A DNA stretch of 64,000 nucleotides from an uncultured SAR116 cluster alpha proteobacterium (GTDB lineage Bacteria; Pseudomonadota; Alphaproteobacteria; Puniceispirillales; Marisalimonadaceae). The stretch spans positions 1 to 64,000 of the forward strand of contig CABZWX010000002.1 of assembly GCA_902529515.1 (NCBI GenBank), written 5' to 3'. Both the position numbers and the translations under genes were made by a program. The notes under the pieces were generated by a model. The model was not told the origin of the DNA. It saw nothing but the letters and a program-made list of their open reading frames with translations, and ran no database searches. Of the stretch, positions 1 through 64,000 are shown in pieces; the stretch's first letter is position 1; every line of letters starts with the position of its first letter.

Positions 1-1
1 A

Positions 2-22
2 ACATTCCTACCACAGGAATGT
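2..22. other. Perfect inverted repeat (hairpin) at window edge
   Basis: ACATTCCT at 2-9 and AGGAATGT at 15-22 form a perfect 8-bp stem around a 5-base loop. There is no T-run on the + strand side; what lies to the left is outside the window. It could be the terminator of a gene beyond the left edge. Confidence 0.4.
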
Positions 23-70
23 CTAATGGTTAATAATTATACTAAAGTTACTATTAAAACTAGTGTGTAA

Positions 71-84
71 TGACAAATATGTCA
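71..84. promoter_or_regulatory. Small dyad upstream of yggS
   Basis: TGACA-N4-TGTCA is a perfect dyad 90 bases before the yggS start, followed by a T-rich run. A further GTGACA half-site lies near 101-106. The spacing would suit a dimeric regulator, but I do not recognise the site, and such short dyads occur by chance in AT-rich DNA. The rest of 1-173 holds no gene. Confidence 0.2.
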
Positions 85-173
85 CTTTTTTGTTTTAATG
101 TGACATTTATACAACATTATGTAATCTATAACATTTAAATATTATCAAAATTATAATTTAGGGATTTATCATC

Positions 174-845
174 TTGGAAAATATAAAAAAAAAATATGAG
201 TTAATATTAACTAAAATAAACGACATACACAAAGCTAGCTTATTTTCAAAACACAAAACACCTAAACTGGTAGCGGTTTCAAAAAAACAGGATAATTTCA
301 AGATTGACGAAGCACTAGCATGTGGCCAAAAAATTTTTGGTGAAAATAGAGTGCAAGAAGCGATTACTCGATGGCAAAAAAGGCTAGATACTAATTTAGA
401 GCTAGAATTAAGGCTAATAGGACCACTTCAAACTAATAAGGTCAAACAATCTCTCAACTTCTTTGATGTTATTGAAACAATCGACAGAGAAAAAATAGCA
501 ATAGAAATAGCCAAAAACTTTCATCCTAAAGTAAAAACTAAAAGTTTTTATATTCAAGTAAATACGGGCAATGAACCGCAAAAAAGTGGAATAGATCCCT
601 TGCAAGCAGACACATTTATAAATTATTGTATTAAAGACTTAAATTTACCTATAGTCGGATTAATGTGTATACCACCTATAATTGAAGAACCATCGATGCA
701 CTTCCTTTTACTGCAAAAAATAGCATATAGGAATAATTTGTCAGAATTATCTATGGGAATGAGTAGTGATTATGAAGACGCAATTAAATTTGGAGCAACC
801 TCAGTTAGAATTGGCTCACTATTATTTGGTGAAAGACAAGTTTGA
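174..845 (+). CDS. yggS: YggS/PROSC-family PLP-binding homeostasis protein
   Basis: Single-domain alanine-racemase-fold protein that binds pyridoxal phosphate without racemase activity and buffers cellular PLP. Seen: the AVSK motif with the PLP lysine at about residue 37, GENRVQEA at 56-63, IGPLQTNK at 82-89, and the C-terminal SMGMSSDYEDAI...GATSVRIGS block at about 193-214 that holds the cofactor phosphate. Length 223 aa is normal. The start is TTG. It ends next to the convergent ribA with no spacer, so the two stop codons are back to back. Assignment is secure; the exact physiological role of the family is only partly known. Confidence 0.93.
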   Translation: MENIKKKYELILTKINDIHKASLFSKHKTPKLVAVSKKQDNFKIDEALACGQKIFGENRVQEAITRWQKRLDTNLELELRLIGPLQTNKVKQSLNFFDVIETIDREKIAIEIAKNFHPKVKTKSFYIQVNTGNEPQKSGIDPLQADTFINYCIKDLNLPIVGLMCIPPIIEEPSMHFLLLQKIAYRNNLSELSMGMSSDYEDAIKFGATSVRIGSLLFGERQV

Positions 846-1958
846 CTAGAGCATATGACCAGATTTTTTCCTCTTAGTCTCAAGATATTTTTCATTATGT
901 TTATTAGGATTAATCTTTATAGGTATTCGCTTAGTCACATTAATTCCTAAATTTTTTAAATGTTCAACTTTTTTTGGATTATTTGTAATTAGTTCAACAT
1001 CCTTAATATTAAGTTGAGATAAAATTTCTTTGGCAGGATAATATAATCTTTCATCGTCGTTAAATCCTAAATCTTGATTAGCTTCAACAGTATCCATTCC
1101 TTTATCTTGTAAGGAGTAGGCTCGAAGTTTATTTAATAGTCCAATATCTCTTCCTTCTTGAGCTAAATAAATCAAAACACCTTCATCAGCTTCAGCCATA
1201 ATTTTAATAGATTCTTTTAATTGTTGGCCACAATCACACTTAAGACTATCAAGCACATCACCTGTAATACATTGACTATGAATTCTTAGCAAAGCATTAT
1301 TTTTTTTTAATGTCCTGTTTTTTCCAAAAACTAAACAAAAATGTTCGTTTCCACCATCTTTAGGTCTGAAAATGATAATTTCACAATTTTCAGTATATGA
1401 AAGAGGTACTTTTACTTTGACAGCCATATTTAAATTATTAGCTTTTATTTTTTCGTAGGATCTTATATCAGACACATCCACATTAATTAGATTTTTATTA
1501 AAAGCCCATTTATTAATATTTTCTATTGAAACATTTGAGATTACTGTCATTAAGCCTGCTGGGAGAAGTCTTGATTGTCTTAATAATAAAATACAAGACG
1601 AAACAATTCCTTCATTACTTTCGATTAATGCTCCTTCAATCTTTGGTATAAAGTGACCGGTGAGTGGCATACAAAGCGATAAAATGTCATTTAAAGTCCA
1701 AGTATTGTTTATTAAAATTGAACAAGGACCAGTTGCATTTTTAATCCCAATAGCATTACATCGATTTCTGGATATTATAATATTTGGTCTTGATAAAGCT
1801 AAGTTACTTAATTGTTCAATTGTTTTATTATCAATTAATTCAGCAGCAAAAAGTAAAATAGAAATCCCAGAATAATTATCAGAAACCACAAGCTTCCCAC
1901 CTCTTCTAAGTTCAGATATTGCTCTTTCTATTTTAACTGTTAAAGTTATATTATTCAT
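846..1958 (-). CDS. ribA: GTP cyclohydrolase II with degenerate RibB-like N-terminal domain
   Basis: First step of riboflavin synthesis (GTP to the 2,5-diaminopyrimidinone phosphate). The C-terminal half (about 180-370) carries the zinc cysteines C230, C241 and C243 in HSQC-ITGDV and CDCGQQL, plus the AQEGRDIGLLNK loop. The N-terminal 170 residues have the length and position of a DHBP synthase (RibB) domain, but the acidic substrate/metal motif after the first strand (normally a D-D-x-x-R-E-N-E type stretch) reads SDNYSGIS. This half is therefore probably not catalytic, a pattern common in alphaproteobacterial RibA. The gene diverges from the regulator at 1986 with only 27 bases between start codons. 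Confidence 0.9.
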   Translation of the reverse strand: MNNITLTVKIERAISELRRGGKLVVSDNYSGISILLFAAELIDNKTIEQLSNLALSRPNIIISRNRCNAIGIKNATGPCSILINNTWTLNDILSLCMPLTGHFIPKIEGALIESNEGIVSSCILLLRQSRLLPAGLMTVISNVSIENINKWAFNKNLINVDVSDIRSYEKIKANNLNMAVKVKVPLSYTENCEIIIFRPKDGGNEHFCLVFGKNRTLKKNNALLRIHSQCITGDVLDSLKCDCGQQLKESIKIMAEADEGVLIYLAQEGRDIGLLNKLRAYSLQDKGMDTVEANQDLGFNDDERLYYPAKEILSQLNIKDVELITNNPKKVEHLKNLGINVTKRIPIKINPNKHNEKYLETKRKKSGHML

Positions 1959-1985
1959 GAAATATTTTTTTCTATTTTTTAATTA

Positions 1986-2687
1986 ATGGTGACTTCATTG
2001 AAAAAAGAATTTTCAATATTAATATATGAAAAAGAAAAACTTTTAAACTCAATTCTTTATTATCAATTATCTAATCACAATAATTTTAAAGTTTCTGTTG
2101 CAGACAATAATTTAGAAATGTTTGAAGTTTTAAATAAAAAAAAATTTGATACCTACATTATAAATTTAAATTTTTTAAATGAAGATTTAAAAAAATTTTA
2201 TGATTTTTTTGAAACTAACATCAATCATAATAATATCATTGGCTATTACGAACATAATTTTGACAATTCATTTTTTGCTAAAGATAAAATTTTTTTGCTA
2301 AAAAAACCTTTCAGATTAACTTCTCTTTTAGATCATTTAGATAATGTTAAAAAAAATGACACATTAGATAACACAAATAAATATTTAATGAATCATATAA
2401 TTTTTTCGCCGTCTAAAAAAATTATTTCTAACATACAAACAGGTATTACAGAACATTTAACTGAAAAAGAAAATAATTTATTAATTTATTTCTTCAATAA
2501 AAGAAATATTGAATTATTAAAAAGAGATTTATTAACAAATATATGGGGAGTTTCGAATGAGATTAACACACACACACTTGAAACTCACATTTATAGATTA
2601 AAGCAAAAATTATTGAAATTAGAATCAAACTTATCTTTTTCACTAGTCAATAAAAATGGTCTATACTGTATGAAATATAAAGATTAA
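1986..2687 (+). CDS. OmpR-like winged-helix regulator with pseudo-receiver domain
   Basis: Two-domain architecture of a response regulator. Residues about 8-125 look like a CheY-type receiver: strand-like ILIY at 11-14 and a conserved Lys-Pro in LLKKPF at 104-109. However, the acidic pair after strand 1 is Y14-E15 and the phospho-acceptor aspartate is N60 (IINLNF). Residues about 140-230 match the OmpR/PhoB DNA-binding fold (LTEKENNLL, then TLETHIYRLKQKL as recognition helix). It is very AT-rich and Lys/Asn-rich. No kinase is adjacent. It most likely acts without phosphorylation. It sits 29 bases before the JmjC gene on the same strand and may be co-transcribed. Specific family not recognised. 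Confidence 0.75.
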   Translation: MVTSLKKEFSILIYEKEKLLNSILYYQLSNHNNFKVSVADNNLEMFEVLNKKKFDTYIINLNFLNEDLKKFYDFFETNINHNNIIGYYEHNFDNSFFAKDKIFLLKKPFRLTSLLDHLDNVKKNDTLDNTNKYLMNHIIFSPSKKIISNIQTGITEHLTEKENNLLIYFFNKRNIELLKRDLLTNIWGVSNEINTHTLETHIYRLKQKLLKLESNLSFSLVNKNGLYCMKYKD

Positions 2688-2716
2688 AATTAATTTTTAA
2701 AAAGTTGGAGTGTTAA

Positions 2717-3877
2717 TTGAGTAAAGAAATTTTCAAAGAACCATTGGATAATAATTTTTTTTCAAATAACTTTGGAAAGAAATATATACATATAAGAGAA
2801 TTTATAAATGACGCTAACAGCGTTGTTAGTCTTGAAATTCTTGATGACATGCTTTCAAAATCCAATATTTGGAATAATCAAAATTTTAAAATGATGTTGG
2901 ATCAAAAAACAATAAATTCTAACGATTATTCATCTTTGAGTATTGATATTACAGGAAGTAATAATAGACCTGATGTAGATAAAGTACAAAGATTAGTTTC
3001 CAAAGGAGCTTCTATAATCTTAAATGATATTGAAAAGTATAATACAAACCTTTTGAAGATATCAAATGAACTTCAAAGATTAACTCAAGGTAGATGTCAA
3101 GGAAACTTATACTTTTCAATGGCCAGCCATAAAGCATTTGGTCCACATTTTGATTTACACGATGTTTTTGCATTTCATTTTGAAGGTGAAAAAGTATGGA
3201 ATATTTATGAAAACATTGAAGACTCTCCTATTAATCATCCTGTTTTTAAGAACAGTTCAGAAGAAAGAATAAAAAAAGCCGGAAAACTTGTTGATCAAGT
3301 TACATTAAAACCTGGCGATCTATTGTATATTCCTAGGGGCCAATATCATGACGCTTTAGCTTCAAAAAATGGGGCAATTCATGTAGCATTTGGACTAACT
3401 TATTTTAAGCCAATAGATTTGATGTCAAGTTTATGGGAGAAATTCATTTTAAACGATTTTATGAGACAAGATATCCAGCTAAACCCGAATAAAAATGATT
3501 TAAGAGTAATATTGGATAAATTTTCAAAAGAAATAGCTGATATTATAACTTCTGAAGAGACACTTGAAATTTTAAATACTAATATTAATAATTGGCCTTA
3601 TAAAATTAGAGAATATTCTATAAAAAGTTTAGTTTTAGAAGGTATTAGATATGATGTTGACAAATCAGTCAGATTTGAGAAAAAAGACAACAAATCGTTT
3701 TTAATAAGTGGTAAAAATTTTGTAGAAGTTCCAAAACAATATTGTGATTTGACACAATACATTCTTGATAGAGAATTTGTAACAGATAGACTTATTTTTA
3801 CAGAATTTAAGAATACGTCGAAAGAAATTATTACAGATTGTATAGAAAATCTAATTAATATGAAAGTGCTAAAGTAA
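2717..3877 (+). CDS. JmjC-domain (cupin) 2-oxoglutarate/Fe(II) oxygenase, ROX-like
   Basis: Resembles the bacterial ribosomal-protein hydroxylases (YcfD/RoxA, cupin-4). Seen: FGPHFDLHDVFAFHFEG with the H144-x-D146 iron ligands, then LKPGDLLYIPRGQYHDA with the distal ligand H211, then a VAFGL strand. Residues about 240-386 form the C-terminal extension that in this family makes the dimerisation and winged-helix parts. Length 386 aa fits. The start is TTG with TTGGAG six bases upstream. It follows the pseudo-receiver regulator. The substrate cannot be read from sequence; in characterised relatives it is L16 (YcfD) or L27a (MINA53). Fold and metal site are clear, substrate is inference. Confidence 0.8.
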   Translation: MSKEIFKEPLDNNFFSNNFGKKYIHIREFINDANSVVSLEILDDMLSKSNIWNNQNFKMMLDQKTINSNDYSSLSIDITGSNNRPDVDKVQRLVSKGASIILNDIEKYNTNLLKISNELQRLTQGRCQGNLYFSMASHKAFGPHFDLHDVFAFHFEGEKVWNIYENIEDSPINHPVFKNSSEERIKKAGKLVDQVTLKPGDLLYIPRGQYHDALASKNGAIHVAFGLTYFKPIDLMSSLWEKFILNDFMRQDIQLNPNKNDLRVILDKFSKEIADIITSEETLEILNTNINNWPYKIREYSIKSLVLEGIRYDVDKSVRFEKKDNKSFLISGKNFVEVPKQYCDLTQYILDREFVTDRLIFTEFKNTSKEIITDCIENLINMKVLK

Positions 3878-3878
3878 T

Positions 3879-3902
3879 TTTTGTTTCTCACGCGAAACAA
3901 AA
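3879..3902. terminator. Hairpin between the JmjC gene and tRNA-Gln
   Basis: Starting two bases after the JmjC stop codon, TTTTGTTTC (3879-3887) and GAAACAAAA (3894-3902) form a perfect 9-bp stem around TCACGC. It separates two convergent transcription units and could end both. The U/A-rich stem and absence of a clean T-tail on either side make it weaker than a standard terminator. Confidence 0.4.
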
Positions 3903-3925
3903 GAAGTATTTATCTATTTAGATTA

Positions 3926-4000
3926 TGGCTGGGGCGGTAGGATTCGAACCTACGGTACACGAGATCAAAACCCGATGCCTTACCACTTGGCTACGCCCCA
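3926..4000 (-). tRNA. tRNA-Gln (UUG)
   Basis: Read on the minus strand this is a complete 75-base cloverleaf including encoded CCA. The acceptor stem TGGGGCG/CGCCCCA, a D arm, the anticodon loop TTTTGAT with TTG in positions 34-36, and a T arm with GGTTCGAATCC are all seen. The anticodon stem has one G-U pair and a U-U at its outer end. The identity Gln follows from the UUG anticodon. It lies downstream of ispE on the same strand, 21 bases away. Confidence 0.95.
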
Positions 4001-4021
4001 TCGTTAACTGGATTACATTAT

Positions 4022-4915
4022 TTAAAATTTAATTTCAAGAACTTTAGAGAAACTTACCCTATTCAAGTTGAAATCAGCTTTTTGTCCAAACCAAATAAAA
4101 TATTTATTATTAAAGAACTTAACTAAATTAGGTATATCTTTTAAACTTTTTATTATACCAAAGCATGTAGACCCACTTCCCGTCATACCATAAGCAACAA
4201 TATTAGGAATTTTTTTTAAATTAACTAAAACATCCTTAATTTTCGGTGCCAGACTAGTTGCTGAAAGTAAAAGAGAATTATGAATTATTACGTTTTCAAA
4301 AAACATTTTTTTTGATTTATAATTTAAATTTTTAAAATCAGAGTAATGTTGGAATACAGATTTAGTTGATAGTTCGACATTTGGGTAAATTATAAGAAAA
4401 TAATAATTACTTGGAAATTTTTTTCTTTTTATTTCTTTGCCATAACCACTTAACCGTAAATCTTTACTGATAATACATGATGGCACGTCAGATCCTAATT
4501 CACTTCCAATTTGTAATATTTTAGATATAGGTATTTTATTATTCTTCTTATCTTTGTTAAAAAGTGTTCGTAGAAGTACGAGAGTTGCTGCGGCATCTGC
4601 CGAACCTCCACCTAATCCTGAACCAATTGGAATATTTTTATCTAGGTAAATTTCAAATTTTTTGTCCCAATTTGTGTAAAATCTGAATTGGTTGATAGCT
4701 TGCAAAATTAAATTTTTTTTTGGGTCGATAAGAAATGAATTTTCTTTATTTTGATAAAAAGTATCATTTTGACTGAATTTTAAATAAATTTCATCAAATA
4801 ATTCTAAAAAGCAGATATCACTCTCTAAAAAGTGAAGACCAGATTCAGATTTATCTTTAACAAATAAATTTAAATTAAGTTTTGCAGGTGCAGAAATACT
4901 ATAATAGACGGTCAT
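4022..4915 (-). CDS. ispE: 4-diphosphocytidyl-2-C-methyl-D-erythritol kinase
   Basis: GHMP kinase of the MEP isoprenoid pathway, phosphorylating CDP-ME at the 2-hydroxyl. Seen: N-terminal APAKLNLNL (9-17), the ATP-binding PIGSGLGGGSADAAATL (96-112), the catalytic aspartate in GSELGSDVPS (D143) and the C-terminal GMTGSGSTCFG loop. Length 297 aa is typical. Its start overlaps the end of the upstream TPR lipoprotein gene by 17 bases, so the two are translationally coupled in one operon. Confidence 0.95.
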   Translation of the reverse strand: MTVYYSISAPAKLNLNLFVKDKSESGLHFLESDICFLELFDEIYLKFSQNDTFYQNKENSFLIDPKKNLILQAINQFRFYTNWDKKFEIYLDKNIPIGSGLGGGSADAAATLVLLRTLFNKDKKNNKIPISKILQIGSELGSDVPSCIISKDLRLSGYGKEIKRKKFPSNYYFLIIYPNVELSTKSVFQHYSDFKNLNYKSKKMFFENVIIHNSLLLSATSLAPKIKDVLVNLKKIPNIVAYGMTGSGSTCFGIIKSLKDIPNLVKFFNNKYFIWFGQKADFNLNRVSFSKVLEIKF

Positions 4916-6536
4916 GATGTCTTATTTTTTCTTTTATTTTTTTAATTTTATTCTTGTTAGTTTCATATTTAAGAGCTTTTTTCCACTCAAAAATAGCTTC
5001 ATTTCTTCTATTTAACATAAAATAACAATCACCAAGGTGATCTATAACTTCAGCACTTCTTGGTAGGATAGAAACAGATTTTTCTAAAAAGTAAACTGCA
5101 GAATTAAAATTATTCCTCTTATATTCTACCCAACCAAGAGTGTCTAAAAAGTAGCCATTATTTGGATCTATAGTTAAAGCTTTTTTTATTAAATTTAAAG
5201 CAAGTTCTAATTCTTGATTTTTTATAGCTAATTTATAAGAGACATAATTTAATGTAAAAGTATCATGTGGATTTTTTTTCAAAAGTTCTAAGAATAAAAC
5301 TTTTGCTTCTTTCCATCTTCCTAGTTTATCTAAGTTAGAAGCATATAAAAATAAATCTCTGTCATTCGAATCATAATCATCTAAAATCTTTTTATAAATT
5401 TTCAAAGACTTATGATATAATAATTTTGATTTATAGTAATTTGCAAGCCTATATAAAACAAATTTATTATCAGGCCAGACGTTAGTAATTTTGAAGAGTA
5501 ATGTTTTATATTCTATATTCATACTAGAAGATTTTATAATGTCTAATTTTTTTAGATTTGCTGGTAAAGAAAAAACTGATTTTTCAGGTATAGTATCTAA
5601 AATTCTAAATGCTGTTTCATAGGTTTTTTCAAAGGTATAGATTTCTGCTAAAGCATATTTAGAAATGTCCAATTTAGGCTCCAGAAAAATACTAAACTCT
5701 AACAATATTTTTTGATGAAAATAAGAGTTATTTACTTTTAAGTTATCTTCATTTATCAAATTATAAATTTTAGATCCTAAAATAACATTTAATTCTTGAA
5801 CTTTTTTAAATATATTATTTTTTTTAGAAAAATTATTAATTATGTTAATTTTATCAAACTGGCTTGGTAGTTTTAGTTTTATAATTTCTTTTGATTTTTC
5901 GAAATTATCTACTCTGAAGTAAAATCCTGCTAATAACAATAATTCATGGCTATTTAAATCATTGTTTTTATAAATTATGTTAGCAATTTTAATTAGTTCT
6001 TTGGAATCATAAAAATTTTCTAATATTAGTAACTCGTGAATAGATGACTTATTATAATAGTTTCCTGATAAATCTTTTTGTGGGTTTTCTGTTTCCTTAA
6101 TCCAAAATTTAACTAAACTATTTAAATCATCAATATTAAAAAACAATTTTTGATTTTTAAAAACCTCAAGACTGCCTCTTAAATCATTATTTTTAATTTT
6201 TAAAATATATCTGGGTAAATTGTATAAGGTGTTAATTTTACCATTAACTTTCAATTTACGGGAAACATTATCTGCGGTATTAAAATTTCCACTTACTAGA
6301 TTAGAAAAAAATTTGAATTCCAAAAGTTTTAGATTAGTGAGTTTTCTATTTAGTATCCGACTAGCAGTATAAGCATCCCCTTTTTTTATTGAATAATTAG
6401 CAGTAAGATAGTTTCCTAAATATGACGTATTGTTTTTTTGATTATAATGATCTTTGGGTATATCTGAAAGCTTTGTTTTGATGTTACAACTTATCAAATT
6501 CACTGAAATCAAAAGAATTAGTGCACTTTTAATCAT
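4899..6536 (-). CDS. TPR-repeat lipoprotein
   Basis: Probable envelope lipoprotein with a superhelical TPR C-terminus. With the ATG at 6536 the protein starts MIKSALILLISVNLISC, a compact signal peptide with lipobox L-I-S-C (Cys17). A TTG four codons upstream is possible but puts charge-poor residues first. The C-terminal third has recognisable TPRs, for example ALNLIKKALTIDPNNGYFLD and the following AVYFLEKSVSILPRSAEVID. The central part is low-complexity, Lys/Asn/Leu-rich. Alphaproteobacteria often have a TPR protein directly before ispE. The function is unknown; a role in assembling an envelope complex is inference. Confidence 0.8.
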   Translation of the reverse strand: MIKSALILLISVNLISCNIKTKLSDIPKDHYNQKNNTSYLGNYLTANYSIKKGDAYTASRILNRKLTNLKLLEFKFFSNLVSGNFNTADNVSRKLKVNGKINTLYNLPRYILKIKNNDLRGSLEVFKNQKLFFNIDDLNSLVKFWIKETENPQKDLSGNYYNKSSIHELLILENFYDSKELIKIANIIYKNNDLNSHELLLLAGFYFRVDNFEKSKEIIKLKLPSQFDKINIINNFSKKNNIFKKVQELNVILGSKIYNLINEDNLKVNNSYFHQKILLEFSIFLEPKLDISKYALAEIYTFEKTYETAFRILDTIPEKSVFSLPANLKKLDIIKSSSMNIEYKTLLFKITNVWPDNKFVLYRLANYYKSKLLYHKSLKIYKKILDDYDSNDRDLFLYASNLDKLGRWKEAKVLFLELLKKNPHDTFTLNYVSYKLAIKNQELELALNLIKKALTIDPNNGYFLDTLGWVEYKRNNFNSAVYFLEKSVSILPRSAEVIDHLGDCYFMLNRRNEAIFEWKKALKYETNKNKIKKIKEKIRHHDRLL

Positions 6537-6625
6537 AAAATTTACCAAAAGTTATTATTTTCTTTAATATAAAATCAATACAACCTATCTTATATTATTA
6601 AATAAAATTTAATAGGAAATTTTAA

Positions 6626-7372
6626 TTGGATCAGACTGATACTAAAAACCAAAAAATAATTACAAATATTTTAAATTTTTATAGAGAAATTGGAATCGAT
6701 ATTACAGTTTCTAACAAATTTTTTTATAAAGACCCTGCTTTATTAAAAGGTTACAAAAAAAACATAAAAATTAATAAAAATTATGACATACAAAAAAATA
6801 AAGATATTAAAATTAGAGAATTGGAACATTTATTCAAAAACTTTGAAGGTTGCAAATTAAAAAAAACATCTACAAATTTTGTCAAATTTTACGGAAATAC
6901 AAATTCAAAAATATTAATTATTGACGGACCGCCAGATGAGGAAGAAGATAAAAATGGTCTATCTTTTGTTTCAAGTAAAGGATTATTATTTGAAAAAATG
7001 CTTAATGCTATAGAATTGACGATAGATGAAACTTTCATAGTAAAAGGGATACCTTGGAGACCACCAGGTAACAGATACCCAAGTAATGATGAAATAAAAA
7101 TTTGTAGACCCTTTATTCTGAATTTGATAAATATATTAAATCCTAAAATTATTTTATGTTTAGGCGAAGTTCCCACCTACCAAATATTAGAATTGAATGA
7201 GAGTATCATAAAAACAAGGGGAAAATGGCGAACATTAAAATCTAATCAATCTAATTGTAAATTCTCTGTTCTTCCAACTTTTAGTATTTCACATTTGTTA
7301 AATAGACCAGATTTAAAAAAATATGCTTGGGAGGATATGAAATTACTAAGAGACAGTATCAAAGAAATTTAG
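6626..7372 (+). CDS. Uracil-DNA glycosylase family 4-like protein with altered active site
   Basis: Overall clearly the alphaproteobacterial SPO1-polymerase-N-like UDG: FEGCKLKKTSTN, G-L-S-FV around a GLLFEKML helix, WRPPGNRYPSNDEI, CRPF, NPKIILCLGE, and a C-terminal LLNRPDLKKYAWEDMKLL. However, the first catalytic motif, normally GEAPG-x2-ED, reads DGPPDEEED, and the second, normally TFHPAYLLR, reads TFSISHLLN, so the conserved Glu and His are both gone. Of the family's four Fe-S cysteines only two positions are visible. The start is TTG with an AGGAAA upstream. It is an intact 248-aa frame, so it is kept for some purpose, perhaps DNA binding or changed specificity. Divergent from the TPR gene. 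Confidence 0.75.
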   Translation: MDQTDTKNQKIITNILNFYREIGIDITVSNKFFYKDPALLKGYKKNIKINKNYDIQKNKDIKIRELEHLFKNFEGCKLKKTSTNFVKFYGNTNSKILIIDGPPDEEEDKNGLSFVSSKGLLFEKMLNAIELTIDETFIVKGIPWRPPGNRYPSNDEIKICRPFILNLINILNPKIILCLGEVPTYQILELNESIIKTRGKWRTLKSNQSNCKFSVLPTFSISHLLNRPDLKKYAWEDMKLLRDSIKEI

Positions 7373-7379
7373 TTGCGTT

Positions 7380-9155
7380 ATGATAATTCTAAAAAATACA
7401 AAAATATTTTTTCCACTTATTTTTTTTAGTTCCCTAATCTTTTCTAATATTTCATTTGCAAATAATGACAATATTAAAAAAATATTATCTTTAGACGATA
7501 TAAAAATTTATAAAAAAATTTTTGAAATTCACAAACTTCCAATTAAAAGTAAAAAATCTAAGGAGTGGAGAAAAGTTGATGATTTAATCAAGGATTTAAA
7601 TAATAAAATATTATTAGGAAATGTATATGCTGAAAGATTTTTACATCCTACTGGATGGAGAAGTTCATATATGGATTTAAAAAAATGGCTTGATAATTAT
7701 AATGACCATCCTGATGCTACTAGAATTACTAGGATAGCTTTAAAGAGAAAACCAAGTAATTATAAGAGTCCAAAAAAACCAACACCTGGTTTTTTGAATG
7801 GGTACGGTACATTCAAAGAAAATATATTAAAACCAAGATTTCCTATAGATAATAAAAAATATAAAAGATTTTCTTATTCTACTTCAATTAAATTTAGAAG
7901 AGCAATTAATAAAAGAAAAACTTTATATGCTGAAAATTTATTAAATAGTAAAAAAACAAAAAGGTATCTTACTATAAATGAATTATCACAACTAAGATCA
8001 GAATTATCACATGCACTATTTATTTTTGAAGAGGATTATGAATCTATCAGACAAGCCAGACTTTCAGTAAGTTTATCAGAAAAACCAAACCCTCTGGCTT
8101 TATGGGCTGGTGGATTGGCATCATGGAGAATAAAAGATATTAAATTATCGAAATATTTCTTTAATAAATTATCAAAAATTAAGGGGCCAGAAGGAATAAT
8201 TGCTGGTGGAGCTTATTGGTCATCGAGAATTTCATTTTTGTTGGGAAATGCTAAAGAGGCAAATTATTTTTTGAAAAAAGCAGCCACAAAAGAACGTACT
8301 TTTTATGGGTCATTAGCAATGGCTTCTTTAGGGTATAAATATAAGCCTAATTTCGATTTGCCCAGCTATGATAATAATTTTATAAACAAAATTTTAAAAC
8401 ACAAGGGTGGTATTAGGGCTTTAGCATTAATAGAGGTAAATGAATTCCACAAAGCAGCAAGAGAATTCAGAAAAATTATTCCAAAATTTGATGTAAAAGA
8501 CTATCCTCAATTATTATCATTCACATCAAAAAACAATATGCCAGGATTAACTTTTAGGTTAGCTGCTATTTTAAGAAATGATCATAATAAAATATTATTA
8601 GGAGGTTTGTATCCTGTGCCAAGCTGGAAGATAGATACATCAGATTTAAAAGATAAGGCACTTCTGTATGCTATAGCTCGACAAGAATCAGGTTTTAATC
8701 CAAGGGCTAAAAGTTCATCAAAGGCTATGGGTGTCCTTCAAATAATTCCTTCGACAGCAGCATTTATAATGAAAAATAGAGAATATAGACTTAGAAGAAG
8801 CAAAAACCACTTGCTTTATAATCCCCTTCACAATATTTCAATTGGTTCTAAATATATTAAATTCCTCTTTAGTTTACCTATCGTAAATTATGATTTAATG
8901 TGGATGTTAGCAAGCTACAACGCAGGCCCAGGAAATTTTGAAAAATGGACAAAATATAGAAAATACAAATACAAAGACAGTCTATTAATGTTAGAAAGTT
9001 TGCCTGCGAGAGAAACTAGAAATTATATAAAGTTAGTGCTCACAAATTTATGGGTATACAAAGCCAGATTTAATCAAAATAACACAGTATTGCATTCACT
9101 TGCATCTGGAAAATCTATAAATTCAAAAATGTTTTTTAAAAATACAGGAAGTTAA
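7380..9155 (+). CDS. Soluble lytic murein transglycosylase (Slt type)
   Basis: Periplasmic peptidoglycan-cleaving enzyme. Seen: an N-terminal signal peptide ending near SFA (residue 27), an alpha-superhelical middle rich in TPR/U-domain-like helices (about 200-400), and a C-terminal SLT domain with AIARQESGFNP carrying the catalytic E436, GVLQIIPSTA, and ASYNAGPGNFEKW. Length 591 aa fits Slt70-like proteins. It starts seven bases after the UDG-like gene and eight bases before moaB, so a co-transcribed group. Confidence 0.9.
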   Translation: MIILKNTKIFFPLIFFSSLIFSNISFANNDNIKKILSLDDIKIYKKIFEIHKLPIKSKKSKEWRKVDDLIKDLNNKILLGNVYAERFLHPTGWRSSYMDLKKWLDNYNDHPDATRITRIALKRKPSNYKSPKKPTPGFLNGYGTFKENILKPRFPIDNKKYKRFSYSTSIKFRRAINKRKTLYAENLLNSKKTKRYLTINELSQLRSELSHALFIFEEDYESIRQARLSVSLSEKPNPLALWAGGLASWRIKDIKLSKYFFNKLSKIKGPEGIIAGGAYWSSRISFLLGNAKEANYFLKKAATKERTFYGSLAMASLGYKYKPNFDLPSYDNNFINKILKHKGGIRALALIEVNEFHKAAREFRKIIPKFDVKDYPQLLSFTSKNNMPGLTFRLAAILRNDHNKILLGGLYPVPSWKIDTSDLKDKALLYAIARQESGFNPRAKSSSKAMGVLQIIPSTAAFIMKNREYRLRRSKNHLLYNPLHNISIGSKYIKFLFSLPIVNYDLMWMLASYNAGPGNFEKWTKYRKYKYKDSLLMLESLPARETRNYIKLVLTNLWVYKARFNQNNTVLHSLASGKSINSKMFFKNTGS

Positions 9156-9163
9156 AATTAATA

Positions 9164-9704
9164 ATGGATAAAAATGAATTTATTTCTATAAATATTGCAG
9201 TTGTGACTATTTCTGACACTAGGGAATTAAAAAACGACAAGTCAGGCGATACTTTACAAAATAGAATTACACAATTTGGGCACAATGTAACTGTAAGAGA
9301 AATAGTAAAAGACGATTTTAATAAAATTTCTGATTTATTTAAAAAGTTACTCAAAAATAAAGATATAGATGTAATAATTTCTACAGGTGGTACTGGACTT
9401 ACAGGAAGAGATATTACACCTGAAGTAATGGAAACACTTTTTGAAAAAACTATAGATGGTTTTGGAGAAATGTTTCGTTGGTTATCATTTAAAAAAAATT
9501 AATACATCAGCATTACAATCACGAGCACTTGCTGGAGTTGCATGTGGTAAATATATTTTCTGTTTACCAGGCTCGCCTTCTGCATGTAAAGATGGATGGG
9601 ATGAAATATTGAAATATCAATTAGATATAAGACATAAACCATGTAACTTTGTAGAAATTATGCCTAGACTCCAAGAACATAAATTTTTTCGTTCTAAAAA
9701 TTAA
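9164..9704 (+). pseudogene. moaB: moaB, molybdopterin biosynthesis protein, frameshifted in A8
   Basis: MoaB/MogA-like protein for molybdopterin synthesis. The first frame (9164-9502) carries IAVVTISDTR, the GDTLQNRI region and STGGTGLTGRD, then stops just after FRWLSFKK. The next frame picks up without a gap at I-N-T-S-A-L-Q-S-R-A-L-A-G-V and continues FCLPGSPSACK...QLDIRHKPCNFVEIMPRLQEH to 9704. The break lies in eight A at 9491-9498; seven A would give one full-length protein of about 179 aa. All motifs are intact and conserved on both sides, so the damage is very recent, a sequencing error, or corrected by slippage. Its stop overlaps the rnhB start by one base. Confidence 0.85.
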
Positions 9705-10402
9705 TGATAAGTTTTGATGTAGAAAGAGACTTATATAACAAAAATATAATTATGATAGGAGTTGATGAAGCTGGAAGGGGTTCATGGGCTGGTCCCTTAG
9801 TGTCGACTGCATGTTGGTTTGATTTTACCAAATATAAATCTTTGCATTCAGAGATTAATGATAGCAAGAAATTAAAATCGTCTAAGCGAAGAGAAATAAT
9901 ATTATCATTAAATAATTTTGTTAAATATTCTTCTTCTATTTCCAGCGTATCTGAAATTGATAAGTATGGCCTTTCATATGCAAATGCAATTGCTATGAAG
10001 AGGTCTATCTTTTCACTAACTCAAGAATTAAAAAAACACCCACAAATATATAGAAATAAAGATATTTGTATTTCTGTTGATGGTAAATTTAAACCAGATT
10101 TTGAAAATTTGGATAATTTTTTACAACTTAACAAATTACATTTAGATAACTATTCAATTGAAGCTATTGTTAAGGGTGATTGTCTTTGCAAAACCATTGC
10201 TTTAGCAAGCATTATTTCTAAAGAAACAAGAGATACTGTAATGAGGCAATGGTCAAAAAAACATCCACTTTACTTGTTTGACAGTAATTTTGGATATGGG
10301 ACAAAAAATCATAAAAATGCTATTTTAAAAAATGGTATTTTAGATTTACATAGAAAATCTTTCAAACCTATTGCTACTATATATAGTAAAATAAAATTAT
10401 AA
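9704..10402 (+). CDS. rnhB: Ribonuclease HII
   Basis: Removes ribonucleotides and RNA primers from RNA-DNA hybrids. Seen: GVDEAGRGSWAGPL with catalytic D21 and E22, ISVDGKFKPD with D126, and the ASIISKETRD helix. Length 232 aa fits. Its ATG overlaps the TAA of moaB (TAATG), indicating coupled translation. rnhB next to ccrM is a familiar alphaproteobacterial pairing. Confidence 0.93.
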   Translation: MISFDVERDLYNKNIIMIGVDEAGRGSWAGPLVSTACWFDFTKYKSLHSEINDSKKLKSSKRREIILSLNNFVKYSSSISSVSEIDKYGLSYANAIAMKRSIFSLTQELKKHPQIYRNKDICISVDGKFKPDFENLDNFLQLNKLHLDNYSIEAIVKGDCLCKTIALASIISKETRDTVMRQWSKKHPLYLFDSNFGYGTKNHKNAILKNGILDLHRKSFKPIATIYSKIKL

Positions 10403-10469
10403 TTATACACATATTGTAGATATTAAATAAATTTAACTAAGTAATTGACTTTATTGAATAATTATAATT

Positions 10470-10497
10470 TTATCCACAATATATTAACAATATATTA
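10470..10497. promoter_or_regulatory. DnaA box followed by an 11-bp AT-rich tandem repeat
   Basis: TTATCCACA at 10470-10478 is a perfect consensus DnaA box. It runs directly into two exact tandem copies of ACAATATATTA (10476-10486 and 10487-10497), then AAT ATATAA. The element lies 20-47 bases before the ccrM start. It may let DnaA control ccrM, or be a small unwinding-type element. No second DnaA box was seen in the gap, so it is unlikely to be the chromosome origin alone. Confidence 0.5.
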
Positions 10498-10498
10498 A

Positions 10499-13751
<3,253 letters not shown>

Positions 13752-13796
13752 TTTTATCCCCAATGTGAGTATTATTCAAAAAATTAATATCATTTT

Positions 13797-15206
13797 TTAA
13801 AAATTATCTAAAGTTAATCCTTCATTTTTGAGAAGATTTTTAACTTCAAAATACAATTCTTTCTTATCTTTTTCAGATTTACCTTCAAATCTAACTACCA
13901 GTGCTTCTTCAGTGTTACTTGCGCGTATTAACCACCAACCATGATTATTTTTAACTCTTAAGCCGTCTAATGTAATTACATCATTGGAATTATATTTTTC
14001 AAACACTTTTTTAGATATACTATCAATAGTTAAAAATTTAATTTCATCAGAACAAAAAACTTTAATTTCAGGTGAAACAAATGTTTCAGGCAAAGTTGAT
14101 ATAAATTTATCTAATTCAAAATTATTTGCCGTTAAGGTAAGTAATCTTATAGCTGCATAAAGTGCATCATCATAACCAAAATAGGTGTCACTAAAAAAAA
14201 TATGGCCAGACATTTCACCTGCTAATGGGGATTTTATCTCTTTAATTCTCTTTTTGATGTTTGAATGTCCTGTTTTTCCAATTTCTGCTTTAAAACCTAG
14301 AGATATAATATTTTCATATGCAACATAACTTGACTTAATATCTAAAATTATTGTTTTGATATTTTTATCATTTGGAGCTATTGAATTTGCAAGAAATGCA
14401 GTTAATAAATCACCAGGAATCGGCCTTCCTTGCTTGTCAACAACACCAATTCTGTCACCATCTCCATCAAATGCTATTCCAAGTTCAGCATCAACCTCTT
14501 TCATTTTATTTTTCAAAATTTTTAGAGTAGACTCATCAGTAGGGTCAGGATGATGATTTGGAAAATTGCCATCAACTTTAGAATATAAGATAACGTGTTT
14601 TCCTGGAATTTTTGAGGTTATCATCTCAAGTGAAGGACCGGATGCGCCATTACCACAATCCCAAACAATAGTTTTATCATCAAGTTGTCGTTTAATATAT
14701 TGGAGAGGTTTAATAATTTCATCAATATAATGAGTATTTATTGCGACAGATTTAGAAAAACCATTAAATGTTCTTGAATAACCTTTACTTGCAAAATGAC
14801 CTAGTTTTTGAATATCTTTACCAAAGAAAGAGTTTTGATTTAAAACTATTTTAAAACCATTATAATCCTTTGGATTATGACTTCCAGTGACTTGTATCGC
14901 TCCATCTGCATTATAATAATTACTTGCAAAATAAAGCATTGGCGTAGGACCCATTCCAATTCTGTAAATTTCGCAACCAGAATTCTCAAGTCCTTCAGTC
15001 AGTTTTTCTTCTAATAATGGGCTAGATATCCTTCCGTCCATTCCAACAACAATTAATGGATGTTTTTTTTCTGGATATTTTTCTCTAACTGTAATGCCAA
15101 AGAAAAAACCAAGCATGAAGGCGTCTTTTTCTGTTAAGGTTTTTTCATAAATACCCCTAATGTCGTATGATCGAAGAATTGTGTTGTTAAAAGTATGCTT
15201 AAACAT
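13797..15206 (-). CDS. Phosphomannomutase/phosphoglucomutase
   Basis: Alpha-D-phosphohexomutase of the AlgC/ManB type that interconverts hexose 6- and 1-phosphates for surface sugar synthesis. Seen: the phosphoserine loop QVTGSHNPKDYNGFK (Ser109), the metal loop FDGDGDRIGVVD, the sugar-binding GEMSGH and a C-terminal RASNTEEALVVRFEG phosphate loop. I chose the ATG at 15206; a TTG one codon upstream is equally open. It begins within six bases of the galU stop, so the two are one unit. Manno- or gluco- preference cannot be read from sequence. Confidence 0.9.
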   Translation of the reverse strand: MFKHTFNNTILRSYDIRGIYEKTLTEKDAFMLGFFFGITVREKYPEKKHPLIVVGMDGRISSPLLEEKLTEGLENSGCEIYRIGMGPTPMLYFASNYYNADGAIQVTGSHNPKDYNGFKIVLNQNSFFGKDIQKLGHFASKGYSRTFNGFSKSVAINTHYIDEIIKPLQYIKRQLDDKTIVWDCGNGASGPSLEMITSKIPGKHVILYSKVDGNFPNHHPDPTDESTLKILKNKMKEVDAELGIAFDGDGDRIGVVDKQGRPIPGDLLTAFLANSIAPNDKNIKTIILDIKSSYVAYENIISLGFKAEIGKTGHSNIKKRIKEIKSPLAGEMSGHIFFSDTYFGYDDALYAAIRLLTLTANNFELDKFISTLPETFVSPEIKVFCSDEIKFLTIDSISKKVFEKYNSNDVITLDGLRVKNNHGWWLIRASNTEEALVVRFEGKSEKDKKELYFEVKNLLKNEGLTLDNF

Positions 15207-15211
15207 CAATT

Positions 15212-16075
15212 TTAACTAACTATTTCACGTTTTAGCCAACTTTTAAGGTTCTGCTTCATCTCTGGCCTTTCAATAGAAAAACGAATATTTGCTTGTATAA
15301 ATCCTAATTTAGACCCACAATCAAATCGTTCCTCTGAAAATTTATATCCCATACAATTTGACGCTCCTATTCTACTTGCTATAGCGTCAGTAAGTTGAAT
15401 TTCATTGCTAGCACCTCTATTTTGTTGTTCTAAGACTTCAAAAACGGCTGGTTCTATAATATATCTCCCGACAACAGCCATATTGCTAGGTGCATTTTCT
15501 GTGGATGGTTTTTCTATAAGGCCTAAAATTTCAGTAACATTTTTGTCTATCGATTTTCCAGGAGAAATCACTCCATATGAGGATACGTCTTTTCTGTCTA
15601 CATCCATTACAGCAAGCATGTTACCGGAATTATATTTAGCAATCATTTCTTTAATTGTATTTCCACCATAAATTAAGTCATCCGCAAGAATTATTGCAAC
15701 TGGTTCATCTCCAATTAAATGTCTAGCACACCAAACAGCATGACCGAGACCAGCTGGTTCTTGTTGTCTTACATAAGCAAATGATCCGGGGATTTTAAGC
15801 ATTTCTTGAGCAGTTTTAAGGGTTTGTCTTTTTCCTTTTGAAAGTAAGTTATTTTCTAGTTCAAAAGAATGATCAAAATGATTTTCTATGGCAGATTTTC
15901 CTCGACTAGTAACAAAAATAAATTGGTCAATACCTGCATTAGCCGCTTCTTCAACTGCATATTGTATAAGGGGTTTGTCAACAATTGGAAGCATTTCTTT
16001 AGGCATTGACTTGGTAGCAGGAAGAAATCTTGTACCTAATCCACCCACTGGAAATATTGCTTTCTTAATTTTCAT
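15212..16075 (-). CDS. galU: UTP-glucose-1-phosphate uridylyltransferase
   Basis: Makes UDP-glucose from UTP and glucose-1-phosphate. Seen: N-terminal nucleotide-binding GGLGTRFLPATKSMPKEMLP, VDKPLIQYAVEEA, ILADDLIYGG with the metal aspartate, and the GLIEKP and FDCGSKLGF motifs. Length 287 aa is typical. It leads a minus-strand unit galU-pgm-glcB and is divergent from ugd, whose product uses UDP-glucose as substrate. Confidence 0.96.
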   Translation of the reverse strand: MKIKKAIFPVGGLGTRFLPATKSMPKEMLPIVDKPLIQYAVEEAANAGIDQFIFVTSRGKSAIENHFDHSFELENNLLSKGKRQTLKTAQEMLKIPGSFAYVRQQEPAGLGHAVWCARHLIGDEPVAIILADDLIYGGNTIKEMIAKYNSGNMLAVMDVDRKDVSSYGVISPGKSIDKNVTEILGLIEKPSTENAPSNMAVVGRYIIEPAVFEVLEQQNRGASNEIQLTDAIASRIGASNCMGYKFSEERFDCGSKLGFIQANIRFSIERPEMKQNLKSWLKREIVS

Positions 16076-16176
16076 TCACAAATCCTATAAACTAGTATAG
16101 TAGTTGATATGGTTATTATTTTTTTATTTTCAATCAGTTAAAAACTTTATGTTTCTCAAATGTAAGAGGATATGTC

Positions 16177-17493
16177 ATGAAAATAACAATGTTAGGAACT
16201 GGCTATGTTGGATTAGTATCTGGAACTTGTTTTTCAGAGTTTGGTTTTGATGTATGTTGTGTAGATAAAGATAAAGACAAAATTACTAACCTAAAAAAAA
16301 ACATTATACCTATCTATGAACCTGGTCTTGAGAACTTAGTTAAAAAGAACAAAGATGCTAACCGGCTCACTTTTAGCAATGATATAAAAAAAAATATAAC
16401 AAACGCAGACATTGTTTTTATTGCTGTGGGAACACCTGCGAGACGTGGTGATGGTCATGCTGATTTATCATATGTTTATGAAGCTGCAGAAGAAATAGCA
16501 AAATATTTAGTTGGCTATACAGTTGTTGTCACTAAATCTACGGTACCAGTTGGAACAGGAAATGAAATTAAAAAAATTATTAGCAAAACAAATCCCAAAG
16601 CTAAATTTGATGTGGTTTCAAATCCAGAATTTTTAAGAGAAGGTAATGCTATTGAGGATTTTATGAGACCAGATAGAGTAGTTGTTGGTTACGAAACTGA
16701 AAAAGCCAAAGAAGTAATTTCAAAAATATATAAACCTTTATATCTAATTGAAACTCCAATTTTATTTACTGATTTAAAAACAGCCGAGTTGATTAAGTAT
16801 GCTGGTAATGCATTCTTGGCTGTTAAAATTTCTTATATTAATCAGATGGCAGATTTATGTGAAAAAGTTGGAGCGGATGTTCATGATGTTTCACGAGGAA
16901 TCGGTCTTGACAAAAGAATTGGTAGTAAATTCCTGCATCCTGGACCAGGTTATGGTGGATCTTGTTTTCCAAAAGATACTCAAGCACTCGTAAAAACAGC
17001 TAATTATTATAACTCTAATATTTCTATTGTAGAAAATGTGATCAATTACAATTCTCAAAGAAAAATAGATATGGCAGAAAAAATAATTTCTGCCTTAGGA
17101 AAAAATTATAAGAATAAGAAAATATCTATTCTAGGATTAGCATTCAAACCAGAAACTGATGATATGAGAGAAAGTCCATGTCTTGATATTATCCCCAAAC
17201 TTCAAGAAAAAAATTTACAAATCTCTGCATATGATCCAGTAGCCATTGATGAAGCAAAAAAATTATTACAAAATGTCCAACTTACCGAAAGTATTGAAGA
17301 TTGCATTAACAATAGTGATGCACTTGTAATTTTGACTGAGTGGAATGAATTCAGGAGTTTGTCACCGGAAAGATTAAAAAAACATATGAAAGGAAATGTT
17401 TTAATTGATTTAAGAAACGCACTTAACCCAGACAATTTTCGTAAAAGTGGATTCAATCTCACCCAAATAGGAAGACTAACTCCTAGCCAGTAA
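16177..17493 (+). CDS. ugd: UDP-glucose 6-dehydrogenase
   Basis: Oxidises UDP-glucose to UDP-glucuronate with two NAD+. Seen: Rossmann motif MLGTGYVGLVSG (5-16), VGTPARRGDGHADLSYV, the substrate region NPEFLREGNAIEDF (149-162), the catalytic cysteine C263 in GYGGSCFPKDTQAL, and the C-terminal GLAFKPETDDMRESP. Length 438 aa is normal. The ribosome site AGAGGA lies upstream. It overlaps the convergent proV by 11 bases. With galU and the mutase it forms a glucose-6-phosphate to UDP-glucuronate path. Confidence 0.95.
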   Translation: MKITMLGTGYVGLVSGTCFSEFGFDVCCVDKDKDKITNLKKNIIPIYEPGLENLVKKNKDANRLTFSNDIKKNITNADIVFIAVGTPARRGDGHADLSYVYEAAEEIAKYLVGYTVVVTKSTVPVGTGNEIKKIISKTNPKAKFDVVSNPEFLREGNAIEDFMRPDRVVVGYETEKAKEVISKIYKPLYLIETPILFTDLKTAELIKYAGNAFLAVKISYINQMADLCEKVGADVHDVSRGIGLDKRIGSKFLHPGPGYGGSCFPKDTQALVKTANYYNSNISIVENVINYNSQRKIDMAEKIISALGKNYKNKKISILGLAFKPETDDMRESPCLDIIPKLQEKNLQISAYDPVAIDEAKKLLQNVQLTESIEDCINNSDALVILTEWNEFRSLSPERLKKHMKGNVLIDLRNALNPDNFRKSGFNLTQIGRLTPSQ

Positions 17494-18535
17494 TATTTGT
17501 CCCAAGTGATTTAGGTCTTTTCATTCCCTCAATTAAATTTACCATTTCTATCTTACCAGTTATTTTACCTTTTGAGTTTTCAATTGTAACTGGCTTTGAA
17601 GGTGCATCTGACATTATTTGAAGTATATCTTCTAACACCATATCTTCTTTGACAGTAGCACCAGAGCTTTTTGTGTTTGTTGGTGTCATAATTGATTTTG
17701 CTTGAATGACCCTTGCTCTATTAATATCTTTTATAAAATCAGAGACGTATTCATCTGCAGGATTCATTATTATTTCTTGAGGATCACTGTCTTGAACCAT
17801 GCTTCCATCGCGAAGAATAGCTATTCTATCTCCAATTTTAAGAGCTTCATCAAGATCATGTGTAATAAATATTATAGTTTTATGTAATTCACTCTGAAGA
17901 TCTAAAAGTATATTTTGCATTTCTGAACGAATTAATGGATCTAAAGCAGAAAAAGCTTCATCCATTAGAAGTATTTCTGCATCTGTTGCAAGTGCTCTTG
18001 CAAGTCCCACTCTTTGTTGCATACCACCTGACAGTTGTCCTGGATAATATGTTTCGTAACCATCTAATCCAACTCTCTTAATCCATTTTTGAGCTTTTTC
18101 TGACCATTCATCTTTAGCAATATTTTGAATTGCTAGTCCGTAACCAACATTTTGTAAAACTGTTTTGTGTGGAAATAAAGCAAATTTTTGAAAAACCATA
18201 GACATATTATTTTGTCTGAACTGAATGAGTTCTTTTGAAGTTAAATTTAGGATATTTGTATCATTAAACAGTATTTCACCACTTGTTGGTTCTATCAATC
18301 TATTTAAATGTCTTATCAGAGTTGATTTGCCTGAACCAGAAAGACCCATAACAACTTGTATCTTTCCTCTATTAATATTTAAATTTATATTATTTAATCC
18401 AAGAACACAGTTAGACTTCTCAAGGAGTTCGTCTTTACCCATTCCATTTTTCACCAGATCAAGTGCACTTTTATCACCATCTCCAAAAATCTTATAAAGT
18501 TGATTTACTTTGATTAATATATTTTTTGAATTCAT
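17483..18535 (-). CDS. proV: Glycine betaine/proline-type ABC transporter, ATP-binding subunit
   Basis: Energises uptake of quaternary amines or related solutes. Seen: Walker A GLSGSGKST, Q-loop MVFQKFALFPH, signature LSGGMQQRVGLARAL, Walker B ILLMDEAFSALD, and a C-terminal CBS-like segment (VLEDILQIMSDAPSKP) typical of ProV. The ATG at 18535 is chosen: it lies four bases after the proW stop and gives the usual MNSKNILIKVNQLYKIFG beginning. Longer TTG/ATG options upstream would overlap proW. The substrate is not certain: in marine bacteria this family carries betaine, choline, proline betaine or DMSP. Confidence 0.92.
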   Translation of the reverse strand: MNSKNILIKVNQLYKIFGDGDKSALDLVKNGMGKDELLEKSNCVLGLNNINLNINRGKIQVVMGLSGSGKSTLIRHLNRLIEPTSGEILFNDTNILNLTSKELIQFRQNNMSMVFQKFALFPHKTVLQNVGYGLAIQNIAKDEWSEKAQKWIKRVGLDGYETYYPGQLSGGMQQRVGLARALATDAEILLMDEAFSALDPLIRSEMQNILLDLQSELHKTIIFITHDLDEALKIGDRIAILRDGSMVQDSDPQEIIMNPADEYVSDFIKDINRARVIQAKSIMTPTNTKSSGATVKEDMVLEDILQIMSDAPSKPVTIENSKGKITGKIEMVNLIEGMKRPKSLGTNITG

Positions 18536-18539
18536 TATA

Positions 18540-19427
18540 TTAATCCTTACCTTCGTTCCTATATTTTTGCATTCTAAGTCCGAATTTTTGTGTAACTCTA
18601 TCAAAAATAATTGCTAGTATAACTATAGCGAGACCATTCATTAATCCTAGAGCTAAATACTGATTTGAAATTGCTCTTAAAACTGGAAGGCCGAGACCTT
18701 TAACTCCAATCATAGATGCTATTACCACCATTGCCAAGGCCATCATTATTGTTTGATTTACACCAGCAAATATAGTTGGTAAGGCTAATGGCATTTGAAC
18801 TCCAAACAATTTCTGCCAATAATTTGCTCCAAATGAGTCTGCTGCCTCTAACACGTCTTTATCTACTAACCTTATGCCTAAATTCGTTAAACGAACAATT
18901 GGTGGAATAGCATAAATACATACTGCAATTAATCCAGGAACCTTTCCAATACCCAAAAGCATTACAACGGGTATTAAATACACAAAACTAGGGATTGTTT
19001 GCATGACGTCTAAAATAGGAACTATTGCTGCTTGGACTTTATTATTTCTTGCCATAGCAATACCTAGTGGTATACCAATTGCTATGCATAGGAATGTGGC
19101 TACAAGTATAATGGCTAATGTTGACATTGTGTCTTCCCACATACCAAAATATCCAATCAACATAAAACTCAAAAAAGTTCCAACAACTATTAAAATAGAT
19201 CTTGAGCCTATCCAAGCAAGTAAAAGAATACTAAATATTATAACAGGCCAAGGGGTATTAATAAAAAGCTTCTCGAACCAGACTAAGAACATTAGTAATG
19301 GTTCAAAAAATTCTTCAATGCCTTGACCATAAGTTCTTGAAAAATCAGTGAATGCAAAATCTACAGTTTTCTTAAATTCTCTTAAATCAGATCTGCTCAT
19401 GTCTGGGAAATTAAAAAACCAATCCAT
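18540..19427 (-). CDS. proW: Glycine betaine/proline-type ABC transporter, permease
   Basis: Integral membrane subunit of the importer. A periplasmic/amphipathic N-terminal part (about 1-70) is followed by at least six hydrophobic helices and the binding-protein-dependent transport signature around EAADSFGANYWQKLFGVQMP (EAA loop). Length 295 aa fits single-permease ProW. Spacing of four bases to proV shows one operon; it is separated from proX by a hairpin. Confidence 0.93.
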   Translation of the reverse strand: MDWFFNFPDMSRSDLREFKKTVDFAFTDFSRTYGQGIEEFFEPLLMFLVWFEKLFINTPWPVIIFSILLLAWIGSRSILIVVGTFLSFMLIGYFGMWEDTMSTLAIILVATFLCIAIGIPLGIAMARNNKVQAAIVPILDVMQTIPSFVYLIPVVMLLGIGKVPGLIAVCIYAIPPIVRLTNLGIRLVDKDVLEAADSFGANYWQKLFGVQMPLALPTIFAGVNQTIMMALAMVVIASMIGVKGLGLPVLRAISNQYLALGLMNGLAIVILAIIFDRVTQKFGLRMQKYRNEGKD

Positions 19428-19446
19428 TTTTACATTCCTTTTTTGT

Positions 19447-19491
19447 AAAAAAAATAATCACCACCTCAAATTTACTTAAGATGGTGATTAT
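19447..19491 (-). terminator. Intercistronic terminator-like hairpin between proX and proW
   Basis: Read on the minus strand, ATAATCACCA (19491-19482) pairs perfectly with its complement at 19463-19454, giving a 10-bp stem that extends three more positions with a wobble. It is followed directly by eight T (19454-19447). This is a good intrinsic terminator placed after proX and before proW. It would let the binding protein be made in excess over the membrane and ATPase subunits. Confidence 0.7.
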
Positions 19492-19506
19492 AAAATTTGG
19501 TATTAC

Positions 19507-20523
19507 TTAAAGACCAGCTTTAACTTTTTTAGCTACGTCTGCAGAAACCCATTTTTCCCAAACGCTTCCGTGCTTTTCTAGAAACTCGAAAGCAGCATCT
19601 TTTCCAGATGCTTTTTGTTCAGTCATAAAAACAAGCATTCCATTCATTATTTCACCTGGATAAACTCTGTTTGTAATGTAATTCATAGCAACACTAGCAT
19701 TCTTTTTAAAGTTTGCTGACACTACACTATTAACTTCAGACTTAACCCAAGAAGATTTTTGTGGATTTGCACATTCTTTCTCTGGCTTAACAATACAGTT
19801 ATCCCAGTTATCTTTGCCTCCAAAAGGTACACCAAAGTCTAACTTGTGCATTTTATATTTTCCAATCATAGATGTTGGTGACCAGTAATAACCAAACCAA
19901 TTTTCACCCCTCTCAACAGCTTTCGCCATTGAACCATCTAAACCAGCAGCACTTCCTGGATCAACAAGAACCCATCCTTTTTTCTCCATTTCAAAAGCTC
20001 TAAAAAGGTTAGCATTAGCTAATTGGCAACCCCAACCTGCAGGACACCCAACGAAAGCCCCCTTAGATTTATCTTCAGAATATGGAAAAAGATCAGGTCT
20101 ATTTAAAACATCTAAAGCTGTTTTTAGCTCTGGGTGTTTTTTGATAGTGTGAGGTGGAAGCCACCAACCTTCACCTAAACCAGTAATTGGACCTTTGTTG
20201 GCAACAATTAATCTATTTTCACCAACAGCTTTGTTTAATGGAACAGCAACTGCATTAGCCCACAATTCTGGAGCTACATCAGGTGATCCTTTTTCGTTCA
20301 TTGAGGTAAAAGTAGGCATTGTAGCGCCTGAAACCAGTTCAACTTCGCATCCATAACCTTTTTCTAATATTATTTTATCTACATTGGCCATTAATTCAGC
20401 AGATGCCCAATTCATTTCTGCAATAGTTACTTTTCCACATGCAGCATTACCTATTGTAGCCCAACTAAGGCCTACGGCTACGGTTGCTGCCATAGTAAAT
20501 GCAGCTCCGAATACCCTTTTCAT
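19507..20523 (-). CDS. proX: Glycine betaine/proline-type substrate-binding protein
   Basis: Periplasmic binding protein of the importer. The N-terminus is a signal peptide ending near IGNA (residue 27), with C29 close behind. An OpuAC/ProX-like fold is suggested by VTIAEMNWASAELMANV, the Trp-rich regions GEGWWLPPHT and ENWFGYYWSPTSM, and NYITNRVYPGEIMNGM. The aromatic residues are those expected for a cation-pi box that holds a trimethylammonium or dimethylsulfonium group. The start has AGGAGA upstream. Codon use is less AT-biased than its neighbours, as expected for a highly expressed gene. Confidence 0.9.
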   Translation of the reverse strand: MKRVFGAAFTMAATVAVGLSWATIGNAACGKVTIAEMNWASAELMANVDKIILEKGYGCEVELVSGATMPTFTSMNEKGSPDVAPELWANAVAVPLNKAVGENRLIVANKGPITGLGEGWWLPPHTIKKHPELKTALDVLNRPDLFPYSEDKSKGAFVGCPAGWGCQLANANLFRAFEMEKKGWVLVDPGSAAGLDGSMAKAVERGENWFGYYWSPTSMIGKYKMHKLDFGVPFGGKDNWDNCIVKPEKECANPQKSSWVKSEVNSVVSANFKKNASVAMNYITNRVYPGEIMNGMLVFMTEQKASGKDAAFEFLEKHGSVWEKWVSADVAKKVKAGL

Positions 20524-20791
20524 TTTAATCTCCTGTTTCCGCTCGTAATAAATACAAACCTTGTTTAATTAAATTAAAGTAAATTGAATTATAAATTCAG
20601 GAATCATCATAACAAAAAAACTGCACTAATTGCAAATCACTATAATTGAAAACAACTGTTAACACACTGTAAGTATCTGATATATATAGATAATATTTTT
20701 TAAAAAAATTTGTGATTATATCTATAAATTTTTATTGAAATTTATTATTTAGTTACTTACATTTCGTTATTATTATTATTATATGTAATAA
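20524..20791. other. AT-rich divergent promoter region between proX and an unknown gene
   Basis: 268 bases with no gene. It holds the proX ribosome site at its left end and long AT-only stretches such as TTTTTTAAAAAAATTT near 20697-20712 and a short TTATTATTATTATTA repeat near 20767. I see no recognisable riboswitch or clear operator. It must carry promoters for both directions. Confidence 0.6.
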
Positions 20792-21340
20792 ATGTTTGAA
20801 GATTTTACACCATTTATAATAGCTTTAGTTGTAACATTCAGTTTTATGATATGTGTTGCTATATGGAATGGTTTAAATGCTCCCCAACCTCCCGAAAAAG
20901 CACCTCCAATAGAACCAGGTCCGTCTAGAACTAGAGAAATTCTTGCGCGGTTTAGTGAGTTTTTTATGAATTTAAATCCTGAAGAAGAAATGATTTTTGA
21001 TATTGAACTTTTACCAGATCCAAAACAACATATAATACATGCTCTTTACGTTGGTTTTGATGAAAGTGAAAATGATGATGAGAAATCAGCTATTGAGAGA
21101 GGTCTTAGAGCCATTGTTAGATTTCAGGAAAGAGTTGGTGAGTTACCTATCAAAAAGGAAATGTCAGAAATAGAAAAAAATCTAGCAATATCTAACTCTG
21201 AAGAAAATACAACCAATACACCTGATTCATCTGACATAAATATTTTAAGTGAAGAAGAATTTCAAAGATATTCTGTTTTAAGAGACCAAGAATTAGAAAC
21301 GCATTTTCAACATTTAAAAATTGAAACTACTGAAGAATAG
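20792..21340 (+). CDS. Unknown membrane-anchored acidic protein
   Basis: 182 aa, not recognised. Residues about 8-28 form one hydrophobic helix (PFIIALVVTFSFMICVAIW), followed by a Pro-rich linker (30-45) and a mostly helical, acidic cytoplasmic or periplasmic part, ending with Glu/Thr-rich low complexity. It starts at an ATG just after an AT-rich gap, and ends nine bases before an alpha/beta hydrolase gene, so the two are probably co-transcribed. No function is assigned. Confidence 0.7.
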   Translation: MFEDFTPFIIALVVTFSFMICVAIWNGLNAPQPPEKAPPIEPGPSRTREILARFSEFFMNLNPEEEMIFDIELLPDPKQHIIHALYVGFDESENDDEKSAIERGLRAIVRFQERVGELPIKKEMSEIEKNLAISNSEENTTNTPDSSDINILSEEEFQRYSVLRDQELETHFQHLKIETTEE

Positions 21341-21349
21341 GAAATAAAT

Positions 21350-22159
21350 ATGTCCATCTTTAAAATTAATGATCAAAATGAAATTTATTACGAGTTTACT
21401 GAACCAAAGGGTAATGGACATACATTTGTTTTTGTAAATGCTTTAACAGGTAACACAACCGCGTGGAACGGTATCATTGGAGATAAAATTACTGAAGATG
21501 GGAATGGTTTTCTTACCTATAATTTTAGAGGACAGGATAAAAGTAAATTTAGTGAAGAACTTAATTTAGACACAGATTTAATAGTTTCTGATTTGTGTCT
21601 TTTGATAGAAAAATTAAATTTTAAAGATATAATTTTAGTAGGTTTGTCCATTGGTGGATTGTACGCGTCACTTGCTCTTGAAAAGGGAGTTAAGTCTAAT
21701 GGTTTAGTTTTAATAAACACACTTAGGAAAAATAACTCTAGGTTAAAATGGATTAACGAGACTATGGTTAATGTCGCACGCTATGGAGGTACATCATTAT
21801 TAATGGATATGAATATGCCTGTAATTGCTTCACCATCGTTTTTAGACAAAATGAAACCAAGTGCACTCAATCCTAATATTTATAAAGGATTAGAAGAAAC
21901 CTCTGGTATTTTCAAAATTATGAAGGGATCCTTAACAGCTAACTGGGATATTGACTGGTCTAAAATTGAATTACCAGTTTTAATTATGACGGGTCATCAT
22001 GATAAAGTTTTTAGAATTCCTGATGATATTGATCAGATCGCAAACTCTATGAAAAATGTCCAAAGGTTAGAATTTCCTGATTGTGGACATTTAATACCCT
22101 TAGAAAATCCAAATGAGTTTGCTATGCATCTAAATCAATTTGCGAAAAAGTTAAGATGA
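21350..22159 (+). CDS. Alpha/beta hydrolase
   Basis: Alpha/beta-hydrolase fold with an apparently complete triad: nucleophile S100 in VGLSIGG, acid D218 in TGHHDKVF, and H247 in DCGHLIP. The oxyanion region is FVNALTG near residues 28-34. Length 269 aa. The substrate is unknown; resemblance to 3-oxoadipate enol-lactonase-like hydrolases is general only. It follows the unknown membrane protein by nine bases and overlaps the convergent methyltransferase by nine bases. Confidence 0.85.
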   Translation: MSIFKINDQNEIYYEFTEPKGNGHTFVFVNALTGNTTAWNGIIGDKITEDGNGFLTYNFRGQDKSKFSEELNLDTDLIVSDLCLLIEKLNFKDIILVGLSIGGLYASLALEKGVKSNGLVLINTLRKNNSRLKWINETMVNVARYGGTSLLMDMNMPVIASPSFLDKMKPSALNPNIYKGLEETSGIFKIMKGSLTANWDIDWSKIELPVLIMTGHHDKVFRIPDDIDQIANSMKNVQRLEFPDCGHLIPLENPNEFAMHLNQFAKKLR

Positions 22160-22804
22160 TTTTATTATAACAATTGTAATATCATCTTTTAAAAGCTGAT
22201 TTTTGAAAATTTTTATTTTTCCAAAGTTATTCTCACAAACCCTTTTTATCCAAGATAACTCTGTATAATATAATGCTTTATTTATTTCCTTTTTTTCTTT
22301 TATTAAGCAGTTAAAAATCATAGCTTCTTTTACTAATTTCCAATTACTTGTAAGATTTTTAATTATATAATCTTCCCACAAAGGTATATTGTTTGTTGGT
22401 GTAAGATTATACGTGCCTGACATAACGACATAATCAGTATTTTTAAAAGGAAATGGACTTATTGCAAATTCAACATTTTCAAAATCTTTATTATTTTTGC
22501 AAAAATTAATTAAATTCTGATTTATATCAAACCCATAATATTGAAATTTATTATCCAAGTTCCTCTCTTTGATAATTTCGTATAATCTACCATATCCACA
22601 ACCAATATCTGCAATTGAACACTTTTCATTTTTTGTGTTTTGTAATATTTTATCTAAAATTATGTTTAATCTAAGGTCTTGTGATAATTTACTATTCCAA
22701 AATACTCCTTTAGGGGTATTATTATAATTATCAAAACGTTTACTATAAATTTTAGATATTTGTTTGTTTAGTAACTTATAAATAAGTGTTTTTATAAATA
22801 TCAT
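22151..22804 (-). CDS. Class I SAM-dependent methyltransferase
   Basis: 217 aa with the class I motif I at SIADIGCGYGRLYEII (about 63-78), motif II at YYGFDINQNLINFC, and a later VVMSGTYNLTP strand. The N-terminal 40 residues are Lys/Tyr-rich. The target is unknown. It stands alone, convergent with the hydrolase and divergent from purT with 52 bases between starts. Confidence 0.8.
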   Translation of the reverse strand: MIFIKTLIYKLLNKQISKIYSKRFDNYNNTPKGVFWNSKLSQDLRLNIILDKILQNTKNEKCSIADIGCGYGRLYEIIKERNLDNKFQYYGFDINQNLINFCKNNKDFENVEFAISPFPFKNTDYVVMSGTYNLTPTNNIPLWEDYIIKNLTSNWKLVKEAMIFNCLIKEKKEINKALYYTELSWIKRVCENNFGKIKIFKNQLLKDDITIVIIKSS

Positions 22805-22856
22805 CTAATCACGTTAAGCTAGAACTAAGTCAACTTAAACTAAAAAGGGTTATTAC

Positions 22857-23996
22857 ATGAAAAAAATTTTATTGTTAGGTAGTGGTGAGTTAGGTAAAGA
22901 ATTAACCATTAGCCTAAAAAGAGTTGGATGTAATGTAATAGCATGTGATGCTTATGAAAACGCTCCTGCTATGCAAGTTAGTGATAAAAATGAAGTATTT
23001 AATATGCTTGATGAAGAAAAGCTAAAAGCAGTAATTGATAAACATAAACCAGATTTCATCGTACCAGAAGTTGAGGCTATTGAAACAAAAGTTCTAATTG
23101 ATGCTGAGCAAAATGGTTATAATGTAATACCGTCAGCAAAAGCTGTAAATTTAACTATGAATAGAGATAGAATTAGAGATAGAGCGAAACATTTAGGATT
23201 GAAAACCGCTAATTTTGCTTATGCAGAAGCAGAAGAAGAATTAATTTTAGAGGCAAAGAAAATTGGTACAAAAGTGGCGGTTAAACCAGTTATGAGCTCT
23301 TCTGGAAAGGGCCAGAGTTATGCAAATTCTGAGGATGAATTAAAAGCATCTTGGAAATTTGCACTCGAAAATATGAGAGGAAACAGGAAACGTGTAATAG
23401 TCGAAGAGTTTATAGATTTTGAGTATGAAATTACCCTTTTAACAATTTTAGAAAAATCTGGGATGGTTACGTTTTGTGAACCTATTGGACATTTTCAAAA
23501 AAGAGGTGATTATCAGTATAGCTGGCAGCCAGCCGAATGCTCACAGGACGTAATTAGAAAGGCACAAGAGGCTGCTAAAAAAATGGTCATAGACTTAGGT
23601 GGGTCAGGTATATTCGGGGTAGAATTTTTTATTGATAAAAAAGAAGAGGTAATTTTTAGTGAACTAAGTCCTCGTCCACATGATACAGGAATGGTAACAA
23701 TGTTTACTCAAAATTTTAGTCAGTTTGATATTCACGCCAGAGTTTTGTTGGGAATTCCATTACCAGAAATTAAAATAAATCAATCTGGTGCTAGCCATGT
23801 GATTCTGGCAGAAGAAAATGCTTCGGGTAACTATATCATTGATGGTGTTGAAGATGCACTTGAAGATAAAAATGTAGATTACAGAATTTTTGGAAAACCA
23901 TTTTTAAAATCATATCGTCGAATGGGTGTTGTTTTAGCTCCAACTTTAGAGAAGGCGAAAAAGGCAGCTAATAAAATTTTTGTTAAAGAAATTTAG
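22857..23996 (+). CDS. purT: Formate-dependent phosphoribosylglycinamide formyltransferase
   Basis: ATP-grasp enzyme making formyl-GAR from GAR, formate and ATP in purine synthesis. Seen: LLGSGELGKEL at the N-terminus, VPEVEAIET, AVKPVMSSSGKGQS (ATP-binding P-loop-like glycine stretch), PIGHFQKRGDYQYSWQP, and FGVEFFIDK...SELSPRPHDTGMVT. Length 379 aa fits PurT and separates it from PurK. It sits beside the one-carbon gene metF, convergent with it over a 22-base gap. Confidence 0.93.
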   Translation: MKKILLLGSGELGKELTISLKRVGCNVIACDAYENAPAMQVSDKNEVFNMLDEEKLKAVIDKHKPDFIVPEVEAIETKVLIDAEQNGYNVIPSAKAVNLTMNRDRIRDRAKHLGLKTANFAYAEAEEELILEAKKIGTKVAVKPVMSSSGKGQSYANSEDELKASWKFALENMRGNRKRVIVEEFIDFEYEITLLTILEKSGMVTFCEPIGHFQKRGDYQYSWQPAECSQDVIRKAQEAAKKMVIDLGGSGIFGVEFFIDKKEEVIFSELSPRPHDTGMVTMFTQNFSQFDIHARVLLGIPLPEIKINQSGASHVILAEENASGNYIIDGVEDALEDKNVDYRIFGKPFLKSYRRMGVVLAPTLEKAKKAANKIFVKEI

Positions 23997-24018
23997 TTAT
24001 ATAAATTATGATTATTGT

Positions 24019-24909
24019 TTATTTAAAATTTGAAATAACAGAGGCTATTTCTTTTTCTTGTTTATATCCCATTAAATGAATTCCACTAACGCCTTCAATA
24101 GATTTATATTTTTCTATTAATTCAATACAAATTTTAATACCTTCGTGGCTTTCGTCATTAGATTGTTCAATTCTATTGATTATTTCCTCAGGAATATTGA
24201 TACCAAAAAGATTTTTGTTCATCCATCTAGCACTTTTTGCAGATTTAATTACTCCTAATCCAATTATGAAATAAGCTTTGTCAGTAATATTTAATTCATT
24301 TAACTTTAGCATATAATTTTTTAGAATATCTTCCTCGAAAACGTATTGTGTTTGAAAAAATTCGACACCAGCTTCAATTTTTTTTACTAAGTTTAAACCA
24401 TCAAAATCATTGTTAATTTTAAATGGTGTATCTGCTCCACCAATGAAAAATTCTGGTGCATCATTAATTTTTCTTCCAGAAGGATACATTTTTTTTGTTT
24501 TAATTTCGTGAGCAGTTTTCAATATACCAATTGTATCTAGATCTCTAACTTCTTTGGTATCTGGTTGATCTCCGCCTTTAACTTCATCACCATACAAACA
24601 AAGAATGTTTGGAATATCCAATGCCCACCCCCCAAGAAGATCACCTTGTATTGCAATCCTATTTCTATCTCTGGTGGTAAATTGTAAAATTGGTTCAATT
24701 CCATTTTGAGCAAGAATAGCTGCTGTCGCAAGAGCTGACATATGAGATTTTGCGCCTGCTCCATCAGTAACGTTAATCGCATCAGCTAAACCGTTTAAAC
24801 ATTTTACTTCATCTATAATAACATCTTTATTGCCAGAATCTGGTGGAGAAGTTTCGGCCGTAAAAACAAATTTATTTTCATTAAGTAATTTTCTTAATTT
24901 ACTTTTCAT
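24019..24909 (-). CDS. metF: Methylenetetrahydrofolate reductase family protein
   Basis: FAD-dependent TIM-barrel enzyme interconverting 5,10-methylene- and 5-methyl-THF. Seen: FTAETSPPDSGNKD near residue 15, INVTDGAGAKSHMS, a PILQFTTRDRNRIAIQGDLLGGW active/FAD region, and LCLYGDEVKGGDQPD. The ATG at 24909 gives 296 aa; a longer frame to 24960 would read back into the neighbouring start and lacks conserved residues. It is divergent from the dmdA-like gene with 51 bases between starts. There it may run in the oxidative direction on the methyl-THF that DMSP demethylation makes. Confidence 0.85.
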   Translation of the reverse strand: MKSKLRKLLNENKFVFTAETSPPDSGNKDVIIDEVKCLNGLADAINVTDGAGAKSHMSALATAAILAQNGIEPILQFTTRDRNRIAIQGDLLGGWALDIPNILCLYGDEVKGGDQPDTKEVRDLDTIGILKTAHEIKTKKMYPSGRKINDAPEFFIGGADTPFKINNDFDGLNLVKKIEAGVEFFQTQYVFEEDILKNYMLKLNELNITDKAYFIIGLGVIKSAKSARWMNKNLFGINIPEEIINRIEQSNDESHEGIKICIELIEKYKSIEGVSGIHLMGYKQEKEIASVISNFK

Positions 24910-24960
24910 AAAATATGTCCAAAGTAATTTATAGATATTGTTTAATTGGGGTACAAACAA

Positions 24961-26064
24961 ATGTCTAATAGTTTTTTAATTAACACATCTAATAGAATTA
25001 GAAGAACACCATTTACTTCTAGAAATGAGTTAGCAGGTGTTAAAAATTATACTGTCTATAATAACACATTATTACCTACAATATTTAAATCATTAAATGA
25101 AGATTATTATCATCTAATAAAAAATGTTCAGTTATGGGATGTTTGTGCCCAAAGAGTTATTGAAGTTAAAGGCAGAAAATCTTTGTCATTAATGCAATAT
25201 CTTTTTTGTAGAGATTTTTCTAATATTTCTTCTGGTAAAGCATATTATGCACCAATAGTTAACTTTGAAGGCGGATTATTAAATGATCCAGTTGTTTTTT
25301 GCATCGCTGATAATCATTTCTTGATTTCTTTATCTGATTCAGATTTGTTTAATTGGGTCTCTGCAATTAATAATTCAAAAGAATTTTATTCTGAAGTAAG
25401 AGAAACCGATATATTTACAATTGCTATTCAAGGACCAAAATCTGAAAAATTAGCTCAAAAAATCTTTGGTAAAGAAATACAAAACTTGAAATATTTTAAT
25501 TTCATAAAATTTCTATTCAATGAAGAAGAAATTATGATTTCGAAAACAGGTTACAGCAAACAATCTGGTTACGAAATTTTACTAAGTAATCCAAATAAAG
25601 CAATTATGTTGTGGGATCTAATAATGGAAAAAGGCAAGGAATTTAAAATTCGGGTTGGGTGTCCAAATATGATTGAGAGAGTAGAGAATAATCTTCTTAG
25701 TTACGGAAATGAGATGACAGTTAATGACACGCCCTTTGATTGTGGGTTAGGAAATTTTTGTGATCTTGACTTAGATTATGAATTTATTGGAAAGTCTTCT
25801 TTATTGAAACAAAAACAGCTTGGCTTTAAAAGAGATATATTTAAAATTCAATTTAATTTTGAAATAGAAGATAAACCAATTTTTTTTAATAATATCTCAA
25901 TTTTTAAAAAAGATGTAGAAATTGGAAAAGCAACTTCAATTGTTTGGTCACCTAAATATTCGAAATATATAGGTTTTTTAATTGCATCAAAAAATATAAC
26001 GAACAACCTCAATGATTATTACATCTTAGATAAAGTCAAATTTGATTTATTAAGTGTTTCCTGA
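24961..26064 (+). CDS. dmdA: Probable DMSP demethylase / GcvT-family aminomethyltransferase
   Basis: Folate-dependent GcvT-fold protein, 367 aa. It has features I associate with DmdA: N-terminal R-R-T-P-F (14-18) and GVKNYTVYNNTLLP, YYHLIKNVQLWDV, AYYAPIVNFEGGLLNDPV, IAIQGPKSEKLAQKIFG, SGYEI, and IERVENNLLSYGNEMT. GcvT proper usually has a DD pair in its GG-x2-DD motif where this has NDP. No gcvH or gcvP is nearby. DmdA transfers a methyl from dimethylsulfoniopropionate to THF, giving methylmercaptopropionate and 5-methyl-THF. The ATG at 24961, with GGGG at 24948-24951, is preferred to a TTG at 24946. DmdA is favoured but another methyltransferase of this family is possible. Confidence 0.65.
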   Translation: MSNSFLINTSNRIRRTPFTSRNELAGVKNYTVYNNTLLPTIFKSLNEDYYHLIKNVQLWDVCAQRVIEVKGRKSLSLMQYLFCRDFSNISSGKAYYAPIVNFEGGLLNDPVVFCIADNHFLISLSDSDLFNWVSAINNSKEFYSEVRETDIFTIAIQGPKSEKLAQKIFGKEIQNLKYFNFIKFLFNEEEIMISKTGYSKQSGYEILLSNPNKAIMLWDLIMEKGKEFKIRVGCPNMIERVENNLLSYGNEMTVNDTPFDCGLGNFCDLDLDYEFIGKSSLLKQKQLGFKRDIFKIQFNFEIEDKPIFFNNISIFKKDVEIGKATSIVWSPKYSKYIGFLIASKNITNNLNDYYILDKVKFDLLSVS

Positions 26065-26484
26065 GCGTTTTTATTGAATTTTAGAGGCAGTCAAAGTACT
26101 TAATATAGCCTATTCCATGCTTCAATTTCACATAATGTGCAACAATTTCAATTATATAATTATACGAAAACATCGTCAATGTGCTCATTTTGTCTGCCTT
26201 TTGTCTACAATAAAATAATAGTTCTTAGTGTGGGTATTTGTAGACATTATCAAATGGCAAAATTGTAAAGACAGAGAGTGGTGCAACGCGTATTGATTAA
26301 CAAAAGATTTTTATATATATTTAGAAATAATCAGAATTCTAAATTAGACTAAGTACACCAAATGGTGACATTTTCAAGATACAAAAATCATAACTATCAA
26401 TTTGGCAATTTGGTTAATTTTTTCAGTTAGTTTTAATTTATGTTAAAGTTTTATAAATTTTAATTATATAGGTTTAAATTTATC
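26065..26484. other. 420-base gap with an 11-bp-spaced direct repeat
   Basis: No convincing gene. The gap holds TTTTGTCT twice in direct orientation with 11-base period (26188-26195 and 26199-26206), a spacing used by OmpR/PhoB-type regulators. A 35-codon open frame on the minus strand (26081-26188) lacks a good ribosome site. The part near 26270-26290 is slightly richer in GC. It marks the border between dmdA and a patch of small unknown genes and may contain decayed sequence. Confidence 0.5.
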
Positions 26485-26802
26485 ATGTTTACAAGAATTC
26501 ATGTTTTGAAATTTCAAAACAAAGTTGCAAAAGACAGCTTAAAAAATACCTGTAGGTTAATAAATGATAAATTACTAAAAAAAGGACTATATAGTTCAAC
26601 CTTTGTTGATGTTAATGACACAAACCTCTATATAATCAACACATGGAAAGATGAAAAAACCTCAGACAAAGCTCATTCACAATATACTGATTTTGTAAAA
26701 CAAGTTAAAGAAATGGGAGTTAATATAGTTATTGTCGGTGGTGATACCGAAGTTATATATTCTGATCCTTACATATTACAAAAATATACCAAAGTAGAAT
26801 AA
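26485..26802 (+). CDS. Small protein, possible dimeric alpha+beta barrel (ABM-like)
   Basis: 105 aa, not firmly recognised. Predicted order is strand (FTRIHVLKFQ), helix (AKDSLKNTCRLINDKLLKK), strand (YSSTFVDVND), strand (LYIINTWKDE), helix (HSQYTDFVKQVKEMG), strand (NIVIVGGDTEVIY). That order, and the N-T-W-x-D-E step before the second helix, resembles antibiotic-biosynthesis-monooxygenase/stress-barrel proteins. No catalytic residue can be named. It is convergent with the next gene over eight bases. Confidence 0.65.
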   Translation: MFTRIHVLKFQNKVAKDSLKNTCRLINDKLLKKGLYSSTFVDVNDTNLYIINTWKDEKTSDKAHSQYTDFVKQVKEMGVNIVIVGGDTEVIYSDPYILQKYTKVE

Positions 26803-26810
26803 TAATTTAA

Positions 26811-27359
26811 TTATACTAAAAACTTGCTCTTTTTATAGTTTACCATCCATTTTTCAAAAACTAATATTGCTTCATTCATATCAGCAGTTTTGTTTGGATG
26901 TTTTTTTGCTCTACCTAACATGGTGGATACAACATTAACCTGATATTTTTTATCTCTGTCTTTTATTGCATCTATTGTATAGGTTGCTTTTTCTTTGTTC
27001 TTAAATCCAAGTCCTTTTAGAGTTGTCTCAGGCTTGTAATCTGAATATAGAGATAGATTAAGAGGTTTTAACTTTCCCTGATAGTTTTGCTTACTTATTG
27101 GCATAGAATCTATAAGATCAAAAATAATATTAGGTTCTAAAGTTGAATATTCTTTTTTTAAAGTACCATCGTAACCTATTAATTTAATAGAAAACTTAAG
27201 ACCCTTTTTTCTGAAAGACATTAATTTGACATGCCTTTTATGAAATTCTTTTATATGCTTTTGATAAAGTTCTTTGGATTTTTTGTAGTTATTATCTCTG
27301 TAGCAAGTCGTACATAGCAAGAGTATTCTACATTTCCATTTGTATTTCGTTAAATCCAT
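26811..27359 (-). CDS. DUF4174-like protein with an unknown C-terminal domain
   Basis: 182 aa. Residues about 5-95 resemble DUF4174: L-x-KYKWKCRILLLCTT, then helix ELYQKHIKEFHKRHVKLM, SIKLIGYDGTLKKEY and FDLIDSMPISKQ. Residues 105-182 (SLYSDYKPETTLKGLGFKNKEKA...NVVSTMLGRAKKHPNKT...AILVFEKWM) form a second, helical and basic segment that I do not recognise. It has no signal peptide. Function unknown. It follows two tiny membrane-protein genes on the same strand, 16 bases after the second. Confidence 0.65.
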   Translation of the reverse strand: MDLTKYKWKCRILLLCTTCYRDNNYKKSKELYQKHIKEFHKRHVKLMSFRKKGLKFSIKLIGYDGTLKKEYSTLEPNIIFDLIDSMPISKQNYQGKLKPLNLSLYSDYKPETTLKGLGFKNKEKATYTIDAIKDRDKKYQVNVVSTMLGRAKKHPNKTADMNEAILVFEKWMVNYKKSKFLV

Positions 27360-27375
27360 TATTCATTAATTTGCA

Positions 27376-27528
27376 TTAACTATTTTCCGGATCAACACTA
27401 TCATTTTCAGTTTTACTAATTTGATCTTTCTTTTTTTTCATTTTGCAAACTTCTTTTAGAGCTAGACCAGCCATTACTCCTACGCCCATACCTATAATAG
27501 TGCCTTTGATTATTCCTAATCCAAACAT
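27376..27528 (-). CDS. Tiny membrane protein (50 aa)
   Basis: 50 codons, starting MFGLGIIKGTIIGMGVGVMA: one Gly-rich hydrophobic helix (about 2-24), then a basic KMKKKK stretch and a short acidic tail ending DPENS. The ribosome site AGGAG lies six bases before the ATG, and its TAG is the stop codon of the preceding small gene, a strong sign that both are translated. Gly-zipper-like spacing in the helix could support oligomers; that is inference. Function unknown. Confidence 0.65.
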   Translation of the reverse strand: MFGLGIIKGTIIGMGVGVMAGLALKEVCKMKKKKDQISKTENDSVDPENS

Positions 27529-27537
27529 TTTAAACTC

Positions 27538-27654
27538 CTAATTTTCTATCCATGAAATAAATTGATAAAAACCAAAAAGAATACCAAAGAAAACATAAAG
27601 TCTAGCTTGAGATCTCAATATTGGTATAACTATGATTTTTTGTATTGTTGACAT
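27538..27654 (-). CDS. Tiny membrane protein (38 aa)
   Basis: 38 codons, starting MSTIQKIIVIPILRSQARLY and continuing with one hydrophobic helix VFFGILFGFYQFISWI, ending with IEN. It has a charged residue pair before the helix (R14, R18), giving an N-in topology. The stop codon is part of the ribosome site of the next small gene. No strong ribosome site of its own is visible. Function unknown. Confidence 0.55.
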   Translation of the reverse strand: MSTIQKIIVIPILRSQARLYVFFGILFGFYQFISWIEN

Positions 27655-27808
27655 AGTAATTATTTAATCTTTTTTTAAATAATATTCAATATCACTAAAT
27701 ATTATCCAAAAATTCAGGTTTGTTGCGTTGAGAATTTTAGAAGTTATTTAAAACTTGGTAGACTGACAATTCCTGTATATTTTCAAAAATAAATTTAAAA
27801 CTTATAAA

Positions 27809-28153
27809 TCAACTTCTATAATCATGAAGAACAATTCCTCTATTGTTCCTATATTTAGTGTTATAATTTTTTCCTACTTTTGGAACTACTTTCTCTTCAA
27901 TTATTTTTTGACAGTCTTTATATGCTTTCTCAGACTCATATTCAAAAACCCTTGTAAGCCTGTGATTTTCTTTGTTCCAAACTTGGGAGACTGTTACTCT
28001 AATCAACCCAGCTTTAGAAAGCTCTGCCATTAAATCATCAGTCCATATTCTATCTTGAAAGGTTTCAAGCCAATGCTCTAATTCAATCTTTGAAGGAAAA
28101 TCTAACTCCATAACATTCATAAATAGAGTTTCTTTAGTTATAGGTTTTACCAT
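27809..28153 (-). CDS. Small protein of a tandem paralogous pair, copy 1
   Basis: 114 aa, unrecognised. The ribosome site AGGTGA sits five bases before the ATG. Predicted strand-helix-strand-strand-helix order (ETLFMNVMELDF; SKIELEHWLETFQDRIWTDDLMAELSKAG; VTVSQVWNKE; HRLTRVFEYE; SEKAYKDCQKIIEEKVVPKV) fits a ferredoxin-like alpha+beta barrel. It is about 60% identical to copy 2 over its whole length (VKPITKETLFMN, ELEHW, LSKAGL, VWNK, NHRLT, QKIIEEKV, DYRS), so the pair arose by tandem duplication. No signal peptide. Confidence 0.75.
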   Translation of the reverse strand: MVKPITKETLFMNVMELDFPSKIELEHWLETFQDRIWTDDLMAELSKAGLIRVTVSQVWNKENHRLTRVFEYESEKAYKDCQKIIEEKVVPKVGKNYNTKYRNNRGIVLHDYRS

Positions 28154-28241
28154 TTATCTCACCTTCTGAGGTTTTAATTAAAAAAACTGGGTAGCTTTAT
28201 CAAGAACAATTATCATTAAGAATTAGATATAAGGATCCAAA

Positions 28242-28585
28242 TCAACTTCTATAATCATAAAAAATTACCCCCTATTATTCCTAGACTTTATGGTATAACT
28301 TGCTAGTGCTTTAGGCATAACTTTTTCTTCAATTATCTTTTGACAAGCCTTGTAAGCATTCTCATCTTCATATTCAAATGTACTTGTTAATCTATGATTT
28401 TGTTTGTTCCAGACTTGGGCAACAGTTCTTCTTACTAATCCTGCTTTAGATAGTTCTTTCATTATATCTTCTGTCCATACTTTTTCTTCAAAAGTTGCCA
28501 TCCAGTGCTCTAATTCAACCTTTGTTGCAAAATCTAGCTCCATACAATTCATGAATAAAGTTTCTTTGGTTATTGGTTTTACCAT
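28242..28585 (-). pseudogene. Small protein of the tandem pair, copy 2, frameshifted in its last codons
   Basis: From the ATG at 28585 (ribosome site AGGTGA, as in copy 1) the frame runs to a stop at 28265 after NNRG, eight residues short of copy 1. On the minus strand the tail reads AGGGGGTAA. With six G instead of five it becomes RGVIFYDYRS then stop, matching RGIVLHDYRS of copy 1, and the restored gene is exactly 345 bases like copy 1. The C-run is at 28268-28272. The truncated form may still work. Function as for copy 1, unknown. Confidence 0.75.
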
Positions 28586-28708
28586 ATATGTCACCTGTTA
28601 GTATGAAAATTAAATATGCAAAAACATTAGTATGAATGCAAATAAACGATTTTATTTCTTTCAATTTTAATCCAATTTATTATATACATTCAATATTCAA
28701 TTCATGAT

Positions 28709-29371
28709 TTGAAACACAAAAAAAAAATGAAAATCTTATTTAAAATATTTATACTTATACTTTCTACATTACTTATCCAAAACAAAGCATTTTCTTACAG
28801 CAAAAATTCTGGAAAAGTAAGTGTAACTGTTTCTGTAAGTAAAGCAGATAAATCAGATGATACAAGTGCAGGAGTTAAAACTGAGGCTTCAGCAAGTAAA
28901 AGTATAGAAAATATTACCAACTCAAGCAAAGATAATGCACCTACTAGTAAAACTGCAGAAACACTATCTGTTCAAGACAACTCTAGCGAACAATCATATT
29001 CATATGACAATAACAACAATTCGTCAGACGATAATTATGATAGAAATAATAAATTTGCAAATAAAATAAATGGCTATAAATTTAGTAAAAATTATGAAAT
29101 AGCTGAAGAAGAAAGATTATTTGATGCTATTAAAAATTTTAAAAATGAAGAGAGTTTAAATAAGAGTGATCTGAAAAAAATAGATAGTTTAGTTAATAGA
29201 AGAATTAATGAAATTGCTAAAAAAATTAAATTCAAATTTGATAAAAAAGATGAAAAACAATTTTTTGAATTTACAGAAAAAACAAATTATGACATTGAAA
29301 TAATTGAGAAGAAAGCTGAATTAGTTGATTATGTTCAAAAGACTTTTGAAGTGATGGGATTAATTAATTAG
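28709..29371 (+). CDS. Exported low-complexity protein of unknown function
   Basis: 220 aa from a TTG; an ATG at 28727 (MKILFKIFILI) would also keep the signal peptide, and neither has a clear ribosome site. Residues 1-30 form a signal peptide ending near KAFS. About 35-115 is a Ser/Thr/Asn/Asp-rich unstructured stretch, and 120-220 is helical and charged (EERLFDAIKNFKNEE; SLVNRRINEIAKKIK; IEIIEKKAELVDYVQK), possibly coiled coil. It is not recognised. It lies between the small-protein patch and tRNA-Gly, and could be a surface or periplasmic factor. Confidence 0.6.
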   Translation: MKHKKKMKILFKIFILILSTLLIQNKAFSYSKNSGKVSVTVSVSKADKSDDTSAGVKTEASASKSIENITNSSKDNAPTSKTAETLSVQDNSSEQSYSYDNNNNSSDDNYDRNNKFANKINGYKFSKNYEIAEEERLFDAIKNFKNEESLNKSDLKKIDSLVNRRINEIAKKIKFKFDKKDEKQFFEFTEKTNYDIEIIEKKAELVDYVQKTFEVMGLIN

Positions 29372-29436
29372 ACCGATTAACAGTGAAAAAATTCTCATCT
29401 TTTATCTACTATATTGTCCATCCATTTAAAGCCCAC

Positions 29437-29448
29437 CCTTCTAGAAGG
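29437..29448. other. 12-bp perfect palindrome
   Basis: CCTTCTAGAAGG lies in the 118-base gap between the exported protein gene and tRNA-Gly. It could be a regulator site or the stem of a short terminator for the + strand gene. No T-run follows. Confidence 0.25.
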
Positions 29449-29489
29449 TTGAATATTTGAGTAAGACTGAGTATCTCAGCGAAGCGGAT

Positions 29490-29564
29490 TGGAGCGGGCG
29501 AAGAGATTCGAACTCTCGACATTCTCGTTGGCAACGAGATGCTCTACCACTGAGCTACGCCCGC
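29490..29564 (-). tRNA. tRNA-Gly (GCC)
   Basis: Minus strand, complete 75-base cloverleaf with encoded CCA. Acceptor stem GCGGGCG/CGCCCGC, D arm GCTC-AGTGGTA-GAGC, anticodon stem TCTCG/CGAGA around TTGCCAA with GCC, and T arm with TTCGAAT. The anticodon gives glycine. No duplicated 3' end was seen nearby, so there is no sign of an integrated element at this tRNA. Confidence 0.96.
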
Positions 29565-29628
29565 CTAATTTTGATGAAATATAGCATTCTAATTCATAGT
29601 ATCAAGGAAAAATAAAAAATAATTTATC

Positions 29629-30768
29629 TTAGTGGTTTTTTATAAAATTATTTATGTTCTCACATATATATATAATCTCATCTTCTTTTAAATACGGGTG
29701 CATAGGTAAAGACAAAACATTTTTACATAAATAGTATGTCACATCTAGGCCACTTTTAGATACGGGATATTTAATATAAGGTTTATGTTTATTCAAAGGT
29801 ATTGGATAATAAACTGCAGTAGGAATGTTTTTTGATTTTAAATATTCTTGTAATTTGTCTCTATTGATGTTTTCTGGAAGTATGATTGTGTATTGGGCCC
29901 AACTACTTTTGAAATTTTTGTGAATTTCTGGCAATTCAATTTTGAGATTTAGGGAGTTTAAGTTTTTATTATAGTTATCTGCTACTATCTGCCTTTTTTG
30001 CAACTCATCTGGAAATATTTCAAGTTTTTCTAATAAAATGGCGGCTTGAATTGTAGACATACGAGCATTCATTCCTATCCTATCGTATTCATACCTTTTT
30101 TTTCCCATACCATGTATGTGAGAAGAATTTGCTATTTCATATATTTTTTTATCATTTGTAAAAACAGCCCCTCCATCTCCGTAACAACCTAGTGGTTTTG
30201 CAGGAAAGAAAGATGTTGCAGCTGCTTCAGATAAATTGCCTACAACTTTATCTTTATGTATTCCTCCAAAAGATTGTGCAGCATCATCAAGAACCCATAA
30301 ATTATTATTTTTTGCAAAATCATTAATTAAATCTATCTCTGCTGGTTGTCCGAACAAACCTACAGGCATTATACCCTTTACATCAATACCTAAGTCTTTG
30401 GCAGTATTTAGAGTGTCAGGTAGTTTAGCTGGATCTATATTAAAGGTATCACGCTTAACATCGACGAAAATTGGAATAGCACCAAGCAAAGGCATAACCT
30501 CGGCAGACGAAGCGAAAGTGAAAGCAGGAACAATTACACCTTCACCAGGTTTAATTTTTAAACCAAGCAAAGATAATAACAATGCATCTGTTCCACTAGA
30601 GCAACATAACACATACTTAGAACCAGTAAATGAACTAAGTTTATCTTCAAGTTCTTTTACTTCTGGACCTAAAATATATTGTCCATGATCAAGAACTTGA
30701 TTAATACGTTTATCAATTTTATCTCGAATTAATTTTTGTTGAGCAGTTAGATCAATAAATGGTATCAT
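29629..30768 (-). CDS. DegT/DnrJ/EryC1/StrS-family sugar aminotransferase
   Basis: PLP-dependent transfer of an amino group to a keto sugar nucleotide. Seen: IPFIDLTAQQ at the N-terminus, the SSGTDALLLSLLGL helix, PAFTFASSAEV, LDDAAQSFGG with the PLP aspartate, and FFPAKPLGCYGDGG with the Schiff-base lysine. Length 379 aa. It is paired with the Gfo/Idh/MocA gene upstream, an arrangement used for UDP-GlcNAc(3NH2)A-type sugars (WbpE with WbpB). I infer that class of product; the exact sugar is not shown. Confidence 0.88.
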   Translation of the reverse strand: MIPFIDLTAQQKLIRDKIDKRINQVLDHGQYILGPEVKELEDKLSSFTGSKYVLCCSSGTDALLLSLLGLKIKPGEGVIVPAFTFASSAEVMPLLGAIPIFVDVKRDTFNIDPAKLPDTLNTAKDLGIDVKGIMPVGLFGQPAEIDLINDFAKNNNLWVLDDAAQSFGGIHKDKVVGNLSEAAATSFFPAKPLGCYGDGGAVFTNDKKIYEIANSSHIHGMGKKRYEYDRIGMNARMSTIQAAILLEKLEIFPDELQKRQIVADNYNKNLNSLNLKIELPEIHKNFKSSWAQYTIILPENINRDKLQEYLKSKNIPTAVYYPIPLNKHKPYIKYPVSKSGLDVTYYLCKNVLSLPMHPYLKEDEIIYICENINNFIKNH

Positions 30769-30785
30769 AAGTTTATCTTATTTCC

Positions 30786-31736
30786 TTAAATTTTTTTGTC
30801 TATCATATCTATAACAGTTTGAACTTTTACAGCTTCTTTATGGTCTGTTAGAGGGCTTTTTCTTGAATATACACAGTCTATAAATTCTTTTAATTCACTT
30901 TTAAGTGGCTCGTTTTCTTGGACTTCAATTTTTTCAATTGGTAAAGTTTTAATTGTATTTTTAGTTGTTATAAATGATGGATTATATAGCAATTTTTCTG
31001 ACCAATTTTTTGTATCGTCAAAAATGAGGGAGCCTTTTGATCCAATTATAGAAAATTTATGTTCTTTATACGGACACATCCAATCAGAATTAATCAAAGC
31101 AGTAACACCTTTTGAAAATGATAATTTTATACTGACTGCATCTGGCCCAATATTATCATGGTGATGAATTGATTGAACATTTACGCCTAGAGGTAATTCT
31201 TTTACAATAGAAAGTATCATGGAAATGTCGTGAGCGGATAAATCATAAACCACAGATTCTTCTTTTCTAATAGCACCTAGAGCAAGTCGATTAGCTCGAA
31301 TGTTTTGTAAAATACCTATTTTACCATTTTTGACAAGTTCTTTCATTTTTACAAATGCATTATGATAATTTAGTAAATGGCCAACCATCAAAACTTTATT
31401 TTTATTTGCAGCTAACTCTGAGAGTTTTTGAGCATCGGGCAATGACAAACAATATGGTTTTTCTATAAATACATCTTTATCATTTTTTAGAGCTTCAGTT
31501 GCTAAATCTTTATGTGTTATTGCAGGTGAAGCAATTACTATTGCATTGATGTTTTGATCTTTAAAAATTTTATTTAATTCTAAAGTTGGTAGTGAATATT
31601 CATAACTGAGTTTTTCTGATAATTTGATATTTAAGTCATATATACATGCCAGAACCCCCATTTGATGTAAATTTCTAGCTATATTTTTTCCCCAGTTACC
31701 ACAACCAATTAGAGCAATTTTTAATTCTCTTATCAT
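30786..31736 (-). CDS. Gfo/Idh/MocA-family sugar dehydrogenase
   Basis: NAD(P)-dependent oxidoreductase, 316 aa. Seen: Rossmann GCGNWGKNIARNL near residues 11-23, the family EKP motif in DVFIEKPYC, VGHLLNYHNA, and a C-terminal SLIFDD substrate-sheet region. WbpB/WlbA-like enzymes of this family oxidise a UDP-amino-uronate at C3 for the partner aminotransferase. Seventeen bases separate it from that gene, so they form one unit transcribed from near 31740. Confidence 0.85.
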   Translation of the reverse strand: MIRELKIALIGCGNWGKNIARNLHQMGVLACIYDLNIKLSEKLSYEYSLPTLELNKIFKDQNINAIVIASPAITHKDLATEALKNDKDVFIEKPYCLSLPDAQKLSELAANKNKVLMVGHLLNYHNAFVKMKELVKNGKIGILQNIRANRLALGAIRKEESVVYDLSAHDISMILSIVKELPLGVNVQSIHHHDNIGPDAVSIKLSFSKGVTALINSDWMCPYKEHKFSIIGSKGSLIFDDTKNWSEKLLYNPSFITTKNTIKTLPIEKIEVQENEPLKSELKEFIDCVYSRKSPLTDHKEAVKVQTVIDMIDKKI

Positions 31737-31889
31737 TTTACATTATAATTTTCATTTTGAATTCAATCATTATCTACTATTTAGATATATACACTTTAGT
31801 AATTGGTCAATTGTAGTATTTTGTAATAAATTGTTGAAATATTATTTGCTGACAACCATATCAATAACTCAATTTTAGGAGTCTTAATA

Positions 31890-32792
31890 ATGGAAAATAA
31901 TGATTTAATCTCAACGAGCAGCAATATCATAAATGTAAATGAAGAAACATTTATGAGTGAAGTTGTAGAAGTTTCCAAGACAAAGCCAGTCATAGTTGAT
32001 TTTTGGGCTCCATGGTGTGAACCTTGTAAAACCCTTACACCTTTATTAGAAGATGCAGTTAAAGGTTATAAACAAGAGATAATTCTAGCTAAAATTGATA
32101 TTGATCAAAATCAAAATATTGCTGGACAATTAAGAATTCAATCTATTCCTACAGTCTATACTTTTTTTGAAGGTAAAGTCGTTGATGGATTTCAAGGAGC
32201 TAAATCAAATAGTGAAATAATAGAATTTGTAAAAAAATCAGCAAGCTTATCTGGTCCTGGACAAGAAGTAGAAGATTTAATTTCAAGTGTGCAAGAATGC
32301 ATAAAAAAAAGAGATTGGAATAGTTCTTTTGAAATTTCTCAAAAGATTTTAGCTTTAGATCCTGAAAATCACACTGGTTTTGGAAATCTTGTTAGATCAA
32401 TGATTGGGTTAGATAAGTTTAACGAAACAAAAGAATTAATTGATAATTTAGCCCCAGAAATAAAAAATTCTAAGCCAGTTGAAGAAGCAATTTCATTGCT
32501 TGAAACTTCTGAAAAGGCTTATATTGCAAAAGGAAGTATCAAAGATTTAGAAAAAAAATTACAAAAAGAACCAGACAACTTAGATTATTTATTACAAATG
32601 GCAATTGCTTTATTTGGTATAGGTAATATTGAAGATTCTTTTGAAATGCTATTGAAATCTATTAAAATAGACAAAGAATGGAATGAACAAGCAGCCAGAA
32701 AGCAGCTGTTAGAATTTTTTTCATCAGCAGGCATCGAAGCAAAAGAGACAATTAGTGCTAGAAAAAAGCTAGCAACATTATTATTTTCTTAA
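31890..32792 (+). CDS. cnoX: Thioredoxin-TPR co-chaperone
   Basis: YbbN/CnoX-type chaperedoxin. An N-terminal thioredoxin domain has FWAPWCEPC with cysteines C43 and C46 and IPTVYTF, followed by a helical TPR region (about 130-300: NSSFEISQKILALDPENH, LEKKLQKEPDNLDYLLQMA). Members protect cytosolic proteins from oxidation and pass them to GroEL. Length 300 aa. It starts a plus-strand group with the Lon-N and DUF971 genes. Confidence 0.88.
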   Translation: MENNDLISTSSNIINVNEETFMSEVVEVSKTKPVIVDFWAPWCEPCKTLTPLLEDAVKGYKQEIILAKIDIDQNQNIAGQLRIQSIPTVYTFFEGKVVDGFQGAKSNSEIIEFVKKSASLSGPGQEVEDLISSVQECIKKRDWNSSFEISQKILALDPENHTGFGNLVRSMIGLDKFNETKELIDNLAPEIKNSKPVEEAISLLETSEKAYIAKGSIKDLEKKLQKEPDNLDYLLQMAIALFGIGNIEDSFEMLLKSIKIDKEWNEQAARKQLLEFFSSAGIEAKETISARKKLATLLFS

Positions 32793-32806
32793 TGAGGACA
32801 AATATA

Positions 32807-33463
32807 ATGGTTGACGATTTTGAAAAAGAAATAAATTTACCAAATATCATTCCGATATTTCCATTGGAAGGTGTTGTAATGTTTCCAGATACTTATCTTC
32901 CATTAAATATTTTTGAAACTCGTTATTTAAAAATGATAGATAACGCAATTTCAAATGAAAATAGATTAATTGGTATGATACAGCCAAAAAAATCAAATAA
33001 TATTGATGAAAAATCCGCATTCTACAGAGTTGGATGTGCTGGTAAAATTATAAAATTTGAAGAAACTGATGATAATAGATATTTAATTACTCTTAAAGGT
33101 TTAAGTAGATTTAATTTAATTTCAGAAAAAACCAATGAAAAAGATTACAAAGAAGCAAATATTGATTGGGAAAATTTTAGTAAGGATTTGAAAATAAACT
33201 CAAAGTCCTCAGACTTTAGTACTTTAAAGAAAATCTTGAAAAAATATTTTAAATCAAAAAACATTAGAGCAAATATGGATGCAATTGATACATTTAATGA
33301 CTATAATCTTGTTGATCAAATAACAATGATATGTCCTTTAGCGAATAATGAAAAACAACTTTTGCTAGAAACAACTTCTATTTCAAAAAGAGAAAAGTTA
33401 CTACAAACTATATTAGATAGTTACATTAGCGAAGAAAATATTTCTAATACAATTAAGCATTAA
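32807..33463 (+). CDS. Lon N-terminal-domain protein
   Basis: Stand-alone LON substrate-binding (N) domain with no ATPase or protease part. Seen: IPIFPLEGVVMFPDTYLPLNIFE and RYLKMIDNA, then CAGKIIKFEE and RYLITLKGLSRF. The ATG at 32807 is chosen because GAGGA (32794-32798) lies eight bases before it; an earlier ATG at 32792 overlaps the cnoX stop. Its role is unknown. Neighbouring cnoX is a constant partner in alphaproteobacteria. Confidence 0.85.
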   Translation: MVDDFEKEINLPNIIPIFPLEGVVMFPDTYLPLNIFETRYLKMIDNAISNENRLIGMIQPKKSNNIDEKSAFYRVGCAGKIIKFEETDDNRYLITLKGLSRFNLISEKTNEKDYKEANIDWENFSKDLKINSKSSDFSTLKKILKKYFKSKNIRANMDAIDTFNDYNLVDQITMICPLANNEKQLLLETTSISKREKLLQTILDSYISEENISNTIKH

Positions 33464-33508
33464 ATAGATTTTAAATATTAATTTATAAGTTAATCAAAGG
33501 ATAATTAT

Positions 33509-33835
33509 ATGGAAGCTACTCCAATTTTAATTAAAAAAAAAGATAATGGTAAATGTTTGTCAATTCATTTTGATGATAACACTAAGTTTAATATTTCATC
33601 AGAATTACTGAGAGTAGAAAGTCCCTCTGCTGACGTACAAGGTCACGGTGGACCTAAGATTATTGTGAGAAATAAACAAAATATTCTGATTGATCAAATT
33701 GAACCCGTTGGTAATTATGCTATTAGAATCATTTTTTCTGATAATCACTCGTCGGGAATATATAGCTGGGGATTTTTATATGATTATGGAAAAAATCATG
33801 ATAAATATCTACAAGAATATTATAATTCTTTATAA
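33509..33835 (+). CDS. DUF971 (GBBH-like N-terminal) protein
   Basis: 108 aa covering a single DUF971 domain: LSIHFDDNTKFNISSELLRVESPSADVQGHGG, then PVGNYAIRIIFSDNHSSGIYSWGFLYDYG. In gamma-butyrobetaine hydroxylases a similar domain carries zinc, but here the Cys/His set is not complete. The free-standing form is often met near ApbC/Mrp or respiratory genes. Function unknown. It ends one base before the convergent ubiH stop. Confidence 0.85.
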   Translation: MEATPILIKKKDNGKCLSIHFDDNTKFNISSELLRVESPSADVQGHGGPKIIVRNKQNILIDQIEPVGNYAIRIIFSDNHSSGIYSWGFLYDYGKNHDKYLQEYYNSL

Positions 33836-33836
33836 A

Positions 33837-35039
33837 TCAAATAGATGCTAAATCTCTAAATATATTTTTTAGTTTTGTTTTATTTAAATTTTCCATGCCT
33901 TTTGTAAGCAATGACTGTGTTTTTTCTGAAGTTGAAGTAAATCCAAAAAACATAAAGTCTGTAAAAGCTGTCATAGAAATAGTTCGCGACAGTCTTTCGT
34001 TCTTGTAAAATTTTAAAATAGATTTATCACCAAGATCACTTCCAAATTTCAAACAATTTTTTATTGCATTTAATGTAGAAACACAATCTCTTAAAGATAG
34101 GTTTAGTCCCTGTCCCGCTAAAGGATGGATCGAATGAGCAGCATCACCTAGTAAAATTGCTCTTGAGGATGTTGGATTTAACACAAGGTTTAAGTTTAGA
34201 TCCCAATATGATAATTTGTTTTCTATTTTATTAATTTTTCTTATAGGACTAAAATTAAGATCAATATGTGAAAAAAATTTATTTAACTCACTGCAAATAA
34301 AATATTCTGGATCTTTTTTTGATAAAATTTTTTCACACTCAACTTTTTCAATACTTTGAACAAAGTTCACTAGATTTTTATTTTCATATGGAAGTATTCC
34401 AACTGGTCCTATATTCGTAAATGCTTGAATAGCATTCGAATTATGATTTTTTGATTGTTTAAAAAATCCAGAAATTGCAATGTGTTTAGTTTTTTTGTTT
34501 ATTGTATTTATAGAAAGCAATTTTCTAAAGTAAGAATTTTTTCCATCTGCCGACAAAACTAAATGTGTATTTATAGATTTTTTATTTTCTAAATATAAAG
34601 TTCTTTCAAATTGGGTACATTTAGTATTATTTACAAAACTTTCATATTGTTTTACGTCTTTAAGTTCTTCTTCTATAATATTCAAAACAATATCATTTTT
34701 TATCACCGCACCAAATTCTCTTTTTTTGTCAACATAATCCCACTCCAACGGTAAACTATAATTTGGACCAAATACTTGAATACTTTTGACTGGTGTAAAA
34801 TCATTTTTTTTTAATTTATTTAAAATATTTAAATTACTTAGCAATTCCAAACTAGTTTTGTTGTAAAACGTCGTCCTCAAATCATTTTTTAATTTTAAAC
34901 TTGGTTTAATCCAACCTATATCACTTAACTTGAACATTTTTGAATTTTTTAACAATAAAACCATCATAGCCCCTGTTATTCCTCCACCAATAACACAAAT
35001 TTTATGAAAATTTTCTTGCGATATGTCGTTACTAGCCAT
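33837..35039 (-). CDS. UbiH/UbiF/COQ6-family FAD monooxygenase
   Basis: Flavoprotein hydroxylase of ubiquinone synthesis. Seen: dinucleotide-binding ICVIGGGITGAMMVLLL (15-31), a middle VLSADGKNSYFRK (the DG motif), and GDAAHSIHPLAGQGLNLSLRD that binds the flavin pyrophosphate. Length 400 aa. The ring position it hydroxylates cannot be decided from sequence. It is convergent with DUF971 and divergent from the aminotransferase. Confidence 0.9.
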   Translation of the reverse strand: MASNDISQENFHKICVIGGGITGAMMVLLLKNSKMFKLSDIGWIKPSLKLKNDLRTTFYNKTSLELLSNLNILNKLKKNDFTPVKSIQVFGPNYSLPLEWDYVDKKREFGAVIKNDIVLNIIEEELKDVKQYESFVNNTKCTQFERTLYLENKKSINTHLVLSADGKNSYFRKLLSINTINKKTKHIAISGFFKQSKNHNSNAIQAFTNIGPVGILPYENKNLVNFVQSIEKVECEKILSKKDPEYFICSELNKFFSHIDLNFSPIRKINKIENKLSYWDLNLNLVLNPTSSRAILLGDAAHSIHPLAGQGLNLSLRDCVSTLNAIKNCLKFGSDLGDKSILKFYKNERLSRTISMTAFTDFMFFGFTSTSEKTQSLLTKGMENLNKTKLKNIFRDLASI

Positions 35040-35137
35040 TTATGCTCTCATTAAGTTAAATAACACAATTATATTAGTTTCAAAATTTACCAGTATAATA
35101 TAAATAAATAAATGTGAAAATTGTTTGAGGTTTTAAA

Positions 35138-36349
35138 ATGTTACACTCAGATTATAATATTTTAAAAGACTGGATGTTTGGAAAACTCGCATCTCTTTTA
35201 GAAAATACTGAGCCCAATCCTAAATATCCAATTGTAAAGATGTCGCTAGGTGAACCTACATTGGGTTTACCAGATTTTACAAAAAAAATTTTAGATTCGA
35301 ATTATAAAGATTGGGCAAAATATCCTCCAAGTGAAGCAATACCAAGTTTTGGTAATAGCATATTAAATTATATAAAAAGAAGATACCCAGGTACAGACAA
35401 ACTTATAAAATTAAATAAGAATATAGTTCCTGTTCCGGGAACAAGAGAACCCTTACATCTCATAGGTTTGCTAGCTAAAGACTTTAAAGTTGGAAAAACA
35501 ACAGCCCTTGTAACTAATCCATTTTATCATGCTTGGCTTGCAGGTAGTATATCAAGTGGATCAAAAGTACATTGGTTGAACTCTTTGCCAGAAAATAACT
35601 ATTTGCCAGATATATTTAATTTACCAGAAAATTTATTAAAATCTTCTGTAATTATGTATATTTGTTCACCATCTAATCCTCATGGTAGCGTTGCTAGCAT
35701 TGATTATTTAAAGAATGCCATATTACTTGCTAGAAAATATAAATTCATTTTGGCTATTGATGAATGTTATAGTGACATCTATAGAATTAACAGGTCTAAA
35801 CCACCAGGAGGATTAGAGGCGGCTTTACATTTAGGTAATAGTTTAGAAAATTTAATTATTTTTAATTCCTTGTCAAAAAGAAATAATACTTGTGGAATGA
35901 GAGCTGGGTTTATAGCTGGTGACGAAACTATAATTGAAAAATATAAGTTGTTGGTCTCAAATGGTGCTTCACCAGTTCCTATCCCTATTCAAGAAGTTGC
36001 AAGCGCATTGTATAATGACGATAATCATCAAATAGAAGGTTGTATACATTATGACCAAAACTTTGAACTTGCAGAAAAATATTTAAAACCTTTTTATAAA
36101 GATTTCAAAATTCCAGATGCAGGTTTTTTTCTTTGGTTAAAGGTCAATGACGACAAGAAAGCAGCCAAAATTTTGTGGGAAAAATTTTCTTTAAGAGTTA
36201 TGCCGGGAAGTTTTATGGCAAAAGATATTAATGGTATAAATCCAGGAAGAGGATACTTAAGAATATCCTTAGTTGACAAGAAAGAAATTATTGAGGAAAC
36301 AATGAGGCGTATTTGTTTATTTTTAAAGATGGATATTGCTCAAGAATAA
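35138..36349 (+). CDS. dapC: Class I/II aminotransferase, DapC-like
   Basis: PLP enzyme of fold type I, 403 aa. Seen: VKMSLGEPTLGLPDF, the CSPSNPHGS loop, AIDECYSDIY and NSLSKRNNTCGMRAGF with the PLP lysine K247. It fits the N-succinyldiaminopimelate aminotransferase family found upstream of ftsK in alphaproteobacteria, and dapF and asd of the same lysine/peptidoglycan pathway are also in the window. DapC is probable rather than proven; other aminotransferases look similar. Confidence 0.8.
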   Translation: MLHSDYNILKDWMFGKLASLLENTEPNPKYPIVKMSLGEPTLGLPDFTKKILDSNYKDWAKYPPSEAIPSFGNSILNYIKRRYPGTDKLIKLNKNIVPVPGTREPLHLIGLLAKDFKVGKTTALVTNPFYHAWLAGSISSGSKVHWLNSLPENNYLPDIFNLPENLLKSSVIMYICSPSNPHGSVASIDYLKNAILLARKYKFILAIDECYSDIYRINRSKPPGGLEAALHLGNSLENLIIFNSLSKRNNTCGMRAGFIAGDETIIEKYKLLVSNGASPVPIPIQEVASALYNDDNHQIEGCIHYDQNFELAEKYLKPFYKDFKIPDAGFFLWLKVNDDKKAAKILWEKFSLRVMPGSFMAKDINGINPGRGYLRISLVDKKEIIEETMRRICLFLKMDIAQE

Positions 36350-36378
36350 GTTTTTTGAATAATAATTAAGATCAAATT

Positions 36379-38745
36379 ATGGAAAAAAGTAATTTTTATA
36401 TTAAAATAACAAATAAAATATTATCTTTAATTTTATTTTTTAGTTCTGTATCGTTTTTTTTATTTTTAATTTCATTTCATCCTGAAGATCCTGGCTGGGG
36501 TATTGTTTCCGAGAATATACCCAAAAATTTTTTGGGTGAAATGGGGTCATTTTTTTCTGGTTTAATTATAAGAGAATTTGGTGTTTTGCCTGGATTATTG
36601 CTATCTTCAATTTTATTTATATGGTCTTTAAAGTTATTTAATGAAACCCATATAAAATTTTTTAAAACAAAGATTTTCACAATTATCTTTATGATATTCT
36701 TTAGTTCTATAGGAGGGACTTATCTTGAGACTAATATAATTCAAAAACTAAGTTTTAATTTCCCAATATTTAGTCAAAATGGTTTATCTGAATGGTTATT
36801 ATTAACCTGCTCTAAGAAAATCTCTGATCTAATAGCCTTCGACATTGCTTTATCTCAAACAATTTTAGGCCTGACATCCCTAAGCATCTCTTTGTTGTTA
36901 TTTTTTTGGATACTATCCACAGGTGAAAAAGAAATAAAATTTTTTAAATTTATTTTTAGGCCTATATTCTTGCCTTTAATTTGGATATTAACAATGTTTT
37001 CAAATTTGTTTTTTTACAACTATAAAAAAGTTGAAAGTGAATTAGAAGAGGATAAATATGAACTTGCCTTTTTTAAGAATCTTAAAGATAGATTTTTTAA
37101 ATTTAAAGGTAATTCGATCGGCAGAAAAAAACCAAAAGTTAGAAAAACTCCAATTTTAATTAAAAATATCCATAAAGAATTAAGTTTAAATACCAAGACA
37201 GAAAATTACAATTCATACCAAGATGACTTACCATTAGGGTCTGAGAGTGGATTTATTTTACCATCTGTAAGTTTGCTAAAAGAGTTTACAGAAGATATAA
37301 AACCTCCCAGCAAAGAAACCCTCGATATGAATGCAAAAGTTCTCGAAGGAGTTTTATCAGATTATTCAATTAATGGAAATATTGAGTCTGTTAGGTATGG
37401 TCCAGTTGTAACTAGGTATGACCTACAACCAGCACCAGGTTTAAGAAGTCAAAGAGTCATATCTCTGGCTGATGATATTGCCAGATCAATGTCAGTTGAG
37501 GCTGTAAGGGTGGCAATGGTTCCAGGTCAAAATGTTATTGGTATTGAGTTACCTAACAAATTTCGAGAAACAGTAATATTGAGAAACATCTTAGAACATG
37601 AGGAATTTACAAAATCAAATTTTAGTCTGCCAGTCTGTCTTGGTAAAAATATAGCAGGATACCCAGTTGTCGCTGATTTAGCAAGAATGCCACATTTACT
37701 TGTAGCTGGAACAACAGGTTCAGGAAAATCGGTCGGAATAAATGCAATGATTTTATCTTTATTATATAAACATACTCCAGAAACTTGTAGGCTTATTATG
37801 ATTGATCCTAAAATGTTAGAATTATCAGTTTATGACGGTATTCCCCATTTATTAACACCTGTTGTAACTGATCCAAATAAAGCAATTATTGCTCTAAAAT
37901 GGGCTGTAAGGGAAATGGAAACTAGATATATGTCGATGAGTAAACTTGGTGTCCGAAATATCGACAACTACAATGAAAGATTAGTTCAAGCAAGGAAGAA
38001 GGGTGAAATTCTCTCAAAAAATATTCAAGTTGGTTTCGATCCAGAAACTGGCCAACCAATTTTTGAAGATCAACAAATAAGTTTAACACCTTTACCTTAT
38101 ATTGTAGTAATAATTGATGAAGTTGCAGATTTAATGTTAGTTGCTGGAAAAGATATAGAGGCAGCAGTTCAAAGATTAGCTCAAATGGCTAGAGCCGCTG
38201 GAATTCACGTTGTTATGGCTACGCAAAGACCATCCGTAGATGTTATAACAGGAACAATTAAGGCAAATTTTCCAACCAGAATTTCATTTCAAGTTACAAG
38301 TAAAATTGACAGTAGAACAATACTAGGAGAGCAAGGTGCTGAACAATTGCTTGGAAGGGGAGACATGCTGTATATGGCAGGTGGTGGTAAAGTAACACGA
38401 GTACATGGTCCTTTTGTAGAAGATAACGAAGTTGAGAAAGTCACAAAATTTTTATCTGATCAATCTATTCCAGATTATGATGAAAGTATTACTGAAGAAC
38501 CTGAGAACTTTTCTCCAAATGATATAAATAGTTTTAATAATAATAAAAATTCGAGGGATGAGTTGTATGACGAAGCTGTAGCTTTAGTAGTTAGAGAAGG
38601 AAGGGCAAGTACTTCATTTATTCAAAGACATTTAAAAATAGGCTATAATAGAGCAGCTACAATAATTGAAAAAATGGAAGACAATAATGTTGTATCCAAG
38701 CCAGGTAGAGCTGGGAAAAGAGACATTTTGATTGAGGATAGTTAA
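36379..38745 (+). CDS. ftsK: DNA translocase FtsK
   Basis: Septal DNA pump for chromosome segregation. Four hydrophobic segments lie in the first 200 residues, a short linker follows (about 230-310), then the motor: VEAVRVAMVPGQNVIGIELPN, Walker A GTTGSGKSVG at about 444-453, IVVIIDEVADLM as Walker B, and RLAQMARAAGIHVVMATQRPSVDVITG. The C-terminal winged-helix gamma domain (SRDELYDEAVALVVREGRAS) reads KOPS. Length 788 aa. The stop is followed at once by the lolA start. Confidence 0.96.
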   Translation: MEKSNFYIKITNKILSLILFFSSVSFFLFLISFHPEDPGWGIVSENIPKNFLGEMGSFFSGLIIREFGVLPGLLLSSILFIWSLKLFNETHIKFFKTKIFTIIFMIFFSSIGGTYLETNIIQKLSFNFPIFSQNGLSEWLLLTCSKKISDLIAFDIALSQTILGLTSLSISLLLFFWILSTGEKEIKFFKFIFRPIFLPLIWILTMFSNLFFYNYKKVESELEEDKYELAFFKNLKDRFFKFKGNSIGRKKPKVRKTPILIKNIHKELSLNTKTENYNSYQDDLPLGSESGFILPSVSLLKEFTEDIKPPSKETLDMNAKVLEGVLSDYSINGNIESVRYGPVVTRYDLQPAPGLRSQRVISLADDIARSMSVEAVRVAMVPGQNVIGIELPNKFRETVILRNILEHEEFTKSNFSLPVCLGKNIAGYPVVADLARMPHLLVAGTTGSGKSVGINAMILSLLYKHTPETCRLIMIDPKMLELSVYDGIPHLLTPVVTDPNKAIIALKWAVREMETRYMSMSKLGVRNIDNYNERLVQARKKGEILSKNIQVGFDPETGQPIFEDQQISLTPLPYIVVIIDEVADLMLVAGKDIEAAVQRLAQMARAAGIHVVMATQRPSVDVITGTIKANFPTRISFQVTSKIDSRTILGEQGAEQLLGRGDMLYMAGGGKVTRVHGPFVEDNEVEKVTKFLSDQSIPDYDESITEEPENFSPNDINSFNNNKNSRDELYDEAVALVVREGRASTSFIQRHLKIGYNRAATIIEKMEDNNVVSKPGRAGKRDILIEDS

Positions 38746-39363
38746 TTGAAGCAATTAGAAACCACGTCAAAATTTTTTCTATACGTTTTCTTAATAATTT
38801 TAAGTTGTCATTCATCCTATGCAATTGAAAAAAACAAATCAGCAAAAATTCAAATTAAAAAATTTTTTCAAAATCTTATTACATTAGAAGCCAATTTTAT
38901 ACAGGTAAGTCCCTCAGGAAACGTTAGTAATGGTAAAATATATTTAGACTTGCCAGGGAAATTAAGAATTGATTATGAAAACCCTAAAAATTTGTTGATA
39001 ACTTGTAAAGGATTTTGGATTGTGATCCAAGATAGAGAAGCAAAAACCACAAACAATATTCCTGTTAAAAATTCTCCATTTGCCATTTTATTAGAAAACA
39101 AACCATTTTTAAATAATCAAAATATTAAAACAGAATATATTATTGAAGCAGGTATAATTTCATTAAAATTAAAAAACCAAAATAACGATAATCAAGAAAG
39201 TTTAGTTTTAGAATTTTCAGAAAATCCATTCAGCTTAAAAAAATGGGTAATCCAAGACTCTTTGGGAGAAAACACAACTGTATTAATTCAAAATGCAAAG
39301 TATAATAAGAAACTTTCACATTTATTATTTTTTCCAGCAGATTTTCCTGATCCAACTAATTGA
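38746..39363 (+). CDS. lolA: Outer-membrane lipoprotein carrier LolA
   Basis: Periplasmic chaperone for lipoproteins. The TTG abuts the ftsK stop codon. A signal peptide spans about residues 1-27 (ends SSYA). FFQNLITLEANFIQVSPSG, the GKIYLDLPGKLRIDYENP core and the VLEFSENPFSLKKWVIQDS region match LolA. Length 205 aa. ftsK-lolA is a conserved pair; the usual next gene, xth, is displaced here by the acyltransferase insertion. Confidence 0.9.
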   Translation: MKQLETTSKFFLYVFLIILSCHSSYAIEKNKSAKIQIKKFFQNLITLEANFIQVSPSGNVSNGKIYLDLPGKLRIDYENPKNLLITCKGFWIVIQDREAKTTNNIPVKNSPFAILLENKPFLNNQNIKTEYIIEAGIISLKLKNQNNDNQESLVLEFSENPFSLKKWVIQDSLGENTTVLIQNAKYNKKLSHLLFFPADFPDPTN

Positions 39364-39440
39364 TAAATTTTATCTTTTTTATTAATTAATGCTATTATGT
39401 TTTGTAATTTATCAAAATCTTAAGTTAAAAGAGTTAAAAA

Positions 39441-41225
39441 TTGAAGTATCGTCATGAAATTGACGGCTTGCGAGCACTTGCTGTGGTAGCCGTAATTTTT
39501 TTTCACGCTGGATTTGAATTATTTAGTGGAGGATTCGTTGGCGTTGATGTGTTCTTTGTAATCAGTGGCTACTTAATAACTACAATACTTATTGAAGACA
39601 TTGAAAAAAAACGTTTCAGTATTGTTAACTTCTACGAACGACGTGCCAGACGAATACTTCCAGCACTTTTCTTTGTTATGACTGTGTGCATTCCATTTGC
39701 TTGGATGTGGATGTTACCATATCCTTTAGAAAATTTTGGTCAATCAATTATTGCAGCTACACTGTCAGCTAATAACGTATTGCTCTATTTAACTTCTGGA
39801 TATCAGGATCTTGCTTCTGAATTTAAGCCACTGCTACACACATGGAGTTTAGGAGTAGAAGAACAGTATTACTTAGTTTTCCCTTTGCTACTTCTACTAA
39901 CTTGGCAGCTTGGGAAAGGCATTTTCCTATTATCAATTATTGCTTTATCTGTTTTAAGTTTTTCTCTTAGTGAATGGCTGTCACGTCAAAATTCTGAAGC
40001 AGCTTTTTTCCTAATCCACACAAGGGCTTGGGAGCTATTTGTTGGTTCAATAGTTGCATTTGTAGTTCAGAAGCAAGGCGTGAAAAAGAATAATTTGTTA
40101 GCTTTTGTTGGCATATCAGCAATTTTCTTTTCAAATTTTTTTTACGATGAAACTACCCCGTTCCCTAGTGTATACACCTTAGTTCCAGTGCTAGGTGTGG
40201 TGCTTTTAGTTTTGTATGCAGAAAAAGAAACTGTTGTGGCTAAATTGCTAAGTATCAAAGTATTTGTTGGAATAGGTTTAGTTAGTTATTCTGCTTACCT
40301 TTGGCATCAGCCATTGTTCGCGTTTTCAAAGATCTATCAGCAAACAGAACCTTCATATCTTATAAATATGATGCTGATCGTTGCGACATTCATTCTATCA
40401 TATGTAAGTTGGAAATATATTGAAAAACCCTTCAGAAACATGTCAACGATAAACCTAAATGTGTTTATAGTCACCGTAGCTATATCATCATTAGGATTGC
40501 TTGGATTTGGGTACACAGCACACAAAAGCCATGGATTTGTTGAGAGAGTATTTGATGAGTCTGTTTCCTCTGCAGACATATCTATTAGCTATAATCAGAG
40601 GAATTTTGCTTACAAGACAGATAACTTTAGAACTGAGCTTGAACCAAAGATACTTGTAATCGGCGACTCATTTGGGCGTGATTTTATAAACGTTTTAAGA
40701 GAAACGTATGATTTTACAAATCTCGAGCTTGTATATAGGGATGACTTTGATGTCTGCAGCCTCTTTCAAACCCAAAGTGGTAAGGTTCTCTTTACAGAAG
40801 CTGATATTATAATCTTTGCTTCGAATTATGATATTAGAAATACGCAGTGCATTGACAATGCCCTAAGACTTTCGAATAAAATTGGTGCAAGTCTTTTTTT
40901 TGTTGGTACCAAACATTTTGGCTTTAATCTCAACTGGATTGCTCGAACCAAAAGAAATGAAAGGCAGCTGCTTCGTAACCCTGTACTTGAGGATACTATG
41001 GTTGCAGATTTAACTGCGTCTGAAGTAATCCCTTTAGCAAACTATATCTCATTAATGCAGCCGCTTACCAACAAAGAAGGTGTGATTGTTACAGATGAAT
41101 TTGGACATCTTATCAGCTCAGATAGGATACACTTAACTCGGTATGGAGCAATCTATATTGGAAGGAAACTTGTATTTAGTTCACAGTTAGGTAATGTTTT
41201 GCAACATTTAGCTTTAAATGAGTGA
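39441..41225 (+). CDS. OafA-type O-acyltransferase with SGNH domain
   Basis: Membrane acyltransferase (acyltransferase-3) fused to a C-terminal SGNH hydrolase-like domain; modifies surface polysaccharides, typically by O-acetylation. Seen: EIDGLRALAVVAVIFFHAGF with the catalytic His (about 22), VDVFFVISGYLIT, YERRARRILPALF, about ten hydrophobic helices up to residue 360, then GDSFGRD (SGNH block I) and SDRIHLTRYGA with the D-x-x-H catalytic block. Length 594 aa, apparently complete. GC and codon use (more CGT/CGA/CTG) differ from neighbours, suggesting recent transfer into the lolA-xth gap. The start is TTG. Confidence 0.9.
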   Translation: MKYRHEIDGLRALAVVAVIFFHAGFELFSGGFVGVDVFFVISGYLITTILIEDIEKKRFSIVNFYERRARRILPALFFVMTVCIPFAWMWMLPYPLENFGQSIIAATLSANNVLLYLTSGYQDLASEFKPLLHTWSLGVEEQYYLVFPLLLLLTWQLGKGIFLLSIIALSVLSFSLSEWLSRQNSEAAFFLIHTRAWELFVGSIVAFVVQKQGVKKNNLLAFVGISAIFFSNFFYDETTPFPSVYTLVPVLGVVLLVLYAEKETVVAKLLSIKVFVGIGLVSYSAYLWHQPLFAFSKIYQQTEPSYLINMMLIVATFILSYVSWKYIEKPFRNMSTINLNVFIVTVAISSLGLLGFGYTAHKSHGFVERVFDESVSSADISISYNQRNFAYKTDNFRTELEPKILVIGDSFGRDFINVLRETYDFTNLELVYRDDFDVCSLFQTQSGKVLFTEADIIIFASNYDIRNTQCIDNALRLSNKIGASLFFVGTKHFGFNLNWIARTKRNERQLLRNPVLEDTMVADLTASEVIPLANYISLMQPLTNKEGVIVTDEFGHLISSDRIHLTRYGAIYIGRKLVFSSQLGNVLQHLALNE

Positions 41226-41328
41226 GTGGTTTGAACGTCAGGAAAAGAGCGAAGTTAAAATAATTCAACCTGAAGAATTACAAGATGCAGTAAAAGATTA
41301 TCTGAAACAAATTAAAGGTTTAATATAA
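41218..41328 (+). CDS. Small ORF (36 aa) overlapping the acyltransferase end
   Basis: ATG at 41218 overlaps the acyltransferase stop by eight bases, so translation may be coupled. The product MSEWFERQEKSEVKIIQPEE and further 16 residues is acidic/basic, helical and soluble. Its codon use matches the preceding gene. It is not recognised. Probable gene because of the coupling, but it is short. Confidence 0.5.
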   Translation: MSEWFERQEKSEVKIIQPEELQDAVKDYLKQIKGLI

Positions 41329-41333
41329 TAGAT

Positions 41334-41444
41334 TTGTTAATTTCTATTTTCGTTGCCTTTCTAATTATAATCTGTATTTTGCCGATAGGTATTATTGTTG
41401 ATAGATTAGTAATGTGTGCATTTAAGTGTATAGAAAAAGATTAA
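41334..41444 (+). CDS. Small membrane ORF (36 aa)
   Basis: Starts at TTG and encodes one hydrophobic helix (LISIFVAFLIIICILPIGIIV) followed by a basic, Cys-containing tail (MCAFKCIEKD). It lies five bases after the preceding small ORF. No strong ribosome site. Possibly a small membrane partner carried along with the acyltransferase; not recognised and only moderately supported. Confidence 0.35.
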   Translation: MLISIFVAFLIIICILPIGIIVDRLVMCAFKCIEKD

Positions 41445-41478
41445 ATATTTGGAATATTTTTGGAGTACGAGTTTTTCG

Positions 41479-42264
41479 ATGAGGATTGCAACTTGGAATA
41501 TAAACTCAGTAAGGCTGAGGATACATCATGTTTTAAGATTTATAAAAGAACAGAACATAGATGTTATGTGTCTGCAAGAGACTAAAACACCAAATGAATT
41601 TTTCCCAAGTAAAGAGCTTGAGAAAATTGGATATGTTCATCAATATTTTAGAGGAGAAAAATCCTACAATGGAGTTGCTATAATATCGAAGGTTGAGTTT
41701 ACAGACACTGGATATATCAATTGGTGTAAAAAAGACGATACTCGGCACGTTTATGTAAAATTAAAGAATTATATCGAAATTCATAATTTTTATGTACCTG
41801 CTGGTGGAGATGAGCCTGACATTTCAACTAATCCAAAGTTCGAGCATAAAATTTCTTTCATTAATGAAATGAAAAATTTTTTTTCATCAGAGACAAAAAC
41901 AAATAAAATTTTAGTTGGTGATTTGAATATTGCTCCATTAGAACATGATGTCTGGTCACATAAACAATTACTTAATGTAGTATCACATACACCAGTAGAA
42001 ACAGAAACTTTATTAGATATAATTCAGAATGGTAATTGGATAGACATAATGAGGGAATTTATTCCACATAATGAAAAACTTTATTCTTGGTGGTCATATA
42101 GAAATAGAAATTGGGAGATTTCAAACAGAGGTAGAAGACTTGATCACTTTTGGATATCAAAAAATTTATTTTCATTAGTAAAATCAGGTGTTATTTATAA
42201 GGACAGTAGGTCATGGAAAAAACCATCTGACCATGTACCGATTATAGTTGATATTGATATTTAA
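41479..42264 (+). CDS. xthA: Exodeoxyribonuclease III
   Basis: AP endonuclease/3'-exonuclease of base-excision repair. The ATG at 41479 (MRIATWNINSVRL) is chosen; a longer frame upstream adds ten residues with no homology. Seen: metal/phosphate motifs IATWNINSVR, CLQETKTP, VGDLNIAP, and RRLDHFWIS and SDHVPI near the C-terminus. Length 261 aa. It normally follows lolA in this lineage; here it is separated by the acyltransferase insertion. Confidence 0.94.
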   Translation: MRIATWNINSVRLRIHHVLRFIKEQNIDVMCLQETKTPNEFFPSKELEKIGYVHQYFRGEKSYNGVAIISKVEFTDTGYINWCKKDDTRHVYVKLKNYIEIHNFYVPAGGDEPDISTNPKFEHKISFINEMKNFFSSETKTNKILVGDLNIAPLEHDVWSHKQLLNVVSHTPVETETLLDIIQNGNWIDIMREFIPHNEKLYSWWSYRNRNWEISNRGRRLDHFWISKNLFSLVKSGVIYKDSRSWKKPSDHVPIIVDIDI

Positions 42265-42272
42265 GAATAAAA

Positions 42273-43100
42273 TTGAAGGCTAAGATTTTGGAAATTCCAT
42301 TTGTAAAAATGCATGGTTTAGGAAATGATTTTATCATTTTTGATAACATAAAGAATCCTATCATTCATGACTCAAAATTTATTAATAAAATAAGTAACAG
42401 ACGCATAGGAATTGGATGTGATCAAGTTTTGATAATTGAAAATACAATTACTCCTGAAAATTTCAAAATTAAAATGTACAATTCTGACGGTTCGGAAACT
42501 GGTGCGTGTGGAAATGGTACAAGATGTGTAGCTGATTATTTAATGAAAAAGAATGACCTAAAATCTTTAACTATTAAAAGCGTTAGTAATGACTTGTATT
42601 GTACTAAAACTAACAATTTAGTTACTGTAAATATGGGTGTGCCTAAGTTTAGATGGAATGAAATACCATTATCAAAGAAGCAAGATACACAACATGTCAA
42701 ATTAGATGAGTTTAGAGCTTTTTGTTTATCTATGGGAAATCCGCACGCAGTTATTTTTATAAATAATTTAGAAGAGCTTGAGAATTTGAACATAAATTCT
42801 ATTGGTCCTCGTTTAGAAAAGCATTCCATTTTTCCAGAATTTGCAAATATTGAATTTGTATCTGTTTTAGAAGATAAATCTTTAAGAATGAGAGTCTGGG
42901 AAAGAGGGGCGGGCATCACTTCAGCATGTGGATCTGGAGCGTGTGCAACTTTAGTTGCAGCTTATTCATTAGACAAAAGTGCTAAAGAAAATAAAGTTGC
43001 TTTAGACGGTGGTGATTTGTTTATCAAATGGCTTGATAACGGATCTGTAACTCTTTCTGGCGATACTGAAAAAGTATTTGAAGGTTTCATAGGTGAATAA
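42273..43100 (+). CDS. dapF: Diaminopimelate epimerase
   Basis: Converts LL- to meso-diaminopimelate. The paired catalytic cysteines are in ACGNGTRC (about C78) and ACGSGACA (about C218). Also FVKMHGLGNDFIIFDN at the N-terminus and MGNPHAVIF. Length 275 aa. TTG start, eight bases after the xth stop; it ends directly against the mtaB ATG, so xth-dapF-mtaB are one unit. Confidence 0.95.
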   Translation: MKAKILEIPFVKMHGLGNDFIIFDNIKNPIIHDSKFINKISNRRIGIGCDQVLIIENTITPENFKIKMYNSDGSETGACGNGTRCVADYLMKKNDLKSLTIKSVSNDLYCTKTNNLVTVNMGVPKFRWNEIPLSKKQDTQHVKLDEFRAFCLSMGNPHAVIFINNLEELENLNINSIGPRLEKHSIFPEFANIEFVSVLEDKSLRMRVWERGAGITSACGSGACATLVAAYSLDKSAKENKVALDGGDLFIKWLDNGSVTLSGDTEKVFEGFIGE

Positions 43101-44394
43101 ATGAACATCACCTCAAAAAATAAAAACTCATTACCTGACATTAAGACTTTTGGATGCAGGCTAAATATTTGGGAAAGTCAGGTTATTAGTGACCTTGCTA
43201 GCAAGAATGGTCAAAGTGATTTAATAATTTTCAATACATGTGCTGTAACCAGTGAAGCTGAACGTCAAGCAAGACAGGCAATAAGATCGTCTAAAAAAAA
43301 TAGACCAAATGCTAAAATTTTGGTTACAGGTTGTGCTGCTCAAATAGATCCTCAAAGATGGAATATCATGCCGGAAGTGGATTTTGTTATAGGTAACAAG
43401 GAAAAGCTTGATGAAAATTTTTGGAAGAAATTTGCAGCAGAACATAACATACTTTATAATCAAAATGTATTTGTTCAAAATATTATGGAAGTTAAAAGCA
43501 CATCTGAGCATTTAATTGAATCTTTTAACAAACACACACGCGGTTTTGTTCAAGTTCAAAATGGATGTGACCATAGGTGTACATTTTGTATTATTCCATT
43601 CGGAAGGGGCCCTAGCAGGTCAGTATCAACTCAAAATGTTATTAACTCTATAAATTCTTTATTAAAAAATGGTGTTAAAGAAATTGTTCTCACTGGTGTG
43701 GATTTAACATCTTGGGGTATTGATATTTTTGGGAAGCCAAGTTTAGGATTGTTGGTAAAAAAAATTTTAAAAAATATCCCAAATTTACATAGACTAAGAT
43801 TGTCATCCATTGATCCATCTGAAGTTGATTTTGACTTGATGGATGTATTTGAGTATGAAGAAAGACTAATGCCTCATATTCATTTATCTATTCAACACGG
43901 TGATGATATTATTTTGAAAAGAATGAAAAGAAGACATCTTTATAGAGACGTAATTAATTTTGTAAAAGAAGCAAAAAGACGAAGAAATGATATTGTGTTC
44001 GGAGGTGATTTTATAGCTGGTTTCCCAACTGAAAATGAAAAAGCTCACCAAAAAAAGTATGCAACTAATTAAAGAAGCTAACATTACATACATTCATGTC
44101 TTTCCATACTCTATCAGAAAAAATACTCCAGCATCAAATATGCCACAAGTACAAAAAAAAATAATTCAAAAAAGAGCTAGAGAACTTAGAGATTTAGCTG
44201 AAAGACAACATAATAATTTTTTAGTTAGTCAAATTGGAACCATTCAAAAAGTTTTGGTAGAAAATAATTCAGTTGGTCATGCTACAAATTTTTCAAAAAT
44301 AAAATTAAAAGAAAATGTTGAAGCGTGCACAATTGTTTCTACAAAAATTTTAGAAATTAACTCTGATGGGTTGATAGGAACTATTCATATTTGA
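43101..44394 (+). pseudogene. mtaB: tRNA t6A37 methylthiotransferase, frameshifted in A7
   Basis: MiaB-like radical SAM enzyme adding the 2-methylthio group to t6A37 of tRNA. Seen: UPF0004 part with TFGCRLNIWES, NTCAVTSEAERQARQ and VTGCAAQ; the radical-SAM cluster CDHRCTFC at about 156-163; and LTGVDLTSWG. The frame stops at 44072 after AHQKKYATN, but the next frame continues gap-free as SMQLIKEANITYIHVFPYS to 44394. The break is seven A at 44050-44056; six A give one protein of about 430 aa. As with moaB this is either recent damage, an assembly error or slippage. Downstream ftsY starts beside its stop. Confidence 0.85.
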
Positions 44395-44420
44395 AATGGA
44401 CAAAAAAAGAGTCAAATTTA

Positions 44421-45353
44421 ATGGCATTAAATTGGTTTAAAAAATTAAAGACTGGATTAAGCAAATCGGCATCTAAGGTAGAGGGTGCGATAGCCTCTAT
44501 AACTGGGAAAAAAACAATTGATCAAGAAACACTTCATGATATTGAAGATCAATTAATACTAGCCGATCTTGGTGTGGAAGTTGCTGGTAGAATAGCGAAA
44601 AAGATCAAAGATCAGAAATTCGAATTAAATAAAAATAAAGAAATAGAAAAGACACAAATTGCAAAAACGTTGGCTGAAGAAATTGAACAAATCTTACTGC
44701 CTCGTGAACAAAATCTTTATAAAAAAGTTAACTCTAAACCACATGTTTTGCTTCTAGCAGGGGTTAATGGTTCTGGAAAAACAACTACCGCTGCTAAAAT
44801 AGCAGAAAAATTTAGACTTGAACAAAAATCAGTTGTTTTAGCTGCATCAGACACTTTTAGGGCAGCTGCTGTAGAACAGTTAGAGACTTGGGGGAAAAGA
44901 GTTGGCGCACAAGTTGTATCTGGAGAAGAAGGAGGAGACTCAGCCGCTGTGGCTTTTAGAGCTTTTGAATTAGCAAAAAAAGAAGATATTGACATTGTTA
45001 TTATCGACACAGCTGGAAGATTACAAAATAAAAAAGATTTAATGGAAGAACTGACAAAAACTTGTCGAGTTGTATCAAAATTAGATAACGATGCCCCACA
45101 TCAAAAAGTTGTAGTTTTAGACGGTACTGTTGGACAAAATGCACACTCTCAATTAAAAAGTTTCGACGAATCTATTGGTTTAACAGGTATGATAATTACA
45201 AAGTTAGATGGAAGTGCAAAAGGTGGAGTTGTCGTATCTTTAGCTGAAAAGTTCGAAATTCCTATTCATGCAGTTGGTGTTGGTGAAGGATTAGATGATC
45301 TTCAAATTTTTGAAGCCTCATCATTTTCAAAGGCATTAGCTGGTTTGGATTAG
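44421..45353 (+). CDS. ftsY: Signal recognition particle receptor FtsY
   Basis: SRP GTPase that docks ribosomes at the membrane. Seen: N-domain QETLHDIEDQLILADLG, P-loop GVNGSGKTTTAAKIAEKF, DTFRAAAVEQL, DTAGRLQNK, TKLDGSAKGG and the GVGEGLDDLQIF C-terminus. The ATG at 44421 is chosen, giving MALNWFKKLKTGLSK, which is the usual alphaproteobacterial start; a TTG at 44391 overlaps the mtaB stop. There is only a short acidic linker in front of the N domain. Length 310 aa. Confidence 0.93.
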   Translation: MALNWFKKLKTGLSKSASKVEGAIASITGKKTIDQETLHDIEDQLILADLGVEVAGRIAKKIKDQKFELNKNKEIEKTQIAKTLAEEIEQILLPREQNLYKKVNSKPHVLLLAGVNGSGKTTTAAKIAEKFRLEQKSVVLAASDTFRAAAVEQLETWGKRVGAQVVSGEEGGDSAAVAFRAFELAKKEDIDIVIIDTAGRLQNKKDLMEELTKTCRVVSKLDNDAPHQKVVVLDGTVGQNAHSQLKSFDESIGLTGMIITKLDGSAKGGVVVSLAEKFEIPIHAVGVGEGLDDLQIFEASSFSKALAGLD

Positions 45354-45372
45354 TGATTTCTTTCAGTTAGGC

Positions 45373-45399
45373 TTGACTTGATCGATAAATTTCTATACT
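45373..45399 (+). promoter_or_regulatory. Possible sigma-70-like promoter before ffh
   Basis: TTGACT at 45373-45378 and TATACT at 45394-45399 with a 15-base spacer, a little short of optimal. Transcription would start near 45406, giving a leader of about 87 bases that includes a GC-rich hairpin. Confidence 0.4.
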
Positions 45400-45429
45400 G
45401 AAACAACAAATTATTTTAAAAATTCGTAA

Positions 45430-45460
45430 ACGCGCGTCCTTGAGTTTCAAGCACGGGCGT
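45430..45460 (+). other. GC-rich hairpin in the ffh leader
   Basis: A 31-base imperfect inverted repeat: 12 pairs with two 1x1 mismatches (G-G and C-C) around a GTT loop. The inner stem is CTTGA/TCAAG and the outer part is ACGC-CGT paired with ACG-GCGT. It is strikingly GC-rich for this genome. No T-run follows, so it is not a standard terminator. It lies 33-63 bases before the ffh start and may be an mRNA control element. Confidence 0.45.
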
Positions 45461-45492
45461 AATTGTGGTTATAATAACAAATTGGTTTTAAA

Positions 45493-47013
45493 ATGTTTGA
45501 AAACTTAACTGATAAGCTTGGAAATGTTTTTAAAGGACTCACAAAAAGGGGAGCTCTTTCTGAGAGTGATGTTGAAAAAGCACTTAAAGAAGTGCGAACA
45601 GCTCTTCTAGAAGCCGATGTTGCATTATCAGTCGTCAGAGAATTTATTGAAAAGGTTAAAGAAAGGGCAGTTGGTGAAGAAGTTTTAAGATCGGTTACAC
45701 CTGGTCAGCAAGTTATCAAGATTGTTAATGACGTTTTAATAGAAGTACTTGGCTCTACAGAATCAGAATTATTAATAGATCATGCTCCTCCTGCAATTAT
45801 ATTGTTAGTGGGTCTTCAGGGTTCTGGTAAAACTACAACTGCAGGTAAGTTGGCTTTTCATTTAAAATCTAAAAAAAGAAAGAAAGTTATGCTTGCATCG
45901 CTTGATATTTACAGGCCTGCAGCTAGAGAACAACTTAGAATATTAGGTGAACAAGCAGAAGTCTTGGTGCTTCCAGAAATTGATGGAGAAAGCCCAGAAA
46001 AAATAACAAAAAGAGCAATGGCTGCATCTAAAGTACAGGCAATAGATGTTTTAATACTTGATACTGCTGGAAGAACAACACTCGATACAGCCATGATGTC
46101 TGAGGCAAAAGAGGTTTTTAAATTATCCAAACCATCTGAAACTTTATTAGTTGCTGATGCAATGACTGGTCAAGATGCTGTTCAGACAGCAAAAGCATTT
46201 TCAGAGTTAATTAAAATATCAGGTGTTGTTTTAACGAGGTCTGATGGTGACGCAAGAGGTGGTGCTGCATTATCAATGAGATCGGTGACTGGATGTCCTA
46301 TAAAATTTGTTGGTATTTCTGAAAAACTAGAGGGATTAGAACCATTTTATCCAGACAGAGCTGCTGGAAGAATCTTAGATATGGGGGACGTTGTCTCACT
46401 TGTAGAAAAAGCTGCAGAAACTATTGCAGAAGAAGATGCTGCTCAAATGATGAAAAGAATGTCACAAGGCAGTTTTGATATGAATGATATGTTAAAACAA
46501 ATTGGACAATTAAAAAAAATGGGAGGTTTAGGTGGAATAATGTCCATGCTTCCAGGTATTGGCAAGATTCAGAAACAAATGGCTGCCAATAATTTTAATG
46601 ACAAAGCAATTTCAAAACAAGAAGCTATTATACACTCCATGACAAAAAAAGAGAGAGTAAATGTTTCTCTCTTAAATGCTTCTCGTAGAAAAAGAATTGC
46701 TTCAGGTTCGGGAACAGCTGTCTCAGATGTAAATAGACTTGTAAAACAACAACAAGACATGGCACGTATGATGAAAAAAATGGGTAAAATGGGTGGTCTT
46801 GGCGGATTAAAAAATATGATGTCTTCACTTGGTGGAGCAAGTCCAAATCCTGGTTTAGAGGATGGTCAAAATTCAGTTATTGATGCCAATAAGATGGCCG
46901 AGTTACAAAAAATGATGGGTGGTAATATGCCTAACTTAGGTAATATGGCAAATCGATTTGGAGGTATGGGGTTACCAGGGTTAGGCGGAAAGCCGTCCAA
47001 AAAAAGAAGATAA
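45493..47013 (+). CDS. ffh: Signal recognition particle protein Ffh
   Basis: SRP54 GTPase that binds signal peptides. Seen: N-domain LSESDVEKALKEVRTALLEADV (22-43), P-loop GLQGSGKTTT (107-116), LDIYRPAAREQL, LDTAGRTTLD, TRSDGDARGGAALS, and the Met-rich M domain (about 330-470) with GGLGGIMSMLPGIGKIQ and SRRKRIASGSG. The last 60 residues are Gly/Met-rich. Length 506 aa. It leads the rpsP-rimM-trmD-rplS group. Confidence 0.96.
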   Translation: MFENLTDKLGNVFKGLTKRGALSESDVEKALKEVRTALLEADVALSVVREFIEKVKERAVGEEVLRSVTPGQQVIKIVNDVLIEVLGSTESELLIDHAPPAIILLVGLQGSGKTTTAGKLAFHLKSKKRKKVMLASLDIYRPAAREQLRILGEQAEVLVLPEIDGESPEKITKRAMAASKVQAIDVLILDTAGRTTLDTAMMSEAKEVFKLSKPSETLLVADAMTGQDAVQTAKAFSELIKISGVVLTRSDGDARGGAALSMRSVTGCPIKFVGISEKLEGLEPFYPDRAAGRILDMGDVVSLVEKAAETIAEEDAAQMMKRMSQGSFDMNDMLKQIGQLKKMGGLGGIMSMLPGIGKIQKQMAANNFNDKAISKQEAIIHSMTKKERVNVSLLNASRRKRIASGSGTAVSDVNRLVKQQQDMARMMKKMGKMGGLGGLKNMMSSLGGASPNPGLEDGQNSVIDANKMAELQKMMGGNMPNLGNMANRFGGMGLPGLGGKPSKKRR

Positions 47014-47049
47014 ATTTATTTAACAATAACATAATTATAAGGAAAAAAA

Positions 47050-47535
47050 ATGGCGTTAAAAATAAGATTGTCTAGAGGTGGAGCAAAGAAACGACCTTTT
47101 TACAAGATAGTAGTTGCAGAAGCATTATCACCAAGAGATGGAAAGTTTATTGAAAGATTAGGCTCATATAACCCAATGGTAGCTAAGGACCATGCTGAAA
47201 GATTAGTTCTTGACACTGAAAGAGCAAAATACTGGTTATCACAAGGTGCACAACCAACACTAAGAGTTGCAAAAATGCTCTCATCAGATGGTTTGGTAAA
47301 AGCACCAGTGATTAGAGATCAACCAATTAAAAGTGCCCCAGGTAAGAAAAGGCAAGAAAGAGAAGCAGAAGTGGCAGAAAAGTCATCAGTTCCATCAGAA
47401 GCTCCAGTGGAGGAGGCAGCAAAAGAAGAGGCACCTGCGGTAGAAGCTCCAGTGGAAGAAGCAGCAAAAGAAGAGGCACCTGCGGTAGAAGCTCCAGCAG
47501 AAGAAGCAGCAAAAGAAGAGGACAAAAAAGAATAA
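47050..47535 (+). CDS. rpsP: 30S ribosomal protein S16 with acidic repeat tail
   Basis: Residues 1-85 are a normal S16 ([20 protein letters not shown], then [14 protein letters not shown]). The rest is an Ala/Glu/Pro-rich tail built from a repeat of 15 residues ([15 protein letters not shown]). A tail is common in alphaproteobacterial S16, but the near-exact repeats are unusual. Ribosome site AAGGA upstream. The strand opposite is open but is a shadow of the repeat. Confidence 0.95.
47401..47520 (+). repeat. 45-bp tandem repeat in the rpsP tail
   Basis: Two nearly identical 45-base units (47401-47445, 47446-47490) and a partial third (47491 to about 47520). Units start GCTCCAGTGGA and end CCTGCGGTAGAA. 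Because the period is a multiple of three the copy number could change without breaking the frame. Confidence 0.85.
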
Positions 47536-47541
47536 ATAACT

Positions 47542-48051
47542 TTGTTAAAAAAAAATTTAATTGAAATAGGATGCTTTGTAGGTGTCCATGGCATTAAAGG
47601 AGAAGTAAAGCTTAAAAGCTTTACAGAAATTCCAGAAAATATTTTTTCTTTCAATGAAATTTTTATAGAGAATTCTGAAAATCCAATAAAATTAAAGTTA
47701 ATTAGACAGTTAAAACAAATATTTATTTGCAAAATCGAAAATGTTGAAACAAGAACTGACGCTGAGAATTTTAAAGGATTAAAGTTATTTATATCCAGAA
47801 AAAGTTTACCAAAACTTACAAATAATGAGTTTTACCATTCTGATTTGTTGAACTTTGCAGTTTATAATTTAAATAAAGAAAGCTTTGGCAAAGTAATATC
47901 TTTAGAGGATTTTGGAGCAGGGTTGTTGGTTGAGGTTAAAAAAAATAATAAGACCTTTTATTTGCCAATGGGAAAAGATTTTCTAAAAAAAATTGATTAT
48001 AAAGATAAACAAATAATTTTAGATCTTGAGAAAGATTTAATCGAAAATTAA
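47542..48051 (+). CDS. rimM: 16S rRNA processing protein RimM
   Basis: Late 30S assembly factor that binds S19 and 16S rRNA. Seen: IEIGCFVGVHGIKGEVKLKSFTE in the N-terminal barrel and the PRC-like C-terminal FGKVISLEDFGAGLLVEV and YLPMGKDFLKKIDY. Length 169 aa. The start is TTG, six bases after the rpsP stop. Canonical place between rpsP and trmD. Confidence 0.93.
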   Translation: MLKKNLIEIGCFVGVHGIKGEVKLKSFTEIPENIFSFNEIFIENSENPIKLKLIRQLKQIFICKIENVETRTDAENFKGLKLFISRKSLPKLTNNEFYHSDLLNFAVYNLNKESFGKVISLEDFGAGLLVEVKKNNKTFYLPMGKDFLKKIDYKDKQIILDLEKDLIEN

Positions 48052-48065
48052 AAAGGAGATTTTTT

Positions 48066-48752
48066 GTGTGGAATTCAACTGTTTTGTCATTATTCCCAGA
48101 AATGTTTCCCGGCACTCTAGATTTTTCAATAGCAGGCAAAGCCCTTAGAAAAAATTTGTGGTCTCTAAAAACTGTTAATATTAGACAATTTTCAAATAAC
48201 AAAAATGGTAAAGTAGATGAAGTTCCATTTGGTGGTGGGCCAGGAATGGTTATTAATCCCGAAGTTTTAGATAAAGCCCTTAAATCTGTTGCTAAATCTG
48301 TTGGACGTAGAATTTACCTTACACCAAGAGGAAAAAAATTTGATCAAGAATTTGCAAAGAAATTATCACAAGAAAAAGGTGCTGTTTTTATATGTGGGAG
48401 ATACGAAGGCGTCGATGAAAGGTTTCTAATTCGTAATGAAATAGAAGAGGTAAGTGTTGGAGATTTCGTTTTATCTGGTGGAGAAATTGGTGCTCAATTA
48501 ATCATGGACGCGACTATAAGACTTATTCCTGAGGTAATTGGAAATGCTGCAGGGTTGGTGGATGAAAGTTTTGAAAGACATTTGTTAGAATATCCATTAT
48601 ATACTCATCCAAGAGTATGGAAAGATATGGAAGTGCCAGAGGTACTATTATCTGGAAATCATAAAAAAATCCAAATGTGGAAATTAAAGATGTCTGAAAA
48701 GCTTACCAAATTTAGGAGACCAGATTTATGGTCAAAATATATTAAATCTTAA
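48066..48752 (+). CDS. trmD: tRNA (guanine-N1-)-methyltransferase
   Basis: Methylates G37 of tRNA. SPOUT fold with the deep-knot elements PFGGGPGMVINPE, ICGRYEGVDERF and GDFVLSGGEIGAQ, and a C-terminal GNHKKIQMWK helix. GTG start with AAAGGAGAT 5-6 bases upstream. Length 228 aa. Confidence 0.96.
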   Translation: MWNSTVLSLFPEMFPGTLDFSIAGKALRKNLWSLKTVNIRQFSNNKNGKVDEVPFGGGPGMVINPEVLDKALKSVAKSVGRRIYLTPRGKKFDQEFAKKLSQEKGAVFICGRYEGVDERFLIRNEIEEVSVGDFVLSGGEIGAQLIMDATIRLIPEVIGNAAGLVDESFERHLLEYPLYTHPRVWKDMEVPEVLLSGNHKKIQMWKLKMSEKLTKFRRPDLWSKYIKS

Positions 48753-48805
48753 CTAGAAAAATATTTATTAATTTGCTATGAGTATTTTCACGAAAGGGTA
48801 GACAG

Positions 48806-49237
48806 ATGAACGTTATTGATAAAATTCAAAAAGATCAAATGGACAAGATTGTTGCTGAAAGATCTATACCTGATTTTAGCGCAGGTGATACAATAAAAGT
48901 TGATGTAAAAATTGTCGAAGGTGATAAAGAAAGGATTCAAGCATTTGAGGGATTATGTATTGCTCGAAGTGGAGGTGGGTTGAACGAAAGCTTTACCGTT
49001 AGAAAAATTTCATATGGTGAGGGTGTTGAGAGAATTTTTCCAATATTTTCTCCTAAAATTGCTGGAATAACTGTTCTTAAAAAAGGTAAAGTAAGAAGAG
49101 CTAAGTTATATTATCTAAGAGATAGAAGAGGTAAATCAGCACGAATCGCTGAAAAAATCATGGTTTCTAAACAAGATACTAAATCTCAAGTTGATCAACC
49201 TGTTTCCAAAGAAGTTGCTGAAGACACAACTTCATAA
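48806..49237 (+). CDS. rplS: 50S ribosomal protein L19
   Basis: Seen: [30 protein letters not shown] and [17 protein letters not shown], then [18 protein letters not shown]. Length 143 aa, with a short Ser/Gln/Glu tail beyond the usual 115-130 residues. It ends the ribosomal group; leuC follows after 66 bases. Confidence 0.96.
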
Positions 49238-49303
49238 AAGTTTTTAACTTTATAAAACAAATAATATTTTAGTATTTTGATACAACTTAATGGAGTTCTA
49301 AAA

Positions 49304-50707
49304 ATGAAACCCAGAACATTGTTTGATAAAATTTGGGATTACCATCTTATTAGTACACAAGAAGATGGTGCGTCATTAATATATATTGATAGGCATTTAG
49401 TTCATGAAGTAACAAGCCCACAAGCATTTGAGGGGTTAAGAATGTCTGGTAGAGATGTAAATTCTCCTAACCGAACTCTAGCTGTGGCTGATCATAACGT
49501 ACCAACAACTGATAGAGCTGACGGAATTCAAGAAGAAGAATCTCGGATCCAAGTTGAAGCTCTAGACAAGAATGTAGAAGATTTCGGAATACCATATTTT
49601 AATATGATGGACAAAAGACAAGGAATTGTTCACGTGATAGGGCCAGAACAAGGCTTTACCCAACCGGGTATGACAATAGTTTGTGGTGACAGCCATACCG
49701 CAACCCACGGTGCATTTGGAGCTCTGGCGTTTGGTATTGGCACTTCAGAAGTTGAACATGTTTTGGCTACTCAAACTTTAATTCAAAAGCCAGCTAAAAA
49801 CATGCTCATCAATGTTGAAGGTGAGCTTCAACCAGGCGTGTCTCCTAAAGATTTAGTTCTTGCTATTATTGGAGAAATCGGCACTGCAGGCGGTACTGGT
49901 CATGTTATCGAGTATTCAGGTAAAGCAATAGAGCAACTTTCTATGGAAGGTAGAATGACTGTTTGTAATATGTCAATAGAAGCTGGTGCAAGAGCAGGAA
50001 TGATAGCTCCTGACAAAGTAACATTTGATTACTTAAGAGATAAACCCATGTCTCCAAAAGGTAAAGATTGGGATTTAGCTTTAGAATGGTGGCAATCATT
50101 ACCTTCAGATGAAAATGCATTTTATGACAAAAAAATTACCATTAACGGTAATAAAATCAAACCAACCGTAACATGGGGTACTAGTCCAGAAGATGTTGTT
50201 TCAATTGATGGTTATATACCTGATCCCTCAAAGATTAAAGATGAGGACGCTAGAGCTAAGGTACAAAGATCACTAGATTATATGGGATTAGTAGGTGGTC
50301 AAAAGATATCTGAAGTTGAAATAAATACTGTATTCATAGGTTCATGTACAAATTCCAGAATAGAAGATTTAAGGTCAGCTGCAAAAGTAATAGATGGAAA
50401 AAAAGTTAAAAAAGGTATTAGGGCCATGGTAGTTCCAGGTTCTGGATTGGTAAAAAGTCAGGCTGAAGAAGAGGGTCTAAATTTATTATTTACTGAAGCA
50501 GGTTTTGAGTGGAGAGAGCCCGGTTGTTCAATGTGTTTAGCAATGAATGAAGACAAACTTCAACCTGGTGAAAGGTGCGCAAGTACATCTAATCGAAATT
50601 TTGAAGGTAGACAAGGGAAAGGTGGAAGAACACATCTAGTTAGTCCTGAAATAGCTGCTGCCTCTGCAATTACAGGCAGATTAACTGATTATACTTTAAT
50701 CACGTAG
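49304..50707 (+). CDS. leuC: 3-isopropylmalate dehydratase large subunit
   Basis: Iron-sulfur isomerase of leucine synthesis. The ATG at 49304 with GGAG nine bases upstream is chosen over a longer TTG/ATA-rich extension. Seen: [26 protein letters not shown], the 4Fe-4S cysteines in [11 protein letters not shown] (C348) and GCSMCLAMN (C408, C411), and [10 protein letters not shown]. Length 467 aa. Confidence 0.95.
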
Positions 50708-50723
50708 TTTTAGAGGTTTAACT

Positions 50724-51329
50724 ATGGAAAAATTTAAAAATATTAGAGGTATAGCTGCTCCATTTAATTTTATAAATGTAGATACAGACAAAATAATCCC
50801 TAAACAATTTTTAAAGACAATTAAAAGAACAGGTTTAGGTAAACATCTTTTTGATGAGATGAGATTTAATGATGACGGTTCTGAAAAAGAAGAATTTGTG
50901 TTAAATAGAGAGCCATATAGAAAATGTAATATTCTTGTTGCAGGTGATAACTTTGGATGTGGTTCAAGTAGAGAACATGCGCCTTGGGCTTTATCTGATT
51001 TTGGAATAAAATGTATTATTTCAACATCTTTTGCGGATATTTTTTATAATAATTCTTTTAAAAATGGCCTCTTACCTATTAAAGTTTCATCTGATGAAAG
51101 AGATGCTTTATTGGCAGATTCAAATGATTTGGAAAATCCTGAACTAGAAATTGATCTTCCATCTCAGGAAATTAGAAGGCCTAATGGAGCAGTTATCAAA
51201 TTTGAAATCGACCCTTTTAGAAAAAAATGCTTACTTGAAGGATTGGATGATATAGGCATAACAATGCAACAATCCGGTGATATCAAAGAATTTGAAACCA
51301 AAATGTCTAATGAAAGACCCTGGTTATAA
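50724..51329 (+). CDS. leuD: 3-isopropylmalate dehydratase small subunit
   Basis: Partner of LeuC. Seen: [32 protein letters not shown] (the substrate swivel loop), and [16 protein letters not shown]. Length 201 aa; it follows leuC by 16 bases with AGAGG upstream. Confidence 0.95.
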
Positions 51330-51349
51330 TTAAAAAGTGAGTTTATAAA

Positions 51350-52465
51350 ATGCCATCTAATCGTACGTTAATGGTTCTTCCTGGAGATGGAGTTGGGCCA
51401 GAGGTTATTAAAGAAACTTTAAGAGTTGTTGATTGGTTTGCAAAAAATAAAAGTATAAGTTTTAACATAAAAGAAGGTTTAGTAGGAGGTGCTTCTTTTG
51501 ATAAATATGGTACGCCTCTTTCAGAAGAAACTTTATCAGATGCAGTTGATGCTGATGCAATTTTATTTGGTGCAGTAGGAAGTCCAAAATACGATGGAGT
51601 TGAATTTGAGAAGAGACCTGAAAATGGTCTTCTGAGACTAAGAAAAGAAATGGATTTGTTTGCTAATCTTAGGCCTGCCATGGTGTTTCCTGCACTTGTT
51701 GATGCCTCTTCCCTTAAACCTAATATTATCTCAGGCTTAGACATTTTAATATTAAGAGAGTTAACAGGAGGTATTTATTTTGCAGAGCCTCGCGGAATAG
51801 AAGAAATTGATACTCAAATAAAAAAAGGTTATGACACTAATCTTTATACTACCCCAGAGATTGAAAGAATTGGCAGAGTTGCATTTGATATGGCAAGAGC
51901 CAGAAATGGGAAAGTTACTTCTGTAGAAAAAGCTAATGTAATGATGTCAGGTGTTTTGTGGAGAGAGGTGATGACCAATCTTCATAAAAAAGAAGGCTCA
52001 GATATATTAATTAACCATATGTATGCTGATAATTGCGCAATGCAATTAGTAAGAGATCCTAAGCAATTTGATGTTATTGTTACAGACAATTTATTTGGTG
52101 ATATTTTATCGGACTGCGCAGCTATGTTAACTGGTTCACTCGGAATGCTTCCTTCTGCCAGTTTAGGATCTGTAGACCAAAATACTGGCAAGAGACATGC
52201 TATGTATGAGCCAGTTCATGGATCAGCTCCAGATATTGCTGGAAAAGAGTTAGCAAATCCATTGGCAGAACTTTTAAGTTTATCAATGTTATTTCGTTAT
52301 TCATTTGAAATGAAAGAAGAGGCAGATTTAATTGATGAGGCTGTTTCAAGAGCTTTAGATGCTGGACCAAGAACGCAAGATATAATGGCTTCAGGAAGAG
52401 TCAAAGTTGGTACAAAAGGAATGATGGATTCAGTTATCAACAAATTAGAGGAATTAACAAAATAA
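51350..52465 (+). CDS. leuB: 3-isopropylmalate dehydrogenase
   Basis: NAD-dependent oxidative decarboxylase. Seen: VLPGDGVGPEVIKE, NLRPAMVFPAL, ELTGGIYFAEPRG, the DN-x5-GDILSD metal motif, and MYEPVHGSAPDIAGK. Length 371 aa. The stop codon is followed directly by the asd ATG. Confidence 0.96.
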   Translation: MPSNRTLMVLPGDGVGPEVIKETLRVVDWFAKNKSISFNIKEGLVGGASFDKYGTPLSEETLSDAVDADAILFGAVGSPKYDGVEFEKRPENGLLRLRKEMDLFANLRPAMVFPALVDASSLKPNIISGLDILILRELTGGIYFAEPRGIEEIDTQIKKGYDTNLYTTPEIERIGRVAFDMARARNGKVTSVEKANVMMSGVLWREVMTNLHKKEGSDILINHMYADNCAMQLVRDPKQFDVIVTDNLFGDILSDCAAMLTGSLGMLPSASLGSVDQNTGKRHAMYEPVHGSAPDIAGKELANPLAELLSLSMLFRYSFEMKEEADLIDEAVSRALDAGPRTQDIMASGRVKVGTKGMMDSVINKLEELTK

Positions 52466-53494
52466 ATGTCTTATAATATTGCTGTTGTTGGTGCTACAGG
52501 TGCCGTTGGTCGAGAAATGCTTCAAACTTTGTTTGAAAGAAAATTTCCAGTAAAAAATATTTTTGCTCTTGCTTCAACATCCTCTGTTGGTAAGGAGGTA
52601 TCATTTGGTGACGACAAAATACTAAAAGTTAGTTCAGTTGATGATTTTAACTTTGAAAAAGCAGATATAGCTCTTTTTTCAGCTGGTTCAGATATAGCAA
52701 AAAAATTTGGTCTAAAGGCGGGAGTTAAGGGTTGTATTGTTATTGACAATTCTTCCTCCTTTAGGATGGATGATAAAGTACCTTTAATTGTTCCTGAAGT
52801 TAATCCTGAAGCGATTAATGGTTATAAAAATAAAAACATAATTGCAAATCCTAATTGTTCAACTATCCAGCTAGTTGTTGCTTTAAAGCCAATACATAAA
52901 AAATATGAAATATCAAGAGTTGTTGTCTCAACATATCAAGCAGTTTCTGGAGCTGGGAAACCAGCTATGGACGAACTTTTCAATCAAACAAAGGGTGTTT
53001 TTGTTCATGATCAATCTAAACCAGAACAATTTACCAAAAAAATAGCATTTAATGTAATCCCTCATATTGATATTTTTATGGATGATGGTTTTACGAAAGA
53101 AGAGTGGAAAATGAGGGTTGAGACAAAAAAAATATTAGATCCTAATATTGATTTGGTTGCTCATTGCGTAAGGGTTCCAGTATTTATTGGTCATAGTGAA
53201 GCGGTTTTTATAGAATGCAAAAAAGACATCGATGAAAAAAATGTTAGAAGCTTATTAAGAGATGCTAATGGTGTAACAGTGGTAGATCACCGAGCAGATG
53301 AAGGATACGTAACTCCCGAAGAAGTGGCTGGTGAAGACGAAGTTTATATTAGCAGAATTAGAAAAGATCCTTCAGTAAAAAATGGTATTGTTTTTTGGTG
53401 TGTTGGAGATAATTTAAGAAAAGGTGCGGCATTAAATACCGTCCAGATAGCTGAATTGTTGGCAAACAAAAAAATAAAAGGTGTTCCTCTTTAA
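52466..53494 (+). CDS. asd: Aspartate-semialdehyde dehydrogenase
   Basis: Branch-point reductase feeding lysine, threonine and methionine. Seen: VGATGAVGREM, IDNSSSFRMD, the catalytic cysteine in ANPNCSTIQLV (about residue 131), STYQAVSGAG, and CVRVPVFIGHSEAVF. Length 342 aa. It is coupled to leuB with no spacer. Confidence 0.96.
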   Translation: MSYNIAVVGATGAVGREMLQTLFERKFPVKNIFALASTSSVGKEVSFGDDKILKVSSVDDFNFEKADIALFSAGSDIAKKFGLKAGVKGCIVIDNSSSFRMDDKVPLIVPEVNPEAINGYKNKNIIANPNCSTIQLVVALKPIHKKYEISRVVVSTYQAVSGAGKPAMDELFNQTKGVFVHDQSKPEQFTKKIAFNVIPHIDIFMDDGFTKEEWKMRVETKKILDPNIDLVAHCVRVPVFIGHSEAVFIECKKDIDEKNVRSLLRDANGVTVVDHRADEGYVTPEEVAGEDEVYISRIRKDPSVKNGIVFWCVGDNLRKGAALNTVQIAELLANKKIKGVPL

Positions 53495-53519
53495 TGTTTA
53501 AAATTTCAAAATAATTATT

Positions 53520-54449
53520 ATGGAATTCATCTGGATTTTTGCAGCAATATTTGCCGCAGCCTGTCAAACTGCTCGTTCTGCATTTCAAAAAAATATGATC
53601 TCCAAATTAGGAGAATATGGAGCCGCATATATTAGATTTTGTTATGCTTTACCTTTTACCTCACTTATTTGGCTAATTTGGATAAGCATTCCAGGAAATA
53701 ATATTCCCGACCTTTCTTTATATTCTTTATTTTTATGTTTATTGGGATCAATTTTTCAAGTTTTATTTACTTACGTTCTTATGAAAGTTTTTGCACATAA
53801 AAACTTTGCTACAGGAATTGCATTTTCTAAAACAGAAGTAATTCTTATCGCTTTTTTGGAGATCATAATTCTAAGTGTTACTTTCTCTACATCTATAATG
53901 TTAGGTATAATACTAGGTGTTATATCTGTATTATTATTATCTTATGCCAAAAAAGCAGATAGCATTTTAAAAACTATTAAACTTCTAATTAACTCAACTT
54001 TATCTGTAGGTACTCTTGTTGGTCTTTTATCTGGATTACTTTTAGCTGGCTCTGTAGTTGCATTTAGAATGTCTATTATATCAGTAGAGGGTCCCCTATT
54101 AGATAAATCAATTTTCATTTCTTTTATAGCGATTGTTTTTCAAACTACATTGGTAGGCTTGTATCTCGTCATAAATAAAAAAGATCAATTTTTAGCTGTT
54201 ATTAAATATTGGAAACCTAGTTTGCCAGCAGGCTTATCCGGGACAGGAGCTACATTTGGCTGGTTTGTAGCATTTGGGTTAACGACAGCTGCTGAAGTTA
54301 GGGCAGTGGGGCAAATAGAATTAATTTTCTCAATTTTAATATCAGTGATTTTTTTTAAGGAAAAGATTAAAATAACTGAACTTACAGGTATAATTTTACT
54401 TGGTTTATCAATCTTAATTATTATTTTTGAAGAAAATTTAAAATTTTGA
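53520..54449 (+). CDS. EamA/DMT-superfamily transporter
   Basis: Multipass membrane protein of about 10 helices in two EamA repeats (residues about 1-140 and 155-305). N-terminal WIFAAIFAAACQTARSAFQKNM and GAAYIRFCYALPF, then repeat 2 with VAFGLTTAAEVRAVGQIELIFSILISVIFF, the typical end signature. The substrate is unknown; family members export amino acids or other metabolites. It follows asd by 25 bases. Confidence 0.88.
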   Translation: MEFIWIFAAIFAAACQTARSAFQKNMISKLGEYGAAYIRFCYALPFTSLIWLIWISIPGNNIPDLSLYSLFLCLLGSIFQVLFTYVLMKVFAHKNFATGIAFSKTEVILIAFLEIIILSVTFSTSIMLGIILGVISVLLLSYAKKADSILKTIKLLINSTLSVGTLVGLLSGLLLAGSVVAFRMSIISVEGPLLDKSIFISFIAIVFQTTLVGLYLVINKKDQFLAVIKYWKPSLPAGLSGTGATFGWFVAFGLTTAAEVRAVGQIELIFSILISVIFFKEKIKITELTGIILLGLSILIIIFEENLKF

Positions 54450-54509
54450 ATTTAAGATTTGAATTATTTATTTAGTTCATTTATTTAAATAACAAAGAAT
54501 GAGATTAAT

Positions 54510-54896
54510 ATGAGTAGACAAAGACCGCTTTCACCACATCTTCAAATATATAAACCACAAATAACCTCTGTCTTGTCAATTCTTCACAGAGGAACGGGTA
54601 TTGTATTATCAATAGGAAGTATAATTTTAGTGTTATGGATTGTTACTCTTACTTTAGGTGAAAGCACTTATTTAATGTATTCAAGTATAATTAATAACTG
54701 GTTCGGCAAATTGATAATTTTTGGTTTCACCTTTGCTTTGTTTTATCATCTTAGTAATGGTATCCGGCATCTTTTTTGGGATGCAGGTTACGGATATGAC
54801 CTAAATCATGCATATATTTCTGGCATATCTGTAATAATTTCCTCGTTATTATTGACTTTTATGACATGGATCATAGTCTATCTCAGAGTTGTTTAA
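54510..54896 (+). CDS. sdhC: Succinate dehydrogenase cytochrome b556 subunit
   Basis: First membrane anchor of complex II. Seen: SRQRPLSPHLQIYKPQITS, the quinone-side SILHRGTGIVLS, and ALFYHLSNGIRHLFWDAGYG with heme-ligand histidine. Three helices. Length 128 aa. It starts the operon sdhCDAB. Confidence 0.94.
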   Translation: MSRQRPLSPHLQIYKPQITSVLSILHRGTGIVLSIGSIILVLWIVTLTLGESTYLMYSSIINNWFGKLIIFGFTFALFYHLSNGIRHLFWDAGYGYDLNHAYISGISVIISSLLLTFMTWIIVYLRVV

Positions 54897-54904
54897 AGAA
54901 AGTG

Positions 54905-55249
54905 ATGAAAATGCAATCTAAATCTCATGGTGTAGTTCACTGGAAGTTACAAAGGATTTCAGCAATTGCAATGATACCTCTTATAATTTGGTTTGTCTCT
55001 TCGCTTGTTTTTAGCTTAATTAATGGCTATGACCAATCTATTAATTGGTTACAGAGTCCTCTTAATGCAACAGGAATGGTTCTTTTATTTGGGACCTTAT
55101 ACTTTCATGCAGCATCAGGACTGCAAGTTGTAGTCGAAGATTATGTGCATAATGAGGGGTTGAAAATAATGTCTTTAATACTTATAAAATTATTATCTGT
55201 CCTCTTAGGTGTTTTATCAATCCTTTGCGTTTTGAAAATTTATTTATAA
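54905..55249 (+). CDS. sdhD: Succinate dehydrogenase membrane anchor subunit
   Basis: Second anchor. The ATG at 54905 gives MKMQSKSHGVVHWKLQRIS; an upstream open frame that overlaps sdhC is not convincing. It has three helices and LYFHAASGLQVVVEDYVHNE, which carries the heme/quinone His and Asp residues. Length 114 aa. Confidence 0.92.
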   Translation: MKMQSKSHGVVHWKLQRISAIAMIPLIIWFVSSLVFSLINGYDQSINWLQSPLNATGMVLLFGTLYFHAASGLQVVVEDYVHNEGLKIMSLILIKLLSVLLGVLSILCVLKIYL

Positions 55250-55264
55250 TTAGAAAGTTGTTTT

Positions 55265-57055
55265 ATGTCTGAATATGAAATTGTAGATCATGAACATGAT
55301 GTCGTAGTAGTTGGTGCAGGAGGTGCTGGATTAAGAGCAACCTTAGGCATGGTGTCTGGTGGGTTAAAAACTGCCTGTATTACAAAAGTTTTTCCTACAA
55401 GAAGTCATACTGTTGCAGCTCAAGGGGGTATTGGAGCTGCGCTTAATAACATGGGTGAAAATGATAGCTGGCAGTTTCATATGTATGATACAGTGAAGGG
55501 ATCTGATTGGCTTGGCGACCAAGATGCTATTGAGTATATGTGTAAAGAAGCTATTCCTTCAGTGACTGAATTAGAGAATTTTGGCGTTCCTTTTTCTAGA
55601 ACTGAAGATGGAGAAGTTTATCAAAGACCATTTGGTGGTCATACATTAGATTATGGAAAGAAAATGGCAAGAAGAGCTTGTGCGGCTGCAGATAGGACTG
55701 GGCACGCAATTTTACACACTCTCTACCAACAGTGTCTAAAATATCAAGCTGAATTTTTTGTAGAGTACATCGCGCTTGATCTTCTTATGGATGATAATGG
55801 GAAGTGTGTTGGTGTGCTAGCTTTATGTATGGATGATGGTAAGATTCACAGATTTAGAGGACATCAAACAGTTCTCGCTACTGGTGGTTATGGTAGAGTA
55901 TATTTTTCTTGTACTTCTGCTCATACTTGTACAGGTGATGGAAATGCAATGGTTTTACGAGCAGGCTTGCCTCTTCAAGATATGGAGTTTGTTCAGTTTC
56001 ACCCAACAGGTGTTTATGGTGCAGGTGTTCTTATAACAGAGGGATCAAGAGGCGAAGGTGGATATCTTACAAATTCTGAAGGTGAGAGATTTATGGAAAG
56101 ATATGCACCTACTGCAAAAGACCTTGCTAGTAGAGATGTAGTATCACGATCTATGACCATTGAAATTAATGAAGGTAGAGGTGTTGGTCCAAATAAAGAT
56201 CATATATTTATGCATTTAGAACATATTGATCCAGCCACCTTACAGATGAGATTGCCAGGCATCAGTGAAACCGCTAAAATTTTCTGTGGTGTTGATGTAA
56301 CTAAGGAACCAATTCCAGTTTTACCTACAGTTCATTACAATATGGGAGGAATCCCAACTAACTATCACGGTGAAGTAGTAACAAGAAAAGGTAATGATCA
56401 AGATGCGGTTGTCTCAGGACTAATGGCTATTGGAGAAGCTGCATGTGTTTCAGTACATGGAGCTAACAGATTGGGAACCAATTCTTTATTAGATATTGTT
56501 GTTTTTGGTCGTGCTGCGGCACAAAGAGCTTTAAAAACAGTTGAAAAAGGAAGTACTCATGCACCCTTACCCAAAAGAGTCACAGATAAAATTTTAGCGA
56601 GACTTGATAAAGTAAGACATTCAAACGGAGATGTTTCTGTAGGTGAAGTTAGAAACTCAATGCAAAATGCAATGCAAAAACATGCAGCAGTTTTTAGATC
56701 AAATACTTCAATGAAGGAAGGTGTCCAAAAAGTTGACTCTATCTCAAAAGGTATGGATAATATTGGTATAAAAGATAGATCAATGATTTTTAATACGGAC
56801 CTAGTTGAAGCTCTTGAGTTAGAAAACTTAATGCAACAAGCTATTGTTACTATGAAGTCAGCAGACCAAAGAAAAGAATCGCGTGGCGCACATTCTCACG
56901 AAGACTATCCTGAAAGAGATGATAATAATTGGATGAAACATACAATTATGTGGCTTAATGAGAAGAACAAAACTAAGCTTGATTATAGAGACGTCCACCT
57001 AAACACATTAACAAACGAAGTGGCATCAATACCTCCAGCCGCAAGAGTTTACTAA
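55265..57055 (+). CDS. sdhA: Succinate dehydrogenase flavoprotein subunit
   Basis: Catalytic subunit. Seen: FAD motif [12 protein letters not shown] (15-26), covalent-flavin histidine H48 in [67 protein letters not shown], and the C-terminal [15 protein letters not shown]...DYR. Length 596 aa. Fifteen bases after sdhD. Confidence 0.97.
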
Positions 57056-57071
57056 TTAAGAGGAGAATTTT

Positions 57072-57851
57072 GTGGCTGAATTTGCCCTACCGAAGCATTC
57101 CAAAATTGTTAAAGGTATTGACTACCCGATAAATAGCGAAGCTGAAAACACAAAAAAAATTAATGTATATAGATGGTCACCAGATGATGATGAAAATCCA
57201 AGAATAGACAGCTATACTATTGATTTAGACCATTGTGGTCCTATGGTTTTAGATGCCTTAATAAAGATTAAACAGGAAATAGACTCAAGCTTAACTTTTA
57301 GAAGATCTTGTAGAGAAGGTATTTGTGGTTCTTGTTCTATGAATATAGATGGCACTAACACACTAGCTTGTTTGAAGTCAATTGATGATGTTAAAGGGGA
57401 CATAAATATATATCCTCTACCTCATATGGAAGTTATTAAGGATTTAGTACCCGACTTGTCTAAAGCATATGAACAATTAACATCAGTCAAACCATGGTTG
57501 CAAAGTAAATCTGATCCGGAAAAGGGGAAATCTAGAAAACAATCACCAAAAGAACGTGAAAAAATTGATGGATTGTGGGAATGTGTTCTTTGTTTTTCAT
57601 GTTCAACCTCTTGCCCTTCTTATTGGTGGAATGGGGACAAATATTTAGGTCCAGCTGTTTTATTACAGGCATATAGATGGATAGCTGATAGTAGAGATGA
57701 AAACACTGAACAAAGACTTGAAGAGCTCGAAGATTCTTTTAAGCTTTATCGTTGTCATACTATCATGAATTGTACTAAGACTTGTCCCAAGGGTTTGAAT
57801 CCAGCTAAAGCGATAGGCGAAATTAAGAAACTTCAACTTGAAAGAAGGTAA
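57072..57851 (+). CDS. sdhB: Succinate dehydrogenase iron-sulfur subunit
   Basis: Electron-transfer subunit with three Fe-S clusters: [16 protein letters not shown] (C80, C85, C88) with C100, [16 protein letters not shown] (C171, C174, C177, C181), and [20 protein letters not shown] start with AGGAGA eight bases before it. Length 259 aa. Confidence 0.97.
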
Positions 57852-57880
57852 GTTTCAAGGCTTTTTGTACGGCTAATATT

Positions 57881-58951
57881 TTGAAAATAAATGAAGAAAA
57901 GTCACAAAGTCTAATTGCTTCAAACAAATCAATAATATTTGATCCCGGTCAGACATTTGTAGCGAAATTTTTTGATAATTTACTAAAAAAATTCGCCAAA
58001 TTTCAAACTGAAAATTTTATCTCTAAAATTTTTACAAAAAATAATACCAAAGATATTAAAGGACTTTATCTCTATGGTGGTGTTGGTAGAGGTAAATCAA
58101 TGATGATGGATTTATTTTTTCACCAAGTTCAAATAAAAGAAAAAAGACGCTTACACTTTCATGATTTTATGAAGGAAGTTCATCAAAGAATTCTTGAAAA
58201 AAGAAAAATAGAAAAAAATAAAGACACAGTTCTATTAGTAGGGCAAGATTTGGCCAAAAAAGCAAAATTACTTTGTTTTGATGAAATGGAGGTAAAAGAT
58301 ATTGCAGATGCGATGATTTTATCTCGTTTATTTGAAGTTATGTTTGCACAGGGCACAATATTAGTTACGACATCAAACCAATCACCGGACGGTCTATACA
58401 AAGATGGATTGCATAGAGATAGAATTTTACCATTTATAGAAAATTTAAAACTAAAAACTGATATTGTTAAAATTCCAGATGGTGAAGATTGGAGAAAGAG
58501 ATCTCTTAGTGGGCAAAAATATTGGTTAAGTCCAGTTAATAAAACAAATAAAGAAAAAATTAACGATATATTTAAAACCTTATCTATAGGTTTTGAGATA
58601 ATATCTGAAAATGTTGAGGTGTCTGGAAGAAAAATAAATATTCCGGAAGTTGCTGCAGGTGTTGCAAGAATCAGTTTTGATGATTTATGTAATAAACCAT
58701 TGGCTGCTGCTGATTATATTGAAATAGCACTAAGATATAAAGGTATTATTATAGATAAGATACCAAACTTGAATGATAATCTTCGAAATGAAACTAGAAG
58801 ATTTATATGGTTAATAGATGCTCTTTATGATAAAAATTGTTTCCTTATTGCCAATGCAAAAGCTGATTTTTCTGATATATATACAGGGGAACATTGGAAG
58901 TTTGAATTTCAAAGAACTATTTCAAGAATAACTGAAATGTCACAACTTTAA
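57881..58951 (+). CDS. zapE: AFG1/ZapE-family cell-division ATPase
   Basis: AAA-like P-loop ATPase reported in E. coli to act on the Z-ring. Seen: Walker A YGGVGRGKSMMMDLF, LHFHDFMKEVHQR, Walker B LLCFDEMEVKDIADAMIL, and TSNQSPDGLYKDGLHRDRILPFI. Length 356 aa; TTG start. It commonly lies between sdh and mdh in alphaproteobacteria. Confidence 0.92.
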   Translation: MKINEEKSQSLIASNKSIIFDPGQTFVAKFFDNLLKKFAKFQTENFISKIFTKNNTKDIKGLYLYGGVGRGKSMMMDLFFHQVQIKEKRRLHFHDFMKEVHQRILEKRKIEKNKDTVLLVGQDLAKKAKLLCFDEMEVKDIADAMILSRLFEVMFAQGTILVTTSNQSPDGLYKDGLHRDRILPFIENLKLKTDIVKIPDGEDWRKRSLSGQKYWLSPVNKTNKEKINDIFKTLSIGFEIISENVEVSGRKINIPEVAAGVARISFDDLCNKPLAAADYIEIALRYKGIIIDKIPNLNDNLRNETRRFIWLIDALYDKNCFLIANAKADFSDIYTGEHWKFEFQRTISRITEMSQL

Positions 58952-58995
58952 AAGTTAATAACATGTATTCTGACCTTGATGCACTTTAAAAAAAA

Positions 58996-59011
58996 GTCTA
59001 AAAGATTAGAC
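58996..59011. other. Small hairpin before mdh
   Basis: GTCTAA-AAGA-TTAGAC, a 6-bp stem with a 4-base loop, preceded by an A-run. It is in the 122-base gap before mdh. It could be a weak terminator read on the minus strand or a regulatory site; nothing transcribed on the minus strand ends here. Confidence 0.25.
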
Positions 59012-59046
59012 AATAATAACAATTTAAATTTAGATTAATAAATTAA

Positions 59047-60027
<981 letters not shown>

Positions 60028-60051
60028 GCTCAGTATAGAAAGGTAAAAGTT

Positions 60052-61218
60052 TTGGATATTCATGAACATCAGGCAAAAGAATTATTAAGACAATATAATA
60101 TTCCTACGCCCACTGGATACGTAGCATTTTCAACTGAAGAAGCTATTAAAGCAGCTAAAAAATTACCTGGACCAGTTATTGTGGTTAAAGCTCAAATACA
60201 TGCTGGCGGAAGAGGTAAAGCTGGTGGTGTAAAAGTTGTAAAAAATTTAGATGAAGTTAAAAACTCAGCGGACACAATTATAGGAAAAAAATTAATTACT
60301 CATCAAACCGGTTCTGAGGGAAAATTAGTTCAAAGACTCTATATTGAGGATGGATGTGATATAAGTGCTGAATATTATTTTTCTATGGTTGTAGACCGAG
60401 TTACTAGTAGAGTTTCAGTAATAGCATCTACTGAAGGTGGTATCGATATTGAACAAGTAGCTAAAGAAACTCCTGAGAAAATTTTATCATTTAACATAGA
60501 TCCTACAATTGGTTTTCAACCTTTTCATGCAAGATTAATAGCGAATGAACTCAAATTAGAAGGATCTAGTTTTAAACAAGCAGGTAAATTTTTTAATCAA
60601 TTATATAAACTTTTTACTGAAAAAGATGCTAGTTTGTTAGAGATTAACCCACTTGTATTAACTTCTGAAAATAATTTAATTGCTTTAGATGCAAAAATGT
60701 CTTTTGACAATAACGCCTTATTTAAACACTCTGATATTATATCCTTGAGAGACGAAACTGAAGAAGATCCTGCTGAAATTTTAGCAAGCAAATTTGATTT
60801 GGCCTATATAAAACTTGATGGAACAATAGGCTGTTTAGTGAATGGCGCAGGTCTTGCCATGGCTACAATGGATATCATTAAACTAAAAGGAGCGTCTCCA
60901 GCAAACTTTTTAGATGTTGGAGGCAGTGCTACTAAAGAAAAAGTTACGGAAGCTTTTAAAATTATTTTATCAGATGAGGCTGTAGAAGGTATTTTGGTAA
61001 ATATTTTTGGAGGTATAATGCGTTGTGATATTATTGCTAGTGGCGTGGTTGCTGCTGCTAAAACACTCTCATTATCAAAACCTTTGGTTGTAAGATTGGC
61101 TGGTACAAATGTAGAAGAAGGAAAACAGATCCTTAGAGAATCTGGATTGAAAATTATACCTGCGGATGACTTAGATGAAGCGGCAATGAAAATTGTTAGT
61201 GCTGTTAAAGGAGATTAG
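60052..61218 (+). CDS. sucC: Succinyl-CoA synthetase beta subunit
   Basis: ATP-grasp subunit. Seen: [60 protein letters not shown] and [13 protein letters not shown]. Length 388 aa, TTG start with AAAGG upstream. It follows mdh by 24 bases. Confidence 0.97.
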
Positions 61219-61222
61219 CTAG

Positions 61223-62104
61223 ATGTCTGTATTGATAAACAAAGATACAAAAGTTATTTGCCAGGGGTTTACAGGAGGCCAAGGAACTTTTCACTCAGAA
61301 CAAGCAATTGCATACGGTACTAAAATGGTTGGAGGAGTTACTCCCGGTAAGGGTGGCACTAAACATTTAAATCTCCCTGTTTTTAATACTGTCCAAGAAT
61401 GTGTTGACGAAGTAAGTCCTGATGCAACAGTTATATATGTCCCTCCTCCTTTTGCGGCTGATTCAATATTAGAAGCGATAGCATCGAAAGTACCTTTAAT
61501 AATTTGTATCACGGAAGGTATACCAGTTCAAGATATGATCAAGGTTAAGCAATTTTTAAAACAGTCAAACTCTAGACTTATAGGTCCTAACTGCCCAGGT
61601 GTAATCACCCCTGACCAATGTAAAATTGGAATTATGCCAGGACATATTCATGCTCCCGGCAAAATAGGAATTGTTTCTAGGTCTGGTACGCTAACTTATG
61701 AAGCAGTTGCACAAACCACAGCTGCTGGTTTAGGTCAATCAACGTGTATTGGCATAGGTGGCGATCCAATTAATGGAACAAATTTTATAGATTGCTTAGA
61801 TATGTTTTTAAATGACGACCAGACAGAAGCAATATTAATGATTGGTGAAATTGGTGGAAATGCAGAAGAAGAAGCGGCAAATTTTTATAAAAATCATAAA
61901 ATTAAAAAACCAATTGCGGGTTTCATTGCTGGGAAAACTGCTCCTCCAGGAAGAACAATGGGTCATGCCGGCGCAATAGTAAGTGGTGGAAGCGGAGGCG
62001 CAGATGCCAAAGTTAAAGTCATGAGTGACTGTGGTTTTATAATGTCAGAATCTCCATCGGGTTTGGGTGAAGCAGTTTTAAAAGCAATCGAAGAATGGAA
62101 ATAA
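61223..62104 (+). CDS. sucD: Succinyl-CoA synthetase alpha subunit
   Basis: CoA-binding subunit with the phosphohistidine in [11 protein letters not shown] (about residue 247). N-terminal [44 protein letters not shown]. Length 293 aa; four bases after sucC. Confidence 0.97.
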
Positions 62105-62174
62105 CTTGATTTAATCGTTAAGTTTTTGTTTATTGTAATTTAGGCATATTACATTTTAAAAGGACTATCAAAGC

Positions 62175-64000
62175 ATGAACGACCAAAGCTCTGATCAAAG
62201 CTTTCTTTCTGGTGCCAATGCTACCTTCATAAATGATTTGTATAAAGAATGGAAAGCTAACTCAAATGCAGTTCCAAAAGAATGGGATTTATGGTTTAAA
62301 ACGAACGCAGATGACAAATTACTTGATGAGGGGCCTAGCTGGGCTAAAAAGAATAGTAAAGTTATTGGAGCTGTAGATACTGTTGAGAGTGTAAAAGCTG
62401 TTGCTCGAGGAATAGCAGGAAAAGGTAATTTATCTGCAACGGATTTGAGAGCTGCAACGACTGACTCTATCAGAGCAATTATGCTTATTAGAGCATATAG
62501 AATAAACGGACATCTTTTAGCTAAATTAGACCCCCTTAATTTACAAGAACAGAACATTCATCCTGAACTAGATCCTAAAACTTATGGATTTACTGATGAT
62601 GACTGGGACAGACCTATATTTATAGATAATGTATTAGGTATGGAATCGGCCACCCTCAGACAAATTATGGAAATAGTCAAAGAAACCTATTGTGGTTCAA
62701 TAGGAATTGAATTTATGCATGTTCAGGATCCGGCTCAGAAAGGATGGATACAAGAAAGAATTGAGTCTATTCGTAATGCTACAGAATTTACCAAAAGAGG
62801 TAAAAAAGCTATATACGAACGTTTAGTTGGAGCAGAAACTTTTGAACAATTTCTTCATAAAAAATACGCAGGAACTAAAAGATTTGGACTAGATGGATCA
62901 GAGTCAGTTGTACCTGCTATAGAGCAAATATTGAAACGGGGCAGCCAATTAGGTATGAAAGAAGTTGTCATAGCAATGGCTCACAGAGGGAGACTGAACC
63001 TGTTGTACAATATTTTAAACAAACCTTTTCGAGCAATTATTTCTGAATTTTTAGGTAACCAAGCAAATCCAGAAGATGCTGGAGGTTCTGGAGATGTTAA
63101 GTACCACATGGGAGCTTCAGCTGATAGAGAGTTTGATGGAAAAACAGTTCACTTATCTTTGCAAGCCAATCCTTCACATCTAGAGGTTGTTGCACCAGTT
63201 GTAATAGGCAGAGTAAGAGCAAAACAAAACCAACACAATGATACGAATGACAGATTATCTGTTTTAGGAATAGTTCTACACGGTGATGCTGCTTTTGCAG
63301 GCCAGGGAATAGTCGCTGAAACTTTTGATTTCTCAGGTCTTAGAGGTTACAGAACTGGTGGAACAATACATATAGTGGTGAATAATCAAATTGGTTTCAC
63401 AACTAGTCCAAATTATTCTCGCTCAAGTCCTTATTGTACTGATGTCGCTAAAATGGTAATGGCTCCTATAATGCATATAAATGGAGATGACCCAGAGGCT
63501 GTTGTTCATGCTTCCAGAATTGCAACTGAATTCAGGCAAAAATTTGCATGTGACGTTGTACTAGATATTATAAGTTATAGACGTTATGGTCACAATGAAG
63601 GTGATGAACCGGCTTTTACTCAACCAGTAATGTATAAAACAATAGGTTCTCATGATAGTATTAGTAAAATTTATGCACAAAAGCTCATTAATCAAGGAAT
63701 AATAACCCAAAAGGAAGCTAAGGACGAAGTTGAAAATCACAACAAGTTTTTAGAAAAAGAATTTATAGCTGGCTCAAGTTACAAACCAAATAAAGCTGAC
63801 TGGTTAGAAGGACAATGGTCAAATCTAAGGTCTGCTCATGGTGATGCAAGAAGAGGTGAAACTTCTGTTTCAACTGAAATGCTAAAAGAAATTGGTAAGG
63901 CAATTACCACTGTTCCTGAAGGTTTTCAAATAAATAAAAAATTATCAAGAGTTATAGATGCTCGAAAAAAAACCATCGAAAGTGGAGAAGGAATTGACTG
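62175..64000 (+). CDS. sucA: 2-oxoglutarate dehydrogenase E1 component (partial, 3' end outside window)
   Basis: Thiamine-dependent decarboxylase subunit. It starts at ATG 62175 with AAGGA about 11 bases before it and is open for 608 codons to the window edge, about two thirds of the usual length. Seen: SFLSGANATFINDLYKEWKAN, RAYRINGHLLAKLDPL, FGLDGSESVVPAIEQIL, VVIAMAHRGRLNLLYNIL and GDAAFAGQGIVAETFDFS, and the ThDP/metal region VNNQIGFTTSP. It is the last gene here; sucB and lpd are expected beyond the window. Confidence 0.96.
   Translation, partial: MNDQSSDQSFLSGANATFINDLYKEWKANSNAVPKEWDLWFKTNADDKLLDEGPSWAKKNSKVIGAVDTVESVKAVARGIAGKGNLSATDLRAATTDSIRAIMLIRAYRINGHLLAKLDPLNLQEQNIHPELDPKTYGFTDDDWDRPIFIDNVLGMESATLRQIMEIVKETYCGSIGIEFMHVQDPAQKGWIQERIESIRNATEFTKRGKKAIYERLVGAETFEQFLHKKYAGTKRFGLDGSESVVPAIEQILKRGSQLGMKEVVIAMAHRGRLNLLYNILNKPFRAIISEFLGNQANPEDAGGSGDVKYHMGASADREFDGKTVHLSLQANPSHLEVVAPVVIGRVRAKQNQHNDTNDRLSVLGIVLHGDAAFAGQGIVAETFDFSGLRGYRTGGTIHIVVNNQIGFTTSPNYSRSSPYCTDVAKMVMAPIMHINGDDPEAVVHASRIATEFRQKFACDVVLDIISYRRYGHNEGDEPAFTQPVMYKTIGSHDSISKIYAQKLINQGIITQKEAKDEVENHNKFLEKEFIAGSSYKPNKADWLEGQWSNLRSAHGDARRGETSVSTEMLKEIGKAITTVPEGFQINKKLSRVIDARKKTIESGEGID

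Follow-up and report, generated by a model that had tools for sequence, protein, structure and literature searches.

A Patch of Small Genes Beside tRNA-Gly in a SAR116 Genome as Probable Cargo of an Integrative Element

Introduction

Among known systems, the closest to the locus described here are the tycheposons and further tyrosine-recombinase elements that target tRNAs in marine bacteria (PMC10872708, PMC10187409). Tycheposon-type elements insert beside a tRNA, keep a recombinase gene next to that tRNA and carry ecological cargo; they vary in content and orientation, and they leave degraded copies. The same traits were found at the tRNA-Gly of SAR116 bacteria. However, the SAR116 element differs from tycheposons in the size of its block (about 3 kb, with a whole element of 18 kb in genome G022), its tRNA-Gly target, its SAR116 host and its DUF6538-type recombinase, and the likeness is one of layout and cargo. 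Integrative elements targeting tRNAs are known; what is unusual here is the rare marine cargo.

The window was a stretch of 64,000 nucleotides from an uncultured SAR116 cluster bacterium, whose genome assembly is incomplete (62%). An earlier note on its sequence had singled out seven consecutive small genes next to tRNA-Gly (26485–29371) as its likeliest place for an undescribed system. On comparison with related genomes, the patch was very probably the cargo of a SAR116 integrative element inserted at the tRNA-Gly 3′ end, a judgement that covers the origin of the island alone and excludes the function of its genes. The genes would thus be united by their place in the element rather than as parts of one system. 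The coordinates of the features are listed in Table 1.

Table 1. Positions of the patch genes, the element borders and related features; positions without a locus prefix refer to the window.
Feature	Position	Strand	Description	Basis
DmdA-like gene	24946..26064	+	Flank outside the element	NCBIfam NF009133, 383 bits, cut-off 410
GTAGACAAAA repeat	26199..26208	-	Near dmdA-side element end	Repeat search across genomes
Spacer travelling with A105	26369..26484	none	Adjoins tRNA-Gly in inverted genomes L068, L069, L057	
A105	26485..26802	+	Ferredoxin-like (ABM-type) small protein, optional cargo	Profile and model match to PDB 2od4
B182	26811..27359	-	DUF4174 domain and conserved helical C-terminal domain	Pfam PF13778, 28-member alignment, model
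C50	27376..27528	-	Tiny Gly-rich membrane protein, C-KKK tail	dN/dS, alignment
D38	27538..27654	-	Tiny membrane protein	Position 5′ of C50 conserved in SAR116 and also in L090 and L093 (sister lineages)
E1	27809..28153	-	DUF6974 protein, dimeric ferredoxin-like	Pfam PF22388, PDB 2op5
E2	28265..28585	-	DUF6974 protein, frameshifted near C-terminus	Pfam PF22388, intact orthologues
F220	28709..29371	+	Exported Ser/Asn-rich protein, helical C-terminus	Signal-peptide-like N-terminus read from sequence; dN/dS
Integrase-leader scar	29401..29488	-	Decayed to start-codon region	Aligns with tRNA-Gly-to-integrase-ATG sequence in L067, L181, L055
tRNA-Gly(GCC)	29490..29564	-	Integration site, 3′ end facing patch	3′ end copied at block's far end in relatives
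SAR11 B182 with two small membrane-protein genes	L097:4354-5284, L098:7613-8549, L100:3487-4132		Similar set, arranged differently	
Dispersed repeat, 250-290 bp	L054:7824-8114; also L141, L142, L143, L144, L146, L148, L090, L139, L057			

Gene Content of the Patch

All seven open reading frames proposed earlier were found in place, and the description of the region as densely packed with small, uncharacterised genes, with two tiny membrane proteins (C50 and D38) and one exported protein (F220), was confirmed. The reading frames are conserved coding genes and did not arise by chance. Most of them were under constraint: pooled dN/dS was 0.12–0.26 for B182 and C50, whereas F220 and D38, under the weakest constraint, had 0.26–0.60. 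Pooled dN/dS for E1 and E2 mixes paralogues, and orthologues were compared for these two genes; in the near group, the orthologues of E1 differed at 0–3% of residues and those of E2 at 0–1%.

Two gene calls were corrected. The second 114-aa gene of the earlier note exists, though not at that length: counted from its ATG, E2 in the window has 106 aa, and a G-run close to the C-terminus is one base shorter than in the intact orthologues, whose sequence ends in ...RNNRGVIFYDYRS. By this alignment E2 is a copy with a frameshift at its C-terminal end rather than another protein of 114 aa, and the frameshift is possibly a single-cell sequencing error. The 220-aa frame likewise stood, with a different start. 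It opens on TTG, and because codon 7 is the start in most orthologues, F220 likely begins at 28727 with a length of about 214 aa. Its predicted export was read from the signal-peptide-like N-terminus. Moreover, F220 was confined to the genus and broken in several relatives.

Protein Families and Folds of the Cargo

The view that the seven genes lacked an assigned function held for mechanism but not for family, as relatives exist in DUF6974, DUF4174 and the PDB. Both E1 and E2 matched DUF6974 (PF22388) in Pfam, with E-values of 7e-15 and 3e-17, respectively, and profile scores of 55.5 and 62.9 bits against a curated cut-off of 26, and the match spanned the whole domain. E1 matched PDB 2op5 at 8e-26, and both proteins matched 2op5 and 2od6, which belong to the same fold family. 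Compared with other DUF6974 proteins, those of the window were two adjacent paralogues riding as mobile cargo. A105 matched PDB 2od4, a dimeric ferredoxin-like marine protein (profile E-value 5.8e-6), which was its best match by profile and by model despite an identity of only about 19%. The A105 model (pLDDT 84) had 2od4 as its best fold match, with TM of 0.77–0.80, and ABM-type monooxygenases ranked below it. The β-α-β-β-α-β ferredoxin-like order expected of a dimeric α+β barrel was present in this model. The prediction of three α+β proteins (A105, E1 and E2) was accordingly upheld by solved structures of ferredoxin-like fold. The structures 2od4, 2op5 and 2od6 were solved from novel ocean-metagenome families (PMC2557142). 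For these families, whose structures came from sequences without a known source, the locus now supplies a host, genomic surroundings and a way of spreading.

The N-terminal half of B182 matched DUF4174 (PF13778) at 4e-13, with 50.2 bits, above the family cut-off of 27. DUF4174 proteins have been predicted to be oxidoreductases (PMC10364804), and a thioredoxin-like fold is predicted for them. In the B182 model the C-terminal helices alone were confident, while the DUF4174 half was of low confidence and poor over residues 10–56. In the 28-member B182 alignment the C-terminal helical domain was strongly conserved between SAR116 and SAR11. It had no Pfam match and no fold match above the helical-bundle background (Z ≤ 7.1), and it may still have a known fold. 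B182 differs from DUF4174 as defined in Pfam by this extra domain, which the present comparison found in SAR116 and SAR11 alone.

Across the class, DUF6974 was found in 2 of 385 genomes, the window's own included, and B182-like matches in four of the same set. The window's genus carried up to eight DUF6974 copies per genome together with several A105-like paralogues, in other small-gene clusters. The named relatives retrieved with B182 came almost entirely from the SAR116 cluster, most of them as single-cell genomes, with a few more from SAR11, which places the window in SAR116. In addition, a non-coding dispersed repeat of about 250–290 bp recurred in the small barrel-gene clusters. It contains a GTAGAC repeat resembling that of the recombinase leader. 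Its copies in L054 and L057 extend as far as the tRNA-Gly fragment.

Insertion Site and Borders of the Element

Wherever a contig of a relative held both neighbours, the block was flanked by tRNA-Gly on one side and by the dmdA-like gene on the other, in either of two orientations. An empty site was found in genome G030 (L134), where dmdA starts 20 bp past tRNA-Gly, and other genes occupied the same site in G017 and G034. Copies of tRNA-Gly of 70 bp, with 94–100% identity and lacking only the first bases of the tRNA, stood at the dmdA end in L052, L054, L058 and L059, while L062 retained a remnant of 15 bp. The 70-bp copies are the pattern left by recombination into the 3′ end of a tRNA. The emphasis placed earlier on the neighbouring tRNA-Gly was justified, and in SAR116 relatives this tRNA is the insertion site of the element. 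Across the relatives, the locus had the marks of a tRNA-integrated genomic island: direct repeats from insertion into the 3′ end of the tRNA, an integrase beside the tRNA, an empty site and a history unlike that of the flanks. Within the window itself, neither a second tRNA-Gly copy nor a recombinase was found, and both are inferred from the relatives; nor did any long direct or inverted repeat bound the block there. Rfam recovered only tRNAs in the window, and the spacer between dmdA and A105 was not a repeated element in the window's own genome.

The DmdA-like gene, named after the DMSP demethylase model, overlaps a divergent MetF-like gene (24019–26064), and the pair forms the far flank of the island. 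A secreted polysaccharide-lyase-type gene was present inside the block in two genomes (L060:11726-12631, with Pfam PF14099, and L061:8969-9874), which indicates that the cassette takes up further genes.

Recombinase and Its Remains

In G031, a tyrosine recombinase that carries a DUF6538 domain at its N-terminus was encoded at full length (390 aa) directly downstream of tRNA-Gly. Broken or partial recombinase genes lay beside tRNA-Gly in G022, G026, G033, G032, G004, G017 and G019, so that integrase genes or pieces adjoined the tRNA in eight genomes in all. The 18-kb element of G022 had the order tRNA-Gly, recombinase, exonuclease, block, tRNA copy and dmdA; one exonuclease and no helicase or packaging gene was recognised among the subset of its proteins that was scanned. 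In the window, about 88 bases next to the tRNA aligned with the recombinase leader. The counterparts of this stretch in L052, L054 and L051 still read ATGGTAGACAAA, and L052 and L054 retain the start codon. Hence, the window appears to have lost its integrase, with the leader scar as the remainder.

According to the proposed mechanism, the DUF6538-type recombinase, encoded right beside tRNA-Gly(GCC), would catalyse insertion of the element at the 3′ end of the tRNA, on the side towards the dmdA-like gene. In the window, the gene for the enzyme and the tRNA copy at the far end would then have decayed, so that the scar and an island of about 3.3 kb without an integrase are left. The two cargo orientations speak against the island account, since a tyrosine recombinase acting on a directional site would not produce both; the inversion may have arisen from recombination inside the element. 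Furthermore, the GTAGACAAAA repeat occurred near both block ends in many genomes, mostly on one strand (in the window alone it was not significant), and it may be an arm site of the recombinase.

Alternatively, the block could be an ancient resident exchanged only by ordinary homologous recombination, with the tRNA copies and recombinases belonging to other elements that landed alongside. The block lacks a recombinase in most genomes, conserved flanks would permit homologous replacement, and some tRNA-Gly elements are without the block (L133). Nevertheless, in L052, L058 and L054 a tRNA copy marks the outer border of the block, immediately beside dmdA, and the integrase leader runs into F220. 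In sister lineages, the related cassette D38-C50-MAPEG-B182 directly follows a recombinase gene in L090 and a tRNA-Arg in L093. Together with the empty site of G030, these observations make an ancient resident improbable, and insertion as an integrative element is preferred.

Two rearranged loci were also observed. In G019 (L184:10503-10775), the recombinase N-terminus by tRNA-Gly continued in frame into the C-terminal portion of a DUF6974 gene, apparently a deletion scar. In G031, a leuB-like gene replaces degT beyond tRNA-Gly, and the island contains a tRNA fragment in inverted orientation (L183:8614-8629, 10399-10473), which indicates that larger rearrangements happen at this site.

Exchange Between Species

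In L052, L054, L055 and L058, silent codons differed from the window at 16–38% in the flanks and at 0–14% in orthologous block genes; E1 of L052 and E2 of L055 gave higher silent values, but these are paralogue comparisons, as the orthologue is absent from those loci. Pooled silent divergence in the near group was 0.05–0.18 for F220, D38, C50 and B182, compared with about 0.35–0.36 for flanking genes. In the B182 tree, eight genomes sharing the window's orientation formed one group (support 91/87), which the dmdA tree rejected (p-AU 8.9e-5). Orientation tracked the B182 tree, with 0 of 500 shuffles scoring as low, although most compared genomes are incomplete single-cell assemblies, in which rearrangement artefacts occur. 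The lower silent divergence of the block and the conflict between the two trees indicate that the block moved between species with its orientation. Such spread, with the inner orientation kept, could have proceeded through transfer of the element or through homologous recombination in its flanks. The tRNA-Gly is thus a hot spot in streamlined SAR116 genomes, at which small-gene cargo is exchanged between species.

Distribution of the Cargo Genes

Comparison of the locus between relatives, the check that the earlier note had proposed, found C50 and B182 together in 21 of 21 loci and D38 with them in 20, but did not find A105, E1, E2 and F220 travelling as constantly. The seven genes could in principle form one co-operating undescribed system that merely lies next to a tRNA. 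This would agree with the constant presence of the three genes, with their tight spacing (9 bp between D38 and C50, 16 bp between C50 and B182) and with the fact that most loci have one or more DUF6974 genes. On the other hand, A105 was found in a minority of relatives and was broken in several of those, and E1 was present in some genomes and at a second locus in others. E2, F220, A105 and B182 were disrupted in different genomes, E2 and F220 each in several, F220 and A105 lie on the strand opposite to the other five genes, and SAR11 has B182 without E, F or A genes. With distribution scattered beyond C50, B182 and D38, the claim of one undescribed system was not borne out, and such a system is very unlikely. 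We see D38-C50-B182 as a probable unit and the other cargo genes as several independent passengers of the element.

In the sister SAR116 lineages, the gene between C50 and B182 encodes a MAPEG membrane protein (L090:5321-6540, L093:7333-8552).

Proposed Function of the Cargo

Islands at tRNAs often carry anti-phage or toxin-antitoxin modules, and small membrane proteins are typical of some of these. The position of the cargo in an integrative element would suit such a module. However, PADLOC gave no meaningful match (the best was 0.006, over a 50-residue stretch), the small proteins were unlike any known toxin in Pfam or NCBIfam, and no relatives were found in viral contigs by three single-protein scans that could reach close relatives only. 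PHROGs likewise had no meaningful match for the patch proteins. A defence or toxin-antitoxin role is accordingly held to be quite improbable.

A protective small-molecule set, comprising a membrane-tethered thiol/detoxification module and small-molecule-binding barrel proteins, is suggested tentatively as the role of the cargo, with considerable doubt. The thiol/detoxification part is proposed because of DUF4174 in B182 and of the MAPEG gene that the sister operon contains. On this view, C50 and D38 would recruit B182, as a protein of thioredoxin fold, to the membrane, and E1, E2 and A105 might be dimeric barrels that bind or convert small hydrophobic compounds, by analogy with their ABM-fold relatives. 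A still broader proposal is that D38-C50-B182, with MAPEG in the sisters, is a new thiol/detoxification membrane module, carried with DUF6974 and 2od4-type barrels by an undescribed family of SAR116 tRNA-Gly elements whose recombinase also spreads other small barrel-gene clusters; taken as a whole, this is unlikely.

C50 and a 48-aa protein of SAR11 look alike, but their alignment was too short to support a claim of kinship. B182 with its small membrane neighbours, partly shared with SAR11, provides a defined target for biochemistry. The SAR11 homologues of B182 had about 60% identity where complete, and in three records they faced two small membrane-protein genes on the opposite strand.
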